Of a stretch of DNA of 64,000 nucleotides, positions 1 to 64,000 are shown one piece after another; positions within the stretch are counted from its first letter, which is position 1, and every line of letters starts with the position of its first letter. The position numbers were made by a program, and so were the translations under genes. The DNA lies in assembly GCF_014490665.1 (NCBI RefSeq), contig NZ_CP061038.1, forward strand, positions 4,548,501 through 4,612,500. The letters run 5' to 3'. The DNA comes from Sphingomonas alpina. GTDB taxonomy: Bacteria > Pseudomonadota > Alphaproteobacteria > Sphingomonadales > Sphingomonadaceae. Under the pieces are notes generated by a model. The model was not told where the DNA came from. It saw nothing but the letters and a program-made list of their open reading frames with translations, and made no database searches.

Positions 1-374
1 CAGGTCCCGCAACAGGAGAAATTCTGCCGCGAAATCACGCCCTCCGCCTCGAGCTCCTCGAATGCCGCGTCCAGCCGGTCGCAATCGGTATGCTCGGGCC
101 AGTCCTTCTGCTCGGCGGCATGGGCGGCAAGCGCCTGTTTGAGGTGAAGCTGCGCCTGTCTGCGCAGATCGGCGCTTTCCAGCTCGCCGTCGAACGCGGC
201 CACGCCGTTCTTCAGGATTTCGTCTTCGTCATAAAAGCCGCTGGCGACATCCCGGTCGATATAGCCGCGCAGCCCTTCGAGCACTTCCTCACGTGTATCG
301 GGCGCGGTGGGAGCAACCGGCTCGTCCACAGCAACGGCCCCGGACCCGAACAGACGACTGAGCAGCGATTTCAC
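1..374 (-). CDS. DUF6891-like protein, cut by the window edge
   Basis: The first 124 codons of a gene on the minus strand are visible; the C-terminus lies outside the window. The start is taken as GTG at 374 because a GGGAGG ribosome binding site lies just upstream and the frame stays open to the edge. The protein is acidic and mostly helical in composition, and its last visible residues are QNFSCCGT, which resembles the cysteine-containing motif of DUF6891 proteins. That family has no known function. The match rests on this short motif and the preceding 'D..RLDAAFEELEA' stretch, so the family call is moderate and no role is proposed. Confidence 0.6.
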   Translation of the reverse strand, partial: MKSLLSRLFGSGAVAVDEPVAPTAPDTREEVLEGLRGYIDRDVASGFYDEDEILKNGVAAFDGELESADLRRQAQLHLKQALAAHAAEQKDWPEHTDCDRLDAAFEELEAEGVISRQNFSCCGT

Positions 375-507
375 CTTGGCCCTCCCGATATGGCCCGCAC
401 AAAATAGGAAAGGATGCGCGGAATTGAATATGTCTGTGGCGCGCGGTTTGAAAGAGACGCGGACCAGATACTCCGGCATCGACCACCAATCGACAAGTCG
501 GCCCCAC

Positions 508-912
508 TTAACCGCCCGGCGGATGTCCGGGCACTCCACCGTCTGCCTCCTTATCGCTCATTTCGAGCCGGAAGTTGAATCGGACGCGTCGCCCGATCAG
601 TGGGCAACCGCCCGATTTTTTGCCGAGCGCTTTCCATAGCCGCAATTGTTTCACGAGCCAGGGGCCCCGCTTGTCGGTAAGCGGCGTTCGACAATCGGTG
701 AGCCGCCCTCCCGCCACGATCCGGCAGGTAATCATGGTGCGCGCGTCAGGATAACCGAAGCGGTCGCGATCCGGTATGTCCTGGTCGAATGGTCGTTTCT
801 GGACACGAATCCTGGCGCCATCCACGACGTCAGCGCAGCCGGGCGGTCCGGCGGCAGACGGGGACGCCACCGGAATTGCGGCGACAAGGATCGGCATGAG
901 CAGCAGTTTCAC
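508..912 (-). CDS. small exported protein with TonB-C-like pattern
   Basis: A 134-residue protein starting at GTG 912, preceded by GGAGG at a good distance. Residues 1-21 look like a signal peptide ending near SAAG, so a periplasmic location is likely. The middle has a pattern 'TCRIVAGGRLTDC' followed by a conserved-looking 'GRRVRFNFRLE', which recalls the C-terminal domain of TonB-like proteins, where a strand-cysteine-strand unit is followed by a hydrophobic last strand. There is no transmembrane anchor or proline-rich linker, so it is not a full TonB. Four cysteines could form disulfides. Function is unknown; the gene stands alone. Confidence 0.6.
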   Translation of the reverse strand: MKLLLMPILVAAIPVASPSAAGPPGCADVVDGARIRVQKRPFDQDIPDRDRFGYPDARTMITCRIVAGGRLTDCRTPLTDKRGPWLVKQLRLWKALGKKSGGCPLIGRRVRFNFRLEMSDKEADGGVPGHPPGG

Positions 913-1027
913 GGTGCCTCCGACCTAGGAAGATTGCCCATGATACTATGTTACGCGGCCCAGTTGAATATCATTCGCCGGTTGCCGCGATTTGCTGACA
1001 CGACCGGTCGGCGAGCTGCATCGGGCG

Positions 1028-1720
1028 CTACCGCGCCGGCGCGTTCCCCAGCGCCGCGAGCTTCGCGCGATACTCCGCCAGCAGCGTCGGATCGGCATCC
1101 TTGCCGTGCGCCGCGATAAACACCGTCAGCGCATCGCGATACGTGTCGCGGAACCGCGCATTGTCTGGCGCTGCCGCCAGCTTTGCCGCCGCGGTCTCGA
1201 CCGGCTCGCGATCCTCCGCGATCCGGCGCTTGCGGCCATAGGGCGACTGGTCGACCATGATCGCGATGTTGCGCGGGAAACCGGGGACATATTTGACCAT
1301 GAACCGCTCGCCCTCGGGCGGGATCAGGATCTGGTTGCGCCACGGATAGATCGATGCCGACATGGTGTCGAAGCTGGTCTCGACATCGCGTCCGTCCGCG
1401 GTCCGCACCACCGCTTCATAATACCAGATCGCGCTGTCGTTCAGGGTCGAGCTGGTTTCCTCCGAATGGACGATCACCGCGCTGCCGGTGGTGCCCGCGG
1501 CGTTGAGGAAGATCGCGTTCACCGCCGATCCGAAGAACGGACTCATCGCCCCCAGCACCAACCCCGGAATGCCGAGGCAAAACCACCCGGACCAGCCGGT
1601 GATTCTGGCCAGCAGCCCGCCGATCGCCAATGCGGCCAGCGGATAGAGCGGCAAGGCGAGAAAGGGATGCTGGCTGAGGAAATAGAACGCCGCTGACACT
1701 GCACCCATCTGCGTCTCCAT
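1028..1720 (-). CDS. hypothetical inner-membrane protein
   Basis: A 230-residue protein of unknown function. Two or three hydrophobic segments lie in the first 75 residues (about 12-35, 37-60 and 62-75), followed by a soluble domain of about 150 residues that is rich in charged and aromatic residues. The topology suggests a small membrane anchor with a globular domain on one side. The start ATG at 1720 has a weak AGGATG-like site upstream. I do not recognise a family. The neighbouring genes are also small envelope proteins on both strands and do not form an obvious operon with it. Confidence 0.6.
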   Translation of the reverse strand: METQMGAVSAAFYFLSQHPFLALPLYPLAALAIGGLLARITGWSGWFCLGIPGLVLGAMSPFFGSAVNAIFLNAAGTTGSAVIVHSEETSSTLNDSAIWYYEAVVRTADGRDVETSFDTMSASIYPWRNQILIPPEGERFMVKYVPGFPRNIAIMVDQSPYGRKRRIAEDREPVETAAAKLAAAPDNARFRDTYRDALTVFIAAHGKDADPTLLAEYRAKLAALGNAPAR

Positions 1721-1865
1721 CGTGCCTGCATCCTGGCCGGCCGGCTATGCTCATGGCGCCTGTGAGGGTCAATCGCATGACGCCGGGTTCGGTTGCGGCA
1801 TCCGCGCTGTCGCGCGCGATCGCGCGCCGGCCTATAGGGTCCGGTGACGACGGCGGAGCGGCAGC

Positions 1866-2264
1866 ATGATCAGGCGTTTTCTTGCAACGGTGGCGGTGGC
1901 CCTGGGCTTGTCGGCGGGTGCTGCCGGAGCGACCGGGGCGAAGCCGGATTATTCGGCCGTGACCTCGCGCGAGGCCGCCGATCGGCTCGTGTCGCAAGAC
2001 AAGCTCTTCAAGATCCTGCTCTTTCCCGCTGAGTTCGGTGGCGAGGCGCGGCCGGAGAATATCGTGTATGTCCCCGGCGGCATTCCCGGGATCAAGGACC
2101 AGCTGACCGGCACGCTGGTGCGGTTCGTGAAGCAGGATCTGATCGACAATCTCCGGGTCGAACCCGAATATAAGGGGCACAGCCTGGTCCCGGCGCGGAT
2201 CCGCATGTTCACCACCCACAAGGACAAGGCCGGCTCGTTCAATCCGGTGATCGAAATCTGGTAG
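1866..2264 (+). CDS. small exported hypothetical protein
   Basis: A 132-residue protein with an N-terminal signal peptide (residues 1-23, ending AGAAGA), so probably periplasmic. The mature part has no cysteine and no motif I recognise. It is preceded by GGCGGAG before the ATG. The gene ends 24 bases before a VOC-family gene in the same direction, so the two may be co-transcribed. No function can be assigned from sequence alone. Confidence 0.65.
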   Translation: MIRRFLATVAVALGLSAGAAGATGAKPDYSAVTSREAADRLVSQDKLFKILLFPAEFGGEARPENIVYVPGGIPGIKDQLTGTLVRFVKQDLIDNLRVEPEYKGHSLVPARIRMFTTHKDKAGSFNPVIEIW

Positions 2265-2288
2265 CCACTCTTTCCCGCACGGAGTCCC

Positions 2289-2693
2289 ATGCCCCATCTC
2301 GCCCATGTCTCGCTCGTCGTCCGCGATTATGACGAGGCGCTCGCTTTCTATGTCGGCAAGCTCGGTTTCACCTTGGTCGAGGACACCTATCAGCCCGAAC
2401 AGGACAAGCGCTGGGTCACGATCCGCCCGCCCGGCGCGGCGGCGGGCGCCACCACCATCCTGCTCGCCCGCGCCTCGGCGCCCCGGCAGGAAGCCTTTAT
2501 CGGCGACCAGGCCGGCGGCCGCGTCTTCCTGTTCCTCGCCACAGACGATTTTGCGCGCGATCATGCCGCGTTCAGCGCCGCCGGGGTGGAATGGGTCCGC
2601 GAACCCGCGACCTACGACTATGGCACCGTCGCGGTGTTCAGGGATCTCTACGGCACGCTCTGGGATCTCGTGCAGTTCGCCGACGGGCGCTGA
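2289..2693 (+). CDS. VOC superfamily protein (glyoxalase-like)
   Basis: A 134-residue vicinal oxygen chelate fold protein. The N-terminal 'HVSLVVRDYDEALAFY' and the C-terminal 'FRDLYGTLWDLVQ' mark the two beta-alpha-beta-beta-beta modules, and the total length is typical for a one-domain glyoxalase or dioxygenase-like member. The histidine near residue 6 and the C-terminal acidic position are where metal ligands lie in this superfamily; the usual final Glu is replaced by Asp. The ATG follows GGAG by five bases. Substrate is unknown. The gene is followed by a 400-base gap containing a repeat element. Confidence 0.8.
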   Translation: MPHLAHVSLVVRDYDEALAFYVGKLGFTLVEDTYQPEQDKRWVTIRPPGAAAGATTILLARASAPRQEAFIGDQAGGRVFLFLATDDFARDHAAFSAAGVEWVREPATYDYGTVAVFRDLYGTLWDLVQFADGR

Positions 2694-2804
2694 TCCACCA
2701 GGCCGATTCAATCGTTTCATCGGCCATAGCAATATTGCCTCGGACGACGGCCTCACCGGGCTCTCGCGCGCTCTTTCGCATGACTGGAAAACAACGCAGC
2801 GGCA

Positions 2805-3009
2805 CTGGCTGTTATCCGCCTGATGGCTGGCTGTTAGCTGGCTGTTAGCTGGCTGTTAGCTGGCTGTTAGCTGGCTGTTAGCTGGCTGTTATTCAATAAC
2901 AGCCAGGCCTTGTACAAGCCATTGATAATGAGCCACAAATCCACTCTCAAAGTCCAACATAACAGCCAGCAAAAATGTTTTTGTGAGATAACAGCCAGGA
3001 ACAGCCAGC
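2805..3009. repeat. interspersed AACAGCC element, copy 1
   Basis: A gene-free element built from one 11-mer in both orientations. A lone CTGGCTGTTAT lies at 2805-2815. Six perfect tandem units fill 2826-2891. The last unit forms a hairpin with 2896-2906 (11-bp stem, loop TCA). A spacer follows, then inverted copies at 2960-2970, 2989-2999 and 2999-3009. A second copy with the same layout lies at 40617-40822. From the hairpin to the last repeat the two copies are 113 and 112 bases long and align almost without gaps. On the minus strand both contain an open frame ending in NSQLTAS. I find no transposase gene beside it. It ends 86 bases before the next gene. Confidence 0.85.
2826..2891. repeat. 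six perfect tandem copies of an 11-bp unit
   Basis: The unit GCTGGCTGTTA is repeated six times without mismatch or spacer (66 bases). It belongs to copy 1 of the interspersed element. The second copy of the element has only two perfect units and one variant, so the array length probably varies by slippage. Confidence 0.95.
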
Positions 3010-3095
3010 GATCTGCACCGGCGATCTCGATATTGCGGTGTTTGGGTATGGACCCTAGGCCGTTATGCGGCCTCATCCGGCCCGGAGATTCTGAT

Positions 3096-4295
3096 ATGGC
3101 GTTTGGCATCGGCGTTGGGTGGATCGGGGGCCGGATCAGGGGACGCATCGGGCGCATCGGGCTGGTCGTCGCGGCGGCGCTGGCGCTGAGCGGCTGCTAC
3201 GGCCATGCTTTCCCGGTCGCACAGCACTTCATCTATGCCGATGGCGGGACCAAAGTGGCGGCCGAGGCGGAAGTGTTCGTCGATCCCAATGGCAGCTTCT
3301 ACCCCGATGACTGGTGCACCTGGTTCGGCTCGCGCACGCAACCCTGCGCCAAATGGCACGGACCGCGTCGCTGGAAGGCGCACAGCCTGCTTGCCGAAAC
3401 CTATCGCGAGGCGAAGGGCGATGCGCAGGACGGCCCGGCATTCCGCGCGCATATCGAGTCGGACGAACAGCGGCAATTGCAGGAACTCCGCGACTTCGGC
3501 CGCGCCAAGAAGCGCATCTTCATTCTCATCCACGGCTATAACAACACGGTCGCGGAGGCCGACCCGCCGTTCGACGCGATCAAGGCCAAGCTCGATCTGC
3601 GCCCCGACGATGGTGTGCTGCGCTTCTACTGGGACGGACTGAGCGCCAAGGGCATTTTCGGGGCGAAGATCTGGTTCAACGCCGTCGGCTATAGCCAGCT
3701 CGCCGGATCGCGCGGTCTGCGCCGCGTGCTCGACCAGTTCCAGGACAAGGAGATCTACCTGATCTCGCACAGCCGCGGCGCGTCGGTCATCCTCTCCGCG
3801 CTCGGCAATCCGGTCTATGCCAAGACCTTTCGCGACAAGACCTATCAGGCGATCGAACCCTGGGGGAATGCGTACAAGGATCTGCTGTCGCCGCCCGCAC
3901 CGGCCGCCGGCCGCAACAACCGCCTCCATATCCTGCTGATGGCCGCCGCGGTCGGGCGGATCGACTTTTGCGACGTGAGCGAGCAGGAGCGGCTCGATCA
4001 GGGCCAGGGCTGCCGCAAGCTGCGCCCGCTCCCCGAAGTGAAGAGCTTCCGCTACACCATCAACACCGGCGATCCGGTACTGCGCAAATTCTTCGGCCTG
4101 GCCTCGCGGCTCAACCCGACCAGCTTCGGTCTCGACCCGGAGGTCGGGCGTGCGATCAACGAAGAGAATTACGGCATGATGCGGCAATATTTCACCGACC
4201 CGCCACGCCTGAAGCACAAGTTCGACGGCTATGTCGCCGACCAGACATTTGCCCGCATGCTTGCCGACGAGGGGATCCTGCGCCCCGGCCAATAG
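3096..4295 (+). CDS. alpha/beta hydrolase lipoprotein
   Basis: A 399-residue protein with a lipoprotein signal: hydrophobic residues 16-31 followed by the lipobox LSGC. The body shows alpha/beta hydrolase marks: an oxyanion-type 'LIHGYNN' around residue 150 and a nucleophile elbow 'ISHSRGA' around residue 230. The spacing is that of DUF900-like hydrolases. Substrate is unknown. The ATG at 3096 has CCCGGAG upstream. The open frame continues further upstream to 2910 but that part lies in the repeat element, so I reject it as coding. The protein is probably anchored to a membrane facing the periplasm. It stands alone between the repeat and an NmrA-like gene. Confidence 0.75.
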   Translation: MAFGIGVGWIGGRIRGRIGRIGLVVAAALALSGCYGHAFPVAQHFIYADGGTKVAAEAEVFVDPNGSFYPDDWCTWFGSRTQPCAKWHGPRRWKAHSLLAETYREAKGDAQDGPAFRAHIESDEQRQLQELRDFGRAKKRIFILIHGYNNTVAEADPPFDAIKAKLDLRPDDGVLRFYWDGLSAKGIFGAKIWFNAVGYSQLAGSRGLRRVLDQFQDKEIYLISHSRGASVILSALGNPVYAKTFRDKTYQAIEPWGNAYKDLLSPPAPAAGRNNRLHILLMAAAVGRIDFCDVSEQERLDQGQGCRKLRPLPEVKSFRYTINTGDPVLRKFFGLASRLNPTSFGLDPEVGRAINEENYGMMRQYFTDPPRLKHKFDGYVADQTFARMLADEGILRPGQ

Positions 4296-4355
4296 TGGAA
4301 CCCTGCTGCGAAGAGGGGCGTTCCTAGCGGTCCGGTCAATCGCAGGAGTACTTCG

Positions 4356-5219
4356 ATGTACATCATTCTTGGCGGGACGGGCCATGTCGGCTCGGCGGCG
4401 GCAAAGACGCTGCTGGCACAGGGCGCGCCGGTCACGATCGTCACGCGTGACGAAGGCAAGGCGGGCGATCTGAAACAGGCCGGCGCTACGGTCGCGATCG
4501 CCGATGTCGGTGATACCGATGCGCTGCGCCGGGTGTTTGCCACCGGTCGCCGCGCCTTTCTGCTCAATCCCCCGGCCGACCCCGGGACCGATACGGATGC
4601 GGAGGAGAAGCGCACCATCGCCTTGATCCTCGCCGCGCTCGATGGCTCCGGGCTGGAGAAGGTCGTCGCCGAATCGACCTATGGCGCGCAGCCCGGCGAC
4701 CGGATCGGCGATCTCAATACGCTCTATGCGCTGGAGCAGGGACTGAAGGCGCAGCCGATCCCGGCGAGCATCATCCGCGCCGCCTATTATTACAGCAACT
4801 GGGACGCATCGCTCGACACTGCGCGCAAGGAAGGCGTGCTTCATACCATGTTCCCGGCCGACTTCGCGCTGCCGATGGTCGCGCCGCAGGATCTCGGCGC
4901 GCAGGCCGCCCGTCTGCTGACTGAGCCGGTCGATCGTACCGGCACCTATTATGTCGAGGGGCCGGAACGCTGTTCGTCGGCCGATGTCGCCGCCGCCTTC
5001 GCCGCGGCGCTCGGCAAGCCGGTCACGACGGTCGTGACGCCGCGCGAACACTGGGTCGAGGCGTACAAGGCGCTGGGCTTTTCGGATCCCGCCGCCGCGT
5101 CCTACGCGCGCATGACCGCGATCACCCTGGATGACGGCTTCGACGCTGAGGCGCCGGTGCGCGGATTGGTCACGCTCGACGATTATGTGGCCGATCTGGT
5201 GCGCGGCGCGCCCGGCTGA
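4356..5219 (+). CDS. NmrA-like NAD(P)-binding protein
   Basis: A 287-residue Rossmann-fold protein of the atypical short-chain dehydrogenase group. The N-terminal 'ILGGTGHVGSAAAKTLL' is the glycine-rich nucleotide-binding loop (GGTGxxG). The mid region 'AESTYGAQ' and later 'IIRAAYYYSNW' fit NmrA/HSCARG-like and quinone-reductase (QOR2-like) relatives, which either sense or use NAD(P)H. The catalytic Tyr-x-x-x-Lys of classical members is not evident, so a regulatory or sensor role cannot be excluded. The ATG has AGGAG seven bases upstream. Single-gene unit. Confidence 0.8.
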   Translation: MYIILGGTGHVGSAAAKTLLAQGAPVTIVTRDEGKAGDLKQAGATVAIADVGDTDALRRVFATGRRAFLLNPPADPGTDTDAEEKRTIALILAALDGSGLEKVVAESTYGAQPGDRIGDLNTLYALEQGLKAQPIPASIIRAAYYYSNWDASLDTARKEGVLHTMFPADFALPMVAPQDLGAQAARLLTEPVDRTGTYYVEGPERCSSADVAAAFAAALGKPVTTVVTPREHWVEAYKALGFSDPAAASYARMTAITLDDGFDAEAPVRGLVTLDDYVADLVRGAPG

Positions 5220-5247
5220 TCGGGACTCGACTCCTGCGGATCGCATG

Positions 5248-5262
5248 GAACATAATGGGAAC
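5248..5262. promoter_or_regulatory. LexA-type (SOS) box candidate
   Basis: GAACATAATGGGAAC fits the alphaproteobacterial LexA operator, two GAAC half-sites separated by seven bases in direct repeat. It lies 23 bases before the start of the 2'-5' RNA ligase-like gene. Eight fixed bases would occur about twice by chance in a window of this size, so the placement in a promoter region is the main support. Confidence 0.5.
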
Positions 5263-5284
5263 ATGATCCGAGTCGGAGACCATC

Positions 5285-5848
5285 ATGTTTCATCAGTCCC
5301 TTGTGTATCATCGTCCCTTCTATGCGCTACGCCCCTCCATCGCTGCAGCGCAGGAGATCGACCGGCGGTCCGCCATCGAGGCGCGGGGCGCGCGGCGCAT
5401 CCTGATCGACCATCTCCATCTCACCCTGGCGATGACCGATGACCATAGCGCCTTTCCGCGCGACATCATCGATCGGATGATGATGATCGGCGCCGCCGTT
5501 GCCGCCGAGCCGGTCGAAATCCTGCTGGAGGTCATGGCCGGCAGCAACCGGTCGGTTGCGCTGCGTCCGCGCCGCGCGTCGTCCGTACTGAAGGGCCTGC
5601 AGCGGCGCATTACCGACGCGATGCGTGCTCAGGGGGTTCCCGAACGTGACGGCGGCTATCGTTTCAGCCCGCACGTCACCTTGTTCTACCGGGATGGCAG
5701 GCCCTTCAACGAGCGCATCGATCCGATCGGCTGGGTCGCCGGGGAGCTTGTCCTGATCCACAGTCTGGTCGGCCGGACGCGGCATGAGGTCCTGGGCCGC
5801 TGGCCGCTCGGCCGGGACGGCGGCGATGGTCAGCTGAGCCTGTTCTGA
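5285..5848 (+). CDS. 2'-5' RNA ligase / 2H phosphoesterase family protein
   Basis: A 187-residue protein with the two signature motifs of the 2H phosphoesterase superfamily: HLTL at residues 41-44 and HVTL near residue 129. These supply the two catalytic histidines that open or close 2',3'-cyclic phosphates in LigT/ThpR relatives. Length matches the family. The true substrate of bacterial members is poorly known. A LexA-type box sits 23 bases before the ATG, so induction by DNA damage is possible. The gene stands alone and ends at a hairpin shared with the convergent VOC gene. Confidence 0.8.
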   Translation: MFHQSLVYHRPFYALRPSIAAAQEIDRRSAIEARGARRILIDHLHLTLAMTDDHSAFPRDIIDRMMMIGAAVAAEPVEILLEVMAGSNRSVALRPRRASSVLKGLQRRITDAMRAQGVPERDGGYRFSPHVTLFYRDGRPFNERIDPIGWVAGELVLIHSLVGRTRHEVLGRWPLGRDGGDGQLSLF

Positions 5849-5881
5849 CGCGGGTCCGACAGGTGCCGTCATTCAACGCAA

Positions 5882-5908
5882 AAGGGGCACCCGAACCGGA
5901 TGCCCCTT
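5882..5908. terminator. bidirectional terminator hairpin
   Basis: Arms AAGGGGCA (5882-5889) and TGCCCCTT (5901-5908) form an 8-bp stem with an 11-base loop between two convergent genes. On the minus strand the stem runs into a short T-rich tract, on the plus strand into CCTGTTT. Confidence 0.7.
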
Positions 5909-6005
5909 CCTGTTTCGACGAAACGCCCGCCGGCGCCGAGATTGCCCTTTCGGAAATGCAGGCCGGGCCATCGCACGGCTTGATCCTTCCCGGTGCGCTG
6001 ACCGG

Positions 6006-6431
6006 TCAGATCCAGCCCGGGGCGTGGACTACTTCCAGTTTCATCCCGTCCGGATCCTCGAAGAACACCGCATAATAGTCCCCGGAATATTGCGGATAAT
6101 GCGCCGGCGGATCGAGCACCCTGATGCCGCGCGCGACCAGCAGCTCGTGCAGTGCATCGACATCGGCGCGGCTCTCCGCACGCCACGCAAGGTGGTGCAA
6201 CCCGGGCGCATATCGCTCATGGCGATGTCCGGCCAGCGCCGGATCGCACGGCCTGAGACCGAGCGAGGCGCCATGGCCATCGGCCCGCAGGTCCCACTCG
6301 CACCCGTCCGAATCCTTGACCTGCGTATAGCCGAGAAATTCGAGCACTGGCCCATAGACCGCCTGGGCCGCCGGCAGGTCGCTGACGTTCAGGTCGATAT
6401 GATGAAAACCGCCGCGATGGATCTGTGACAT
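6006..6431 (-). CDS. VOC superfamily protein
   Basis: A 141-residue vicinal oxygen chelate protein. 'FHHIDLNVSDLPAA' at the N-terminus, 'GLHHLAWRAES' in the middle and 'FEDPDGMKLEVVH' near the end carry the His, His and Glu positions that bind a metal ion in this fold. All three ligand positions are present, so it may be an active metalloenzyme. I start at ATG 6431 because GGGAGAG precedes it; the frame extends upstream to 6485 without a ribosome binding site. Substrate unknown. Convergent with the RNA ligase-like gene. Confidence 0.8.
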   Translation of the reverse strand: MSQIHRGGFHHIDLNVSDLPAAQAVYGPVLEFLGYTQVKDSDGCEWDLRADGHGASLGLRPCDPALAGHRHERYAPGLHHLAWRAESRADVDALHELLVARGIRVLDPPAHYPQYSGDYYAVFFEDPDGMKLEVVHAPGWI

Positions 6432-6553
6432 GCCGCTCTCCCGGACCCTGGGCGCAATGCACGCCGACATCGGATGTTCCGCCATGCAGAATCATGACAT
6501 TTGCGAAACGATAATGCTGGCCTATGCTGCACGCTTCTCGGGGGAGACGGCAG

Positions 6554-7033
6554 ATGATTCTGGGCCTTTCGATACCGGCGTTCACACAGCTTCATACCAT
6601 TATCAGCCTGATCGGCATCGCAACCGGACTGGTCTTCCTCGTCGCGCTGCTGCGCGGGCGCTGGCTTGCGGGGTGGAATGTGGCGTTCCTGGTCACCACC
6701 ATCCTGACCAGCGTCACCGGCTTCTTCTTCCCGATCACTGCGATAGCGCCGCCGCACATCGTCGGGGCGATCTCGCTGGCGGTGCTCGCGGTCTCGCTGG
6801 TCGCGCTCTATGGCTATAAGCGCGCCGGGATCTGGCGGCCGGTCTATGCCGTGACGGCGGTGATCGCGCTCTACTTCAACGTTTTCGTGCTGATCGTGCA
6901 GATGTTCCAGAAGATCCCGTTCCTCAACGCGCTAGCGCCAAACCAGACCGAGCCGCCCTTCGCCCTCGCACAGGGACTGGCGCTCCTCTTCTTCGCCTGG
7001 GCTGGTTGGCGCGTGGTGCGCCGCCCGGCCTGA
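6554..7033 (+). CDS. hypothetical four-helix membrane protein
   Basis: A 159-residue hydrophobic protein with about five predicted membrane segments (near residues 10-30, 40-60, 65-85, 90-115 and 135-155). No catalytic motif is visible. The ATG at 6554 is preceded by GGGGAGA at a good distance, better than the earlier in-frame start at 6524. It converges on ung with two bases between the stop codons. Function unknown. Confidence 0.7.
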   Translation: MILGLSIPAFTQLHTIISLIGIATGLVFLVALLRGRWLAGWNVAFLVTTILTSVTGFFFPITAIAPPHIVGAISLAVLAVSLVALYGYKRAGIWRPVYAVTAVIALYFNVFVLIVQMFQKIPFLNALAPNQTEPPFALAQGLALLFFAWAGWRVVRRPA

Positions 7034-7035
7034 TG

Positions 7036-7737
7036 TCAGGCCGGGAGCTCGGGCAGCGCCCAGTCGATCGGCGTGCGGCCATGCGCCGCGAGGAATGCAT
7101 TCGCCTGGGAAAAATGCCGGCATCCGAAGAACCCGCCATAAGCCGATAGCGGCGAAGGATGCACTGCCTTCAGCACCAGGTGGTGGCCGCCGCGCTCCAC
7201 GCTGTCGACGAACGCCGCCTTTTTCTGGGCGTAGGATCCCCATAGCATGAACACGGTCGGCGCCTCCTGTGCATTGACCAGCCGGATCACCGCGTCGGTG
7301 AATTTCTCCCAGCCGCGCCCCTGATGCGAGGCCGCGGCACCCATGCGCACGGTCAGCACCGAATTGAGCAGCAATACGCCCTGCTGCGCCCAATGTTCGA
7401 GAAAGCCGTGCCGCGCCGGCGGAATGTCGAGGTCGCTCGACAACTCCTTGTAGATATTGACCAGGGACGGCGGGGGTCGGACGCCCGGCTTGACCGAGAA
7501 GCACAGGCCGTGTGCCTGCCCCTCGCCATGATAGGGGTCCTGACCGAGGATCACCACGCGTACTGATTCGAGCGGGGTCAGGTCGAGCGCGCGGAACCAT
7601 TCGTCGCCGCGCGGAAAGATGCGGGTACCCGCCGCCTTTTCGGCGACCAGGAAGCTTTTCAGCGTCTGCATGTACGGGCTCTCGAATTCGGTGCGCAGCG
7701 GCTCGAGCCAGCCGGGATGCAGCTTGATATCGGACAT
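7036..7737 (-). CDS. ung: uracil-DNA glycosylase, family 1
   Basis: Removes uracil from DNA after cytosine deamination or dUTP misincorporation, the first step of base-excision repair. The 233-residue length is typical. The water-activating motif GQDPYH is at residues 65-70 (Asp67 catalytic) and the DNA-intercalating loop motif HPSPLS at 193-198 (His193 catalytic). The ATG follows GGAGGAG. It is transcribed in the same direction as the endonuclease III-like gene upstream (48 bases apart), so the two repair genes may share transcripts. Confidence 0.97.
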
Positions 7738-7785
7738 CGGCGCTTCTCCTCCGGTCTGTGCAGTGCCGGGGGAGCGCGGCCGCTG

Positions 7786-8469
7786 TCAATCGCGTGCCGA
7801 CGGGCAATCGCGTCGCAGCGGGCACATGCCACAAACCGGGATATCGGGACGGCACGCAACCTGGCCCAGCCGCTTGAGCAGCATGTGGAGGGTCAGGAAA
7901 TCGTCGGCGCCCCAATTGGGCATTGCCGCCGTCACGGCCTCGCTGGCCGCTCGCGCGTCGCTCCGCGCGGTCACGAAGCCGAGCCGGACGAGCACGCGCA
8001 GGACATGACCGTCGACGATCAGCACCGGCCGGCGCAGCGTGCTGGCGTTAAGCGTCGCCGCGGCGACCTTGCGCCCGACGCCGGGTAGCCGTTCAAGCCA
8101 TGCAAGCGCGTCGTCGAGCGCATACTCGGCGAGGAAATCGAGGCAGAAATCCGGCCGGTCGTGCCCGATCAGCCGCAGTGCGGTGACCAGCCACTCGGCC
8201 TTTTCCGGCGCAAAGGTCACATCGGCGATCGCCTGCGTCACCATGCGCGGGTCGGCCCCGGCAATCCCGCGCGCCGAGCCGAAGCGGGCGCGAAGCCGGT
8301 GATAGGCCGCCAGCGAGACCGGGTCGCGCGTCCGCCCGCTGATCAGCGACTTGACCAGTTGGCCGATCGGCTTGCGGCGCGGCAAAGGATCGATATCGGC
8401 GAGCATCGGCAACAGCGACTGATGCCAGCGCAGCACATCGCGCGTCGTGAAGTCGAACAGCGACTGCAT
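7786..8469 (-). CDS. endonuclease III-like DNA glycosylase/AP lyase
   Basis: A 227-residue helix-hairpin-helix GPD protein. The hairpin motif LPGVGRK carries the catalytic lysine (K134) and VDGHV the aspartate (D153), matching bifunctional endonuclease III enzymes that excise oxidised pyrimidines and cut the backbone. Cysteines 206, 213, 216 and 222 have the exact C-x6-C-x2-C-x5-C spacing of the [4Fe-4S] cluster loop. Sequence outside these motifs differs from standard Nth, so it may be a paralogue. I start at ATG 8469; the frame extends upstream but only through non-conserved sequence. A LexA-type box lies 13 bases before this start, which suggests SOS control. Confidence 0.85.
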   Translation of the reverse strand: MQSLFDFTTRDVLRWHQSLLPMLADIDPLPRRKPIGQLVKSLISGRTRDPVSLAAYHRLRARFGSARGIAGADPRMVTQAIADVTFAPEKAEWLVTALRLIGHDRPDFCLDFLAEYALDDALAWLERLPGVGRKVAAATLNASTLRRPVLIVDGHVLRVLVRLGFVTARSDARAASEAVTAAMPNWGADDFLTLHMLLKRLGQVACRPDIPVCGMCPLRRDCPSARD

Positions 8470-8481
8470 AGGCGACGCATA

Positions 8482-8496
8482 GAACAAAAACAGAAC
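8482..8496 (-). promoter_or_regulatory. LexA-type (SOS) box candidate
   Basis: On the minus strand the sequence is GTTCTGTTTTTGTTC, a direct repeat of GTTC with a 7-base spacer, as bound by LexA in alphaproteobacteria. It is immediately upstream of the endonuclease III-like start at 8469. A DNA-repair gene directly behind the box makes this more credible than a chance match. Confidence 0.65.
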
Positions 8497-8543
8497 AATG
8501 GCAAGCGCGACGAGATGAGGCCAGCGCCAGCCGGGCCGTCTCG

Positions 8544-8858
8544 TCAGCGCTTCTTTACGAATTCCGCGCGAAGCACGAGGCCCTTGATGCCGTCGTAGCG
8601 GCAATCAATCTCCTGCGGATCGCCGGTCAGCCGAATCGATTTGATCAGCGTGCCGCGCTTCAGCGTCTGGCCTGCGCCTTTGACGGTCAGGTCCTTGATC
8701 AGCGTGACCTGATCGCCATCGGCAAGCAGATTGCCGACAGAATCGCGCACTTCGGTCGCGGCGCCATCATCGGCACCGGCCTTGGTCCGGGCGTCAGCCG
8801 CGCTGATCCATTCGCCGCTCGCCTCGTCATAGACGAACGCGTCATCGTTTTCCGACAT
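8544..8858 (-). CDS. PhnA/YjdM-like protein without the zinc ribbon
   Basis: A 104-residue protein whose C-terminal two thirds match the PhnA domain: 'VRDSVGNLLADGDQVTLIKD', 'LKRGTLIKSIRL', 'IDCRYDGIKGLVLR'. Despite the historical name this family has no proven role in phosphonate use. The usual N-terminal zinc-ribbon cysteines are missing here; the only cysteine is in the core. The first 25 residues are acidic and look like a replacement. The gene lies 15 bases after the gene for a 41-residue basic protein in the same direction, so the two probably form an operon. Confidence 0.8.
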   Translation of the reverse strand: MSENDDAFVYDEASGEWISAADARTKAGADDGAATEVRDSVGNLLADGDQVTLIKDLTVKGAGQTLKRGTLIKSIRLTGDPQEIDCRYDGIKGLVLRAEFVKKR

Positions 8859-8873
8859 GATGGGACGTGCCCG

Positions 8874-8999
8874 TCAGCTCTTGAGCGTCGTGATTTCGAC
8901 CGCCTTGCCCTTGGTCGAGCTGTTGGCGGCGATCGTCTTGACCTTCTCCGCCTTGGGTTTGCGGACTTCCTTGTTCGATTTCTTCTGGCTCTTGGCCAT
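8874..8999 (-). CDS. 41-residue lysine-rich small protein
   Basis: A short gene starting with MAKSQKKSNKEVRKPKAEK and ending at TGA 8874. Nearly a third of the residues are lysine or arginine, so it is likely cytoplasmic and may bind nucleic acid. GAGGAGAG precedes the ATG at a good distance, which supports real translation. Similar small proteins with 'SNKEVRKPKAEK' are, from memory, widespread in proteobacteria with no function assigned. The PhnA-like gene follows after 15 bases. Confidence 0.75.
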   Translation of the reverse strand: MAKSQKKSNKEVRKPKAEKVKTIAANSSTKGKAVEITTLKS

Positions 9000-9157
9000 G
9001 ACGGCTCTCCTCAAGGGCGAGGCGCCCTCGGGGCCGTTCTACACGAAAAGCCGTGGTCCGGCATAAAAGCTTTGAATGAGGGGGCGGATTGAGTCCGCCG
9101 GAAAAGGGGCCGGATGGGGCGCGGCGTCATCGCGGTCGCGCCCAGCCAGGCAGGAGT

Positions 9158-9256
9158 TCAGCCGATCATGCTCGCGCCATTGGCGGCGTGCTGGCCGAGG
9201 ATCATGAGGATGGTCATCGCGAAGGAGGCGAGACCGATAAAGATGCTGCGAGTCAT
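9158..9256 (-). CDS. 32-residue hydrophobic small protein
   Basis: A short frame MTRSIFIGLASFAMTILMIL followed by a small polar tail. Residues 5-21 could span a membrane once. The ribosome binding site is weak. It lies 28 bases after a similar 36-residue protein, separated by a strong hairpin, and both would be read from the sigma-54-like promoter at 9455-9470. I do not recognise a family. Support comes from the matching size, position and hydrophobic character of the pair. Confidence 0.5.
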   Translation of the reverse strand: MTRSIFIGLASFAMTILMILGQHAANGASMIG

Positions 9257-9274
9257 TGCCTGTATCCGGTTGAG

Positions 9275-9302
9275 GTCGTTCCGGTCAGGCGACCGGAACG
9301 AC
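9275..9302 (-). other. 12-bp perfect hairpin between two small genes
   Basis: GTCGTTCCGGTC (9275-9286) and GACCGGAACGAC (9291-9302) form a perfect stem with loop AGGC. It overlaps the stop codon of the first small gene and precedes the second. There is no T tract, so it may stabilise or attenuate the transcript rather than end it. Confidence 0.8.
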
Positions 9303-9395
9303 GGGAACTGCTGCGCTGATCATCATGGCGGCAACGAAGAGCGATGCAACGAGCGAGAAAGCAACGCGCTGGGCGGCTTCGAAACGGATGGACAT
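9285..9395 (-). CDS. 36-residue single-pass membrane small protein
   Basis: The frame starts MSIRFEAAQRVAFS and continues as a hydrophobic segment (about residues 11-34) ending PVVPVA. An AGGGA site precedes the ATG. The pattern, a short charged N-terminus followed by one membrane helix, is typical of regulatory small membrane proteins. A sigma-54-like promoter lies about 60 bases upstream with a palindrome further out, so the gene could respond to a specific activator. Function and family unknown. Confidence 0.6.
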   Translation of the reverse strand: MSIRFEAAQRVAFSLVASLFVAAMMISAAVPVVPVA

Positions 9396-9454
9396 GGTAT
9401 CTATTCCCTGATTTCTGGCGATCCGGACCATCCGGCCGCCGATGCCAAGGGAAT

Positions 9455-9470
9455 TGCATGGAGCGTGCCA
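9455..9470 (-). promoter_or_regulatory. sigma-54 (RpoN) promoter candidate
   Basis: On the minus strand TGGCACGCTCCATGCA matches the -24/-12 consensus TGGCACG-N4-TTGCA at every position but one and has correct GG-to-GC spacing. Transcription would begin near 9444 and read into the two small genes. rpoN is encoded at 50026-51543. Confidence 0.6.
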
Positions 9471-9553
9471 GTTCCATAAGTGTTTGTATTTGTTAGATAT
9501 GTAATTTTCTTACAGCGTGAATGCGCAAGGATTGCCAAATTTTGCCGGATTTT

Positions 9554-9570
9554 TCGCCAATAGTTGGCGA
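9554..9570. promoter_or_regulatory. palindrome, possible activator site
   Basis: TCGCCAA and TTGGCGA flank a 3-base centre, a perfect 7-bp inverted repeat. It is centred about 118 bases upstream of the predicted sigma-54 start, where enhancer-binding proteins usually bind. It could instead be a hairpin after the diguanylate cyclase gene, although no T tract follows. Confidence 0.4.
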
Positions 9571-9578
9571 GTCGATGG

Positions 9579-10628
9579 CTAGCCGAACCTGCTAAGATTT
9601 CGCCCGGCATGCTTTGCGGCATAAAGCAGCGCGTCGGCACGTGCGAACACCGTGCCGAACTGCTCGTCATCGATGGCAGCGGTAAGTCCGGCCGAAAAAG
9701 TGACGGCCCCGAGCAGCTCATCGGATTCGCGCAGACGATAGCGTTTCGCCGCGACGGTCTCGCGCGCATTCTCAAGTGCTGCCATTGCGGCGTCCGGTGG
9801 AACGTCGGCGAACAGGATCGCGAATTCCTCGCCGCCATAGCGTGCGACGAGATGCCCCTCACAGCCCAGGCACAACGCCTCACCGATCGCTTTCAGCACC
9901 CGATCGCCGATCGTGTGGCCGAAGCGGTCGTTGACGCGCTTGAAATGGTCGATGTCGCATACCGCGACACATACCGATGCTCCGGTCGCCACTTGCGCGG
10001 CATAGGCTTCCTCGAATGCACGGCGATTGGGCAGGTTGGTCAGCGGGTCGCGTCGCGCATTGTCGCGCGCTTCCTCCAGCCGGGCGCGAAGCTCGGTTGC
10101 TTCGTGCGTTGCCGCTTCGAGTCGGGTTTCAGCCGAGCGCACCCGGTCGAGCATCCGCGTCGTGATGCGCACGACCTCATCGACGCCCAATGTCTCCGGT
10201 CCCAAAGCATGATGACGGTGCCGGATCGCGTCCGCGCTGGCGGCAAGGTCGCGGCCAAAACCCTCGGTCTCGGCGCGCATCGCCTGTACGATATCGGTAA
10301 AGCCCTCGACCTGCATCTGGGTCTGCGCGACCAGGCCTTCATTTCTGGCGAGAACCATCGCCTCGGTCGGGATCGGTGGCGCAAGCGTGCCGATTTCGCC
10401 GCCGAGATTTTCGATGTCGCGACGCGACAGGCGGACGCCGCCATCGGTCAGATGCGCCACCGCCCGCGCCAGTGGGCCGTGCGTATCGGTAAGCACACGA
10501 TAGGCAAAGGCATAATGAAGCGGGTCGGGGCTGAGATGATTGTCGCGCAGGAACTCTCCGATGCGGCAGAACAGCTCAGCCGACGCTTCACCGGTGTTTG
10601 CCACCCGTTTTGCACTCGCGCCCGCCAT
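9579..10628 (-). CDS. diguanylate cyclase (GGDEF domain)
   Basis: Makes the second messenger cyclic di-GMP from two GTP. I start at ATG 10628 (349 residues), preceded by GAGGTGAAG; the frame opens further upstream at 10712. The N-terminal 170 residues form a helical region with the motif '[13 protein letters not shown]' seen in a group of soluble diguanylate cyclases, followed by a likely coiled linker ('[20 protein letters not shown]'). The GGDEF domain has '[12 protein letters not shown]' and an intact GGEEF at about residues 265-269, so catalysis is expected. The RxxD inhibitory site five residues before it is absent, so product inhibition is probably weak. No membrane segment. Confidence 0.92.
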
Positions 10629-10763
10629 TGCCGTTTCTTCACCTCTTATCGCCTCGTGGCCGTTCTCGGGAACGGCACGACTTCCCCTTCCGGGAAGAGT
10701 GATAGGGCGCAACTGCTAATAACCGATGACTGACCGTAACGACTTCGCATCCGGTGTGTCACC

Positions 10764-11828
10764 TCACCGCGTGAAGGCGATGCCGATCCGCGCATGGCTG
10801 TCGCTGCGGTCGAAACGGCTGAGCGCCTCGCCATAACCCGTAAAGGCCTGACCGAAGAGATAGATGCCCGCCGGGCCGAAGCGTGTCAGGGGATAGGAGA
10901 TGAACAGCTCTCCCGCGCCCTTGCCGGTATCGACGCTGCCGCGCAGCGTGCCCGCGACCTTGAGCCCATTGGTTTGCGCGATCGAGGCGCTCAGCGAGGT
11001 ATAGCCCCAATAACGGTCGATATCGGTCCCGCGACCGAGGCGACTGGTATAGAACCAGGCCTGTGGCGTCAGTTCGAAACGCCAGTCGCCGCCAAGGTCG
11101 AACGCCTTGGTCGCGCGCACGAAGATGCGATTGACGTCGATCGACCGGAAGCCTGCCTCGCCGTTCGAATCATGGCGATAGCCCAGGCCAAGGGTGGTCG
11201 ATCTGCCGATTGGCAGCTCGGCGAACAGCTCCGGGCTGTAGGTGGTCGGGCGGATCGGTCCCGATGGCTCGTTGAGCGCCCAGAACATCGTCTGGGTATA
11301 GGCGCCCCTGATTCTGAACCCGTCTTCGCTGCCGATCAACCGGACCGCAGCGCTGAACTGCATCTTGATGCCGGCATTGCCAGGTCCCCAGGCGGCATAG
11401 GTCGGTTCATAGGGGCGAATGCGATCGGCCAATGCCGTCGAGGTGCCGCTTGAACTGCGCGAAAACGTCTCGAGCTGCGAATCCGATGCGGCGATCGTGA
11501 CGGGTGCCGGCGTGGCAGGCGGGGCGGCTGCGACCGCTTCGGCGGCCGCGAGGCGATAATGCAAGCGGGCAAAACCGCCGGGCGGCACGGTGAGTGGTTC
11601 GTCGGGCGCGGCGATGAGGCGCAGTTTCGTGCCGTCCCTTGCCACCGTCTCGATCGTATCGGGTCCCGTCGCGGGCAGCGTGACCTTGCCTTCATTGAGC
11701 AGGAAGACCTCGACACCGTCCAGCGCGGCGGCCGCTGATGCTGGCGGTTCGACGAGCGGACGAAGCTGGGCGGCGGCCGGCGTGGCGACGATCAGGGTCG
11801 GGGTCGCGACGAGGAGGAGCATGCGCAT
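10764..11828 (-). CDS. pldA: outer-membrane phospholipase A (OMPLA)
   Basis: A 354-residue protein with a signal peptide (residues 1-20, ending PAAAQ). The signature YRHDSNG at 217-223 provides His219, Ser221 and Asn222, the catalytic set of OMPLA, a 12-stranded beta-barrel that hydrolyses phospholipids misplaced in the outer leaflet. The barrel region begins near residue 140. Residues 30-125 are an extra N-terminal part with a small beta-rich stretch and an Ala/Pro linker, not found in the E. coli enzyme. OMPLA works as a calcium-dependent dimer. The C-terminus ends with alternating residues ('HARIGIAFTR') but not the usual terminal Phe. Confidence 0.88.
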   Translation of the reverse strand: MRMLLLVATPTLIVATPAAAQLRPLVEPPASAAAALDGVEVFLLNEGKVTLPATGPDTIETVARDGTKLRLIAAPDEPLTVPPGGFARLHYRLAAAEAVAAAPPATPAPVTIAASDSQLETFSRSSSGTSTALADRIRPYEPTYAAWGPGNAGIKMQFSAAVRLIGSEDGFRIRGAYTQTMFWALNEPSGPIRPTTYSPELFAELPIGRSTTLGLGYRHDSNGEAGFRSIDVNRIFVRATKAFDLGGDWRFELTPQAWFYTSRLGRGTDIDRYWGYTSLSASIAQTNGLKVAGTLRGSVDTGKGAGELFISYPLTRFGPAGIYLFGQAFTGYGEALSRFDRSDSHARIGIAFTR

Positions 11829-11913
11829 CGCTGCGTGATGCCAGTCGTTTGTTACGGATGCGAGTCGTGATTAGCGGCTGGCGGTCTGCTTGCGGGGAAG
11901 CTAGGCGAGAGCG

Positions 11914-12699
11914 ATGCGCGTTTCCCCATCCGATATGGCTTTTGCCGACCGTCTTGCCGATGCGGCAGGCGCGGCGATCCGTCCCTATTTCCGTGAGCCC
12001 CACGGCCTGGAGGCGAAGGACGACGCCTCGCCGGTGACTTTGGCCGACCGCGCCGCCGAACGCGCGATGCGCGAACTGATCGAACAAGCCTATCCCGACG
12101 ACGCGATCATCGGCGAGGAATATGGCGTTCGCGAAGGGAGCAGCGGCCGCGCCTGGGTGCTTGACCCGATCGACGGGACGCGGGCGTTCATCTCGGGCCG
12201 GCCGATCTTCGGGACGCTGATTGCGCTGGTTGCCGATGGCTGGCCGGTGCTTGGAGTGCTCGATCAGCCGATCCTCAAGGAACGCTGGATCGGGGTGGTC
12301 GGACGGCCGACATTGTTCAACGGTGCGCCGGCAAAGACGCGGCGCTGCCCCGACCTGGCCAAGGCATTGCTGGCGACCACCTCGCCCGCGCTGTTCGACG
12401 ACGGCCAGCTTCACGCTTTCGAGCATCTCGAAGCGGGCGTGATGAGCACGGTGCTGGGCGGGGATTGCTATAATTATGGCGGCGTTGCGAGCGGCTGGCT
12501 CGACGTGGTGGTGGAGGCGGGGCTGAAGCTGCATGACTTTGCCGCACTGGTGCCGATCGTCGAGGGCGCCGGCGGGCGGATGTGCGACTGGTCGGGCGAT
12601 CCGCTGACCGCCGACAGCATTGGCGAAGTGATCGCCGCGGGTGATCCGGCGCGGGTCGAGGAGATTCTCGAGGCGCTGGACTGCCGGGGGCACGGTTAG
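11914..12699 (+). CDS. hisN: histidinol-phosphatase, inositol monophosphatase fold
   Basis: A 261-residue magnesium-dependent phosphatase. 'IIGEEYG' (Glu68, Glu69) and 'LDPIDGTRAF' (Asp84, Asp87) bind the metal ions, and 'DFAALVPIVEGAGG' near the end completes the site. The 'WVLDPIDGTRAFISGRPIFG' variant is typical of the HisN branch, which removes phosphate from L-histidinol phosphate in histidine synthesis; a role as general inositol phosphatase remains possible. AGGCGAGAG precedes the ATG. Convergent with the AsmA gene across a hairpin. Confidence 0.88.
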   Translation: MRVSPSDMAFADRLADAAGAAIRPYFREPHGLEAKDDASPVTLADRAAERAMRELIEQAYPDDAIIGEEYGVREGSSGRAWVLDPIDGTRAFISGRPIFGTLIALVADGWPVLGVLDQPILKERWIGVVGRPTLFNGAPAKTRRCPDLAKALLATTSPALFDDGQLHAFEHLEAGVMSTVLGGDCYNYGGVASGWLDVVVEAGLKLHDFAALVPIVEGAGGRMCDWSGDPLTADSIGEVIAAGDPARVEEILEALDCRGHG

Positions 12700-12702
12700 C
12701 TC

Positions 12703-12734
12703 AATTCCTCCCTTGCACAGCGGAGGGAGGAATT
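12703..12734. terminator. hairpin between convergent hisN and AsmA genes
   Basis: AATTCCTCCCT (12703-12713) and AGGGAGGAATT (12724-12734) form a perfect 11-bp stem with a 10-base loop. The right arm overlaps the stop codon of the AsmA gene. No clear T tract follows on either strand. Confidence 0.6.
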
Positions 12735-14913
12735 AGAAAATCCCCAGAAACTTCTTCTTCTGACCCTTCTTCTCCGCATTCGACCTCTTGCCGTCCTCGG
12801 CCTTGGCGGTGGTGCCCCTACCGACATCGTCGCGTGGCTTGCCCTTGGTGGTGGTCTGCGCCTTGGCCGTCGCCCCCGACAGGACCGGGCCGCACGCCGC
12901 CGATTTCGCGTCGCCGACATCGACAAAGGCGAGCACGCCGGCAAGCGGCGTCGCCACCAGGCTCAGCCCCAACCCCACACCGGCGCGCTCGACCAGTTGC
13001 GGACTGATCGGGTTGATTGCGGGGGCGGCGAAATAGCCGCCAATGCCGACCGGCGATTGAGCGGAGATCAGGCTGAACTTCTTGCCGTCGGCGCGAAAGG
13101 CGATGTCGAGCGCCTCGTTCCTGAAGCTGAATCCGCCGCGCCCGATCATCACATTCTTCTGCGTGTCGATCAGGATCGGGTCGGCGGCGGCGATGCCGTT
13201 CCTGACGGTGAAACCGATCAACCCGCAATTGATCTGCACCGGTTCCTTCAATTTGCCCTGGAACAATTTGTATACGAAGGTGCCGAGATCGAGTTCGGAA
13301 AGCTGGATATTGCGCGTCCAGAAACTGCCCTTGGGCAGGATGATCGCAACCCGTCCGTTCGCGTTGCTGAGCGAATCGTGCACGGTATCGCCAGTGCCGG
13401 TCAGCTTGATCCGCGCTTTGACCGTACCGGTGGTGCCTGATTCCTCGACACCCCAGCCGGCGAGCAGCACGCCAAGCGGGGTCGGCGACAATCGGATATC
13501 GTAATCGGTCACCACTGCCGCCCGCCGCGCATTGATTGTGATATCCGACGCGACATGGCCGCGCGCCATGTCGAAGGTCAGCGGTGACAAAGTGAGCAGG
13601 CTGTTGTCGAGCCCCAGGGTCAGCGCGATGTTCGAGACGGGCAGGCTGCGCGCGCGCAAGGTGCGCACCGTATAGCGGACATCGGCATCGAAATTGCGCA
13701 GCGCATCGACCCGAAGCTTCGCATCGGGCAACAGGCGCGGCGTCCCGCCAACCCGGGTGATCGCGCCCGCAGCGCCCTTTGCCGCGACGAGGTCAGGGTT
13801 GTAACCGATGAACGGTGCGACATCGATGATATCGAGCTTGCGCGTCGCCAGCGTCGCGGTGAGCAGCAAGCGCGGTTCCTTCAGCGCCACGGTCAGCGTG
13901 CCGGCGATATCGCTGTCGCCGAAAAAGCCGTTCAGCCCGGTGAAGCGCCATTCATTGCCCGCTTTGGTGAGCGCCGAGTTGAGCTTGTAGGTCCGCGTTT
14001 CGGGGATTGCGACGCCGATCACCGCCAGCAAATCGGCCAGATTGCCGCCGCGCGCAGTGACACGCAGCTTCGATCCTTCAAGCTCGGTCGCGCCGGGCAG
14101 CGTGCCGACGACATCGAGCTTGGTCCGGGCGGCATCGAAATGCAGCATCAGCTGATTCTCGCCGCCGGTGATGGTCGCATTGGGCGACAGCAAGGCGCCG
14201 GTCACCGCGAAAGGCGTGGTGCGTGCGGTGCCGGTGCCGTTCAGGCGGATCGCGCTGGCGAAGCGGCTGTCGGTTGCCTTTGCGGTCTCGATCACGATGT
14301 CGGCCGCGAGCTGCTGGCGCGGGTCGCGATAGCGGACCTGCGTGCCGGTCACCGTCGCGCTGCGGATCAGCGGCAATTCGAACGGTTTGCCCTTGCCGGT
14401 GCCGAACGTCCAGCTGTTGTGCTGGTGTGCCTTGTCCCATTCCATATCGACACGCGCGCCGTCGAGTTCGAGCCGGTTGATCCGTCGCGTGCCTGAAAAG
14501 AGAAACGGCACGACCGCGCCGCGCAGATCGATCCGCTTCGCTTCGAAGAAATTGCGTGGGCCGGCCCAGTCCGGGTTCGAGACGCTCAGCCCCTCAGCGA
14601 CGAATTTCAGGTTGATCGGGTTGAAATAGAATTGGAAATCCCCAGCGACCTTGACCGTGCGATGTGTCGACTGGCTCGCGATGCGCTCGAAGCTATGCTT
14701 CAGGAAGCGACCCTTGGTAATGAACAGGATCGCCCAGGCCAGCAAAATCGCTGCGAGCAGGCCGAGCAGGATACGCCCGATCCAGCCGAGCGGTGTGTGC
14801 TTGCGGTACCGCCGCCAGTACCATGGCACGACGGGGTCCTTTACTTGAGGCGCCGCAGCGGGGTCCGGCTCTTGCACGGACGGGATCGTTACGGGTTCAT
14901 CAAGGTCGGCCAT
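12733..14913 (-). CDS. AsmA family envelope protein
   Basis: A protein of about 726 residues, anchored by one membrane helix ('WIGRILLGLLAAILLAWAIL', roughly residues 43-65) with a long periplasmic beta-rich body. AsmA-like proteins contain a lipid groove and are thought to carry phospholipids between the membranes. The N-terminal AsmA part has 'GDFQFYFNPINLKFVAEGLS' and the C-terminal AsmA_2 part has 'GTVKARIKLTGTG' and 'DIAFRADGKKF'. The tail is lysine-rich (KKGQKKKFLGIF). Two starts are possible, 14928 and 14913; neither has a strong ribosome binding site and I use the second. Single-gene unit facing rpmI divergently. Confidence 0.85.
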   Translation of the reverse strand: MADLDEPVTIPSVQEPDPAAAPQVKDPVVPWYWRRYRKHTPLGWIGRILLGLLAAILLAWAILFITKGRFLKHSFERIASQSTHRTVKVAGDFQFYFNPINLKFVAEGLSVSNPDWAGPRNFFEAKRIDLRGAVVPFLFSGTRRINRLELDGARVDMEWDKAHQHNSWTFGTGKGKPFELPLIRSATVTGTQVRYRDPRQQLAADIVIETAKATDSRFASAIRLNGTGTARTTPFAVTGALLSPNATITGGENQLMLHFDAARTKLDVVGTLPGATELEGSKLRVTARGGNLADLLAVIGVAIPETRTYKLNSALTKAGNEWRFTGLNGFFGDSDIAGTLTVALKEPRLLLTATLATRKLDIIDVAPFIGYNPDLVAAKGAAGAITRVGGTPRLLPDAKLRVDALRNFDADVRYTVRTLRARSLPVSNIALTLGLDNSLLTLSPLTFDMARGHVASDITINARRAAVVTDYDIRLSPTPLGVLLAGWGVEESGTTGTVKARIKLTGTGDTVHDSLSNANGRVAIILPKGSFWTRNIQLSELDLGTFVYKLFQGKLKEPVQINCGLIGFTVRNGIAAADPILIDTQKNVMIGRGGFSFRNEALDIAFRADGKKFSLISAQSPVGIGGYFAAPAINPISPQLVERAGVGLGLSLVATPLAGVLAFVDVGDAKSAACGPVLSGATAKAQTTTKGKPRDDVGRGTTAKAEDGKRSNAEKKGQKKKFLGIF

Positions 14914-15070
14914 CACGAATGCAATCATCGGGGGACATGAATCGTTCCCGATGGTTGCATTTGCGACGACTCCCGGTTATGCGCCCGCCTTTCGCGAGTA
15001 AGAGGAACCGCCCGGCCGGTATGGGCTGCCGTGGCTGTTCATAAATCGTCGCGTTTATAAGGAGACGAAA

Positions 15071-15274
15071 ATGCCCAAACTCAAGACGAAGAGCGGCGTC
15101 AAAAAGCGCTTCAAGCTCACTGCTACTGGTTTGTTGAAGCACGGCGTTGCCGGCAAGCGTCACCGCCTGCTGCATCACAACGGCAAATATATCCGCCAGA
15201 ATCGCGGCACCAAGGTGCTGTCCAAGGCCGATACGGCAACGGTTAAGGCCTGGGCGCCTTACGGTCTCGGTTGA
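15071..15274 (+). CDS. rpmI: 50S ribosomal protein L35
   Basis: A 67-residue basic protein of the large ribosomal subunit. 'MPKLKTKSGVKKRFK' and 'HRLLHHNGKYIRQNRGTKVL' are typical. AAGGAGA precedes the ATG at an ideal distance. It is followed by rplT after 17 bases, the usual pair. infC, which often precedes rpmI, is not in this window. Confidence 0.98.
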   Translation: MPKLKTKSGVKKRFKLTATGLLKHGVAGKRHRLLHHNGKYIRQNRGTKVLSKADTATVKAWAPYGLG

Positions 15275-15291
15275 GCGGAAGGAATTAGAGA

Positions 15292-15657
15292 ATGGCACGC
15301 GTCAAACGGGGTGTAACCACCCACGCCAAGCACAAGCGGGTACTTGAACAGGCGAAGGGCTTTTACGGCCGTCGCAAGAACACGATCCGCATCGCCCGCC
15401 AGGCCGTCGAAAAGGCCGGGCAATACGCCTATCGCGACCGCAAGGTTAAGAAGCGTTCGTTCCGCGCGCTGTGGATTCAGCGCATCAACGCGGCCGTCCG
15501 CGTCGAGGGCCTGACCTATGGCACGTTCATGCACGGCCTGAAGCTCGCCGGCGTCGATCTCGACCGCAAGGTCCTGGCCGACATCGCGATGCACGAAGGT
15601 GCGGCGTTTAGCGCCATCATCGCTCAGGCGAAGGCGGCTCTGCCCCAGGCCGCCTGA
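15292..15657 (+). CDS. rplT: 50S ribosomal protein L20
   Basis: A 121-residue protein that binds 23S rRNA early in assembly of the large subunit and can repress its own operon in many bacteria. '[18 protein letters not shown]', '[17 protein letters not shown]' and '[11 protein letters not shown]' are family hallmarks. It is co-transcribed with rpmI, and a strong terminator follows at 15682. Confidence 0.99.
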
Positions 15658-15681
15658 GGCGACCTGTAGCGACCGAATATG

Positions 15682-15714
15682 GGGCGCGGGAGGCAATGCT
15701 TCCCGCGCCCTTTT
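15682..15714 (+). terminator. Rho-independent terminator after rplT
   Basis: GGGCGCGGGA (15682-15691) pairs with TCCCGCGCCC (15701-15710), a 10-bp stem with a 9-base loop, followed by TTTT. Confidence 0.9.
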
Positions 15715-15732
15715 CGTTGGGATTCGAGGTTC

Positions 15733-16230
15733 ATGATCACACTCCACGCCATGACCGACGCTGATTTCGCCTGGCTGCTCGGCGAAACGCCGGCGCGTGC
15801 CGATGGCCTGACTCAGTGCGACGGCGGCATCGGGCCGGTCGAGGTGACCGCCCTGATGCGCGATGTGACCAGAAGCGTTGCCGCGACTACCGATCGCCCG
15901 GTTGCGTGGATGATCGCCGATGGTGACATGGTGGTCGGCATGACCAGTTTCACAAAGCAGGGAAGCGACGGCCGGTACGAGATCGGTTACGGTGTCGCGC
16001 CGGCGCATGAAGGGCGCGGCGTGATGACGCGCGCGATCGCGGCATTGTTGCCGATCCTGCGTGCCGATGGTCATTCCGGCTTGACCGCCGAGACCAGCGT
16101 GGACAATCCGGGCTCGCAGCGCGTGCTCGACAAGAACGGCTTTGTTCGAACCGGTACGCGTGACGATCCCGAAGACGGCGCGCTCATCACCTGGGCGAAC
16201 GACCTGACCAGCAATGGAACACCCGCATGA
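15733..16230 (+). CDS. GNAT family N-acetyltransferase
   Basis: A 165-residue acetyl-CoA-dependent acyltransferase. '[25 protein letters not shown]' contains the acetyl-CoA binding motif A (x-x-x-G-R-G-x), and '[17 protein letters not shown]' is motif B, as in RimJ/RimL-like enzymes. Substrate unknown. I take ATG 15733 because GAGG precedes it and the upstream frame lies in the rplT terminator. The stop overlaps the pheS start by four bases (ATGA), so translation of pheS may be coupled to it. Confidence 0.87.
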
Positions 16231-17312
16231 CCGATCTCGCCCGGATTCAACACGACCTGCTGGCCGCGATCGATGCGGCCGATGGCCTGGATGGACTCGA
16301 ATCAGTGCGCGTCAGCGCTCTCGGCAAGCAGGGCTCGGTCACGGCCTTGCTCAAGACGCTGGGCGGCATGTCGCCGGACGAGCGGCTGGTGCAGGGGCCG
16401 CGGATTCAAGGGCTGCGCGAGGCGGTGACCACTGCGCTGGCTGAACGCAAGGCGCTGCTCGAACGAGCGGTGCTCGATGCACGGCTGGCGCGCGAGACGA
16501 TTGACATGACCTTGCCGGCGGATGCGCTGCCGGCCGGCACGATCCATCCGGTCAGCCAGGTGATGGACGAACTGGCGGAAATCTTCGCCGATCTCGGCTT
16601 TGCGGTCGCGACCGGGCCTGAGATCGAGGACGACTGGTATAATTTCAGCGCGCTCAACATCCCGGAGACGCATCCGGCGCGAGCGATGCACGACACCTTC
16701 TATTTCCCCGAGGGTGGCGAGGGTGAGAAGAAGATGTTGCTTCGCACGCACACTTCGCCGGTACAGATCCGTGCGATGCAGGCGGCGGGCGGTGACAAGC
16801 CGATCCGCATCATTGCGCCCGGCCGCACCTATCGCTCGGACAGCGACGCCACGCACACGCCGATGTTCCATCAGATCGAGGGGCTGGTGATCGACAAGGG
16901 CATCACGCTTGGCCATCTCAAATGGACGCTGGAGACATTCCTCAGGGCATTCTTCGAGCGCGACGATGTCGTGCTTCGCCTCCGCCCGAGCTATTTCCCC
17001 TTCACCGAACCCTCGGCGGAGATCGATGTCGGATACACTCTGGTCAATGGCAAGCGCGTGATCGGTGGCTCGGAAGGCTGGATGGAAGTGTTGGGCAGCG
17101 GCATGGTTCACCGCAAGGTGATTGCTGCTGGCGGCTATGATCCCGATCTGTGGCAGGGCTTCGCGTTCGGCTGCGGCATCGACCGGCTGGCGATGCTCAA
17201 ATACGGCATGGACGATCTGCGCGCGTTCTTCGACGGCGATGCGCGCTGGTTGAAGCATTATGGGTTCTCGGCGCTGGACGTGCCCACGCTGAGCGGGGGA
17301 GTCGGCGCATGA
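16227..17312 (+). CDS. pheS: phenylalanyl-tRNA synthetase alpha subunit
   Basis: A 361-residue class II synthetase subunit that with PheT charges tRNA-Phe as an alpha2-beta2 tetramer in the cytoplasm. Residues 1-90 are the helical arm that binds tRNA. '[12 protein letters not shown]' and '[14 protein letters not shown]' belong to the catalytic core (motif 2 region '[20 protein letters not shown]'), and '[13 protein letters not shown]' is motif 3. The ATG overlaps the acetyltransferase stop, and the stop overlaps the pheT start by four bases. Confidence 0.98.
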
Positions 17313-19672
17313 AGTTCACCCTGAGCTGGTTGCACGAGCATCTCGACACCACTGCCTCGCTCGACGCGATCGTCGAGGCCCTGACGCGTGTCGGCCTCGA
17401 AGTCGAAGGCGTGGAAAATCCGGGCGAGAAGCTTGCCACGTTCAAGGTCGCGAAGGTGCTGAGCGCCGAGCGTCATCCCCAGGCCGATAAATTGCAGGTC
17501 CTGTCGGTCGATGCCGGTGACGGCCCGATGCAGGTGGTGTGCGGAGCGCCCAACGCGCGCGCCGGGCTGGTCGGCGTGTTCGGCGCGCCCGGTACCTATG
17601 TGCCGGGCAGCGACATCACGCTGAAGGTCGCGGAGATTCGCGGCGTCGTGTCGAACGGGATGATGTGTTCGACCCGCGAGCTGGAGTTGGGTGACGATCA
17701 TGACGGGATCATCGAGCTGCCCGCCGATGCGCCGGTCGGCACGCCCTATCCCGATTACGTGGGGCTCAACGATCCGGTGATCGATGTCAGCGTCACGCCC
17801 AACAAGCAGGATTGCATGGGTGTGCGCGGCATTGCGCGCGATCTCGCCGCGGCGGGCTTGGGCACGCTCAAGCCACTCAAGGTCGATGCGCTGACCGGCA
17901 CCGGCGAAGGGCCGCAGGTCGGCACCGACGATCCCGAAGGCTGCCCCGCTTTCTTCGGCCAGACCGTGTCGGGCGTGACCAACGGCGCGGCACCGGCGTG
18001 GATGCAGGCGCGTTTGAAGGCGATCGGGCAGAAGCCGATCTCCGCTTTGGTCGACATCACCAATTATGTGATGTTCGACCTCGGCCGGCCGCTGCACGTC
18101 TATGACCGCGCGACGCTGACCGGCAAGCTGGTCGCGCGCAGGGCGCGTGACGGTGAGCAGGTGCTGGCGCTCAACGGCAAGACCTATACGCTCGACGCGA
18201 CCATGACGGTGATCGCCGACGAAGCGCAGGTGCATGACATTGGCGGCATCATGGGCGGCGAGCATTCAGGCGCGTCGGAGACGACGACCGAAGTGCTGAT
18301 CGAATGCGCCTATTTCGATCCCGACCATATCGCGCGTACCGGGCAGAAGCTCGGCCTGACCAGCGATGCACGGCAGCGTTTCGAACGCGGCGTCGATCCG
18401 GCGTTCCTCGATGACGGCATTGCCATTGCAACGCGGTTGATCACCGAGATTTGCGGCGGGACTGCGAGCCAGGTCACGCGCGCTGGCTCGCCGCCCGATA
18501 CGGCACGGACCATCGTCTATGATCCCGCTCGTGCGGAAACGCTCGGCGGCCTTGCGGTCGCGCCGGAGCGGCAAAAGGCAATCCTCGAAAGCCTTGGCTT
18601 CACCGTTTCGCCCGACTGGAAAGTCGGCGTGCCGAGCTGGCGCCGCGACGTGGAGGGCTATCCCGACCTGGTCGAGGAAGTGATCCGCATCGAGGGCATC
18701 GACAATGTCCCCTCGACCCCGCTGGAGCGCCTGCCCGGCGTGGCCAAGCCGACCGCCACGCCCGAGCAGAAGCTCGAGCGCCGCGTCCGCCGCGCCGCCG
18801 CCGCGCGTGGTCTGGACGAGGCAGTGACGTGGAGCTTCCTGTCCGAGGCCGAGGCTGCGCCGTTCGGCGGGGGCAGATGGAGCCTGGCCAATCCGATCAG
18901 CGAAGACCTGAAAGTGATGCGGCCGACGCTGCTTGCCGGGCTGTTGTCGGCTGCGGCGCGCAACCTCAAGCGCGGGCAGCAAAGCGTGCGCCTGTTCGAG
19001 GTCGGGCGGCGCTATCTCGCCGATGCCGAGCGGCCGACTTTGGGCGTGATCCTCGCCGGCAATGCCCGCCCGCGCGGCTGGCGCGGCGGCAAGGCAGCCG
19101 GTTTCGACGCATTCGACGCCAAGGCAGAGGCGCTGGCGCTGCTTGCCGCCGCCGGCGCGCCGGTCGACAATCTGCAGGTCTTCGGGGAGGCCGGCGATGC
19201 CTGGCATCCCGGCCAGTCCGGTACGCTGCGGCTCGGTCCGAAAACGGTGCTCGCCGCATTCGGTATGGTCCATCCGATCGTGCTCAAGGCCTTCGACCTC
19301 GACGGCGCGGTCGCCGGGGTGGAGCTGTATCTCGACGCGATCCCGCCAAAGCGCGCCACTGGTTTCATGCGCCCGGCCTATGCGCCGCCCGCGCTGCAGG
19401 CAGTGACGCGCGACTTCGCTTTCCTCGTTCCTGCCGATCTTGCCGCCGACGCTTTGGTCCGTGCGGTCAAGGGCGCCGACAAGGCGGCGATCACCGCGGC
19501 GCGGCTGTTCGATGTCTTCACCGGCGCCGGCGTCGAGGATGGCAAGAAGAGCCTGGCGGTCGAGATCACGCTGCAGCCGAGCGCGAAGAGCTTCACCGAT
19601 GAGGAGTTGAAGGCAGTCGCCGACAAGGTGGTTGCGGCGGCGGCGAAGCTTGGGGCGATTCTGCGAGGGTAA
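17309..19672 (+). CDS. pheT: phenylalanyl-tRNA synthetase beta subunit
   Basis: A 787-residue subunit of usual length. Order of domains: N-terminal tRNA-binding OB fold (about 40-150, '[15 protein letters not shown]'), B3/B4 editing domain (around 210-390), B5 domain, class II-like core, and C-terminal anticodon-binding FDX-ACB domain ('[17 protein letters not shown]'). The B3/B4 part hydrolyses mischarged Tyr-tRNA-Phe. The true start is the ATG at 17309 that overlaps the pheS stop; the frame is open upstream only as a shadow of pheS. Confidence 0.98.
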
Positions 19673-19714
19673 TTCCACAGGTTTCGCTCGGGGCGAACGG
19701 ATAAGGTAGAGAGC

Positions 19715-20596
19715 ATGACTGAAACCGCACTCGTCCAGATCGCCGGCGACGGCCTCTCCGCCGCGATCGAGCCCTATGGCGCAGAGCTGACCTGGCTGCG
19801 CGATGCCGACGGGCGCGATCTGATGACTGACGCGGATCCGGCCTTCTGGACCGGGCATGCGCCGATCCTGTTTCCGATCGTCGGGCGGGTGAGCGACGAT
19901 GTCATCCGGGTCGATGGCGCCGAATATCCGATGCCCAAGCACGGCTTTGCACGGCGCACCGAATTCGCCCTGGTCCGGCAGGAAGCATCGCGAGCGACCT
20001 TCCGGCTGGTCGACAGTAGCGACATGCAGGACAATTATCCGTTCCATTTCCTGCTCGAAATCGACTTCGCGATCGTCGGCGCCACGCTGACCATGACCGC
20101 GCGGATCGGCAATACCGGCGATGTGGCGATGCCGGCGAGTTTCGGCTGGCACCCCGCCTTTGCCTGGCCGCTGCCCTATGGCCTGGACCGCGCCGATCAC
20201 CGCATCCGGTTCGAGCAGGATGAGCCGGGACAGCTGAAGCAGATCACTGAGGCGGGCTTCCTCGCCGCCGAAGAGCGCCCATCGCCGGTCGAGGGCGACA
20301 CACTTGTCCTGTGCGATACGCTGTTCGATCATGATGCGCTGGTCTGGAATCCGATCCGGTCGCAGCGGTTGAGCTATGGCGGATCGACCGGGCCGCAGCT
20401 CGATATCGAGTTTCCCGACACGCCGATGCTCGGTATCTGGACCAAGCCCGGCGCGCATTATGTCTGTGTCGAGCCGTGGCACGGCATCGCCGACCCCGAA
20501 GGTTATGACGGTGAATTCCGCGCCAAGCCCGGCATATTCGAGCTGGCGCCGCGCGAAGAGCGCCAGATCGTGATGCGCGTGACGCTGGTGCCCTGA
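19715..20596 (+). CDS. aldose 1-epimerase-like protein (LacX type)
   Basis: A 293-residue beta-sandwich protein of the galactose mutarotase superfamily. 'YGAELTWLRDADGRDLMTD', 'PILFPIVGR', 'GFARRTEF', 'FGWHPAFAWPLP' and 'CVEPWHGIAD' follow the LacX/YihR branch; the conserved histidines and the Glu near residue 252 are the expected catalytic positions. It would interconvert the anomers of a sugar, the exact sugar unknown. AAGGTAGAG precedes the ATG. It follows pheT by 42 bases and may be co-transcribed. Confidence 0.88.
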   Translation: MTETALVQIAGDGLSAAIEPYGAELTWLRDADGRDLMTDADPAFWTGHAPILFPIVGRVSDDVIRVDGAEYPMPKHGFARRTEFALVRQEASRATFRLVDSSDMQDNYPFHFLLEIDFAIVGATLTMTARIGNTGDVAMPASFGWHPAFAWPLPYGLDRADHRIRFEQDEPGQLKQITEAGFLAAEERPSPVEGDTLVLCDTLFDHDALVWNPIRSQRLSYGGSTGPQLDIEFPDTPMLGIWTKPGAHYVCVEPWHGIADPEGYDGEFRAKPGIFELAPREERQIVMRVTLVP

Positions 20597-20653
20597 ACCG
20601 GCCGCGCGGCATATCTCTCGACTTCGCGCAGGCGTAAGGGGTAGGGGGTCGCG

Positions 20654-22237
20654 ATGACGACCCCTTCCGACCATATCTCCGATCGGCGCACCTTTGCGAT
20701 CATTTCGCATCCCGACGCCGGCAAGACCACGCTGACTGAAAAGCTGCTCTATTTCGGCGGTGCGATCCATCTCGCCGGCGAAGTGAAGGCGCGCGGGCAG
20801 AACCGGCGCGCGCGCTCCGACTGGATGAAGATCGAGCAGCAGCGCGGCATTTCGGTCACCTCGTCGGTGATGACCTTCGAGAAGGACGGGCTGACCTTCA
20901 ACCTGCTCGATACGCCAGGGCATGAGGATTTCAGCGAGGATACCTATCGCACGCTGACCGCGGTCGATTCCGCGGTGATGGTGATCGACGCGGCGCGCGG
21001 CATCGAGGCGCAGACGCGCAAATTGTTCGAAGTGTGCCGGCTGCGCTCGGTGCCGATCATCACTTTCGTCAACAAGGTCGATCGCGAGGGCCGTCCGCCG
21101 TTCGAGCTGCTCGACGAGATTGCCGACATGCTTGCGCTCGACGTGACGCCGATGAGCTGGCCAGTCGGCATGGGTAGCGATTTCGAGGGCGTGTACGATC
21201 TTCACGCCAACACGCTGAGCCAGCCCGAAGGGCCGTCGCGCGAGTTCATGGGCAAGGCGCTGTCCTTTACCGGCATGGACGATGCGGCGCTGGAGAAGGT
21301 CATTTCCGCGCCTGGTCTTGCGACCTTGCGTGATGAGGCCGAGTTGGCGATGGGCGGCTATGGCGCGTTCGATGTCGAGGCGTACCGCGCCGGCGACCTG
21401 ACCCCGGTCTATTTCGGCTCCGCGCTGAAGGATTTCGGTGTGGCGGAGCTGATCGCCGCACTCGGCACGCATGCGCCGGGGCCGCGCCCGCAGCCGGCCG
21501 AGCCCGCGCCGGTGCTGCCGAGCCGGGCCGACGTCACTGGCTTCATCTTCAAGGTCCAGGCCAATATGGACCCCAATCATCGCGACCGCATCGCATTCAT
21601 GCGGTTGTGTTCGGGCACCTTCAAGCGCGGCATGAAGCTGACCCCGACCGGGCATGGCAAGCCGATCGCGGTGCATTCGCCGATCCTGTTCTTCGCGCAG
21701 AATCGCGAGCTGGCCGACGAGGCGTTTCCGGGCGACATCATTGGCATCCCCAACCATGGCACGCTCAGGGTCGGCGACACGATGAGCGAGCGGGCCGATG
21801 TGCGCTTCACGGGCTTGCCCAATTTCGCGCCGGAGATTCTGCGCCGCGTCGCGCTCAAGGATCCGACCAAGACCAAGCAGTTGCGCAAGGCGCTCGACGA
21901 CATGGCCGAGGAGGGCGTGACTCAGGTCTTTTATCCCGAGATCGGGTCCAACTGGATCATCGGCGTGGTCGGCCAGCTGCAGCTTGAAGTGCTGCTCAGC
22001 CGGCTCGAGGCCGAGTATAAGGTCGATGCCGGGCTGGAAATGGCGCCGTTCGACACCGCGCGCTGGGTCTCGGCGGAGAATCCGGCTGACCTCAAGGCGT
22101 TCATGGACGTCAATCGCAACGCAATGGCCAAGGACCGCGACAACAACCCGGTTTATCTGGCGAAGACGGCTTGGGACGTCGGCTATGTGTCCGACCGCTA
22201 CCCCAAGGTGAAGTTCGCCGCGACGCGCGAACGTTAG
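20654..22237 (+). CDS. prfC: peptide chain release factor 3
   Basis: A 527-residue translational GTPase that removes RF1 or RF2 from the ribosome after termination. The G domain has 'SHPDAGKTTLTEKLL' (P-loop), 'RGISVTSSVM' (switch I), 'DTPGHEDFSEDTYR' (G3) and 'NKVDRE' (G4). The region 'LRKALDDMAEEGVTQVF' and the C-terminus match RF3 rather than EF-G. Length is standard. A strong terminator follows at 22298, so this is the last gene of the plus-strand block. Confidence 0.98.
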   Translation: MTTPSDHISDRRTFAIISHPDAGKTTLTEKLLYFGGAIHLAGEVKARGQNRRARSDWMKIEQQRGISVTSSVMTFEKDGLTFNLLDTPGHEDFSEDTYRTLTAVDSAVMVIDAARGIEAQTRKLFEVCRLRSVPIITFVNKVDREGRPPFELLDEIADMLALDVTPMSWPVGMGSDFEGVYDLHANTLSQPEGPSREFMGKALSFTGMDDAALEKVISAPGLATLRDEAELAMGGYGAFDVEAYRAGDLTPVYFGSALKDFGVAELIAALGTHAPGPRPQPAEPAPVLPSRADVTGFIFKVQANMDPNHRDRIAFMRLCSGTFKRGMKLTPTGHGKPIAVHSPILFFAQNRELADEAFPGDIIGIPNHGTLRVGDTMSERADVRFTGLPNFAPEILRRVALKDPTKTKQLRKALDDMAEEGVTQVFYPEIGSNWIIGVVGQLQLEVLLSRLEAEYKVDAGLEMAPFDTARWVSAENPADLKAFMDVNRNAMAKDRDNNPVYLAKTAWDVGYVSDRYPKVKFAATRER

Positions 22238-22297
22238 GAAGATTTGTTCGCGCAGAGGCGCGGAGGACGCAGAGAGGCGCGATGCCCAGGCGGCGGA

Positions 22298-22331
22298 GAT
22301 ATGGGACACCAGTAATGTCCCATATCTTTTT
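22298..22331 (+). terminator. Rho-independent terminator after prfC
   Basis: GATATGGGACA (22298-22308) pairs with TGTCCCATATC (22316-22326), a perfect 11-bp stem with a 7-base loop, followed by TTTTT. Confidence 0.93.
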
Positions 22332-22400
22332 CCCGCCCGTATCGGCCAGGATTCATAAAATCTATTATATATCAGTTACTTGACTTGTATTTCCTGAGTT

Positions 22401-23669
22401 CTAGGCCGCCGGTTCGTCGACCCAGTCCTTGCGCAGCGGCTTGACCGCCACGAAGGCAAGGACCGTTGCGATTAGGTAGAAACAGGCGACGATCACCGCT
22501 GAATAGCGCAGTGCTTCGGTCCCGAAACGCACGGTCAGCGCATCGGACAATGCGCCGATCGCGACCGAGCCGACGCCGAGCCCGATCAGATTGTTGATCA
22601 GCAGGAAGCTGGCCGATGCCGTCGCGCGCATGTGCGGCGGTACAAGGTGCTGGACCGCCGTCGTAATCGGCCCGAGCCAGAGGATGTTGAGCGCGTTCGG
22701 GATGAGAAACAGGCACCACGCGATCACCGGCGACGGCGAGAGGAAGCCGGCGACGAACAAAGGCGCGGTGATCAGCCAGGCGATCGCGGGCAGCTTGGCA
22801 TAGGCACCGCGGTCGGCGCGCCCCATCCGGTCGGCAAGCAGGCCGCCCAGATACACGCCGGACGCGCCGCCGATCAGCAGCAGCGAGGCGAAATAGAGCG
22901 CCGTGGTCTGCAGGTCGAAATGATAGCTGCGGATCAGCAGCGACGGCACCCAGAACGCAAGGCCATAGCCGGCCAGGCTGCTCATCGAGGCGGCGAACGC
23001 CATCAGCCAGAAACTCGGTTTGCGCGCGAGGATCGCGAAGACGGCGCTCACCGGCGCGCGGCCGGCGACCGGTGCGGCGCGCTTCGGTTCCTTGACCACC
23101 CAGCGGAAGATCGGGGCGATCAAGACGCCGGCAATGCCGACCGTGATGAAGGCGGCGCGCCAGTCGACATAAGCAGCGATGAACGCGCCGATCAATGTCC
23201 CCCCGGCAAGGCCGATCGGGATACCCATCGAATAGATGCCCAGCGCGCGTGCGCGGCGTTCGGGCGGGAAATAATCGGCGATCAGTGCGTAGGATGGTGC
23301 GACGCCGCCGGCCTCACCGACGCCGACGCCGACGCGAAACGCGAACAGTTGCCAGAAGCTGGTCGCCACGCCGCACAGCGCGGTGAACAGGCTCCACACC
23401 GTCAGGCTGATGGTGATGACCCAGGAGCGGCTGGTGCGATCGGCGATCAGGGCAAGCGGGATCGCCAGGGTTGAATAGAGCAGCGCGAAGGCCGGGCCGC
23501 CGAGCAGGCCCATCTGCGTGTCGGTCAGGCCGAGCTCGGCCTTGATCGGCTGGACCAGGATGCCGAGGATCTGCCGGTCGAGGAAATTGAAGGTGTAGAC
23601 GAGCAGCAGCATCGCCAGCACGATGGCGGGGTAGCGTGAATGGGCCGTCGCTGTCTTCGTCGCCATCAT
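22401..23669 (-). CDS. major facilitator superfamily permease
   Basis: A 422-residue transporter with about 12 membrane segments. 'NFLDRQILGILVQPIKAELGL' in helix 1 and the loop 'LADRMGRADRGAY' (the second-half equivalent of the MFS loop motif) are clear; the first-half loop is 'LIADRTSRSWVI'. It resembles the spinster/hexuronate-type MFS common in sphingomonads for aromatic or organic acids. The ATG at 23669 is preceded by GGAGAG. It lies downstream of, and in the same direction as, the TonB receptor gene (79 bases), suggesting that the pair moves one substrate across both membranes under the nearby TetR regulator. Confidence 0.9.
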   Translation of the reverse strand: MMATKTATAHSRYPAIVLAMLLLVYTFNFLDRQILGILVQPIKAELGLTDTQMGLLGGPAFALLYSTLAIPLALIADRTSRSWVITISLTVWSLFTALCGVATSFWQLFAFRVGVGVGEAGGVAPSYALIADYFPPERRARALGIYSMGIPIGLAGGTLIGAFIAAYVDWRAAFITVGIAGVLIAPIFRWVVKEPKRAAPVAGRAPVSAVFAILARKPSFWLMAFAASMSSLAGYGLAFWVPSLLIRSYHFDLQTTALYFASLLLIGGASGVYLGGLLADRMGRADRGAYAKLPAIAWLITAPLFVAGFLSPSPVIAWCLFLIPNALNILWLGPITTAVQHLVPPHMRATASASFLLINNLIGLGVGSVAIGALSDALTVRFGTEALRYSAVIVACFYLIATVLAFVAVKPLRKDWVDEPAA

Positions 23670-23748
23670 GCCACTCTCCGATATAAAGAACCGGACACTC
23701 GTACCGCGTCGAGCGTCCGGTTCCATCCCCTTTGATGAACGGGCCGAA

Positions 23749-25989
23749 TCAGAACTTGACTTCGACCGTCCCCGTCACCGTCCGCGGTGGCCCGTAATAA
23801 CCGATCACCGAATTGCCGGTCGTCGCGCCCGGGAAATTATAGCCGCCGACCCGGTAGCGCGTGTCGGTCAGGTTGCGTCCCGCAACGCCGATCCGATAGC
23901 GCCCGTCCCCAGAAGTCCAGTTGAGCGATGCCTCGACCAGCACATAGCCGTCCTGATCGAGCGCGGGCGTCGGAATCTCGAACATCGACAGGTCGCTGCG
24001 CAGTGAAACGGCGGGGGTGAGCGCAAGCGTGCCGCCGGCCACGTCTTCCGACCAGGTTGCCGACACGTTCGCGGTCCATTTGGGCGTGTTCTGGAACACG
24101 CGCTGGTTGGCGACGTCGACCGGGGTGGTGCCGCCGCCGATGAAGGTCAGGAACTCCTTATAGTCGGCATGGGTATAGCCGACGACCAACCCCGCCGAGA
24201 AATGACGCGAGGGAACCATCCGCGTCTCGATCTCGAAGCCATAGATGTCCGCCTTGCCGGCATTATCGACAAAGCTGGCGATTCCGCTGGGAAGCGCGGG
24301 CACCTGAATGGTGACCTGCTGGTTCTTGTACTTCGACATGAAGCCGGCGAGATTGACGAACAGCGTCCGGTCGAGGAATGCGCCCTTCATGCCGATCTCC
24401 CATGAATCGATCGTCTCGGGCTCGTAACCGTTGACCGTCGTGGGCGTGAAGATCGCGTCTCCGCGCATGTCGAACCCGCCGGATTTGAAACCCTGGCCGT
24501 AGCTGGCGTAGAAGTTCAGATCGGCGCGGGGCGCGTAGCTCACGCTGACACGCGGTGTGAACTTTTCGAAGCTGCGGCTGTTGGTATAATCGGTGCGCAA
24601 CAGGCCCGGCACGGCTGCGGCATTGCCGAAATAGGGACTGCGGATGCCGGTGTAGTTGCGCCGGAAGACCGTGCCGGTCTTGTCGTCCTTGGTGTATCGG
24701 GCACCCACCGATATCTTGAACTGGTCGGTGAGATCGAAGCTCATGTCCCCGAACGCGGCATAGCTCTTTGTCCGGACCGTGCCCGAGGTGAGCGTGGTGA
24801 GATTGAACAGGCCGACTACGGTATCGAAGGCACCGCTGGCGCGACCATCCAGATAATAGAGCCCGGCGACGCCCTGTATCCGGTCGCCCTGGTAGAGGAG
24901 CTGGAGTTCCTGGGTGAATTGGCGATCGTCATATTCGGCCGGAACGTCGAGCGTCGGCAGGGCCGTGTTGTCGAAATCGATCAGCGTGTCGGTATGGCCT
25001 TCGCGCCAGGCGCTGATCGTCTTGAAGGTGAGCGCATCGGTCAGCCCGATCTCACCGGTCGCTGAGACGCCCTGTGTCTTCACGCGGTTGCGATCGCCGA
25101 TACCGGCGCGAGTATCGTAGACGCTGGCGGTCGGCGCATAGATGGGATCGGTGCCGTTGGGCAGCAGCCGCGTGCCGTGGCGCGGATTGGAACGGTCCAG
25201 GATGCGATCCCCGGCCACGCGGAAGAACATATTTTCAGTCGGGGTGAACTCGGCGGATACGCGGGCCGCGATCACGTCCTTGTCATATTGCTCGGCGCCG
25301 GTGGTCAGGTTCTTGCCATAGCCGTCGCGCTTGTAGCGGGCGATGGCGGCGCCAACCGAGAATGTGTCGCTGATCGGAAGCGTCACCTGGCCGACCAGGT
25401 CCAGTTGGTTGTACGAACCATAGGAAGCACGCGCCGAAGCATGAAATTCGTTGCCGAGCTTGCGGGTCACATACTTGACCGCGCCGCCGATCGTGTTGCG
25501 GCCATAGAGCGTTCCCTGCGGCCCGCGCAGTACTTCGACACGCTCGACATCGAAGATGTCGAGCACCGCGCCTTGCGGACGCGCCACATAAACGTCGTCG
25601 ATGTAGAGCGCGACACCCGGCTCGAAACCCCATAGCGGATCCTGCTGGCCGACGCCGCGGCTGAACGCGATCAGCGTCGAATTTGAGCCGCGCGCGATCT
25701 GGAGCGTCAGGTTTGGCGTGCGATCCTGAAGCGCGGTGATGTCGGCCGCGCCGGATTTGACCAGCGAATCGCCCGAGACAACCGACATTGCAATGGGAAC
25801 ATTGATCAGGTTTTCCTCGCGGCGGCGCGCCGTCACGACGATATCGCCACTGGCCGGTTCGTCGATCTGCGCCTCTTCGGCGGCAGGCGCGTCCTGCGCG
25901 AAAGCGGGCGCGATGGATAATGGAGCAATGAGCGCGGCGATCGCGACGCCGGCGTTGAGCAACGTGTGTGCGGCGTAAAGGCGTGACAT
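23749..25989 (-). CDS. TonB-dependent outer-membrane receptor
   Basis: A 746-residue active outer-membrane transporter. Signal peptide residues 1-33 (ending APAFAQ), a TonB box-like 'DIVVTARRREENL', a plug domain (about 50-165) with 'VEVLRGPQGTLYGRNTIGG', and a 22-strand barrel ending in the typical aromatic residue (VEVKF). Substrate unknown; the sphingomonad paralogues are many. I start at ATG 25989, with AAGGAGGGG upstream; the upstream open frame overlaps the tetR promoter. It is divergent from the TetR gene across a 127-base gap with a palindromic operator. Confidence 0.93.
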   Translation of the reverse strand: MSRLYAAHTLLNAGVAIAALIAPLSIAPAFAQDAPAAEEAQIDEPASGDIVVTARRREENLINVPIAMSVVSGDSLVKSGAADITALQDRTPNLTLQIARGSNSTLIAFSRGVGQQDPLWGFEPGVALYIDDVYVARPQGAVLDIFDVERVEVLRGPQGTLYGRNTIGGAVKYVTRKLGNEFHASARASYGSYNQLDLVGQVTLPISDTFSVGAAIARYKRDGYGKNLTTGAEQYDKDVIAARVSAEFTPTENMFFRVAGDRILDRSNPRHGTRLLPNGTDPIYAPTASVYDTRAGIGDRNRVKTQGVSATGEIGLTDALTFKTISAWREGHTDTLIDFDNTALPTLDVPAEYDDRQFTQELQLLYQGDRIQGVAGLYYLDGRASGAFDTVVGLFNLTTLTSGTVRTKSYAAFGDMSFDLTDQFKISVGARYTKDDKTGTVFRRNYTGIRSPYFGNAAAVPGLLRTDYTNSRSFEKFTPRVSVSYAPRADLNFYASYGQGFKSGGFDMRGDAIFTPTTVNGYEPETIDSWEIGMKGAFLDRTLFVNLAGFMSKYKNQQVTIQVPALPSGIASFVDNAGKADIYGFEIETRMVPSRHFSAGLVVGYTHADYKEFLTFIGGGTTPVDVANQRVFQNTPKWTANVSATWSEDVAGGTLALTPAVSLRSDLSMFEIPTPALDQDGYVLVEASLNWTSGDGRYRIGVAGRNLTDTRYRVGGYNFPGATTGNSVIGYYGPPRTVTGTVEVKF

Positions 25990-26069
25990 GATGTTCTTCC
26001 CCTCCTTGTGGCGCCGCGCTGTCGCGTCCCGGTTCTTCCCGGGTTGTGCACCATTCCAGGAGGCTATAC

Positions 26070-26090
26070 TGAAACCTGAACCAGGTTTCA
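26070..26090. promoter_or_regulatory. palindromic operator, probably for TetR
   Basis: TGAAACCTG (26070-26078) and CAGGTTTCA (26082-26090) are perfect inverted repeats around AAC. The site lies midway between the divergent TonB receptor and TetR starts, where a TetR dimer would block both promoters. Confidence 0.75.
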
Positions 26091-26116
26091 ACTTGGACTT
26101 GTGTGGGAGAGAAAGA

Positions 26117-26779
26117 ATGCCGGTCGAGCGTGGCGAAAGAGCAACGCCTGCACAGGTCCAGGGCCATGATCGCGCGGTCAGCGCGGCGGGCGAGGGCAAG
26201 GCGCCGCGCACCGAGCGCGGGCGCCGGACGATGCGTGCGATCCTTGATGCCGCCGCGCTGGAATTCGGCGAGCGCGGTTTTCATGAGGCGTCGATCAGCG
26301 GCATCACGCGGCGCGCCGGCGTCGCGCTGGGCAGTTTCTATACCTATTTCGATTCGAAGGATGCGGTGTTCCGCGCGCTGGTCCGCGACATGTCCGATCA
26401 GGTTCGGGACCATGTCGCGCCGCTGATTCGCGCCGCCCCCGACCAGCTTGCCGCCGAACGTGCCGGCCTGCTGCATTTCATTGAGTTCGTGCGCGGCCAC
26501 AAGGAATTGTACCGCATCATCGACGAGGCCGAGTTTGTCGACCCGGAAAGCTTCCGCCTTCACTACGCCACCACCGCCGAGCGAATCGCCAAACGGCTTC
26601 AGGCGGCGGCGACGCGCGGCGAGGTGCGCGGTGACGTGTCCGAGGTCCACGCCTGGGCGATCATGGGGATGAACGTGTTCCTCGGCCTGCGCTATGGTGT
26701 CTGGAGCGAGGATGTCTCGCCAGAGGCGGTGGCGGAGACGATCGGCGACATGCTCGCAACCGGAATCGCGCCGCGTTAA
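26117..26779 (+). CDS. TetR family transcriptional regulator
   Basis: A 220-residue protein. The N-terminal helix-turn-helix domain is clear: 'AILDAAALEFGERGFHEASISGI' then 'RRAGVALGSFYTYFDSKDAVF' (about residues 40-85); the rest is a ligand-binding helical domain. The ATG at 26117 follows AGAGAAAG; upstream sequence of the open frame overlaps the operator. Residues 1-35 are a polar extension. It most likely represses itself and the divergent TonB receptor and MFS permease genes through the palindrome at 26070-26090, with the transported compound as inducer. Confidence 0.88.
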   Translation: MPVERGERATPAQVQGHDRAVSAAGEGKAPRTERGRRTMRAILDAAALEFGERGFHEASISGITRRAGVALGSFYTYFDSKDAVFRALVRDMSDQVRDHVAPLIRAAPDQLAAERAGLLHFIEFVRGHKELYRIIDEAEFVDPESFRLHYATTAERIAKRLQAAATRGEVRGDVSEVHAWAIMGMNVFLGLRYGVWSEDVSPEAVAETIGDMLATGIAPR

Positions 26780-26828
26780 ACGGATTCAGGGTCGAGCAGG
26801 TTCAGGGCCGAGCAGGTTTGGGGTCGAT

Positions 26829-27188
26829 TTAGGGCCGATCGTCCCGCAAGGCCTTGACCAGTATATCGCGCACCGCCTTCACGGTGCGCGTATCTGCACC
26901 GCCGCCACTGTTGCCAGGACCGCCACTCGCTCTTTTGCCCTCCGCCGACAGCAACTTCTGCACGCCGCGGATGGTATAGCCTTCCTGTTCGAGCAGGCCG
27001 CTGATGCGGAGCACCAGCGCAACGTCCTCGGGCCGATAATAGCGTCGCCGTCCCGCCCGTTGCAGCGGGCGCAATTGCGGAAACCGTGTTTCCCAATAAC
27101 GCAATATATGCTGCGGGATGCCCGCCTCGCGGGAGAGCTCGCCGATCGTCCGGAACGCGCCCGCCGCCTTGTCGGAGACGACCGCCAT
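26829..27188 (-). CDS. MerR family transcriptional regulator
   Basis: A 119-residue protein with an N-terminal winged helix-turn-helix: 'TIGELSREAGIPQHILRYWE' followed by 'RRRYYRPEDVALVLRIS'. After the short coiled part it ends in a Gly-rich, basic tail without effector-binding cysteines. It is the small MerR protein that commonly follows ihfA in alphaproteobacteria. The gap to ihfA is only 7 bases, so the two are co-transcribed. Its target is not known. Confidence 0.88.
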   Translation of the reverse strand: MAVVSDKAAGAFRTIGELSREAGIPQHILRYWETRFPQLRPLQRAGRRRYYRPEDVALVLRISGLLEQEGYTIRGVQKLLSAEGKRASGGPGNSGGGADTRTVKAVRDILVKALRDDRP

Positions 27189-27195
27189 GCTTCGG

Positions 27196-27495
27196 TCAGC
27201 TGCCGCTGACGATACGGTCGCGCATCATCTGGCTGGCGCGGAAGGTGAGAACGCGGCGCGGTGCGATCGGCACCTCGACCCCGGTCTTGGGATTGCGCCC
27301 GACGCGCTCGCCCTTGTCGCGCAGCACGAAGGTGCCGAAGCCGGAAATCTTCACATTCTCACCCTTGGACAGGGCTTCGCACATATGGCCGAGTATCTGT
27401 TCGACCAGTTTGGCCGAGTCGGCGCGCGACAGCCCCACTTGATGATGCAGCGATTCGGCCAGATCGGCCCTTGTCAGCGTACCCGCAGGTGCCAT
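27196..27495 (-). CDS. ihfA: integration host factor alpha subunit
   Basis: A 99-residue DNA-bending protein that pairs with IHF beta to shape promoters, including sigma-54 promoters, and recombination sites. '[20 protein letters not shown]', '[20 protein letters not shown]' and the beta-arm '[20 protein letters not shown]' with its intercalating proline are diagnostic. GGGAGG precedes the ATG. It sits downstream of fabH, in the common order plsX-fabH-ihfA-merR. Confidence 0.96.
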
Positions 27496-27599
27496 GCGAC
27501 TTCCCTCCCCATAGCGTGGCAGAAAGCCTGCCTAACACAATGAGGGAACACACCGAAAGGGGTTTGTGACGCTAGCGTTTCAATAGACAAGAGTGTCAG

Positions 27600-28562
27600 T
27601 TAAAGCCGGACGACGGCGGCACCCCAGGTGAAGCCGCCGCCCATCGCTTCGAGCACGATCAACTGGCCGGGCTTGATCCGCCCGTCGCGCACCGCGGTGT
27701 CGAGTGCGAGCGGCACCGATGCGGCCGACGTATTGGCATGCTGGTCGACCGTCACCACGACCTTTTCCGGCGCCAGGCCGAGCTTGCGCGCGGTCGCGTC
27801 GAGAATGCGGGCGTTGGCCTGATGCGGCACGACCCAGTCGACATCGTCCGAGCTGAGCCCGGCGGCGGCGAGCGATTCGCCCATCACCGTGGCGAGATTG
27901 ACCACTGCGTGGCGGAACACCTCGCGGCCCTTCATGCGGACCTTGCCGACCGTGCCGGTGGTCGAGGGGCCGCCATCGACATACAGCAGCGCGTTATGGC
28001 GGCCATCGGCATGGAGCTTGGTCGCGAGAATGCCGCGTTCGCCGCTTCCATCCTCGCCTTCGAGCACGATCGCGCCGGCACCGTCGCCGAACAGGACGCA
28101 GGTGGTGCGGTCGTCCCAGTCGAGGATGCGGCTGAAGGTCTCGGCGCCGATCACCAGCGCACGATTGTGCGCGCCGGCGCGAATCATGCTGTCGGCGACC
28201 TGCAGCGCATAGAGAAAGCCCGAGCAGACCGCGGCGACGTCAAAGGCGACGCAATCGTCGATGCCGAGCATCGCCTGCACCTTGGTCGCGCTGGCCGGAA
28301 AGGTCTGGTCGGGCGTGGCGGTTGCCAGCACGATCAGGTCGATATCCTGAGCCGAACGGCCGGCAGCGGTCAGCGCCGCGCGGCAGGCATCGGCTGCCAG
28401 CGTGGCGGTCGTCTCGTCGGGGCCGGCGATATGGCGGAACCGGATCCCGGTGCGCTCGACGATCCATTCGTCGGTCGTATCGACGGTCTCGGCCAGTTCG
28501 GCGTTCGACACGCGCCGCACGGGCAGGGCCGATCCGGTGCCGGTAATGATGCTGCGAATCAT
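27600..28562 (-). CDS. fabH: 3-oxoacyl-ACP synthase III
   Basis: A 320-residue thiolase-fold enzyme that condenses acetyl-CoA with malonyl-ACP to start fatty-acid synthesis. The nucleophile is in '[12 protein letters not shown]' (Cys around residue 112), with '[12 protein letters not shown]' (His) and '[13 protein letters not shown]' (Asn) completing the triad. Length is standard. The start overlaps the stop of plsX by four bases, so translation is coupled. Confidence 0.98.
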
Positions 28563-29590
28563 GCCGCTTTAGCCTCGAAGTTGCCGAGGTCCTCGGCGAT
28601 GCGACGAGTCAAATCGTCGCGGACCATCTTGGCCGCCGCAGCGATCGCGGTCGCCACGCCGACTTCATTGGCACCGCCATGACTCTTCACGACCAGGCCG
28701 TTGAGCCCGAGAAACACCGCGCCATTATGGTTGTTGGGGTCGAGATGGTGGCGCAGCAACTCGGTCGCCGGCCGGGAGATCAGGAAGCCGATCTTGGAGC
28801 GGATCGAGCTGCGGAACGCACGCTTGAGCAGGTCGGCGACGAAGCGCGCGGTGCCCTCGGCGGTCTTGAGTGCGATATTGCCCGAAAAACCATCGCATAC
28901 GATCACGTCGACATCGCCGTGCGACAGCTGGTCGCCCTCGACAAAACCGGAAAAGGTCATCGGCAGATGAGTCGCGGCCTTGAGATCGCGCGCGGCGTCG
29001 CGAATCTCGTCGGTGCCCTTCTGGTCCTCGCTGCCGATATTGAGCAGCGCGACGCGCGGGGAGGCGAGGTCGAGTGTGGTGCGCGCATAGGCGGCACCCA
29101 TCACCGCGAACTGCACCAGGTTGCGTGCATCGCATTCGGTATTGGCGCCGAGGTCGAGCACGACCACGTCATTATTGCCGAGCGTCGGCAGCAAAGCGGC
29201 GAGCGCGGGGCGGTCGATGCCGGGAATCATGCGCAGCGACAGCTTGGCCATGGCCATCAGCGCGCCGGTATTGCCCGACGACACGGCGGCGGCGGCGCGG
29301 CCCTGCTTCACCATGTCGATGGCGATGCCCATCGAGGTCGTCTTGGCACGGCGCAGCGCCTGGCCGGGCTTGTCGCTCGACCCGACGACTTCGGGGGCAT
29401 GGACGATCTCGGAATGCGCGGTCAGATTGGGGTGACTGAGCAATCCGTCACGGATCGCCGTCTCGTCACCCACCAGAATGAACTGCATGTCCGGGAAACG
29501 CCGGCGCGCACGGGCGACGCCGGCCAGCATTACTGCCAGTCCCTTGTCACCGCCCATCGCATCGACGGCGATCCGGGAGCTGTTCGACAC
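28559..29590 (-). CDS. plsX: phosphate acyltransferase PlsX
   Basis: A 343-residue soluble enzyme that converts acyl-ACP to acyl-phosphate, the donor for glycerol-3-phosphate acylation. '[12 protein letters not shown]' at the N-terminus, '[13 protein letters not shown]' and '[14 protein letters not shown]' are family motifs. The start is GTG at 29590 with AAGGGGG upstream. It follows rpmF and overlaps fabH, the classic lipid operon layout. Confidence 0.98.
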
Positions 29591-29619
29591 GTCGCTTGCC
29601 CCCTTTCGTGAAGCTTGGG

Positions 29620-29799
29620 TCAGCCTTCGACCGAAACGATCTCGCGGCCATTATAATGGCCGCACGACCCGCACAGATTGTGCGGACGCTTCAGTTCGCC
29701 GCAATTCGGGCATTCCTGATAGGATTCGATCGGCAGCGAATCGTGGCTGCGGCGCATGCCGCGCTTCGACGGCGTGGTTTTTCTCTTGGGGACGGCCAT
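29620..29799 (-). CDS. rpmF: 50S ribosomal protein L32
   Basis: A 59-residue ribosomal protein. '[20 protein letters not shown]' is typical, and the four cysteines (CPNC and CGSC) form the zinc ribbon, so this is the zinc-containing type. It leads the operon with plsX, fabH, ihfA and merR, as in many proteobacteria. The gap to plsX is 29 bases. Confidence 0.97.
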
Positions 29800-30000
29800 T
29801 TCGGCGAAACCTTTGTCTGGATCAAAACTGCGATAAGCCCGTAACAGGCACCGCGCAACCGACGGATAAGGTCGACCGCAGGTGGCACCGGCGGCCGGAC
29901 ACGTCGCGAAGCGTTGCGCCTATAGCGATTCCACGCGGCGTTGCAAGCTTGTGCGCGGACTGGCAGGGTCCACCCTCATAAGAGCAGGGGGAGAATGCCA

Positions 30001-30447
30001 ATGGAAATGGTGATGTTGCCGGTCGCTTTGGTGACCGCGGGCGGTTCCGCGCTGATCGCGTTGTGGCTGGCGATTCGCGTCGGCCAGGTGCGCACCCAGG
30101 CCAAGGTCAGCATCGGCGACGGTGGTGACGAGCGATTGATCTGCCGGATGCGCGCGCAGGCCAATTTCGTCGAATATGCGCCGTTCATCGTCATCCTGAT
30201 CGGCTTGATCGAATTCACCGCCGGCACATCGACCTGGCTATGGGTGGCAAGCGCGCTGTTCCTGCTGGCGCGAATCGCCCATCCGCTGGGCATGGACGGG
30301 CTGAAATATGCACGCACGACCGGCACGGTGGTAACCTTCGCGCTGCTGCTTGGCCTGGGCGGCTATGCCATCGCGCTGCCGCTGATCGCGATGCAGCAGG
30401 CGCCCGTCGGCGATCCGGTCGAGGCGGTCGTGCCCAGCGGCGGCTGA
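30001..30447 (+). CDS. MAPEG family membrane protein
   Basis: A 148-residue integral membrane protein with four hydrophobic segments. The pattern 'RMRAQANFVEYAPFIVILIGLIE' and 'ARIAHPLGMDG' is typical of the MAPEG family, related to microsomal glutathione transferases, whose bacterial members are mostly uncharacterised. I start at ATG 30001, which has the better distance from GGGGGAG; an ATG six bases earlier is possible. Convergent with the MBL-fold gene. Confidence 0.87.
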   Translation: MEMVMLPVALVTAGGSALIALWLAIRVGQVRTQAKVSIGDGGDERLICRMRAQANFVEYAPFIVILIGLIEFTAGTSTWLWVASALFLLARIAHPLGMDGLKYARTTGTVVTFALLLGLGGYAIALPLIAMQQAPVGDPVEAVVPSGG

Positions 30448-30457
30448 GAGCTTGTTT

Positions 30458-30481
30458 GAAATTCGCGAAAGAGCGAATTTC
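30458..30481. terminator. hairpin between convergent genes
   Basis: GAAATTCGC (30458-30466) and GCGAATTTC (30473-30481) form a perfect 9-bp stem with a 6-base loop between the MAPEG and MBL genes. There is no long T tract, so termination strength is uncertain. Confidence 0.55.
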
Positions 30482-30493
30482 CCAGGCCACCGG

Positions 30494-31156
30494 TTACTCC
30501 GCGAGTGCTGCGTCGCTGACGAACGGGTTGTGCGCCCGCTCATGGGCGAAATTGCTCATCGGGCCGTGTCCCGGAATGAAGGCGGTGTCGTCGCCCAGCG
30601 GCCACAGCTTGGTCGCGATCGACTGGAGCAGCTCGGCATGGTTGCCGCGCGGGAAATCGGTCCGGCCGACCGATCCCTGGAACAGCACGTCGCCGACCAG
30701 CGCCAGTTTCGAGTCGGGATGGTGGAAGATGACATGCCCCGGCGTATGGCCGGGGGTTTCGTAGACGTTGAAGGTGAGTTTGCCGACGGTGACGGTGTCG
30801 CCCTCGACCAGCCAGCGGTCCGGTACGAACGCCTTCCCGCCCATGATGCCATATTTGGCGCCGTCCTCGGCCAGCGTCTCGAGCAGGAACAGATCCTCGC
30901 GGTGCGGCCCCTCGATCGGCACGCCCAATGCCTCGGCGAGCGGCTTGGCTTCGCCGCAATGGTCGAAATGGCCGTGCGTGAGGATGATCTTCTCGACCGT
31001 CACGCCGTGATGCGCCGCCGCCGCCTTCAGCTTGGGCAAGTCGCCGCCCGGATCGACGAACGCGCCCCGCATCGTCTCGGTGCACCACAACAGGGTGCAA
31101 TTCTGTTGCAATGGAGTGACGGGGATGATCGCGGCGCGCAGCGGGGGATTAGCCAT
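30494..31156 (-). CDS. MBL-fold hydrolase, glyoxalase II-like
   Basis: A 220-residue metallo-beta-lactamase fold enzyme. 'LTHGHFDHCG' supplies the HxHxDH metal motif (about residues 60-65), with 'ETPGHTPGHVIF', 'VGDVLFQGSVGRTD' and 'FIPGHGPMS' giving the remaining His and Asp ligands. This is the YcbL-type hydroxyacylglutathione hydrolase-like branch; the substrate is probably a thioester such as S-lactoylglutathione, but this is inferred from family only. The ribosome binding site is weak. Confidence 0.87.
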   Translation of the reverse strand: MANPPLRAAIIPVTPLQQNCTLLWCTETMRGAFVDPGGDLPKLKAAAAHHGVTVEKIILTHGHFDHCGEAKPLAEALGVPIEGPHREDLFLLETLAEDGAKYGIMGGKAFVPDRWLVEGDTVTVGKLTFNVYETPGHTPGHVIFHHPDSKLALVGDVLFQGSVGRTDFPRGNHAELLQSIATKLWPLGDDTAFIPGHGPMSNFAHERAHNPFVSDAALAE

Positions 31157-31532
31157 CCATGCGAAATGGTCGCGCTGCGCGTCTCCGTCAATCGAAGAGG
31201 GAGAATCTTCGGTGCCCGGATGCGAACGCGGCCTTTTCTTGGGGCTTCATAGCATCGGCGAAGGCCTGTGAGGCATATGAGGTTCTGCGGTCTCATGCCG
31301 GGGGTAAGGCCGCCGGCACCTCCAAAGCCTCCCAAGCGAGGTACGGTGCTCAACTGACGCGCTTGATGCGACGCTGAGCCGTCAGGCTTGTCGCCGCCGT
31401 TCTTTGCCCGCCATTCCCTTTCGGACTTTTCGGGGGCGGAGCAGGCGGGGAGGCCGCGTGCCGCTCCCGCGCCGACCGGAACGCCAAGGATACTGGCACT
31501 CGGCCGTACATCCACGCTACATGGCGAGGACG
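31157..31532. other. gene-free stretch upstream of pabBC
   Basis: I find no convincing gene here. There is a short hairpin (CGAAGA with TCTTCG near 31190-31209) and several open frames on both strands without start context or family resemblance. A minus-strand frame covering most of it continues into the MBL gene in another phase and looks like a shadow. It may hold the promoter of pabBC or an unrecognised RNA. Confidence 0.5.
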
Positions 31533-33368
31533 ATGTCGATGCCGATCAAGGACTCTCCCCCCGTTTTGTCTGGTATTCTGTCTGGCCCCTTTGTCCTGCT
31601 CGACGATGCCCGTGACGGTGGCGCACCTGCGCGGCTGTATCGCGCGCCGCTGCGTATCGTCCGCGCCGATCGAGCGGTGGATGTGCCGGCCGCCCTGGCC
31701 GAGCTCAAGGCCGAGCGCGCGGCGGGACGCGATGCGGCCGGGTTCATGGCCTATGGCGCGGGTGCGGCACTTGAGCCCCGGCTCGCGGGGCTGGTGCGCG
31801 AAGCGGGGCAGGCGCCCCTGCTGTGGTTCGGCATTTTCGGCGCGAGTGAACGGATGGATGGTGACGGGGTTGCAGCGCTGCTGCCCGATCCGGCCGGCGC
31901 CTGGCTCGGCGCGCCCGAGCCGCGCATCGATCGCGTCGCCTATGACGCGGCGATCGCGCAAGTGCTTGGCCTGATCGGCGCGGGAGACATCTACCAGGCC
32001 AATCTGACCTTTCGCGCAAGCGTCGAGGCGATCGGCCATCCGCTTGCGCTCTACGCCGCGATCCGGTCGCGTGCCCGGGCCGGTTATGGGGGAGTCGTCT
32101 GGACCGGGGAGGAATGGCTGCTGTCCTTTTCGCCGGAACTGTTCTTCTCGCTCAAGGCGGGTGCGCTGACCGCCAGGCCGATGAAAGGCACGGCAAGGCG
32201 CGGCGTCACGCCGGAAGAGGATCGCGCCTTGGCCGCGACGCTGCGAACGGACGCCAAGCAGCGTGCCGAAAACCTGATGATCGTCGACCTGATGCGGAAC
32301 GATCTGACGCGTGTGGCGGAGCCGGGCAGCGTCGCCGTGCCCGCATTGTTTGCGGTGGAGGGCTATCCCACGGTCCATCAGATGACATCGACCGTCACTG
32401 CGCGACTGCGGCCCGGTCTCGACGCCATCGACGTGCTTGGCGCGACTTTTCCGTGCGGTTCGATTACCGGCGCTCCGAAAATCCGTGCGATGGAGGTGAT
32501 CGATGCAGTCGAGGTCGATGCGCGGGGTGCCTATACCGGGTCGATCGGCTGGATCGGCGCGAATGGCGACGCGGCATTCAACGTCGCGATCCGCACGCTC
32601 CGGCTGGATCCGGACGAGAGCGCCACGACCATGAGGGCGACGATCGGGCTCGGCTCGGGCATCGTCGCCGATTCGCGCGCCGACGAGGAATGGGACGAAT
32701 GCCTCGCCAAGGGGGCATTCGTGACCGCCGGCCAGCGCGGCTTCGACCTGATCGAGACGATGGCGTTCGATCCCGAGATCGGATTGCCGCTGCTCGAGGG
32801 TCATCTGGCTCGGATGAAGGCCAGCGCGACCCTGTTCAGCTTCACCTTCGATCGCCATGCGGCGCGCAACGAATTGCAGGCCGCGACCTTCCGCTTGCGT
32901 ACCGCGCGCCGGGTCCGGCTGATGCTGGCGAAGAGCGGGGCGATCGCGATCGAGGTAGCGCCGATGCCCGAGCCGCGCACCACGCCGATGCAGGTCGCGA
33001 TTGCCCCGCTGCCGGTCGCGCCGCACGACTTCCGCCTGCGCCACAAGACCAGCGACCGGGGCTTTTACGACGCGGCGCGGCGCCAGTCGGGCGCCGATGA
33101 GGTGTTGTTTACCGATCCTGCCGGCTTCCTGACCGAGGGCAGCTTCACCTCGATCTTCGTCGAGCGCGACGGCATGCTGGTCACGCCGCCGCTCGCGCGC
33201 GGGTTGCTGCCCGGTGTGTTGCGCGCCGATCTCATCGCCAGCGGCCGTGCGATCGAGGGCGAATTGAGTACCGCCGACCTGGCCGGCGGTTTTCTGCTCG
33301 GCAATGCACTGCGCGGGCTGTTTTCTGCCATTGTTGCAGTTGCGAAATCGAACAAGCACGGTCTATAG
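31533..33368 (+). CDS. pabB: aminodeoxychorismate synthase I fused to lyase (PabB-PabC)
   Basis: A two-domain folate-pathway enzyme of about 611 residues. Residues up to about 390 are the chorismate-binding PabB domain: 'GDIYQANLTFR', 'SFSPELFFSL', 'KGTARRG', 'ENLMIVDLMRNDLTRVAEPGSV' and 'FPCGSITGAPKIRAMEVI'. The remainder is a class IV PLP-dependent aminodeoxychorismate lyase: 'LIETMAFDPEIGLPLLEGHLARM', 'RHKTSDRGFYDAARR' (PLP lysine) and 'LTEGSFTSIFVERDG'. Together they turn chorismate into p-aminobenzoate; ammonia would come from a PabA encoded elsewhere. ATG 31533 is chosen for the GAGG before it; 31539 is an alternative. Confidence 0.93.
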   Translation: MSMPIKDSPPVLSGILSGPFVLLDDARDGGAPARLYRAPLRIVRADRAVDVPAALAELKAERAAGRDAAGFMAYGAGAALEPRLAGLVREAGQAPLLWFGIFGASERMDGDGVAALLPDPAGAWLGAPEPRIDRVAYDAAIAQVLGLIGAGDIYQANLTFRASVEAIGHPLALYAAIRSRARAGYGGVVWTGEEWLLSFSPELFFSLKAGALTARPMKGTARRGVTPEEDRALAATLRTDAKQRAENLMIVDLMRNDLTRVAEPGSVAVPALFAVEGYPTVHQMTSTVTARLRPGLDAIDVLGATFPCGSITGAPKIRAMEVIDAVEVDARGAYTGSIGWIGANGDAAFNVAIRTLRLDPDESATTMRATIGLGSGIVADSRADEEWDECLAKGAFVTAGQRGFDLIETMAFDPEIGLPLLEGHLARMKASATLFSFTFDRHAARNELQAATFRLRTARRVRLMLAKSGAIAIEVAPMPEPRTTPMQVAIAPLPVAPHDFRLRHKTSDRGFYDAARRQSGADEVLFTDPAGFLTEGSFTSIFVERDGMLVTPPLARGLLPGVLRADLIASGRAIEGELSTADLAGGFLLGNALRGLFSAIVAVAKSNKHGL

Positions 33369-33384
33369 CCGCGCCGCTCCCCTG

Positions 33385-34660
<1,276 letters not shown>

Positions 34661-34851
34661 GGTGTTGGTTCCGTCTTGTTGAACGAGTGCGGATGAACGG
34701 ATCAGTCAGCGGGCGTTAACGCTGGGTTTCGCAAAGGCACCTTGCAACGGCGCGGGACAATCCCGACCTGCGCATCGTCGACGGACCGTATTTTCGGCGC
34801 CGTCATTGGGTTTTGGCCCGCGCGGTGCGACGCGGGTCCATGAGGTAGTTT

Positions 34852-34995
34852 ATGCGTAGCATCCTGAAATCGGGTTTCCTGTGGCAGTTCATCGGCGGTT
34901 TCGCGCTGGGCGCGGTCGGCGTGTTCACGCTGCAGCCCGCCGCGACCGAGACTCCGGCGACGCCCGTCGCGGCGACGGCGCCCGCTGCGCGCTGA
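34852..34995 (+). CDS. 47-residue small membrane protein
   Basis: A short gene with ATG at 34852 preceded by GAGG at six bases. The product has one hydrophobic segment ('FLWQFIGGFALGAVGVFTL', about residues 9-27) and an Ala/Pro/Thr-rich tail, so it probably sits in the inner membrane with the tail outside. The composition and good ribosome binding site support translation. I know of no function. It lies alone, about 225 bases after the aminotransferase gene. Confidence 0.65.
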   Translation: MRSILKSGFLWQFIGGFALGAVGVFTLQPAATETPATPVAATAPAAR

Positions 34996-35113
34996 TCCCT
35001 ATTGGCGGGCATCCGGGCCGCTACCCTATCCGTAGTTGATGTAACCGGACCGCACCCAGATCCGTATATGAAGTAAGAGCGCGCGTATCGGCGCTCTTCA
35101 CGAGGCGGATTTC

Positions 35114-35761
35114 ATGAACAGACTGACCATCGCTGCTGCACTTGCCGTCACACTGAGCGCGTGCGGCAGTGCCAATGCTGAACGTGCCGTGCCGATTCCG
35201 GCGGCGGTGCAGGATGTGCCCAGAGCCAATGGGCTGCAGACCGCGGTGCTCGCGGGCGGCTGCTTCTGGGGCATGGAGGCGGTGTTCGAACATGTGAAGG
35301 GCGTGCGCAATGTCACCGCCGGCTATGCCGGCGGCAGTGCGGCGACCGCGACTTATGACCAGGTGTCGACCGAGACGACTCGCCATGCCGAGGCGGTGAA
35401 GATCGTCTATGATCCGGCGCAGATCAGTTACGGTACCTTGCTCCGGGTCTATTTCTCGATCGCGCACAACCCGACCGAGCTCAACCGCCAGGGCCCGGAT
35501 ACCGGCCCCAGCTATCGCTCCGCGATCTTCCCGCAAAACGCTGCACAGAAATCTGTCGCAGCCGCCTATATCGCACAGCTCGGGGCGGCAAAGCTGTTCC
35601 CGAAACCGATCGTGACCAAATTGGAGGGCGGCGGCTTCTTTCCGGCCGAGGCCTATCACCAGAATTTCTTCGACCGAAACCCGACCCATCCGTACATCGT
35701 CAATATCGACAAGCCCAAGCTGGCGGCGTTCAGGGCCGGTTTCCCTTCGCTCGCTCGGTAG
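35114..35761 (+). CDS. msrA: peptide-methionine (S)-S-oxide reductase, exported
   Basis: A 215-residue repair enzyme that reduces methionine sulfoxide in damaged proteins. The catalytic motif GCFWGME places the nucleophilic cysteine at residue 50, and 'HAEAVKIVYDP' and 'YRSAIFP' fit the family. Residues 1-18 form a signal with LSAC, so it is probably a lipoprotein acting in the periplasm. The usual C-terminal recycling cysteines of cytoplasmic MsrA are not visible, so it may need another thiol donor. GAGGCGG precedes the ATG. A hairpin (35075-35098) lies just upstream. Confidence 0.93.
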   Translation: MNRLTIAAALAVTLSACGSANAERAVPIPAAVQDVPRANGLQTAVLAGGCFWGMEAVFEHVKGVRNVTAGYAGGSAATATYDQVSTETTRHAEAVKIVYDPAQISYGTLLRVYFSIAHNPTELNRQGPDTGPSYRSAIFPQNAAQKSVAAAYIAQLGAAKLFPKPIVTKLEGGGFFPAEAYHQNFFDRNPTHPYIVNIDKPKLAAFRAGFPSLAR

Positions 35762-35799
35762 AGCAGCATTCCCTTTCCCCCATTCGGGATTCCCTCTTT

Positions 35800-35866
35800 C
35801 CGTTCGGGCTGAGCCTGTCGAAGCCCAAGCGCCGCGCATGCCCTTCGACAGGCTCAGGGCGAACGG
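35800..35866. repeat. palindromic interspersed repeat (CTTCGACAGGCTCAG type)
   Basis: Left arm 35800-35826 and right arm 35841-35866 are inverted copies sharing CTTCGACAGGCTCAG and its complement, with a 14-base centre. Related copies lie at 38675-38700 (one arm) and 51560-51649 (both arms). The family is common between genes in many bacteria. Confidence 0.85.
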
Positions 35867-35910
35867 AGGTGGTGAACGAACTCAGCTCGGAAAAAACGAC
35901 CCGGTCTCGC

Positions 35911-36573
35911 TCACGCCGCCAGCGGGAAACGCAGCATCCGGTTGTCGACCGGCAGCATTGCCTCGGCCCCCGCGCCGATCGCGCGCACGATTTCCGGATG
36001 ATCGGCGTCGAGCCCGCCGGTCAGCGAACCGAAAGCGGGCAGGATCAGCTTGGTCGCGGTCGCCACGAAGCAACGGCGCGACACATGGCGCCCGCGCACG
36101 GTGATGCGGAATTTCGGATGGAAATGGCCTGACAGTTCGGGCCGGGTCTCGCCCCGCTCGGCTTCGTGGCGCAACACCAGGCCGTCGATCGCCGCCTCAT
36201 CGACCACATCGCCGCCGCAGCGATCGATCAGCACGCGGTCGTGATTGCCGGTGATCCAGGTCCAGCGACGCGTCGCGGTCAGCCTACGCAGCATCGCCGC
36301 GGCATTGTCGGGCAGGCGATCGCATCCGGCCGAATCGTGGAAACTGTCGCCCAGGCACCAGATTTCGGCCGCCCGCGTTTCCTCCGCCACCGCGGTCAAC
36401 GCAGCCAGGGTCGCGATCGAATCATAAGGCGGCAGCATCTGCCCGCGGGCCGCGAACCAGCTCGCTTTCTCGAAATGCAGGTCGGCGACCAGCAGGGCGC
36501 GCCGTGCGGGCCAGAACAGCGCGCCTTGCGGCAAGGCACAGAGATCATGACCGGCGAACGAAAAGGGAACCAT
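35911..36573 (-). CDS. pdeM: ligase-associated DNA damage response endonuclease PdeM
   Basis: A 220-residue calcineurin-type metallophosphoesterase. Metal motifs are in order: 'VADLHFEKAS' (about 32-41), 'LGDSFHD', 'TGNHD' and 'SGHFHPKF'. This is the PdeM member of the ligase-associated set (helicase, exonuclease, ligase, PdeM). I start at ATG 36573; the open frame upstream overlaps the divergent kup promoter. The partner genes are nearby but not adjacent: helicase 44250-46589, exonuclease 47387-48385, ligase 57913-59505. The family's substrate is not well defined. Confidence 0.88.
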   Translation of the reverse strand: MVPFSFAGHDLCALPQGALFWPARRALLVADLHFEKASWFAARGQMLPPYDSIATLAALTAVAEETRAAEIWCLGDSFHDSAGCDRLPDNAAAMLRRLTATRRWTWITGNHDRVLIDRCGGDVVDEAAIDGLVLRHEAERGETRPELSGHFHPKFRITVRGRHVSRRCFVATATKLILPAFGSLTGGLDADHPEIVRAIGAGAEAMLPVDNRMLRFPLAA

Positions 36574-36692
36574 GGCCTTGCTATGCCGTGACTTTTCCCA
36601 ATGTTCAACTTGGCGATCAACGGGTTGCTTGAAATCGCTTGCGCTGCAGTGCAACAGGCGTAGAGCGCGCCGTCCCAACGACAGGCCAAAAG

Positions 36693-38642
36693 ATGTCCTC
36701 CGGTACAGACACTTCCGGGCATTCCCCTCTTTCCCGGCCCGACATTTCCCGACCGGCAACGATCGCACTTGCGGTCGGTGCGATCGGCGTGGTGTTCGGC
36801 GATATCGGCACCAGCCCGCTCTACGCCTTTCGCGAGGCGCTGACGCAATCGGCGCGCGACGGGATCGATGCCAGCGAGATTCTCGGCGTGCTCAGCCTCG
36901 CCTTGTGGTCGCTGATCCTGGTCGTCACGATCAAATATGTCATTTTCCTCACTCGCGCCGACAATCAGGGCGAGGGCGGCGTGCTCGCTTTGACCGCACT
37001 GGCGCGGCGCGCGCTGGGCCGGCGCTCGCGGATCGCGCTGGTGCTCGGTGCGGCCGGCGCTGCGCTCTTTTATGGCGATGCGATCATCACGCCTGCTTTG
37101 TCGGTGCTGTCGGCGGTCGAGGGACTGCGCACGCTGCCGGGTATCGGGGCAATGGTCGATGAACGGCTGATCCTGACGCTGACCATCGTGATTCTGGTCG
37201 CCTTGTTCGTCATCCAGTCGCGCGGCACGGCCAGCGTTTCGAATCTGTTCGGCCCGATCTGTATCCTGTGGTTCCTCGCGATCGGCGGGCTCGGGCTGTG
37301 GCATATTGCCGACGAACCCTCGATCCTGCGCGTGATCTCGCCGCATTATGCCGCCTATTTCCTCGCCAATCACGGTGTCACCGGCCTGTTCGTGCTCGGC
37401 GCGGTGTTCCTGACGGTGACGGGTGCGGAAGCGCTGACCGCCGATATGGGCCATTTCGGCCGCGTGCCGATTCAGCTTGGCTGGTTCATGCTGGTCTTTC
37501 CCGCGCTGATGCTGAACTATCTCGGCCAGGGGGCTTTCGCGCTGAATGCGCTGGAGACGGCGCAGGCGGCGGGCACCCCCTTCACCAATCAGGACTGGTT
37601 CTTCCTGATGGCCCCGGACCAGTTCCGGCCCTGGCTGGTCGGGCTGTCGATGCTGGCGACGATCATCGCCAGCCAGGCAGTGATCACCGGTGCCTATTCG
37701 CTGACCCAGCAGGCGATCCAGCTCGGCCTGTTGCCGCGCCTGCGCGTCCGTCAGACCTCGGCGCGGCATTCGGGGCAGATCTACCTGCCCTCGATCAACT
37801 GGCTGCTGCTGGCCGGCGTGCTGGTGCTGGTCACCCAGTTCCGCAGTTCGTCGGCGATGGCTGCGGCGTACGGCATCGCGGTGACCGGCACGATGGTCGT
37901 CACCACCTGTCTTGCCTATATCGTCGTGCGGCACCGCTGGAACTGGCCACGCGCCACAGCGATCCTCGTGGTCACGCCGTTCCTCGTCCTCGACCTGATC
38001 TTTTTCGGCGCGAACATCCTGCGCGTGATCGAGGGCGGCTGGGTGCCCCTGGTGGTCGCGGCGATCATCGCGCTGCTGATCTATACCTGGGTGCGCGGGC
38101 GCGGCATCGTGCGAATGTTCGAGCAGCGCCAGAGCGTACCGCTGGCCGACCTGGCTGCGGCCCTGTCGCGCCGCCCGCCGGAACGCGTCGAGGGCACTGC
38201 GATCTTCCTTACTGCCAATCCGGACAGTGCGCCGGGTGCGCTGCTGCACAATCTGAAGCACAACAAGGTGCTGCACGAACGCAATCTGGTGGTCAGCATC
38301 CGCACCGCCGACCGTCCGCACGTGCCCGATGAGGAGCGCGTGGCGATGACCGAGGTCGACGCCAATTTCGCCACTGTCATCCTGACCTATGGGTTCATGG
38401 ATTCGCCGGATGTGCCGAGTGATCTCGGCTTTGCGCCACCGGGCGTGCGCATGCCGATGAATCCGGCCAAGACGAGCTATTTCATCGGCCGCAACACGAT
38501 CAAGCCCGCCGCGAAACAGGGCATGCCGCTCTGGCAGGACCGCATCTTCATGTTCCTGCAACGCAACGCCAGCGACCCGACCGACTTCTTCAAGATTCCG
38601 CCGGGTAAAGTGCTGGAATTGGGCGAGCAAGTGACGGTCTAG
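36693..38642 (+). CDS. kup: potassium uptake protein Kup
   Basis: A 649-residue inner-membrane K+/H+ symporter with about 12 helices in the first 440 residues and a cytoplasmic C-terminal domain. 'GVVFGDIGTSPLYAFREAL', 'RADNQGEGGVLALTAL', 'FYGDAIITPALSVLSAVEGL' and 'GAEALTADMGHFG' are family marks. ATG 36693 is chosen because AGG lies eight bases upstream. It is divergent from pdeM across a gap of about 120 bases. Confidence 0.96.
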   Translation: MSSGTDTSGHSPLSRPDISRPATIALAVGAIGVVFGDIGTSPLYAFREALTQSARDGIDASEILGVLSLALWSLILVVTIKYVIFLTRADNQGEGGVLALTALARRALGRRSRIALVLGAAGAALFYGDAIITPALSVLSAVEGLRTLPGIGAMVDERLILTLTIVILVALFVIQSRGTASVSNLFGPICILWFLAIGGLGLWHIADEPSILRVISPHYAAYFLANHGVTGLFVLGAVFLTVTGAEALTADMGHFGRVPIQLGWFMLVFPALMLNYLGQGAFALNALETAQAAGTPFTNQDWFFLMAPDQFRPWLVGLSMLATIIASQAVITGAYSLTQQAIQLGLLPRLRVRQTSARHSGQIYLPSINWLLLAGVLVLVTQFRSSSAMAAAYGIAVTGTMVVTTCLAYIVVRHRWNWPRATAILVVTPFLVLDLIFFGANILRVIEGGWVPLVVAAIIALLIYTWVRGRGIVRMFEQRQSVPLADLAAALSRRPPERVEGTAIFLTANPDSAPGALLHNLKHNKVLHERNLVVSIRTADRPHVPDEERVAMTEVDANFATVILTYGFMDSPDVPSDLGFAPPGVRMPMNPAKTSYFIGRNTIKPAAKQGMPLWQDRIFMFLQRNASDPTDFFKIPPGKVLELGEQVTV

Positions 38643-38987
38643 AGCGGTTTCGAGTTGAGCTGATCCTCTCTCTTCCGTTGCCCTGGGCTTGTCGAAGGGC
38701 TGACCAGGATCGGCTACCGGCGGATACTCGAACGGGCGGCGCGGGAGCATCGCCCGGACCTGCATTGAGGCAGGCGGACGGTGCATCCACCGCAAACGGA
38801 ACGCTACCTGATCGTTCGGCGGCAGGAGATCGGCGGTTCGGCTGCGCTTTGGCGGCACCGTCATCCCGGCACCGTAATGCCGTCGGTTGCCGCAAACCCG
38901 GCACTCGCCGCGTTTCGGGCGGCGCTTTCAGCCGGAAATGGATAGGGAAGCCTTGCGAATCACATAAGTGCATGCTTATGTGTCGGC
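38643..38987. other. gap between kup and the arsR-type gene
   Basis: No convincing gene. It contains one arm of the CTTCGACA-type repeat (38675-38700) and the palindrome of the ArsR operator at its right end. Several open frames exist but lack ribosome binding sites or family resemblance. Confidence 0.6.
38961..38982. promoter_or_regulatory. ArsR-type operator candidate
   Basis: CACATAAG (38961-38968) and CTTATGTG (38975-38982) are perfect inverted arms with a 6-base spacer. The site ends five bases before the ATG of the ArsR-type gene, so the regulator probably represses its own operon and the leader must be very short. Confidence 0.7.
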
Positions 38988-39302
38988 ATGATAGAGAATG
39001 ACATATTCAAGGCTCTGGCTGACCCCACCCGCTGCGCGATCTTCGAGAAGCTGGCGACCGGCAGCATGAACGCCAGCGCTTTGCGCGACGGCATGAAGAT
39101 CAGTCAGCCTGCCATGTCCCAACACCTCTCGGTTCTGCGGAGCGCGAGACTGGTACGGGAGGAACGACAGGGGCGCTTTGTGAACTACGAGGTCGATCCG
39201 GAAGGCTTGGCACTCATAGCCGGATGGCTGGCGAAATATCGCGCTTACTGGCCCGCGCGCATCGACGCTCTCAAAGCTCTGCTGAAGGATATGGATCAAT
39301 GA
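38988..39302 (+). CDS. ArsR family transcriptional regulator
   Basis: A 104-residue winged-helix protein. 'FKALADPTRCAIFEKLA', 'LRDGMKISQPAMSQHLSVLRSARLV' and 'RFVNYEVDPEGL' define the fold. The metal-binding cysteines of ArsR/SmtB are missing (the single Cys is in helix 1), so it belongs to the non-metal group usually paired with an SRPBCC protein, as here. No clear ribosome binding site precedes the ATG; a palindrome sits directly upstream. The stop overlaps the next gene by four bases. Confidence 0.9.
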   Translation: MIENDIFKALADPTRCAIFEKLATGSMNASALRDGMKISQPAMSQHLSVLRSARLVREERQGRFVNYEVDPEGLALIAGWLAKYRAYWPARIDALKALLKDMDQ

Positions 39303-39658
39303 CCGACAGAAAGACCGACGATCATGACAAGGGCATTGAGCTTGAGTATGAAATCGATGAGCCGCCGTATAAGGTCTGGCGCGCGATAAGCATTCCGGAA
39401 TTCCGGGAGAACTGGCTGCCGAAAGAGGCATTGGCCGATCCGGAGGCTACCTCTCTCACGCCGGGGCACGAGGTCCGCTACCGGATGCGCGAAAGCGATC
39501 CGCCATTTCTGGAAAGCGTGGTCATCTTTCGGATCGCCCCCAGCGCGACGGGCGGAACCTGTCTGCGGATCATTCACGAACTTGTGGACGCTCGGTTCGA
39601 TCGGATGACCCGCGCCGCCGCAAACAATAACGGCCTGATCCTCATGCTCGCCGCCTGA
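39299..39658 (+). CDS. SRPBCC (AHSA1-like) domain protein
   Basis: A 119-residue protein with the start-like hydrophobic-cavity fold: 'YEIDEPPYKVWRAISIPEFRENWL' at the N-terminus is the typical opening of AHSA1/YndB proteins paired with ArsR regulators. The rest is shorter than the family norm (about 140-150), so the C-terminal helix may be reduced. The ATG overlaps the arsR stop (ATGA), so the two are translated together. The ligand is unknown. clpP follows after 44 bases in the same direction. Confidence 0.8.
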   Translation: MTDRKTDDHDKGIELEYEIDEPPYKVWRAISIPEFRENWLPKEALADPEATSLTPGHEVRYRMRESDPPFLESVVIFRIAPSATGGTCLRIIHELVDARFDRMTRAAANNNGLILMLAA

Positions 39659-39702
39659 CGCGGCGAGCCTCCCTTTGAATTCTGGAAGATTGGAATTCGC
39701 CG

Positions 39703-40320
39703 ATGCGCGAAGCGATGCAGCTCGTCCCTATGGTCGTAGAGCAATCAAGCAGAGGGGAGCGATCATTCGATATCTATTCCCGCCTTCTTCGTGAAAGGAT
39801 CATCTTCCTCAACGGCGAAGTGAACGACACGGTGTCCGCGCTCGTGTGCGCGCAATTGTTGTTCCTCGAAGCGGAAAATCCCAGGAAGCCAATCAGCCTC
39901 TATATCAATTCCCCCGGCGGCATGGTGACGAACGGCCTCGCGATGTATGACACCATGCGCTACATCCGCGCCCCGGTGCATACGCTCTGCATGGGGACAG
40001 CCCGCTCGATGGGATCGTTCCTGCTGATGGCGGGTGAACCCGGACAGCGGGCGACGCTGCCCAATGCGAGCATCCTCGTCCATCAGCCATCCGGTGGCTT
40101 TCAGGGGCAGGCATCGGACATGCTCATCCATGCCGAGGAAATCAAACGGACCAAGCACCGATTGACGCGCCTTTATGCCGAGCATTGCGGACGCAGTTAT
40201 GAGGAATTTGAACGCGCGATGGATCGCGACCGCTTCATGACCGCGGAGGAATCTCTGGAATGGGGTTTGGTCGATCGTATCCTGCAGGTCCGGGAAGAAA
40301 ACCCGGACGCAACGGCATAA
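39703..40320 (+). CDS. clpP: ATP-dependent Clp protease proteolytic subunit, accessory type
   Basis: A 205-residue serine protease subunit. Ser102 (ARSMGS), His127 (ILVHQPS) and Asp176 (MDRDRF) form the triad and line up with E. coli residues 97, 122 and 171. The nucleophile motif reads GTARSMGS instead of the usual GQAASMGA, and '[20 protein letters not shown]' is also variant. No clpX follows, as it does in the housekeeping locus. It probably is a second ClpP, driven with the ArsR-SRPBCC pair, perhaps in a mixed ring with the main ClpP. Confidence 0.88.
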
Positions 40321-40616
40321 GCATAGCCCCGGATTTAAATGACCTGTTCATGCGTCGAGTTGTTGGACGCACTCGGCGGCGACAAGACAGGCGGCAAGTG
40401 TTTCCACCACCGGATGATCCCGGTGACCGACGATCCCGACACATCGCGATTGTCGGCCTCGGTCAACGAGGACCTGCGCCGGGGATGCAAGGGCACGGCT
40501 TGCCTCGATGAAGTCGCCTGATTCAACACGACGATCGATTATGACATTGCGGCGCGGGACGGAGCGCCGCCGGCGTTCCGTTCCTGCTCTTTCTCAGCTT
40601 GAAGATTATGGGAGGC
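40321..40616. other. gap after clpP with a doubtful small frame
   Basis: A 60-codon frame at 40339-40521 (plus strand) has five cysteines and starts MTCSCVELLDALGG, but it has no ribosome binding site and I recognise no family. A minus-strand frame covers the same bases. It may be a decayed gene. Beyond 40521 I see nothing until the repeat element. Confidence 0.4.
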
Positions 40617-40822
40617 CGCTGGCTGTTATTGCGGCAGAACAGCCAGCGTCGTTCGCTGTTACTGGCTGTTCCGCTGGCCGTTAGCTGGCTGTTAGCTGGC
40701 TGTTATCCGATAACAGCCAGCTCCGGATCAACCTGTTGTAAATAAGCCGTAAATCCGGTCCAGAAATCCAACTTAACAGCCAGCAAAAAAATATTCCGCA
40801 AGAACAGCCAGGAACAGCCAGC
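40617..40822. repeat. interspersed AACAGCC element, copy 2
   Basis: Same design as copy 1. An 11-bp hairpin at 40617-40648 with a 10-base loop, a variant unit GCTGGCCGTTA (40673-40683), two perfect units (40684-40705), then a hairpin of 13-bp arms 40694-40706 and 40710-40722 with loop CCG. After a conserved spacer come TAACAGCCAGC (40774-40784), GAACAGCCAGG (40802-40812) and GAACAGCCAGC (40812-40822). The spacer is about 60 percent identical to copy 1 without gaps. The minus-strand peptide again ends NSQLTAS. It stops six bases before the M20 peptidase stop codon, so it may sit in that gene's 3' transcript. Confidence 0.85.
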
Positions 40823-40828
40823 AATCGC

Positions 40829-42241
40829 TTATCCGGCGTACACCTTGACCAGGTCGTAGAGATAGGCCCGGCCGTCATAGAGCGATTTGACGCGGATTCG
40901 CTCGTTCAGGCCGTGAATGCCGTTGAAGTCGGGATCGACGAAGATCCCCGGCACGCCGTACACCGGGATGCCGATCGCCTGGAAGAAGATGCCGTCGGTC
41001 GCGCCGGTCGACATCAGCGGCAGCATCGGCACGCCGGGGAAATGCTTCGCGGCGACCGCCTTGGCCGGGCCGACGATCTTCGGATCGAGCGGCGGCGGCA
41101 CGGCGGTCGGGCGGACCGGCAGGTTCATTGTCACCTTGACCTTGGGCCCGGCCAGCTCCTTGAGCTTGGCGAGCGTCGCCTCGACCGTTTCGCCGGGGAA
41201 GACGCGGCAATTGATGTTCGCCGTCGCGCGTTGCGGCAGGGCGTTTTCGGCATGGCCCGCGGCGAGCAGGGTCGCGACGCAGGTCGTGCGCAGCGTCGAA
41301 TGCATCGTCTTGTCGCGGCTGACCAGTTTGTCGGCTTCGGCATCGTTCGGGTTGGCGAGCAGGCGGTTGATCGCATCGCCGAGCGGGCCCGGCGTGGATT
41401 GCGCGGTGGCGGTGAAGAAGGCGCGGGTGGTGTCGGTGAACTTGATCGGGAATTCATAGCCGCGCACCGCTTCGATCGCGTCCGCCAGTTCGTAGATCGC
41501 ATTGTCGGGCACCGGCTGCGAGCTGTGGCCGCCGGGGTTGGTCGCCTCGAAGGTGTAATTCTGCGCCGCTTTCTCGCCGACCTGGATCGCCAGGACCTGC
41601 GGCTTGCCGTCGGGGCCGGACCGTCCGCCACCGCCTTCGTTGAGGACGAATTCTGCTGCGATCAGGTCGGGCTTGTTCTTGGCCAGCCATTGCGCGCCGT
41701 TCCACGCAAAGGTCGTTTCCTCGCCACAGGTCAGCGCCAGCTTGATCGTGCGCTTCGGCTTGTAGCCGCTGGTCTTGAAACGGATCATGCTGTCCGCCCA
41801 GATCGCCGACATGCCCTTGTCGTCGACCGTACCGCGGGCATAATAATAGCCATCCTCTTCGGTGAGCGTGAACGGGTCGCGAACCCAGTCCGCGCGCTTG
41901 GCCTCGACCACATCGAGATGGCCAAGCAGCAGCATCGGTTTCAGCTTCTTGTCGCTGCCGGGCAGGATCGCGACGATGCCGCCATCCTTGGGATGGTCGG
42001 GGACCGAGAATTGGGTGATGTCGGCGTCGGTATAGCCCGCCGCCTTCAGCCGCGTCGCAATCTGTGCCGATGCCTGGGTGCAGCTGCCGGTCGACAAGGC
42101 GGTGTTGGTTTCCACCAGCTCCTTGTAGAGGTCGAAAAAGCGCTGCTGGTCGGGGGTCAGCGCCTCCGCGCTTGCCAGGCCGGGCTGCAACGCCAATGCC
42201 GCCGCCAAGCCGATACCGCCGATACGCGCCAATGCCCTCAT
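40829..42241 (-). CDS. exported M20 family metallopeptidase
   Basis: A 470-residue zinc peptidase with a signal peptide (residues 1-25, ending LASA), so periplasmic. 'MLLLGHLDVVEA' (His and Asp), 'YARGTVDDKGM' (bridging Asp), 'TCGEET' (catalytic Glu), 'EGGGG' and 'IHGLNERI' (His) carry the co-catalytic zinc site. Length and the dimerisation domain in the middle fit M20 peptidases such as CNDP/ArgE relatives. It is the last of a minus-strand run starting at 47330. GGGGACAGGG precedes the ATG. Confidence 0.93.
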   Translation of the reverse strand: MRALARIGGIGLAAALALQPGLASAEALTPDQQRFFDLYKELVETNTALSTGSCTQASAQIATRLKAAGYTDADITQFSVPDHPKDGGIVAILPGSDKKLKPMLLLGHLDVVEAKRADWVRDPFTLTEEDGYYYARGTVDDKGMSAIWADSMIRFKTSGYKPKRTIKLALTCGEETTFAWNGAQWLAKNKPDLIAAEFVLNEGGGGRSGPDGKPQVLAIQVGEKAAQNYTFEATNPGGHSSQPVPDNAIYELADAIEAVRGYEFPIKFTDTTRAFFTATAQSTPGPLGDAINRLLANPNDAEADKLVSRDKTMHSTLRTTCVATLLAAGHAENALPQRATANINCRVFPGETVEATLAKLKELAGPKVKVTMNLPVRPTAVPPPLDPKIVGPAKAVAAKHFPGVPMLPLMSTGATDGIFFQAIGIPVYGVPGIFVDPDFNGIHGLNERIRVKSLYDGRAYLYDLVKVYAG

Positions 42242-42280
42242 ACCCTGTCCCCGAAAAACAACGGCCCGCGAAGCGCGGAC

Positions 42281-43252
42281 CTAGTTGTAACTTGAACAGG
42301 ACGTTCCGGCAGAGCAACCCCTTGTCGCCATTCTCGGGGCGGGCAGGGAAAACAAAATCTGGCGATTGGCAAAGTCGATATTGACGCGCCGGAACAGCCG
42401 CATCGTGTCCATGCCGAGGATCAGCGCGGGACTATCTTCCAGCCCGAAGCGCTTGAACGGCGGAACGTCGGCAACCGCCATCGGAACGCGGTCGAACTCC
42501 AGGCCGGCGATGTGCAGGTCGTTGATCATCACATAGCTGGCGTCCAGTACCTGCCCGGTGACCGAGGTGACCGAAATCGGGCCAAGCGACTTGGTCGAGC
42601 GTCGCGCCAGGTTCAGCATCGCGCGATTGCCGATCGAGATCGGCGATCCGGTGTCGATGATCACCGAGATGCGCTCGCCATGATAACGCGCGTCCGTCAC
42701 GATCAACTGGCCGTAAAGATTCTTGGCACTCACCAATATGTCGCCGGGACTGCTTGTGCCGCGTATCCGCCGACCGGACGGCGTGACTTTCATCGCTCGC
42801 CGGTCGAAATCGATCGTGATGCGGTGCCCCTGCAGCGCGTCGATGCCCAGCATGCCGCGCGCGCCGATATTGCCGGTCGCGAGTGCCGGGGCTTCGACAT
42901 TCTTCGCCCCGAGCGTACTGATCGAAAGTTCGGGAACATGCACCGTCTCGACCGTCGCGGTCCCGGCAAGCCCGATCAGCCGTACCGGCTTCCCGGCGGT
43001 GAGCGCCAGCGCAGTGGCCAGCTCGCGCGAGATCACGGAGCGTTCGGCTCCCGTATCGATGACGAACTTATACGGCCCGCTGGTGCCGATCGACACCGGC
43101 ACGGTCATACGCCCGCTGTCGATGTCGAGCCCGATACTGAGATCGGTGGAGGCGGGGGGCGGGGGGGCTTCGGGCGGCGACGGGCCGACCTGTCCGGCCG
43201 GCGGCGCTGCACCGGCAAGAGCGATCAGCGCGAAGGCGACCGATATCTGCAT
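42281..43252 (-). CDS. bilobal retropepsin-like aspartic protease, exported
   Basis: A 323-residue protein with a signal peptide (about 1-18) and two retropepsin-like lobes. Lobe 1 has 'KFVIDTGAERSVIS' and lobe 2 'SVIIDTGSPISIGN', so both catalytic Asp-Thr-Gly motifs are present in one chain, giving a pepsin-like arrangement that normal retropepsins reach by dimerisation. 'ALILGMDTMRLF' and 'GMLGID' are the second conserved elements. The C-terminus carries a cysteine-rich tail (CSAGTSCS). The ATG overlaps the stop of the homologous upstream gene by one base. Confidence 0.85.
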   Translation of the reverse strand: MQISVAFALIALAGAAPPAGQVGPSPPEAPPPPASTDLSIGLDIDSGRMTVPVSIGTSGPYKFVIDTGAERSVISRELATALALTAGKPVRLIGLAGTATVETVHVPELSISTLGAKNVEAPALATGNIGARGMLGIDALQGHRITIDFDRRAMKVTPSGRRIRGTSSPGDILVSAKNLYGQLIVTDARYHGERISVIIDTGSPISIGNRAMLNLARRSTKSLGPISVTSVTGQVLDASYVMINDLHIAGLEFDRVPMAVADVPPFKRFGLEDSPALILGMDTMRLFRRVNIDFANRQILFSLPAPRMATRGCSAGTSCSSYN

Positions 43253-44253
43253 CAGGACAGGCTACGCCCGTTACGGTCCTTTGCCAAGGCCCGCCGATCC
43301 TCCGCTCGCGGCCGGGAAAAGCGCACTTCGCGATTGGCGAAATCGATCTCGACACGACGAAACAATTTCATTGCATCCATGCCGAGCAACAAGGCAGGCT
43401 TGTCGTTCAGCCCGAAGCGGCGAAAGGGCGCCGCCTCGGCAAAGGCGACGGGGAGATTTTCGAACCCGACGCCGCCGACCTCGATCCGCTCAACCTGCAT
43501 GTAATCGGCCAGCAACAAGCCGCCGGTCACGCTGCGCAGGCTGATCTGTTGCGGCAGCCCCTTCTTGCGGATGCGCTTGCGCAGCGCGGCATTGCCCATG
43601 CTGACCGAAGAGCCGGTATCGAGGATCACGCGGATACGCCCGCCGCGATAATGCGCGTCGGTGACGATCAGCTGGCCGAGATAGCTTTTGGCGCGCACCA
43701 CGATGTCGTCGCCTCGTCCACCGTCACGTCGCGATCGCTTGGTCGACGGCGTCAACGTCATCCGGTCGGTCTCGAAATCGATCGCCAGCGAATGACCGCG
43801 CAACGTGTCGATGCCGAGCATCCCCGGCGCGCCGAGGTTGACCGCCTCCAGCGCGGGCGCCTCGATCGGGGGGCTGGTGATCGTGCTGACGTTCAGCGAC
43901 GGGATCGTCACGGTGCCGACGCTGCTGGTGCCGGTCATTGCGGTCACTCTGACGGTGCGGCCGCTGACCAGGCCGAGCGTGGTGGCAAGTTCGCGGGCGA
44001 TGACCGTGCGCTCCGCGCCGGTGTCGATGATGAACGCGAACGGCCCGGCGCCGCCGATCGTGACCGGGACGGTCATGCGCTGATCCATCATGCTCATGGC
44101 CAGCTCGCCGGTGGTCACAGGCACGGGGGTCTGGCCGGTCAGCGGCAAAGCGAGCGCCGCAAGGATCGAGGCAGGGATCAGGCGAATGAGGCAGAGTACG
44201 CCCGATCCGGACCTTTGCCAAGCCCGAGCCCTCTGCCGCTTCTGCCCGATCAA
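43252..44253 (-). CDS. bilobal retropepsin-like aspartic protease, paralogue
   Basis: A paralogue of the downstream gene with the same two lobes: 'AFIIDTGAERTVIA' and 'RVILDTGSSVSMGN', 'GMLGIDTLRG' and 'ALLLGMDAMKLF'. Residues about 18-42 form a signal peptide. No ATG fits; the best start is TTG at 44253, whose TTGA overlaps the stop of the helicase gene, giving a charged N-terminus (IGQKRQRAR) before the hydrophobic stretch. The start is therefore uncertain. The two copies adjoin, pointing to a local duplication. The protein is probably periplasmic; its substrate is unknown. Confidence 0.8.
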   Translation of the reverse strand: MIGQKRQRARAWQRSGSGVLCLIRLIPASILAALALPLTGQTPVPVTTGELAMSMMDQRMTVPVTIGGAGPFAFIIDTGAERTVIARELATTLGLVSGRTVRVTAMTGTSSVGTVTIPSLNVSTITSPPIEAPALEAVNLGAPGMLGIDTLRGHSLAIDFETDRMTLTPSTKRSRRDGGRGDDIVVRAKSYLGQLIVTDAHYRGGRIRVILDTGSSVSMGNAALRKRIRKKGLPQQISLRSVTGGLLLADYMQVERIEVGGVGFENLPVAFAEAAPFRRFGLNDKPALLLGMDAMKLFRRVEIDFANREVRFSRPRAEDRRALAKDRNGRSLS

Positions 44254-46589
44254 TCGAGCCGCATCGCCTCTGCCGCCAGCACTTCCGCCTCGACCAGCAG
44301 CGCGTCGTCGGCCAGGCCCGTCGCGACCCGCTCGCGCCCGATGAGCGTCAGCACCGGCACCGCGAGCGGCGACAGGCGCGGCAGGTCGACATGCACCATC
44401 GTCTCGACCGCACGGTCGAGCAGGCTCGCCAGTCGCCCGACATCGGTCATCCGCGCGCGCGCATCCGCCCAGGCCGCCTGAAGCAGCAAATGGCCCGGTT
44501 CGTATTTGCGCAGCACGTCGTAGATCAGGTCGGTCGAGAAGGTGACCTGCTTGCCGGTCTTGCGCTTGCCAGGATGCTGGCGCTCGACCAGCCCGCCGAT
44601 CACCGCGACTTCGCGAAAAGCGCGCTTGAGCAATGCCGATGTCTGCACCCAGTCGACGAATTCGTCTTCGAGGATATCGGGCGACAACAGGCTCGCCGGG
44701 TCGGTGATCGGGTCGAGCGCGTAACAGGCCAGCGCATAGTCGTTCGACACGAAGCCGAGCGGCTTCAGGCCCTGCGTCTCCATCCGGCGGGTAATCAGCA
44801 TGCCAAGCGACTGGTGCGCATTCCACCCCTCGAAGCTGTAGATCACCATGTAATGCCGGCCCTCGCGCGGGAAGGTCTCGACCAGCAATTGCCCTGGCTC
44901 GGGCAGGCGCGAGCGCAGTGCCTGGATCTCCAGCCATTCGCGAACATCATTGGGGAAGCGCGCCCATTCGCTGCGGTTCCACAGGAAACCGCGCACACGC
45001 TCGGCGAGGTTGGTCGACAGCGGCATGCGCGCGCCGCCATAGGTCGGGATGCGCGCTGGCCGGGCCGTCGCGCGGACCAGCAGATCCTCGGTATCGACAC
45101 CCATCACCTCCAGGCTCATTCCGGCGAAGAAGAAGGTGTCGCCCGGCGACAAAGTGGCGGCAAAGCCCTCTTCGACCTTGCCGAGACTACGGCCGTTCTT
45201 GAAGCGCACCGTCAGCATCGTCGCCTCGACGATGATTCCCGCGTTCAGGCGATGCTGCGCGACGAAGCGGGGATGGCTGACCCGCCAGCTGCCGTCCGAA
45301 TCCTGGGTCAGCCGCTTGAACTTGTCATAAGCCTTCAGCGCATAACCGCCGTCGCGGATGAAGCCGAGCACCCGCTCGAACGTCTCGTCGGTCAGCGCCG
45401 AATAGGGCAACGCCGAGCGGATCTCGTCAAGCATCGCGCCTTGCGTGAACGGCGCGGCGCACGCGCAGGCCATGATATGTTGCGCCAGCACATCGAGTCC
45501 GCCTGGACGGAAGATATCCGGATCCAGCTCTCCGGCCTCGACCGCATCGAGCGCCGCCCGCGCCTCGAGATATTCGAAGCGATTGCCCGGCACGAGCACC
45601 GCTTCGGACGGTTCGTCGAGCCGGTGGTTCGATCGCCCGATGCGCTGCAGCAGGCGCGACGACCCTTTGGGCGCACCCATCTGCACCACGCAATCGACAT
45701 CGCCCCAATCGACTCCCAGATCGAGGCTGGCGGTGGCGACCAGCCCGCGCAACCGGCCCGCCGCCATCGCGCCCTCGACCTTGCGCCGCGCCTCCAGGCT
45801 GAGCGAGCCGTGATGGATGCCGATCGGCAGTCCCATCGCATTGACCTTCCACAGGTCCTGGAAGATCAGCTCGGCCAGGCTGCGCGTGTTGCAGAAGATG
45901 ATCGACGTCTTGTGCAGTTCGATCTCCGCCATCACCTGCTCGGCGGCATAGCGGCCCGAATGCCCCGACCAGGGCACCCGGCCTTCGGGAAGAAGGATGG
46001 TGATGTTCGGGTCGGCACCGGGCTCGCCCTCGACCAGGGCGACCTGATCGATATCGCCATCGGGCGCGATCCAGGCACGGTAACCATCGGCATCGGCGAC
46101 CGTCGCGGACAGGGCGACGCGGCGCAGGGCGGGCGCGAGGCGCTGCAACCGCGCCATGCACAAGGACAACAGGTCGCCGCGCTTGCCGGTCGCGAAGGCG
46201 TGCACCTCGTCGACGACGATCGTCTTCAGCCCGTCGAACATCAGGAAACTGTCGGGATAGCTCAGCAACAGGCTGAGCGATTCGGGTGTGGTGAGCAGGA
46301 TCTGCGGCGGTCGGATGCGCTGTCGCGCCTTGCGGTCGGAGGGTGTGTCGCCGGTGCGCGTCTCGACCCGGATATCGAGTCCCATTTCCTCGATCGGCGT
46401 GATCAGGTTGCGTTGCACATCGACCGCCAGCGCTTTCAACGGTGAGACGTAGAGCGTGTGCAGCCCCGTCGTCGGCGCTTCGATCAACTCGGTCAGCGTG
46501 GGCAGAAACCCGGCGAGCGTCTTGCCCGCGCCGGTCGCCGCGACGAGCAGCCCGTGTCGTCCGGCGCGCCCGACCTCAAGCATCTCCAA
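44250..46589 (-). CDS. ligase-associated DEXH box helicase (Lhr type)
   Basis: A superfamily 2 DNA helicase of about 780 residues. 'VAATGAGKTLAGFLP' is Walker A, 'VVDEVHAF' Walker B (DEVH), 'ALSATVAD' motif III and 'RIGRSNHRLDEPSEA' motif VI; the C-terminus is the Lhr winged-helix part. It belongs to the ligase-associated damage-response set. The frame given starts at TTG 46589, which would drop the N-terminal Q motif. Sequence just upstream encodes 'LADWFTARGWSPRRHQ', typical for this family, but a 7-base C tract (46637-46643, G on the plus strand) breaks the link to a TTG start at 46662. Frameshift or sequencing error; see findings. Confidence 0.9.
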   Translation of the reverse strand: MEMLEVGRAGRHGLLVAATGAGKTLAGFLPTLTELIEAPTTGLHTLYVSPLKALAVDVQRNLITPIEEMGLDIRVETRTGDTPSDRKARQRIRPPQILLTTPESLSLLLSYPDSFLMFDGLKTIVVDEVHAFATGKRGDLLSLCMARLQRLAPALRRVALSATVADADGYRAWIAPDGDIDQVALVEGEPGADPNITILLPEGRVPWSGHSGRYAAEQVMAEIELHKTSIIFCNTRSLAELIFQDLWKVNAMGLPIGIHHGSLSLEARRKVEGAMAAGRLRGLVATASLDLGVDWGDVDCVVQMGAPKGSSRLLQRIGRSNHRLDEPSEAVLVPGNRFEYLEARAALDAVEAGELDPDIFRPGGLDVLAQHIMACACAAPFTQGAMLDEIRSALPYSALTDETFERVLGFIRDGGYALKAYDKFKRLTQDSDGSWRVSHPRFVAQHRLNAGIIVEATMLTVRFKNGRSLGKVEEGFAATLSPGDTFFFAGMSLEVMGVDTEDLLVRATARPARIPTYGGARMPLSTNLAERVRGFLWNRSEWARFPNDVREWLEIQALRSRLPEPGQLLVETFPREGRHYMVIYSFEGWNAHQSLGMLITRRMETQGLKPLGFVSNDYALACYALDPITDPASLLSPDILEDEFVDWVQTSALLKRAFREVAVIGGLVERQHPGKRKTGKQVTFSTDLIYDVLRKYEPGHLLLQAAWADARARMTDVGRLASLLDRAVETMVHVDLPRLSPLAVPVLTLIGRERVATGLADDALLVEAEVLAAEAMRLD

Positions 46590-46658
46590 CTGATGTCGGC
46601 GCGGCGACCAGCCGCGCGCGGTGAACCAGTCGGCAAGGGGGGGCGGGAAGGGTGGCGG

Positions 46659-47330
46659 TCAAGGTGCGGGCGGCGACCCTGCGGGGCGGGTGACGAGCGC
46701 CGGCGCGGCCGTCCCCTTGGTCGACAGCCGGGCGCGTTCGGCCTGGGGCCGGTCCTGCAGCGACAGCCAGGCTTCGTCGCCCTTGGTGCCGATCCGCCAG
46801 GCTTCGGCATATTGGCCGACCGGATTGGCATAGTTGACGGTGACACCGGCAAAGCCGCTCTGTTCGTTGACGATCATCGCGACCGCGTCGCCGCCGGGCC
46901 GGTCTAGCGCGACCACGCCGCGGCCATTGTCGAGATAGGACATGGCGCCGCGTTCGGAGCCGTTCCGGTCATGCAGGACAAGGCCATAGCCGGCCGCAAC
47001 CCGCGGATAGGTCTTGCCGTCGAGCCGGGGCAGCGGCTCTTCGCCCAGCACCACCCGATCCTCGCCATCGGGCCCGAGCACGACGATCGACGCGGTCTGG
47101 CCGTCGGTACGCTTGCGCCCTTCGACCGGAGGCGGGGCGCCGATCAGGATGCGTGGCTTGCCGGTCGCGTCGACGATACGAATCGCCTGCGCTTCGATCG
47201 TCTTCGGCGCGGTGGCGGTGAAGGCGGCGAGCGCGAAGCCCATGGCGGTCAATCCCACGGCCAGCAACGCGATGCGTTGATGCCGGACTTGCCGTTCAAG
47301 CCGTTCGAGGCGCCAATCCGAATCGATCAT
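46659..47330 (-). CDS. membrane-anchored hypothetical protein
   Basis: A 223-residue protein with a charged N-terminus ('DWRLERLERQVRHQRIAL') and one membrane helix (about 18-40), followed by a beta-rich domain with 'IRIVDATGKPRILIGAPP' and 'MIVNEQSGFAGVTV' stretches. No family recognised. ATG 47330 has AAGGAGATGAC upstream, an excellent site. Its stop overlaps a possible TTG start of the helicase gene. It is divergent from the exonuclease gene. Confidence 0.75.
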   Translation of the reverse strand: MIDSDWRLERLERQVRHQRIALLAVGLTAMGFALAAFTATAPKTIEAQAIRIVDATGKPRILIGAPPPVEGRKRTDGQTASIVVLGPDGEDRVVLGEEPLPRLDGKTYPRVAAGYGLVLHDRNGSERGAMSYLDNGRGVVALDRPGGDAVAMIVNEQSGFAGVTVNYANPVGQYAEAWRIGTKGDEAWLSLQDRPQAERARLSTKGTAAPALVTRPAGSPPAP

Positions 47331-47386
47331 GTCATCTCCTTTGTGATCCGGTGGAACCGGGGCGGCATGCCGTTCATATAGGCATG

Positions 47387-48385
47387 ATGGCAAAGCTCGG
47401 CGACTGGATCGATCCGCAACCGCACGGCATCTATGTGAAACCCGCCGACATCTGGGTCGATCCGTCGCGCCCTAGTCCGAGAGCGCTGGTCACGCATGGC
47501 CATGCCGATCACGCACGCGGCGGACATGATGCAGTGTGGGCGACGCCCGAAACGCTCGCAATCATGGAAACGCGCTATGGACCGCAGGCGGGGCATCCGG
47601 TCGCTTATGGCGAGACGCTGACCATGGGCGATGTGCAGGTGACCTTCGTGCCGGCCGGGCATGTGCTGGGCTCGGCGCAGATCCTGCTCGAACATCGCGG
47701 CGAACGAATCGTCGTATCGGGCGATTACAAGCGCCGCGCCGACCCGACCTGTGCGCCGTTCGAGCCGGTCAAATGCGATGTCTTCATCACCGAGGCGACC
47801 TTCGGCCTGCCGGTGTTCCGGCATCCTGAAACCGGCGATGAGATCGACAAGCTGCTTGCCGCGCTCCACGCCAATCCCGATCGCTGCGTGCTGGTCGGGG
47901 CCTATGCGCTGGGCAAGGCGCAGCGCGTGATTCGCGAGCTGCGCGACCGCGGCCATGCGGCGCCGATCTACATCCACGGCGCGATGCAGCGGCTGTGCGA
48001 TCTCTATGTCGAGCTGGGCGTCGATCTGGGTGAACTGATTCCGGCGACCGGCGTGCCCAAGGCGGAGATCAAGGGCCATATCGTCATCGCGCCGCCATCG
48101 GCGCTCAACGATCGCTGGTCACGCCGCTTGCCCGATCCGATCACCGCGATGGCGAGCGGGTGGATGCGCGTCCGGCAGCGCGCGGTGCAGCGCAATGTCG
48201 AGCTGCCGCTGATCCTGAGCGATCACGCCGATTGGGACGAACTGACCGACACGCTGACCGAGATCGCGCCGAAAGAGGTGTGGGTCACCCATGGCCGCGA
48301 GGATGCGCTGGTTCATTGGTGCCAGACGCGCCAGATCAAGGCACGCGCGCTGGCGCTGGTCGGCTATGAGGATGAAGACGATTAG
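47387..48385 (+). CDS. ligase-associated DNA damage response exonuclease
   Basis: A 332-residue MBL-fold nuclease. 'VTHGHADHARGG' gives the HxHxDH motif, 'VLGSAQILLEH' and 'VVSGDYKRRADP' the Asp ligand, and 'PLILSDHADWDELTD' near the C-terminus the beta-CASP-like element. This is the exonuclease of the ligase-associated set; it is encoded divergently from the helicase with only one gene between. ATG 47384 is an equally possible start one codon earlier. The stop overlaps the convergent gene by four bases. Confidence 0.9.
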   Translation: MAKLGDWIDPQPHGIYVKPADIWVDPSRPSPRALVTHGHADHARGGHDAVWATPETLAIMETRYGPQAGHPVAYGETLTMGDVQVTFVPAGHVLGSAQILLEHRGERIVVSGDYKRRADPTCAPFEPVKCDVFITEATFGLPVFRHPETGDEIDKLLAALHANPDRCVLVGAYALGKAQRVIRELRDRGHAAPIYIHGAMQRLCDLYVELGVDLGELIPATGVPKAEIKGHIVIAPPSALNDRWSRRLPDPITAMASGWMRVRQRAVQRNVELPLILSDHADWDELTDTLTEIAPKEVWVTHGREDALVHWCQTRQIKARALALVGYEDEDD

Positions 48386-48786
48386 CGAGCCGCGGCGACG
48401 GCGGCGCGGTGTGCGATCAGGTCTTCGAACAGCCATTGCTCGGCCGCGAGCGGATCGGTGAAGCATTCCGCCGAGCGTGACCCGAGCGCGCGAACCAACT
48501 GCATCCGGGCCAGTGATGAGGCGACGACAAAGGCGAGCCGGCGCGATCGATAGACCGGATCGGCCAGTACCGAATAGAATTTGCCGACGATGTCCTGCGA
48601 TTGAATCTTCATCTCACGCAGATCGTTGACGGTCAGATGTTCGTTCGGGCCACAGCGTAACCGGGCATGCGCGTCGCGCCTGGCCTCCAGGAAAGCCTGG
48701 ATACTGTCGATCGTGAAAAAGCCGCTCATCCGGATCCGAATCAGATCGCGCGACGGATCGGCATCAATAGAGAAATTTGCATCCAT
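48382..48786 (-). CDS. hypothetical cytoplasmic protein (STAS/SpoIIAA-like)
   Basis: A 134-residue protein with an alternating strand-helix pattern ('LIRIRMSGFFTIDSIQAFL', 'NDLREMKIQSQDIVGKFY', 'LAFVVASSLARMQL') similar to the SpoIIAA-like/STAS fold of small bacterial proteins. The match is by general pattern only. No catalytic motif. It is convergent with the exonuclease and overlaps it by four bases. Function unknown. Confidence 0.6.
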   Translation of the reverse strand: MDANFSIDADPSRDLIRIRMSGFFTIDSIQAFLEARRDAHARLRCGPNEHLTVNDLREMKIQSQDIVGKFYSVLADPVYRSRRLAFVVASSLARMQLVRALGSRSAECFTDPLAAEQWLFEDLIAHRAAVAAAR

Positions 48787-49020
48787 GTGACTTTCGATAC
48801 GCGGGGGCTCCTACGAAATTACTAATGCATACAAGGCCATCCGGGACCGCGGTGACGGCACGCGCCGTCTTTTCCAGGGCGGGAAATGTGCGGCAAAGCC
48901 GCCAGCCCTTGCCAGGATCCGCATGACGCCTCCGGCCTGACGCCATTCTGGAATGTGCTCGACACGACGCCAGAGGGGCACGATCCCAATGGTATCCCGG
49001 CCTCGACTGGGATTGAGCGT

Positions 49021-49329
49021 TCAGGCCGGGTCGTCGGCCGGGGCTTCCCTCGCTTCGTACAGGCTGACAGCCTCGCTCGATGCCGCCAGCTTGCGCACGG
49101 CGCCGATGAATTCGGCCGATCCCGGCTGGACGAAATGGGCCTTGAGCGCCGCCATGTCGCGCCAGCGTTCGTAGAAGAACAGCCTGAGCGGGTTTTCACA
49201 ATCGGCCTGCACCGAATGGCTGATACAGCCATCCTCGGTGCGCGAGCGGTAGACATGGTCGAGGCTCGCCTGGCGCAGTGCGTCGAAACTATCGGTGCGA
49301 GCCGTGACGCTGCCGGTGACGATGATCAT
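49021..49329 (-). CDS. ABM domain protein, putative quinol monooxygenase
   Basis: A 102-residue ferredoxin-like fold protein of the antibiotic biosynthesis monooxygenase group. 'TEDGCISHSVQADCENP', 'LFFYERWRDMAALKAHF' and the tail after 'LYEAREA' are typical of YgiN-like monomers, which form dimers and oxidise quinols or aromatic compounds without cofactors. Real substrates of such orphan members are seldom known. AGGGGGAAG precedes the ATG. Confidence 0.85.
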   Translation of the reverse strand: MIIVTGSVTARTDSFDALRQASLDHVYRSRTEDGCISHSVQADCENPLRLFFYERWRDMAALKAHFVQPGSAEFIGAVRKLAASSEAVSLYEAREAPADDPA

Positions 49330-49360
49330 GCAGACTTCCCCCTGTTAGAATCGTTCAGGC

Positions 49361-50029
49361 TCAGCGCGATCGCCGATAGATGCCGGAAAACGATACGTTC
49401 AAACCGCCGCATTGCAGATTGTCGGTCACGACAAGATAGGGACCAACCAGCCTGAACCAGGCCGTGCAGCCCTCCGGGCCGTCCGTGATCGAGAGGCGGT
49501 CGCCGACGGGCGCCGCTTCGCCGCTCAGCTCGCCCGTATTGATGCCGCCCCGCTCGACCCGTTCGGGATCGTGCGTGCCCCATGTCGCCGTGCCGTCGAT
49601 GCTCACGCGGCCGGGGCGTTTGGCGGATTTGATATCGATCGATGCCTCGTCGCGCTGCCAATTGCCACGCCAGGCAGCGATGCTGGGCGGCGGTGGCGCG
49701 ACGCGCGTGATGGCAGCGGCGGGCAGCCAGCCCTGAGTCATGGTGCCGCTCGTTGCGACATAATTGATCGACACGAACCCGCCGGCCGAACCGTCAATCA
49801 GGACCGGGTCACCGGCTACCAGATAGGCGGCGCGCCGGCATCGAGTGGTATTCGCCGGGCATCCCGGCCGATCCGTGCCATGCAGGAGATAGGTTTTCGC
49901 GCCCGCGCCGACCGTGGCTAGTGACAGTTTCGACATGGCGGCGGCATCCGCCGCATAGTCGGTCTGCGCGGCGACGACCGAACCCACTGCGAGCAACGGC
50001 AGCGCAAACCACCAACGCGAAACGTTCAC
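49361..50029 (-). CDS. exported SH3-like hypothetical protein
   Basis: A 222-residue protein with a signal peptide (1-21, ending VVAAQ). The first half contains a short SH3-like region ('YLVAGDPVLIDGSAGGFVSINYV') with paired cysteines near 57-65; the second half is a beta-rich domain with Cys near 188 and 207. SH3-like periplasmic domains often bind peptidoglycan, but this is inferred. The GTG start overlaps the rpoN stop by four bases (GTGA). Confidence 0.7.
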   Translation of the reverse strand: MNVSRWWFALPLLAVGSVVAAQTDYAADAAAMSKLSLATVGAGAKTYLLHGTDRPGCPANTTRCRRAAYLVAGDPVLIDGSAGGFVSINYVATSGTMTQGWLPAAAITRVAPPPPSIAAWRGNWQRDEASIDIKSAKRPGRVSIDGTATWGTHDPERVERGGINTGELSGEAAPVGDRLSITDGPEGCTAWFRLVGPYLVVTDNLQCGGLNVSFSGIYRRSR

Positions 50030-51543
50030 CCCGCACCCTCCAGCGCCTTGGCCCGGCGCCGCTGCACCGAACTGCCGATGCCCAGCGCCTCGCGATATTT
50101 GGCGACGGTGCGCCGCGCGATATCGAAGCCCTTGGCGTTGAGCAGTTCGACCAGCGTGTCATCGGACAGGATCTTGTTGCCCTCCGCTCCGATCAGCGCT
50201 CGGATCGCGCTCTTCACCGCCTGAGCCGATACCGCGTCGCCGCCATCGGACGACTGGATCGCCGAGGTGAAGAAATATTTGAGTTCGTAGAGCCCGCGCG
50301 CGCAGCTCATATATTTGTTGCTCGTCACCCGGCTGACGGTCGATTCGTGCATCTCGATCGCATCGGCGACCTGGCGCAGGGTCATCGGTTTCAGATGCGC
50401 GACGCCGTGCAGGAAGAACGCCTCCTGCTGCTTGACGATCTCGGTCGCGACCTTGACGATGGTGCGCTGGCGCTGGTCGAGCGCCTTGACCAGCCAGTTG
50501 GCGCTGGCGAGCATATCACTGAGCCAGGCCTTGGACGCCTTGTCCTGATGCCCGCCCGACAGCTCGACATAGTAACTGCGATTGACCAGCAGGCGCGGCA
50601 AGGTCGCGGCGTTGATCTCGATGCCCCAGCCGTCCTTGCGTCGCGCGACGAAAATGTCGGGGGTCACGGCCTGAGCCGGTTCGCCTCCGAAACGGCAGCC
50701 GGGTTTCGGATCATAGCCGCGCAGTTCGCGGATCATGTCCGCCATGTCTTCGTCATCGACGCCGCACATGCGCTTCAGCCGCGCGAGATCGCCGCGCGCG
50801 AGCAGGTCGAGATTGTCGATCAGCCGCGCCATGCACGGATCGTAACGGTCCGCTTCCTTCGCCTGCAGTGCGAGGCATTCGGCCAGGTCGCGCGCGCCGA
50901 CCCCGGTCGGATCGAAGGTCTGGATCGTCATCAGCACCGCCTCGACTCGCGCCAGCGCGACGCCCAGCCGATTGGCGATCTCGAGCAACGGAACGGTCAG
51001 GTAACCGCACTCGTCGATCTGATCGATCAGATGCGCGGCGATGAACATGTCGGGGCCGTCGACCACCGGTCCGGCCTGGGCAAGGAGATGATCGGCCAGG
51101 CTCAGGCCGGTATCGGCGAAGCTGTCGAAATCCGGACCGTCCTCGCTCCCGCCGCCGGCGCTCCCGCCGGTCAGCCCGAGCGCGCCGTCCATGCCCGCGC
51201 CGCCGGCCTGGTCGGAGACGCTGTCATGGTGGAAGCTTTCGGCGGTGAAATCGACATCCAGCGAGGCCTCGCCGGTCGCATCGCCACCCATCAGCAATTC
51301 GTCGGCGCTGGCCGGTTCGTCGCGCGGTGTGGTGAACTCTTCCAGCGGGGCGTCGCGCTCCTGCGTCGGGCCATCGTCCTCGGCCGCACCGCTTTCGAGC
51401 AGCGGGTTCTTCTCGATCTCCTCGGCGATGAAGCCCTCGACCTCGAGATTCGATAGCGCAAGCAGGCGGATCGCCTGCTGCAACTGCGGCGTCATCACCA
51501 GTGACTGCGACTGGCGCAGATCGAGGCGAGGCGCGAGACTCAT
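50026..51543 (-). CDS. rpoN: RNA polymerase sigma-54 factor
   Basis: A 505-residue factor that directs RNA polymerase to -24/-12 promoters and needs an ATP-driven activator. Region I is Gln-rich ('DLRQSQSLVMTPQLQQAIRL'), followed by an acidic linker, the core-binding domain, the helix-turn-helix ('LRQVADAIEMHESTVSRVTSNKYM') and the RpoN box ARRTVAKYRE near the C-terminus. ATG 51543 has a weak ribosome binding site. It lies below lptB in the lpt block, the usual location. The candidate sigma-54 promoter at 9455-9470 would be one of its targets. Confidence 0.97.
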   Translation of the reverse strand: MSLAPRLDLRQSQSLVMTPQLQQAIRLLALSNLEVEGFIAEEIEKNPLLESGAAEDDGPTQERDAPLEEFTTPRDEPASADELLMGGDATGEASLDVDFTAESFHHDSVSDQAGGAGMDGALGLTGGSAGGGSEDGPDFDSFADTGLSLADHLLAQAGPVVDGPDMFIAAHLIDQIDECGYLTVPLLEIANRLGVALARVEAVLMTIQTFDPTGVGARDLAECLALQAKEADRYDPCMARLIDNLDLLARGDLARLKRMCGVDDEDMADMIRELRGYDPKPGCRFGGEPAQAVTPDIFVARRKDGWGIEINAATLPRLLVNRSYYVELSGGHQDKASKAWLSDMLASANWLVKALDQRQRTIVKVATEIVKQQEAFFLHGVAHLKPMTLRQVADAIEMHESTVSRVTSNKYMSCARGLYELKYFFTSAIQSSDGGDAVSAQAVKSAIRALIGAEGNKILSDDTLVELLNAKGFDIARRTVAKYREALGIGSSVQRRRAKALEGAG

Positions 51544-51559
51544 GAGATGAGCGCTACGT

Positions 51560-51649
51560 CCGTTCGCCCCGAGCCTGTCGAAGGGCATGTGCCCGGAATG
51601 CAGCGCTCATTGGCGGAGAACGGTGCTTCGACAAGCTCAGCACGAACGG
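51560..51649. repeat. palindromic interspersed repeat, second full copy
   Basis: Arms 51560-51586 and 51625-51649 contain the same CTTCGACAxGCTCAG core in inverted orientation as the copy at 35800-35866, but with a longer (38-base) centre. It lies between lptB and rpoN. Confidence 0.85.
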
Positions 51650-51672
51650 TGTTCCCGGTACCTGTCATGGCT

Positions 51673-52449
51673 TTAGAGCGAGAAGCCCTCGCCCAGATAC
51701 AGCCGCCGCACATTCGCATCGGCAACCAGTTCGGCGGGCGAGCCGGTGAACAGCACGCGGCCGTCATAGATGATGTAGGCGCGATCGACGATGTCGAGCG
51801 TCTCGCGGACATTGTGATCGGTGATCAGAACGCCGATGCCGCGTTCCTTCAACTGGCATACCAGATCGCGGATATCGGCGATCGAGATCGGGTCGATCCC
51901 GGCAAAGGGCTCGTCGAGCAGCATGATCGACGGATCGGCGGCCAGTGCGCGCGCGATTTCCGCACGGCGGCGTTCGCCGCCCGACAAGGCCATTGCCGGC
52001 GCATCGCGCAGCCGCGTCAGGCCGAAATCGCCGAGCAGCTTCTCCAGTCGCTCGGCGCGCGCCGCCTTGTCCGGTTCGGCCAGCTCAAGCACGGTCAGGA
52101 TGTTCTTTTCGACCGAAAGGCCGCGAAAGATCGAAGTTTCCTGCGGCAGATAGCCAAGGCCAAGGATCGCGCGGCGATACATTGGCAGTCCGGTGATATC
52201 GTCACCGTCAAGCATGATGCGACCCGAATCGGGCTTCACCAGCCCCATCACCGAATAGAAGCAGGTGGTCTTGCCAGCACCATTCGGCCCTAGCAGCCCG
52301 ATCACCTCGCCGCGGCCGACCGTGACCGAGACGTCGGACAGAACCACGCGCTTGTCATAGGACTTGGCGATCGACACCACCGAAAGCCCGGTCATCGCAG
52401 GTGCTTCATGGATCGGCGAGATCGTCTCGAGGGTTGCGGTATCGGTCAT
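51673..52449 (-). CDS. lptB: LPS export ABC transporter ATPase
   Basis: A cytoplasmic ATPase of about 258 residues that drives the LptB2FG extractor of lipopolysaccharide. 'GLLGPNGAGKTTCFY' is Walker A, 'LSGGERRRAEIARAL' the signature, 'IMLLDEPFAGID' Walker B and 'ITDHNVRETL' the switch His. ATG 52449 begins MTDTATLE; the frame is open further upstream but without a ribosome binding site. It is in line with lptC and lptA, all on the minus strand. Confidence 0.95.
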   Translation of the reverse strand: MTDTATLETISPIHEAPAMTGLSVVSIAKSYDKRVVLSDVSVTVGRGEVIGLLGPNGAGKTTCFYSVMGLVKPDSGRIMLDGDDITGLPMYRRAILGLGYLPQETSIFRGLSVEKNILTVLELAEPDKAARAERLEKLLGDFGLTRLRDAPAMALSGGERRRAEIARALAADPSIMLLDEPFAGIDPISIADIRDLVCQLKERGIGVLITDHNVRETLDIVDRAYIIYDGRVLFTGSPAELVADANVRRLYLGEGFSL

Positions 52450-52599
52450 CGGTTGAGTCCGTGCTCGCATCATAGGGTTAGCAAAACCTTGCCAAATCGG
52501 AACTTGGCAAGCTTTGTGCATGGCCCCTTTGCAGCAGGTCGGCGATTTAGGGAAGAGCAGCGCGGCGAAACGCCGTAAAAACACGCGCTGGTGAGGCTT

Positions 52600-53148
52600 C
52601 TAATTCCGCTTCGGCACCGAGAAACGGCCGGTCACGCGTCCGCCCGGTGTGGTGGTCGTGCTGCCATCGGGGCCGGGGCGCGACCCGCCCACGGACGATC
52701 CATCGATCACCGCGCGGCCGGTGTCGAGATTGATCGTCAGCCGCCCGCCATTGACGGTGTTGCCGGCCTGCACCAGCGTGACCGCGCCGAGCATGGTGAT
52801 GACACGGCGATTGAGGTCATAGATTGCGTATTGCCCGCGTGCACTCTGGTCGGGGCGAGTCACCACCACGTTGCCCGACGCATCGAGCCGCGATACCTGC
52901 GGGCTGCCGTCGATCACCTGCCCGGTATAGGCGACTGTCATGCGTGCCGAGTTGAGCGTCATTTCGGCCTGCTTGACCGATACGCTGCCCGACAGGATCG
53001 CGCGGTTGGCCTTGTCCTGCAATTCGATATGGTCCGCCCCGAAATCGATCGGTGCGTTCGAATTGTGACGCGTCTGTGCTCCCGCAGCCGTAGCGGCAAG
53101 TGCGAGCGCAGGGGCGATCACGGCGAACAGGCGAACAGGCTTGATCAT
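52600..53148 (-). CDS. lptA: LPS transport periplasmic protein LptA
   Basis: A 182-residue periplasmic protein with a signal peptide (1-24, ending AAGAQ) and a beta-jellyroll OstA domain ('NAPIDFGADHIELQDKANRA', 'SVSVKQAEMTLNSARMTVAY', 'GNVVVTRPDQSARGQYAIYD'). LptA monomers form the bridge that carries LPS across the periplasm. It follows lptC by six bases and is followed by lptB. Confidence 0.92.
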   Translation of the reverse strand: MIKPVRLFAVIAPALALAATAAGAQTRHNSNAPIDFGADHIELQDKANRAILSGSVSVKQAEMTLNSARMTVAYTGQVIDGSPQVSRLDASGNVVVTRPDQSARGQYAIYDLNRRVITMLGAVTLVQAGNTVNGGRLTINLDTGRAVIDGSSVGGSRPGPDGSTTTTPGGRVTGRFSVPKRN

Positions 53149-53154
53149 GAACGC

Positions 53155-53793
53155 CTATCTGTTCCTTCCGGGCACGATCCGCAAGCGCGCGTTGCCGTCG
53201 AGCGTCACGACATGCGTCTCAAGATCGGCCTTCATGCCATCAGCGCTGAACGTGCCTTGCGGCACCGTGCCGGTCACCGCGCTGCCGCTGCGCAGCTTGC
53301 GCGTCTTCAGATCTACGACGGCGTCGTTGGTATTGAGCTTGTAGCCGTTCGCTGCATTGAACTGAATCGGTCCATCGACTGCGACCTGCTCGGTATTCAT
53401 GTTGTAATGGCCCTTGTCGGCCACCAGGGTCGCAGGGCCATCCGGCAGGCTGATCGCCGCCGTCAGGACGTTGAGCTGGACGATCGGCTCGCGTGAGCTT
53501 TGCTGTACGGCGGAGCCGGCGGTCAGTGCGAAGGGCTGCCCCTTGCCATCCTCGCCACGGTACAGTGCCTTCTGGATGCGCAGCCGCTCCTTGGCGACCT
53601 CGACCTTGTTCTTGTCTAGCAGGAAGCTGACATCGCCGGTCGTGGTCAATGGTGCCATGACCAGGAAGCCGGCCAGCACGCCGATGCCGACCGGCAGCAG
53701 GATTTTCGATGCCGCGACGACACGGTCATGGCTGCTGCCGGGCGCTGCCCAGACCTGCCGCTCCGACCGGACGCGGACCGCGACCTCAGACAT
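53155..53793 (-). CDS. lptC: LPS export protein LptC
   Basis: A 212-residue bitopic protein: one membrane helix (about 34-52, 'ILLPVGIGVLAGFLVMAPL') and a periplasmic beta-jellyroll with 'ADKGHYNMNTEQVAVDGPI' and 'TNDAVVDLKTRKL'. It links the LptB2FG pump to LptA. AAGGAAAC precedes ATG 53793. The open frame extends to 53847, into a long hairpin, which I exclude. Confidence 0.9.
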   Translation of the reverse strand: MSEVAVRVRSERQVWAAPGSSHDRVVAASKILLPVGIGVLAGFLVMAPLTTTGDVSFLLDKNKVEVAKERLRIQKALYRGEDGKGQPFALTAGSAVQQSSREPIVQLNVLTAAISLPDGPATLVADKGHYNMNTEQVAVDGPIQFNAANGYKLNTNDAVVDLKTRKLRSGSAVTGTVPQGTFSADGMKADLETHVVTLDGNARLRIVPGRNR

Positions 53794-53822
53794 GTTTGTT
53801 TCCTTCGGAAAGACGGTACCGG

Positions 53823-53884
53823 CCCGCCGCCCCTCCCGGCCACCCATTCAGGATACGCTGTGGGTGGCCGGGAGGGGCGGCGGG
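53823..53884. repeat. 24-bp perfect inverted repeat between rnd and lptC
   Basis: Arms 53823-53846 and 53861-53884 are perfectly complementary over 24 bp, with a 14-base loop. It is very GC-rich. It lies 30 bases before the lptC start, in its leader, or after rnd, and has no T tract. Confidence 0.9.
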
Positions 53885-53906
53885 TCGATCCCGCGAACGC
53901 GCAGCG

Positions 53907-54527
53907 TCAAACATGCGCGAAGATATCTACCTCTGGCCAGCCGGCGAGATCGAGCTCGGCGCGGGCTGGCAGGAAATCGAAGCAGGACTGAGCAAGCGCC
54001 ATGCGGCCTTCGCGCACCAGCCGGGTGTTCAGCTCCTCGCGCATCGCATGCAGGAAGCGCACATCGGACGCGGCATAATCCTTTTGCGCGTCGCTCAGCA
54101 CCGGGCCGCCCCAGTCGGACGATTGCTGCTGCTTCGAAATGTCCTGGCCGAGCAGTTCGCGAACCAGCTCCTTCAGCCCGTGCCGATCGGTATAGGTGCG
54201 CACCAGCCGCGAGGCGATCTTGGTGCAATAGACCGGCGCCGCGGTCACTTTCAGGTAATGGCTGATCGCGGCGAGATCGAAGCGTGCGAAATGATAGAGC
54301 TTTACGCGTGCCGGATCGGCGAGCAGCGCACGCAGATTGGGCGCGGCATAATCGCTGCCGGGGGCAAAGCGCACGAGATGTTCGTCGGAACCGCCATCGG
54401 ACAATTGCACCACGCACAACCGGTCGCGCGGCGTGATCAGGCCCATCGTCTCGGTATCGACGGCGATGTCGGCGCCGGGCGCGAACAGGCCGGCGGGAAT
54501 GTCTTCTTCGTGGAAATATACGGTCAT
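53907..54527 (-). CDS. rnd: ribonuclease D, exonuclease domain only
   Basis: A 206-residue DEDDy 3'-5' exoribonuclease. 'IAVDTETMGL' holds the first Asp and Glu (24 and 26), 'YHFARFDLAAI' the second Asp and 'DYAASDVRFLHAM' the Tyr and last Asp. It lacks the HRDC domains of the 375-residue E. coli enzyme; this short form is common in alphaproteobacteria, where it trims structured RNA 3' ends. It lies directly before the lpt genes on the same strand. Confidence 0.92.
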   Translation of the reverse strand: MTVYFHEEDIPAGLFAPGADIAVDTETMGLITPRDRLCVVQLSDGGSDEHLVRFAPGSDYAAPNLRALLADPARVKLYHFARFDLAAISHYLKVTAAPVYCTKIASRLVRTYTDRHGLKELVRELLGQDISKQQQSSDWGGPVLSDAQKDYAASDVRFLHAMREELNTRLVREGRMALAQSCFDFLPARAELDLAGWPEVDIFAHV

Positions 54528-54570
54528 GCAAATCGCCTAGCGGCGATTGCCCTATCGCTCAATGGGTCGC

Positions 54571-55377
54571 TCAATGGTCCGACCCTGGCGGCTGGCCGGC
54601 CGCGGCGCGTTTTTCGCGGCGACGGCGCGCCAGGATGTTGAGCGTTTCGACCCCGGCGGAAAAGGCCATCGCGGTGTAGATATAACCCTTTGGCACATGC
54701 ACGCCAAAGCCTTCGGCGATCAGCACCGCGCCGATCATCAGCAGGAACCCCAGCGCGAGCATCACCACGGTCGGGTTGCGGGCGATGAAATTGGCCAGCG
54801 GCGTGGCGGCGAACATCATCACGCCGACCGCGAAGATCACTGCCACGACCATCACCGGCAGATGGTCGGTCATGCCGATCGCGGTGAGGATCGAATCGAT
54901 CGAAAAGACCAGGTCGAGCGCCAGGATCTGCGCGATCGCCGATCCGAAGGTCAGCGCGACCTTGCCTTTCTTGTCGAGTTGCTCGCCCGATTCCTCGGGA
55001 TCGACGCTGTGATGGATTTCCTTGGTCGCCTTCCACAGCAGGAAGATGCCGCCGGCGATCAGGATCAGGTCGCGCCACGAAAAAGCGGTCTCGAAACTCG
55101 GTGCGCCGTGTGTGCCGGTCGGCCCGACCAGCCCCAGGTCGAACACCGGTTGAGTCAGCCCGGCGATCCACGCGATCATCGACAGCAGCACGAGGCGCAA
55201 GCCCAGCGCCAGCCCGATGCCCAGCCGCCGCGCTTTGGCCTGCTGATTCGCCGGCAATTTGTTCGACAGGATCGAAATGAAGATCAGATTGTCGATGCCG
55301 AGCACCACCTCGAGCACGATCAGCGTGGCAAGTGCCGCCCAGACGGCGGGATCGGACAGGAGTTGCAGGATCGGCAT
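54571..55377 (-). CDS. TerC family membrane protein
   Basis: A 268-residue protein with seven or so membrane helices. '[20 protein letters not shown]' and '[16 protein letters not shown]' contain the two conserved acidic Asp motifs of TerC/Alx proteins, which are linked to manganese export or metal loading of secreted proteins. A cytoplasmic loop of about 50 residues lies between them. Two further features are the arginine-rich C-terminus (RRRREKRA) and start at ATG 55377 with AAGG upstream. Actual substrate here unknown. Confidence 0.9.
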
Positions 55378-55584
55378 GGCCTTGTGTGTGCCGTTTAGGC
55401 CACGCATGCGCAAGCAGACGGTGCCTACCGTGCCGTAATTCCGACGAATTCATTCGCAGCACGGGTCTTTTTAGGCTAGACCGACTCGGTGGCACGATTG
55501 GTTTGGTGTCCGAAGACCTGCGCTTTTCGTCCGGCGCTCGGTTCTTGATAGGCGATTTGGGCGGACCGGGAAGACGAACAGGGC

Positions 55585-56379
55585 ATGAGTTTCGATAAAG
55601 GACGCCGCGGGGATCGCGGTGGGCGTGGCCGCGACAAGCGTGATGGTTTCGGCGGCGACGATTTCGGTGGCGGCAGCAGCTTTGGCGGTGGTGACCGCTT
55701 CGGCGGTGGTGGCGACCGCTTCGGTGGCGGCGGCGGTGGCGGCGGTGACCGCTTCGGCGGTGGCGGCGGCGGTTTCCGCAGCGGCGGTGGTGGCGGCTTC
55801 GGCGGCGGTGGTGCCGGCGGCGGCGCAGGCCGCGGCATGCCCCCCCAGGTCGTTGGCGAAGGCACGGGCGTCGTCAAATTCTTCAATGGTCAAAAGGGCT
55901 TCGGCTTCGTCGTTCGCGATGATGGCGGCGAGGATGTGTTCGTGCACATCAGCGCAGTCGAGCAGGCCGGCCTGACCGGTCTGGCCGAAGGTCAGCCGCT
56001 CGGCTTTACCCTGGTCGATCGCGGCGGCCGTATTTCGGCAACCGACCTCAAGATCGAGGGCGAACCGCTCCCCGTCACTGACCGCGGCCCGCCGCGCGAC
56101 CGTGACGCGGCGCCGGGCGGTGCACCGCGCGGTGGCGCCGGTGGCCCGCAGCGCGAGCTGACTGGCGAGAAGGCGACCGGCACGGTCAAGTTCTTCAACG
56201 CGATGAAGGGCTTCGGCTTCATTCAGCGCGACGATGGACAGCCTGATGCGTTCGTGCATATCTCCGCAGTCGAACGCGGCGGCATGACCAGCCTCAACGA
56301 GGGCGACCGGCTCGAATTCGAGCTCGAGGTCGATCGTCGCGGCAAATATGCAGCGGTGAACCTCACCTCGATCGCGTAA
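55585..56379 (+). CDS. double cold-shock domain protein with Gly-rich N-terminus
   Basis: A 264-residue RNA-binding protein. Residues 1-85 are almost entirely Gly, Arg, Asp and Phe with repeated DRFGGGG units, followed by two cold-shock domains (about 95-155 and 197-260). Both contain RNP1-like 'KGFGFV' or 'KGFGFI' and 'VFVHISA' or 'AFVHISA'. Two-domain CSDs are usual in alphaproteobacteria, but the long Gly-rich front is not. It resembles eukaryotic RGG/RNA-binding disordered regions and may promote condensation. The gene has its own promoter region (200-base gap) and a terminator. Confidence 0.9.
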   Translation: MSFDKGRRGDRGGRGRDKRDGFGGDDFGGGSSFGGGDRFGGGGDRFGGGGGGGGDRFGGGGGGFRSGGGGGFGGGGAGGGAGRGMPPQVVGEGTGVVKFFNGQKGFGFVVRDDGGEDVFVHISAVEQAGLTGLAEGQPLGFTLVDRGGRISATDLKIEGEPLPVTDRGPPRDRDAAPGGAPRGGAGGPQRELTGEKATGTVKFFNAMKGFGFIQRDDGQPDAFVHISAVERGGMTSLNEGDRLEFELEVDRRGKYAAVNLTSIA

Positions 56380-56408
56380 GCGCGACTCGAAGCGACAAGG
56401 GAAAAAGA

Positions 56409-56439
56409 CCCGGCGGACCAGATGGTTCGCCGGGTTTTT
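56409..56439 (+). terminator. Rho-independent terminator after the cold-shock gene
   Basis: CCCGGCGGACC (56409-56419) pairs with GGTTCGCCGGG (56424-56434), an 11-bp stem with one G-U pair and loop AGAT, followed by TTTTT. Confidence 0.92.
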
Positions 56440-56512
56440 CTTTGCGCCGGCAAAACTTTGCTCGGGCGGCAATACGGCACCGTGACGGTAGAATGGCCGC
56501 AAAGGAGCCCGT

Positions 56513-57028
56513 ATGCGTTCGATCTTCGCTTTTTCCTTCCTTGCCGCGATGCTTGCGCCGGTCGCTCCCGCGACGGCGGCGACCGCGCCGCAATTGGCCA
56601 TCACCAGCTTCGAACAGCTCGCCCGGCCCTTGCCGCTTCCTTATGATGAGCAGGCCGATGCGACCCGGCAAGTTGCCGTGGCCAAGGCGCGTGCAAGAGC
56701 GAGCAAGAAGCTGCTGTTGATCGATCTGGGCGGCAATTGGTGCCTCGACTGCCGCATCCTGGCCGGAGTCATGGACACGCCGCAGCTCAAAAGCTTTATC
56801 GATCGCCATTATGTGGTGGTCACGGTCGATGTCGGCCGATTCGACAAGAACCTCGCCATCCCGGCACATTACGGCCTGAAGGACCGGCTCGCCGGCGTGC
56901 CCAGCCTGCTGATCGTCGATCCGCGCGCTGACAGGCTGCGCAATGCGGGCAAGACCGCGGCGCTGGCGGATGCGCGCAGCATGACGCCGCAGGGCCTGGC
57001 CGACTGGCTGGCAGGTTGGGCGAAATAA
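56513..57028 (+). CDS. exported thioredoxin-like protein
   Basis: A 171-residue protein with a signal peptide (1-23) and a thioredoxin fold. The active-site motif is WCLDC (around residues 76-80), with 'LLLIDLGGNWCLDCRILAGVMD' typical of the thioredoxin_7/DUF255-like group, and 'GVPSLLIVDP' provides the cis-proline. It is likely a periplasmic thiol-disulfide enzyme. AAAGGAG precedes the ATG. Confidence 0.85.
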   Translation: MRSIFAFSFLAAMLAPVAPATAATAPQLAITSFEQLARPLPLPYDEQADATRQVAVAKARARASKKLLLIDLGGNWCLDCRILAGVMDTPQLKSFIDRHYVVVTVDVGRFDKNLAIPAHYGLKDRLAGVPSLLIVDPRADRLRNAGKTAALADARSMTPQGLADWLAGWAK

Positions 57029-57029
57029 G

Positions 57030-57863
57030 CTAGCCGGCGAGAATCAGCGCTGCGCCGGCCAATATTCCCAGCACACCGATCACCCGACCCCTTGAGACCG
57101 GCTCGCGCAAGACCAGGATCGAGATCACCAGGGCGGTGACCATGCCCGTCTCGCGCAACGCCGCGAGCGGTGCAGTCGGGCCGATCGCGAGCGCGTAGAG
57201 CGCCATGCCGTAGGTCAGGATCGACAATATGCCGGCGATCACGCCCGGCCGCCATTGCCGCTGCGCCGCGGTGAAAATGGCGCCGCGTGTGATGATGCCG
57301 AACATCACGACCACCACAGCGCCCATCTGCACGAACACCCAGACGATATAACTTGCGGGCGTCGGCGCTGCGCGCACGCCGATCGCATCGACCACGGTAT
57401 AGGCGGCGATGAACAACCCGGTGAGCAGCGACCAGCCTAGTGCCTGGCGACCGATATGCTTGCCGGCGATCATCACGAACATGGCGATCCCGATCACCGC
57501 GATCCCGGCGACCTGAGCGATCGTCGCATGCTCGCCGAGCACGCCGATCGTCACCCCGGCGGTGATCAGTGGGGCACTACCGCGCAGTACCGGATAGACT
57601 GCCGACAGGTCACCGATCGCATAGGCGCGGACGAGGGAGTAAAGATAGAAAGCGTGAATCACTGCGCTCGCCGCGAGCCATTGCCACGCACCATGCGGCA
57701 GCGGCACGAACAAGGTCGCAGGCAACAACACCAGCGCACTGGTCCCGTCGGTCACCGCACGGCCCGAGGCCTTGTCCTTGCCGCCCTTGACGATTGCATT
57801 GACCACGGCATGGACCGACCCGGAGGCGATCATCAGAATCGAGGCTAGGGCGAGTGGCGGCAC
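57030..57863 (-). CDS. EamA/DMT family permease
   Basis: A 277-residue transporter with about ten short membrane helices in two EamA repeats (1-135 and 140-277). 'YSLVRAYAIGDLSAVYPVLRGSAPLI' and 'YALAIGPTAPLAALRETGMVTALV' are the equivalent helices of the two halves. Probable substrate is a metabolite or amino acid, unknown. The start is GTG at 57863 without a ribosome binding site. It is convergent with the thioredoxin gene. Confidence 0.85.
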   Translation of the reverse strand: MPPLALASILMIASGSVHAVVNAIVKGGKDKASGRAVTDGTSALVLLPATLFVPLPHGAWQWLAASAVIHAFYLYSLVRAYAIGDLSAVYPVLRGSAPLITAGVTIGVLGEHATIAQVAGIAVIGIAMFVMIAGKHIGRQALGWSLLTGLFIAAYTVVDAIGVRAAPTPASYIVWVFVQMGAVVVVMFGIITRGAIFTAAQRQWRPGVIAGILSILTYGMALYALAIGPTAPLAALRETGMVTALVISILVLREPVSRGRVIGVLGILAGAALILAG

Positions 57864-57912
57864 CGGTCGGCGGTGGCGGTACGGCGCGCTCGAAGCAAGT
57901 CGAATGCGCGCA

Positions 57913-59505
57913 TCACACGATCAGCCGCTTCAGTCCCACCACCGTATCCGCCTCGGCCGCCGGCTTGTCGGTGCGGATCCGCGAGATCCGCGGAAAGCGC
58001 ATCGCCACGCCGGATTTGTGCCGTTTCGATTCGTGGATCGAATCGAACGCGATCTCCAGCACCAACGTCTTCTCCACCTCGCGTACCGGGCCGAAGCGGT
58101 TGAGCGTGTGGCCGCGCACGAATTTGTCGAGCATCTTCAGTTCTTCATCGGTGATGCCCGAATAGGCCTTGCCGACCGGCAGCAGTTCGCCGTCTTCAGT
58201 CCAGCAGCCAAAAGTATAATCGCTGTAAAAGGACGATCGTCGCCCCGATCCGCGCTGCGCATACATCATCACGCAATCGGCGGTCAGCGGGTCGCGCTTC
58301 CATTTATACCACAGCCCGACGCGCCGCCCGGTGACGTAGGGCGATTCGCGCCGCTTGAGCATCACCCCCTCGATCGCCGCATCACGCGCGCCGGCGCGAA
58401 TGCCCTCGAGCGCAGTGAAATCCCTGGCCTCGATCAACTGGCTGACATCGAAGCGTTCGGGGTCGAGGCTCTGCGCAAAGCGTTCGAGGCGCGTGCGCCG
58501 TTCGGTCCAGGGCCGTTCGCGCAAATCCTCGCCGCCGTCGAACAATATGTCATAAAGCCGCACGAACGCCGGATAGTCGGCGAGCATCTTGGCCGAGACG
58601 ATCTTGCGTCCAAGCCGCTGCTGCAGCGCATTGAAACTGGCCGCGCCGCCCTCCTCAAGCGCGCCGCCCTGCGCATCGCCCTTCACCATCAGCTCGCCAT
58701 CGACCACGCCGATGCCGGTGAAATCGCGCGCGACCTCCGGGAAGCTGGCGGTGATGTCGTCGCCCGCGCGGCTGTAGAGCCGGGTCGCGCCGGCGACATG
58801 GACGATCTGCACGCGGATGCCGTCCCATTTCCACTCGGCGGCATAATCGTCGAGGCTGACACGCAAGTCCTCAAGGGGGTGCGCCAGCATGAAGGGCCGG
58901 AATACCGGCACATCGGCCGCAGTCGGCTGTGCCCCGCGTCCCTCGGCCCAGTCGAACAGGGAGGCATAGGGTGGGGCAATGCCGTGCCACACTTCCTCGA
59001 CCGCCTCGACATCGATGCCGAAAGCGGTCGCCAGCGCGGTCTTGGCGAGCCGCGCCGACACGCCGATGCGCAGCGCGCCGGTGGCCATCTTGAGCAAGGC
59101 GAAGCGCTCCTCGGCATCGAGCCGGTCGAGCATCGCGGCCAGCGCGGCCGGCGCATCCGATCGCGACAGCGAGTTGAGCGTATCGACCGCCTGGGAGATG
59201 GCGAGCGGGCCGCTCTCCTGGGGCGGAACCAGGGGCGTCGGCCAGAGCAGGGCGACCGTCTCCGCGCTGTCGCCGACATAATCGCGGCTCATACGGTACA
59301 GTACCGGATCGACCCGCGCCTCGATCAGGCCGCGAATCACGGCCGGCTTGACCGCGGGCAGGTCGAGATCACCGGTCAGCGCCGCCATTGCCCAGCCGCG
59401 ATCGGGGTCGGGTGTGGCGATCAGATAGTCGCCGATCAATTTCAGCTTCGCGTTGCGCGACCGCGTGTAGATCAGCGAATCGAGAAGGTCGGCAAAGGCA
59501 CGCAT
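57913..59505 (-). CDS. ligase-associated ATP-dependent DNA ligase
   Basis: A 530-residue DNA ligase. The adenylation motif 'EWKWDGIRVQI' provides the catalytic lysine (KWDG), with 'SRAGDDITASFPEV', 'GVVDGELMV', 'IEGVMLKRRESPY' and 'WYKWKRDP' as nucleotidyltransferase motifs III to V; the N-terminal 190 residues are the DNA-binding domain and the C-terminus the OB fold. This is the ligase that gives its name to the damage-response set with the Lhr-type helicase, exonuclease and PdeM. It seals nicks during repair and is thought to help against crosslinks. ATG 59505 is chosen for homology of the start (MRAFADLLD). Confidence 0.92.
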   Translation of the reverse strand: MRAFADLLDSLIYTRSRNAKLKLIGDYLIATPDPDRGWAMAALTGDLDLPAVKPAVIRGLIEARVDPVLYRMSRDYVGDSAETVALLWPTPLVPPQESGPLAISQAVDTLNSLSRSDAPAALAAMLDRLDAEERFALLKMATGALRIGVSARLAKTALATAFGIDVEAVEEVWHGIAPPYASLFDWAEGRGAQPTAADVPVFRPFMLAHPLEDLRVSLDDYAAEWKWDGIRVQIVHVAGATRLYSRAGDDITASFPEVARDFTGIGVVDGELMVKGDAQGGALEEGGAASFNALQQRLGRKIVSAKMLADYPAFVRLYDILFDGGEDLRERPWTERRTRLERFAQSLDPERFDVSQLIEARDFTALEGIRAGARDAAIEGVMLKRRESPYVTGRRVGLWYKWKRDPLTADCVMMYAQRGSGRRSSFYSDYTFGCWTEDGELLPVGKAYSGITDEELKMLDKFVRGHTLNRFGPVREVEKTLVLEIAFDSIHESKRHKSGVAMRFPRISRIRTDKPAAEADTVVGLKRLIV

Positions 59506-59554
59506 GACACGACAACGCATGGCGCATCGCGGATGCTCCCGCTAGTCAGGGGCG

Positions 59555-60475
59555 ATGCGTAGAATATGCCTGTTTCTCGCCAGTCTGGTCCTGCTCTTGC
59601 TGGTCATAGCCTTGTATGGATTCGTGGAAGCGCGGCGTGACCCGCTGGTTCGGTACGCCGCCGTGCCGCTCGCCGACTGGCCGGTCGGTGCCCGGCCGGT
59701 GCGCGCGCTGCTGATCAGCGACGTGCATTTCGGCAATGCGACGATGGGGTCGGCGCGGCTGGCGCGGATTATCGATCAGGCGATGGCGCTGAAGCCCGAT
59801 CTGATCCTGCTCGCGGGTGACTATATCGCCGGTCATGATGCGGAAACCGCGCGCCTTGCGGCCGCACCGCTTGCCGCTCAGCTGGCCCGGCTGCATGCGC
59901 CGCTCGGCGTTGTTGCCGTGCTGGGCAATCATGATCACTGGACCGATGCCGCAACCGTGCGGCGCACCTTGATGGCGGCCAATATCAGCGTCGTATCGAA
60001 TGGCGCAGTCGCGCGTGGCCCGCTGGTCATTGGTGGCGTGGACGATCAGCTTTCCGGCCATGACGATATCCCGGCGACACTTGTCGCGATGGGAAAATTG
60101 TCGGGCGCGAAGATCTTGCTGGCTCACACGCCGGACATTGCGCGGGCGCTTCGACGGCTGACAGAGGGGAATACCACGACCACTCCCCGGATCGTCACCA
60201 AGGTCGATCCTCAGATCGTCTTTGCGGGGCATACGCATTGTGGGCAGATCGTCCTGCCCTGGCTCGGCCCGATCAAGACAGTAATCGATTCGCGCGAGAA
60301 ATATCTTTGCGGCCCGTCATGGCGCGGTGCAGATCGCATTCTCGTGACCGGGGGTGTCGGTACCAGCGTTCTGCCGATGCGAATCGGTGCGCCGCCGGAT
60401 ATGTGGCTGGTAACGCTGGGGCCGCGAGATGCGGCCCCGGCGCCCAGGTCTCAGGTTAGTCGAGCGCGTTCTTGA
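59555..60475 (+). CDS. membrane-anchored metallophosphoesterase
   Basis: A 306-residue protein with an N-terminal membrane helix (about 4-24) and a calcineurin-type phosphatase domain. '[10 protein letters not shown]', 'LLAGDYIAG', 'VLGNHDHW' and '[10 protein letters not shown]' are the metal motifs, as in YaeI/YkuE-like enzymes, some of which act on lipid A precursors or phospholipids. It is divergent from the ligase gene. The stop overlaps the DUF1328 gene by 20 bases on the other strand. Confidence 0.9.
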
Positions 60476-60641
60476 CGCCCTTGCCGGCGGCAAGGCCCAT
60501 CAGCAGCAGTACGACGAACACCGCAATCGCGACGAAGAACAGGATCTTTGCGATGCCGATAAATGTACCGCCCAGGCCGCCAAAGCCCAGCAGCGCGAGG
60601 ACGAGCCCGATGACGAGGAAAGTGATGGCCCAGCGGATCAT
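60456..60641 (-). CDS. DUF1328 small membrane protein
   Basis: A 61-residue protein with two membrane helices ('[20 protein letters not shown]' and '[18 protein letters not shown]'), a DUF1328/UPF0391 protein. AGGAGACG precedes ATG 60641. An EcfG-type promoter motif lies about 30-60 bases upstream, which fits reports that members of this family respond to stress. Role unknown. Confidence 0.88.
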
Positions 60642-60668
60642 GTGACGTCTCCTATTATCTGGAGGCGA

Positions 60669-60694
60669 AACGACCCGCCGGGCCACGTTGTTCC
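60669..60694 (-). promoter_or_regulatory. EcfG-type general stress promoter candidate
   Basis: On the minus strand GGAAC (60690-60694) is followed after 17 bases by CGTT (60669-60672), the spacing of the alphaproteobacterial EcfG consensus. It is upstream of the DUF1328 gene. Confidence 0.6.
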
Positions 60695-60713
60695 CATTTT
60701 TTGTCTTGCGACC

Positions 60714-61211
60714 TCAGGCGCCCCGACTTGCCTCGAACAGGAACCAGGCGCGCTCCTCGGCCTGGTCGGTCCAGTCGTCGAGAATGCCGCTGGTGGCATT
60801 GTCCTTTGCCGCGTCGACAATGTCCTTCGCCTCGCGCAGCGCCTCGACCAGTTTCAGATTATCCTCGCGCAATTCGGTCAGCATGTCGGCGGCGGCGACA
60901 AAGGCCTCGTCATTGTCCTTGATCGTCTGGTGCCGTGCAATGTCGCCGATCGAGCGAAGCGTGGTGTTCCCGGTCTTTCGCACGCGCTCGGCGATCGCGT
61001 CGGTTGTGCCGAGGATCTGCGTCGCCTGGTCGTCGAGCATCAGATGATAGTCGCGAAAATGCGGACCCGACACGTGCCAGTGGAAATTCTTGGTCTTGAG
61101 GTACAGCGCGAAGCTGTCGGCGAGGATGGCGTTCAGCGCCTCGGCGACCGACTTCGCGGCATTGGTCTTGATGTCGGTGGGGGTCTTCAGTGGTGCGGGG
61201 GGCGTTGCCAT
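60714..61211 (-). CDS. dps: Dps family DNA-binding ferritin-like protein
   Basis: A 165-residue ferritin-like protein that makes dodecamers, oxidises iron with peroxide and protects DNA. 'NFHWHVSGPHFRDYHLMLDDQA' carries the ferroxidase residues, with the family's usual EEQ replaced by DDQ. The N-terminal extension is Pro/Thr/Lys-rich, as in DNA-binding forms. ATG 61211 is chosen for AAGGAT at six bases; an ATG six bases earlier exists. It shares a stress theme with the DUF1328 gene downstream. Confidence 0.93.
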   Translation of the reverse strand: MATPPAPLKTPTDIKTNAAKSVAEALNAILADSFALYLKTKNFHWHVSGPHFRDYHLMLDDQATQILGTTDAIAERVRKTGNTTLRSIGDIARHQTIKDNDEAFVAAADMLTELREDNLKLVEALREAKDIVDAAKDNATSGILDDWTDQAEERAWFLFEASRGA

Positions 61212-61317
61212 GCTCATATCCTTCGAACGTTTCGGTCGGGTCGTTGCGCCAACGATTCGATAGCCGAAATGCTCCCTCCCCGCACGATGAAGTTCGGCGA
61301 TCACAGCAATCGAGTGA

Positions 61318-61884
61318 TCAGATCAGCCGGATCGCACCCAGGCCGAGGATGATGCCGGTGATCAGGAACAGCACGCCGATCGTAAGGCGGATCGCGGTGA
61401 GCGGCAGCGTCTTGCGTGCCGCCTCGCCCGCCAGGATCGCGGGAATGTTGATCACCAGCGCGCCGATCGTCGCGCCGACCGCGGCCAGCACCGGCGAGGG
61501 GCTGCGCGCCGAAATGGCGAGGGTGATGAACTGGCTGCGGTCGCCGGCGGCGAGGATCGCGACTCCCAGCAGGCTGGTCATGAAGGCGCCGATCCGCCAG
61601 CCCGACAGCCGGTCGGGCGGCTTGATCGGGAACAGGGCCGACCCGCCGGCAGAGAGCAGCGCAAGCGCAAGGAACAGGTCGCGGGCATTGGGGGGCATAT
61701 GCGGCCCGATCATCATTCCGCCGATCGCGGCGACGCCGTTGCCCGCGGCCAGCGCAATCGCGGTGGCGACGATGATCGTGCCGGGCCTGGCGAATCGGGT
61801 GGAGAGGATGGCGGTCAGCCACGGCGTCCGGTCGCTCGCCTGCGCCAGCAGCGCCGCGACAAAGGCGGCCATCAGCGCATCCAT
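61318..61884 (-). CDS. GDT1/UPF0016-like membrane protein
   Basis: A 188-residue protein with about six membrane segments in two repeats. The family motif E-x-G-D-(K/R)-(S/T) appears as 'AAGDRSQF' in the second half and in a degraded form 'AQASDRTPW' in the first. Both key acidic glutamates are changed, so metal (Mn or Ca) transport may be altered. It lies nine bases after the gene for a 111-residue protein. Confidence 0.75.
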   Translation of the reverse strand: MDALMAAFVAALLAQASDRTPWLTAILSTRFARPGTIIVATAIALAAGNGVAAIGGMMIGPHMPPNARDLFLALALLSAGGSALFPIKPPDRLSGWRIGAFMTSLLGVAILAAGDRSQFITLAISARSPSPVLAAVGATIGALVINIPAILAGEAARKTLPLTAIRLTIGVLFLITGIILGLGAIRLI

Positions 61885-61893
61885 GGCGGTGGC

Positions 61894-62229
61894 TCAGCCG
61901 GTCAGGCGAACGGAGCAGGCGGCGGCATAAGTCGAACAGGCGGCGCCATCGGTCTCCTCGCTGTCCACTGCATCGCTGAGAATCGCCAGCCAGTCATGGA
62001 TCAACGGCCCGCGCTCGCCGCGCGCCAGCGCTGATTCCAGCGCCTGGGCGACCGTGACGGCCGGATGGATGCCGCTGCGATAGGCAATGGAACGGATCGC
62101 ATCGATCTCGTGTGCGATGTCGGCCGTATCGCAGGCCGACATCTGCGCGCCGATCAAACCGATTCGCGCTGCCAGTTCCGCCCTGATCGGGTCGTATGCC
62201 GGATATCCCCCACACTGTCTTTGCGCCAT
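61894..62229 (-). CDS. hypothetical cytoplasmic protein
   Basis: A 111-residue, mostly helical protein with four cysteines, including 'CDTADIAHEIDAIRSIAYRSG' and a C-terminal 'CSTYAAACSV'. No family recognised. I take ATG 62229 because AGGGAG lies seven bases before it. The next gene downstream encodes the GDT1-like protein, nine bases on, so they form a pair. Confidence 0.65.
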   Translation of the reverse strand: MAQRQCGGYPAYDPIRAELAARIGLIGAQMSACDTADIAHEIDAIRSIAYRSGIHPAVTVAQALESALARGERGPLIHDWLAILSDAVDSEETDGAACSTYAAACSVRLTG

Positions 62230-62393
62230 GGTCATGCTCCCTGCTTCGGAACCGACGCTGCGCCCAACATGGTAAACAGGGCGTTAAACAGGCTGCGGAC
62301 TTGACATTCGAACGAGGCTCGGCCAATCGCCCCGGTCTGTGAGCGGCGGCGCGTCCGCCGCTTTTGCATTTTTATCGTACAGGAATCGGGCTC

Positions 62394-62561
62394 ATGGCCA
62401 AGCCGACAACCGTCAAGATCAAGCTGCTCAGCTCGGCTGACACGGGCTTCTTCTATGTCACCAAGAAGAATCCGCGTACCAAGACCGAGAAGCTCAGCTT
62501 CAAGAAGTACGATCCCGTCGTGCGCAAGCATGTCGAGTTCAAGGAAACCAAGATCAAGTGA
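62394..62561 (+). CDS. rpmG: 50S ribosomal protein L33
   Basis: A 55-residue ribosomal protein: '[23 protein letters not shown]' and '[23 protein letters not shown]'. It lacks the four zinc cysteines, so it is the zinc-independent form, while L32 in this window has them. AGGAATCGG precedes the ATG. An 8-bp hairpin (62342-62362) followed by TTT lies in the leader. Confidence 0.97.
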
Positions 62562-62716
62562 CATTCGCTGCGGCGTAGCCGCGGCAATGTTATCCCCGGC
62601 GCAGGCCGGAACCCAGGGCCGCAGGGGTAACCCTCGCGGCTCTTGTCGTGTTCGCGGCGGGTGGGCGCACGCTACCTCATGCCCCCATTCGTCGGCGACT
62701 GCCTTTGTCTTTTTGC

Positions 62717-62817
62717 TTCCCCGGCGGAGGCCGGGGCCCAGTCGCGCCACACTCGCGGGGTGCGGGGCGCCTGTTTACTGGCGTCTCCCAACTGGGCCCC
62801 GGCCTCCGCCGGGGAAG
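62717..62817. repeat. 27-bp perfect inverted repeat
   Basis: Arms 62717-62743 and 62791-62817 are perfectly complementary over 27 bp with a 47-base loop. Related sequence (CCCCGGCGCAGGCCGG) lies at 62589-62605. It belongs to the CCGGCGGAGGCCGG type of intergenic repeat and occupies the 355-base gap between rpmG and divK. No gene is seen in the gap. Confidence 0.88.
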
Positions 62818-62916
62818 AGGAAAAATACACCGTCGCAGGGGATGTCCGCCGAACGAGTCCGGTGCGACGTTAAGCGAGTTGGCCTGCCTCGCCCGCACCA
62901 TCAAGCCCCGCCCGCT

Positions 62917-63279
62917 TCACAGCAGCGCAGTGACCTCGTCGATGAAGCGCGCAAGCGAAATCGGCTTCGACACATAGGCGTCGGCGCCGATCGCGCGAAT
63001 TCGCTCCTCGTCCTCGCGGCCGGCATAAGCGGTCACGGCCATGACCGGGATCTTCTTCAGCGCATCGTCCGCCTTCAACTGGCCGATCAGCTCGAACCCG
63101 CTGACATGCGGCAATTGAATGTCCATCACGATCAGGTCGGGCGCGAACTCATGCGCTCGCGCAACAGCTTCACGACCGTCGCGCACGCCTTCTGTCAGGA
63201 ATTCATGCGCACGGAGCAGGTCGCAGAACAGCTTTAGATTGAGTTCATTGTCCTCGACAACGAGCACCCTTTTTGCCAC
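62917..63279 (-). CDS. divK: DivK-like single-domain response regulator
   Basis: A 120-residue CheY-like receiver with no output domain. 'LVVEDNELNLKLFCDLL' (acidic pair), phospho-acceptor Asp in 'LIVMDIQLPHVSG', 'VTAYAG' (Thr) and 'VSKPISLARF' (Lys) are intact. DivK controls division and polarity through kinase partners in alphaproteobacteria. The start is GTG 63279 with AAGGATGGG upstream. It is divergent from the DUF3572 gene, the usual neighbour. Confidence 0.93.
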   Translation of the reverse strand: MAKRVLVVEDNELNLKLFCDLLRAHEFLTEGVRDGREAVARAHEFAPDLIVMDIQLPHVSGFELIGQLKADDALKKIPVMAVTAYAGREDEERIRAIGADAYVSKPISLARFIDEVTALL

Positions 63280-63318
63280 GCGACGCCCATCCTTCCATTC
63301 TCCTCCCACTGATAGGCA

Positions 63319-63588
63319 ATGCGCGTGCCCGAGACAAATGAAGACGCCGAGGAACTGGCCTTGCGCGCGCTGGTATGGACGCTGGCCGAGCCGGAGCGAG
63401 CGATCCGCCTGCTCGACGTGACCGGCCTGCAGCCTGCCGACCTGCGCGCGCGCGCCAGCGAGCCCGCGGTCCTGGCAGCGGCGCTCGGCTTTCTCGAAAA
63501 TCACGAGCCCGATCTGGTCGCCTGTGCCGATGGTCTTGGCGTTCCGCCCGCCGCCCTGGTGCAGGCCCGTGCGAGGCTCGAAGCATGA
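63319..63588 (+). CDS. DUF3572 protein
   Basis: An 89-residue helical protein of a family found beside divK in alphaproteobacteria. 'LALRALVWTLAEPERAIRLLD', 'LGFLENHEPDLVACADGLG' and 'LVQARARLE' are typical. Its role is unknown, but the conserved context points to cell-cycle control. The stop overlaps the next gene by four bases (ATGA). Confidence 0.9.
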   Translation: MRVPETNEDAEELALRALVWTLAEPERAIRLLDVTGLQPADLRARASEPAVLAAALGFLENHEPDLVACADGLGVPPAALVQARARLEA

Positions 63589-64000
63589 GACCGCTGCTGA
63601 TCTGCGACTGCGATGAAGTGCTGCTGCACATGGTGCGCCATTTCGGCGTGTGGCTCGGCGAGACGCACGATATCGACTTCAGCCCCAATGGCGGTGATTT
63701 CTCGACCTCGATGAAGCGCCGCGACGGCAGCCCCGCCCCGGCGCGTGAGGAAATGTGGGCGATGCTCGATCAGTTCTTCCCCGCCGAAATGGATCGCCAG
63801 ACGCTCGTGCCGCATGCGCGCGAAGCGCTCGCGACACTGGCGCAAGGCGCGGATATCGTCATCCTGACCAATTTGCAGGACCAGTGCCGCCAGCCGCGCA
63901 TCGAGCAGCTGGCGCGCTTCGGCATCGACCACCGCGTCGAATGCAATCAGGGCGGCAAGGGCGGCCCGGTCGCACAGCTTGTCGCGGAGCACGGCAATCC
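63585..64000 (+). CDS. HAD-like hydrolase, cut by the window edge
   Basis: The first 138 codons of a gene. 'PLLICDCDEVLLH' has the DxD nucleophile motif of haloacid dehalogenase phosphatases, and 'DIVILTNLQDQCR' the conserved Thr/Asn of motif II. The C-terminal Lys and acidic motifs are partly visible (GGKGGPV). It is coupled to the DUF3572 gene by ATGA overlap. Confidence 0.85.
   Translation, partial: MRPLLICDCDEVLLHMVRHFGVWLGETHDIDFSPNGGDFSTSMKRRDGSPAPAREEMWAMLDQFFPAEMDRQTLVPHAREALATLAQGADIVILTNLQDQCRQPRIEQLARFGIDHRVECNQGGKGGPVAQLVAEHGN

Follow-up and report, generated by a model that had tools for sequence, protein, structure and literature searches.

The window analysed here, a stretch of 64,000 nucleotides from Sphingomonas alpina, contains two copies of a gene-free repeat. 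Copy 1 is flanked by a glyoxalase-type gene and by the start of a DUF900 hydrolase gene, and is an exception to the stop-codon placement described below. A clpP-type gene and an M20 peptidase gene flank copy 2, each oriented towards it. The gene to the right of copy 1 (3096–4295, plus strand) has a lipoprotein-like signal at its start and matches DUF900 weakly. The minus strand has a longer open frame (3063–5264) that lacks a Pfam match and is probably no gene. As the original prediction stated, no transposase is adjacent: no transposase domain was found in the eight ORFs near the copies, and three of them have no Pfam match whatever and may not be genes.

Both copies proved to be real and to lie where they had been placed, with the same order of direct units, hairpin, spacer and three inverted units (Table 1). 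The 9-mer CTGGCTGTT/AACAGCCAG occurs 20 times in the 64-kb window, every time within the two copies, where 0.23 occurrences are expected, and none of 100 shuffled windows reached 20. The differences described between the copies were also borne out. Copy 1 has six exact GCTGGCTGTTA 11-mers, against two in copy 2, accompanied there by the variant GCTGGCCGTTA; the hairpin arms CTGGCTGTTAT and ATAACAGCCAG are the same in both, around a TCA loop in copy 1 and a CCG loop in copy 2; and the copies align with one gap, over cores that we measured as 129 and 128 bases. Copy 2 has an outer hairpin that copy 1 lacks. The element extends further left than the span first reported, to a GATTCAA motif that is followed in each copy by a boxA-like GCTCTTT.

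Table 1. Positions of the element features in the two copies of the window.
Feature	Position	Strand	Basis
Copy 1 left end motif GATTCAA (includes GANTC)	2705..2711	+	No conservation left of CGATTCAA in 61 anchored copies
Copy 1 boxA-like GCTCTTTCGCAT	2770..2781	+	GCTCTTT core as in two sphingomonad rRNA leaders
Copy 1 outlying forward unit CTGGCTGTT	2805..2813	+	Window 9-mer count
Copy 1 tandem GCTGGCTGTTA 11-mers, six	2826..2891	+	Exact units
Copy 1 central palindrome CTGGCTGTTAT-TCA-ATAACAGCCAG	2882..2906	.	Left arm is the last tandem unit
Copy 1 spacer, IHF-like CAAGCCATTGATAA	2915..2928	+	Loose motif
Copy 1 TCCAACATAACAG and three inverted units (2961, 2990, 3000)	2953..3008	-	
Copy 2 left end motif GATTCAA	40520..40526	+	
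Copy 2 boxA-like GCTCTTTCTCAG	40586..40597	+	
Copy 2 outer hairpin CTGGCTGTT..AACAGCCAG	40619..40646	.	
Copy 2 direct units, one variant CTGGCCGTT	40662..40704	+	
Copy 2 central palindrome CTGGCTGTTAT-CCG-ATAACAGCCAG	40696..40720	.	
Copy 2 spacer, IHF-like CAACCTGTTGTAAA	40729..40742	+	
Copy 2 three inverted units (40775, 40803, 40813)	40775..40821	-	

We found that the window copies are two of a family that numbers about 90 elements, each of about 300 bp, in the 5.2-Mb chromosome, which was searched as a single contig of 5,197,460 bases. The description of a two-copy element therefore did not survive: the exact 11-mer occurs 57 + 54 times in the chromosome, compared with 9 + 6 times for a reversed control, and we extracted 83 elements. 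A model of the core sequence (R1, trained on 34 copies) gave at least 100 matches at E ≤ 0.001, with 150 of 1017 candidates scored and some matches representing the second strand of the same element. The pattern GATTCAA-(55..75)-GCTCTTT identified 97 left modules (54 + 43) in the genome and none in the reversed control; it was likewise absent from 8 non-carrier genomes.

Comparison of the 83 elements, all described in the orientation of copy 1, revealed a common anatomy. The left end is CGATTCAA, and 61 copies anchored on GATTCAA show no conservation further left. GCTCTTT follows about 66 nt past GATTCAA in this left module, and an outer hairpin of two units is often present between the boxA-like site and the direct units. 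The direct units have a pitch of mostly 10–12 bp and number 2–12 forward units per element (median 5). The central palindrome, nnnCTGTTAT-loop-ATAACAGnnn, is imperfect in some elements, and is separated by a spacer of about 50 bp, containing CAAGnnnTTGAAAA and TCCAACWTAACAG, from 2–7 reverse units (median 5). The motif YAANNNNYTGAWW lies within the spacer of 40 of the 83 elements, compared with 0.3% of shuffles. Judged against the IHF consensus, this motif between the inverted units is a loose fit in those 40, and the strict consensus is found in seven of the 83. The palindromic units are dispersed, extragenic and present in both orientations, as are those of BIMEs. Among the loci fetched, L043 and L065 were judged to be non-elements, L253 and L257 have a left module with no recognisable array, and the element at L249 is shortened. 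At L261 (about 2463.4–2464.1 kb), another palindromic repeat, of the TACCCGCGAAAGCGGGTATCCC type, separates boxA from the units.

The elements fall into at least five subfamilies with this common anatomy and different units, defined by the bases that precede CTGTT. Subfamily A (CTGG), which includes both window copies, accounts for 35 of the 71 elements sorted first, followed by C (ACCG/CCCC; 16), B (CATG; 13), D (CTCC; 5), E (GCTC; 1) and F (1); a further GCCCC group lies beyond these 71. Within an element the units mostly agree: 3-nt tags match in 0.605 of 3626 within-element unit pairs, compared with 0.183 between elements. The arms of the central hairpin agree most often, in 56 of the 70 elements (out of 83) in which this hairpin could be parsed, whereas other unit pairs agree in 35–50 of the 70 and the outer hairpin arms in 27 of 42. 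The same was seen in 26 elements with mixed tags, where agreement was found for the central arms in 18, for other pairs in 8–10 and for the outer arms in 5 of 14.

An alignment of the central palindrome from 51 elements showed standard pairs in 88.2% of cells, compared with 76.5% after shuffling, and 74 cells changed on both sides of the palindrome, compared with 26.0 in shuffles; sliding the palindrome partner lowered pairing to 31–57%. In the same alignment, the number of pairs altered on both sides (4) and the number of pair types (10) showed no excess over shuffles. The original prediction had held that stems are kept while loops differ. This is true between subfamilies, as the double-changed cells indicate; within subfamily A, RNAalifold reported a compensatory change in none of eight pairs.

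The GCTCTTT of the left module resembles the boxA of rRNA leaders. It lies within 300 bases upstream in 76 of the 83 elements and is absent from that interval in the other seven, with the stretch being too short for L130 and L131. The bases that follow it in the 76 elements are CTCAT in 30, GACAT in 24 and CACAT in 12. In rRNA leaders of the clade, boxA reads GYTCTTT followed by nACA, a pattern found in the elements and from which the CTCAT variant departs. The four sphingomonad leaders that we compared, all plasmid-borne and taken from plasmid records, share G(C/T)TCTTTGACAT; G(C/T)TCTTTGACATTG lies 211–250 nt before the 16S gene in all four, and two have GTTCTTTGACAT and two GCTCTTTGACAT. 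The Sphingomonas leader among them reads GCTCTTTGACATTG, and in S. parapaucimobilis GCTCTTTGACAT lies 220 nt upstream of 16S. In the S. alpina contig itself, a 16S search gave no match and a search for GCTCTTTNACATTG matched an element only. The gammaproteobacterial boxA consensus is GYTCTTTAANA, and the boxA of rRNA leaders and of suhB, in the excerpted description (PMC5725501), is the same kind of box as the GCTCTTT site of the element. Those boxes stand before rRNA or a gene, whereas this one is found in dozens of dispersed gene-free elements.

Placement relative to genes was examined with calls from a self-trained gene finder, and any overlap between the 83 elements and a predicted gene is of 150 bases or less. 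The stop codon of the right neighbour faces the element in 53 of 68 cases (p = 4e-6; median distance 44 bp) and the left neighbour points at it in 29 of 41 (p = 0.01), counts in which many elements outside subfamily A, for which about 350 bp of flank were covered, have a neighbour uncalled on one or both sides. When the count is limited to strongly scored neighbours, the right side gives 20 of 26 and the left side 12 of 22, the latter being no preference. Left modules are mostly in plus orientation from 4.43 Mb through 0 to 1.82 Mb and mostly in minus orientation from 1.86 to 4.40 Mb, a pattern judged by eye with limits picked afterwards; such unevenness is expected if the modules follow gene orientation by replication arm.

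The core pattern was found in 7 of 295 genomes of the genus, S. alpina included. Named carriers are Sphingomonas sp. ERG5, Sphingomonas sp. QA11, a Sphingomonas MAG and an uncultured bin, and an eighth carrier, G271, was found to have 11 left modules among 16 genomes examined. Carriers rank 1, 2, 3, 5, 6, 9, 12 and 13 of the 184 genomes with a match by identity of the M20 peptidase to that of S. alpina, and because of these high ranks the family looks clade-bound; five genomes ranked among the carriers lack the core pattern. A second model, R2, matched one of 298 genomes of the bacterial family, S. alpina, at a setting that recovered 11 of its own copies and may miss weaker ones. A lone pattern match labelled Pelagibacteraceae (L205) was taken for chance. 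We also considered a phage or plasmid origin. The core pattern has no match in viral contigs, and a 286-base stretch with a whole element of the GCCCC group has no phage match. The whole 711-base locus matched a single plasmid, in an annotated protein gene that lies outside the element, and the window copy gave only 27-base matches, in nine plasmid records. Among the matches listed from the open-licence literature, no title or abstract opening describes such a family in Sphingomonas, and a term search of PMC2267715 returned no sphingomonad name.

Comparisons between species bear on the history of the sites. Two sister species, G143 and G144, have flanks that are mostly 91–96% identical. Nine of the 11 G143 sites sampled have a matching G144 site, two of them with breaks beside the element; for the remaining two, G144 has an element whose flanks fall outside the comparison. 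Three G144 sites, at 65, 689 and 4110 kb, have no clear counterpart among the 11 and may be specific to G144 or have counterparts outside the G143 sites sampled. Between L233 in G143 and L228 in G144, the sequences match as far as the approximate right end of the element and diverge beyond it, marking a rearrangement boundary.

The comparison with ERG5 indicates that element positions persist while the units differ. At the 3′ end of the M20 peptidase gene, both genomes have an element, with CTGG units in S. alpina and CATG-like units in ERG5. Only the right flank matches at this site, and among the 30 closest genomes listed these two alone have GATTCAA and GCTCTTT within 420 bases after the peptidase stop codon. 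At six more S. alpina sites (L033, L038, L041, L051, L061 and L105), both flanks match around an ERG5 element, with the right-flank match of L061 beginning 623 bases out. The units differ at all six, being CTGG versus ATG-type in five and CATG versus CAC/GAC-type in L105, which brings the common sites with different units to seven; common-site counts are biased towards presence because the ERG5 loci were mostly chosen for holding elements. At L096, which has a contiguous right flank, the CATG units are kept in ERG5, and identity is 0.86 in the left module and 0.79 in the spacer. The units also differ at L097, where the site adjoins a tandem pair, and L101 matches only with 1.4–1.6 kb extra per side. 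The S. alpina element at L061 (about 4400.4–4400.65 kb) has 12 perfect 11-mers in tandem, more than any other array seen, where ERG5 has few units, of another kind. Element pairs about 190–250 bp apart were seen seven times in ERG5 in the matches listed (L285, L286 and L287).

To what extent the elements themselves are conserved at these sites was measured on 11 S. alpina–ERG5 pairs, leaving out the unparsed B_L109, against a non-orthologous baseline of 0.68 (sd 0.04) for the left module and 0.66 (sd 0.07) for the spacer. L051, with a left-module identity of 0.83, is the only site that clearly keeps the left module while the units changed. L105 (0.78) and W2 (0.75) lean towards a kept left module, and L033 (0.70), L038 (0.71), L041 (0.57) and L061 (0.70) are near or below baseline. 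Judging by these identities, an exchange of units in place is clear at one site, L051. At the other common sites, independent insertion at the same place is possible.

What kind of element this is can be weighed against these results. A local duplication limited to the window would explain why only two copies lie within 64 kb, and no further copies would have pointed to it; it is already refuted by the dozens more in the chromosome, counted as 57 + 54 exact 11-mers and 97 left modules, and its chance of being right is next to nil. Another reading is a small MITE- or REP-like mobile element, non-autonomous and now functionless, that spread through the clade; unit coherence would then be the footprint of copying and gene conversion. 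This reading would suit the high copy number, the patchy presence, the very similar copies (L255, L258, L260, L265 and L267), the ERG5 tandem pairs and the preference for gene ends. A protein-family search for the Y1 transposase (Y1_Tnp, PF01797) across 16 genomes found it in 7 of 8 carriers compared with 1 of 8 non-carriers (Fisher p = 0.01), with 1–4 matches in each of the seven other carriers and two in the single positive non-carrier. This association favours a mobile history, and is confounded with genome size and kinship. Against mobility, there is no RAYT (PF01797) match in S. alpina, the genome with the most elements. The proximity to a REP-type transposase that the original prediction proposed as a check was not observed, as none of the 10 Y1 loci scanned (out of 19 matches; 2.1–3.4 kb each) contains a left module or core palindrome and one has a weak hairpin match. 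We saw no target-site duplication (mean longest shared flank word 4.60, compared with 4.55 in shuffles; n = 78, boundaries good to a few bases) and, by eye, no terminal inverted repeats, the left end CGATTCAAC being unlike the reverse complement of the right end. REP palindromes have a conserved GTAG/GGAG tetranucleotide at their foot; none was visible by eye in our alignments, in which the preceding bases vary. The retention of sites between sister species and of boxA and the central palindrome also argues against a mobile element. Because S. alpina has no RAYT match, the 10 Y1 loci scanned have no element module and the ends show neither inverted repeats nor target duplications, we did not file the family as REP/RAYT or MITE, yet the Y1 contrast lends the suggested mobile element some support. 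As an account of the present element we consider it doubtful; as history, the family may have had a mobile origin.

A transcribed structured RNA, in which a boxA-protected leader precedes a multi-hairpin RNA that acts as a 3′ UTR stabiliser or regulatory RNA, we regard as unlikely. The rRNA-like boxA is in its favour, as is copy 1, which folds beyond shuffles on both strands (z of −4.40 and −6.12) and has two terminator-like sites compared with 0.4 in shuffles. Subfamily C has a T-run after the first inverted unit, and mismatches in 443 stems, read on the plus strand, comprise 224 A-C versus 138 G-T, a count made with no composition control that leans towards RNA from the minus strand. The paired changes in the palindrome between subfamilies would fit as well, but a DNA palindrome accounts for them equally well. 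The minus strand folds better by 4.71 kcal/mol and the shuffles by 4.01 (p = 0.16), so that folding energy shows no strand preference beyond composition (n = 115), and we found no covariation specific to one RNA strand. The left module has no consensus fold (n = 122; single-sequence z of about −0.7), Rfam gave no match in the 64-kb window at gathering score, and scans of two stretches found no promoter. With no strand preference, no covariation in subfamily A and no fold in the left module, there is no support for the view that the palindromes exist for RNA folding, and sites on DNA are the better fit. The structured RNA put forward in the original prediction is thus partly supported, in that the RNA-level signal would be the rRNA-type boxA and not the hairpins. 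Of the three options it offered, the protein-binding array is the best supported, because the units are mostly coherent within an element, have a spacing of about 11 bp and change in concert from one subfamily to another.

Several known systems resemble the family in part. In enterobacterial BIME-1 (RIB/RIP), REP palindromes are arranged around an IHF site. The Sphingomonas elements are similarly extragenic, have inverted palindromic units flanking a loosely IHF-like site, lie mostly after stop codons and occur in dozens of copies. Unlike BIME-1, they occur in a genome with no RAYT match, are built of 9–11 bp tandem half-sites, have an attached boxA module and have units that differ between species at common sites. 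The parS site of plasmid P1 is a single plasmid site in which protein boxes, bound by the known ParB, flank a bending IHF site; the elements likewise have putative protein boxes on either side of a putative, IHF-like bending site, but are dispersed in a chromosome. Correia/NEMIS repeats have a MITE structure with terminal inverted repeats, which by eye the Sphingomonas elements lack. The two are alike in being dispersed; the Neisseria repeats measure about 107 or 155 bp, those of the longer kind include an IHF site, and an RNA role has been proposed for these repeats, according to the excerpted account in PMC2229807. In the same excerpts, the Caulobacter CIR repeats are about 110 bp long with GANTC at a stem-loop (PMC2229807). 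Both families are found in Alphaproteobacteria, lie between genes and combine inverted repeats with a GANTC site; by that description, the Sphingomonas element differs in having GATTC at its left end, tandem unit arrays and boxA.

We tentatively propose, at somewhat short of an even chance, that these are a Sphingomonas family of about 300-bp, two-module extragenic elements that work like BIMEs and are bound both as DNA and, by Nus factors, as RNA. The right module would be a phased array of 9–11 bp half-sites, with direct units, central palindrome, bendable spacer and inverted units, which a putative sequence-specific DNA-binding protein would fill cooperatively. Bending of the spacer, probably by IHF or HU, would allow the two arms to meet. 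The left module would provide an rRNA-type boxA, so that transcripts entering from the left would bind NusB–S10 and become Rho-resistant while crossing the palindromes. Situated mostly after stop codons, the element may serve to mark or to insulate the ends of genes, and to organise the DNA locally. The anatomy, the copy number, the likeness to boxA, the placement, the coherence of units and their difference at common sites are established by the comparisons above; the binding protein, the bending, the antitermination and the insulation are what we infer. A related possibility, which seems to us unlikely, is a clade-specific marking of the chromosome, in which several like DNA-binding proteins would each recognise their own half-sites at about 90 gene-end elements. 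Drift in protein specificity would rewrite the sites, so that sister species come to have different units at the same positions, and the rRNA-type boxA would couple each element to the Nus antitermination machinery.

The purpose of dispersed bacterial palindromes is disputed, although such repeats are common. If our proposal of BIME-like elements bound as DNA and as RNA is true, Nus-factor control would reach much further than rRNA, through the rRNA-type boxA that dozens of gene-free copies have. The sites common to S. alpina and ERG5 offer a natural experiment, in which one position holds different half-site arrays in two related species.
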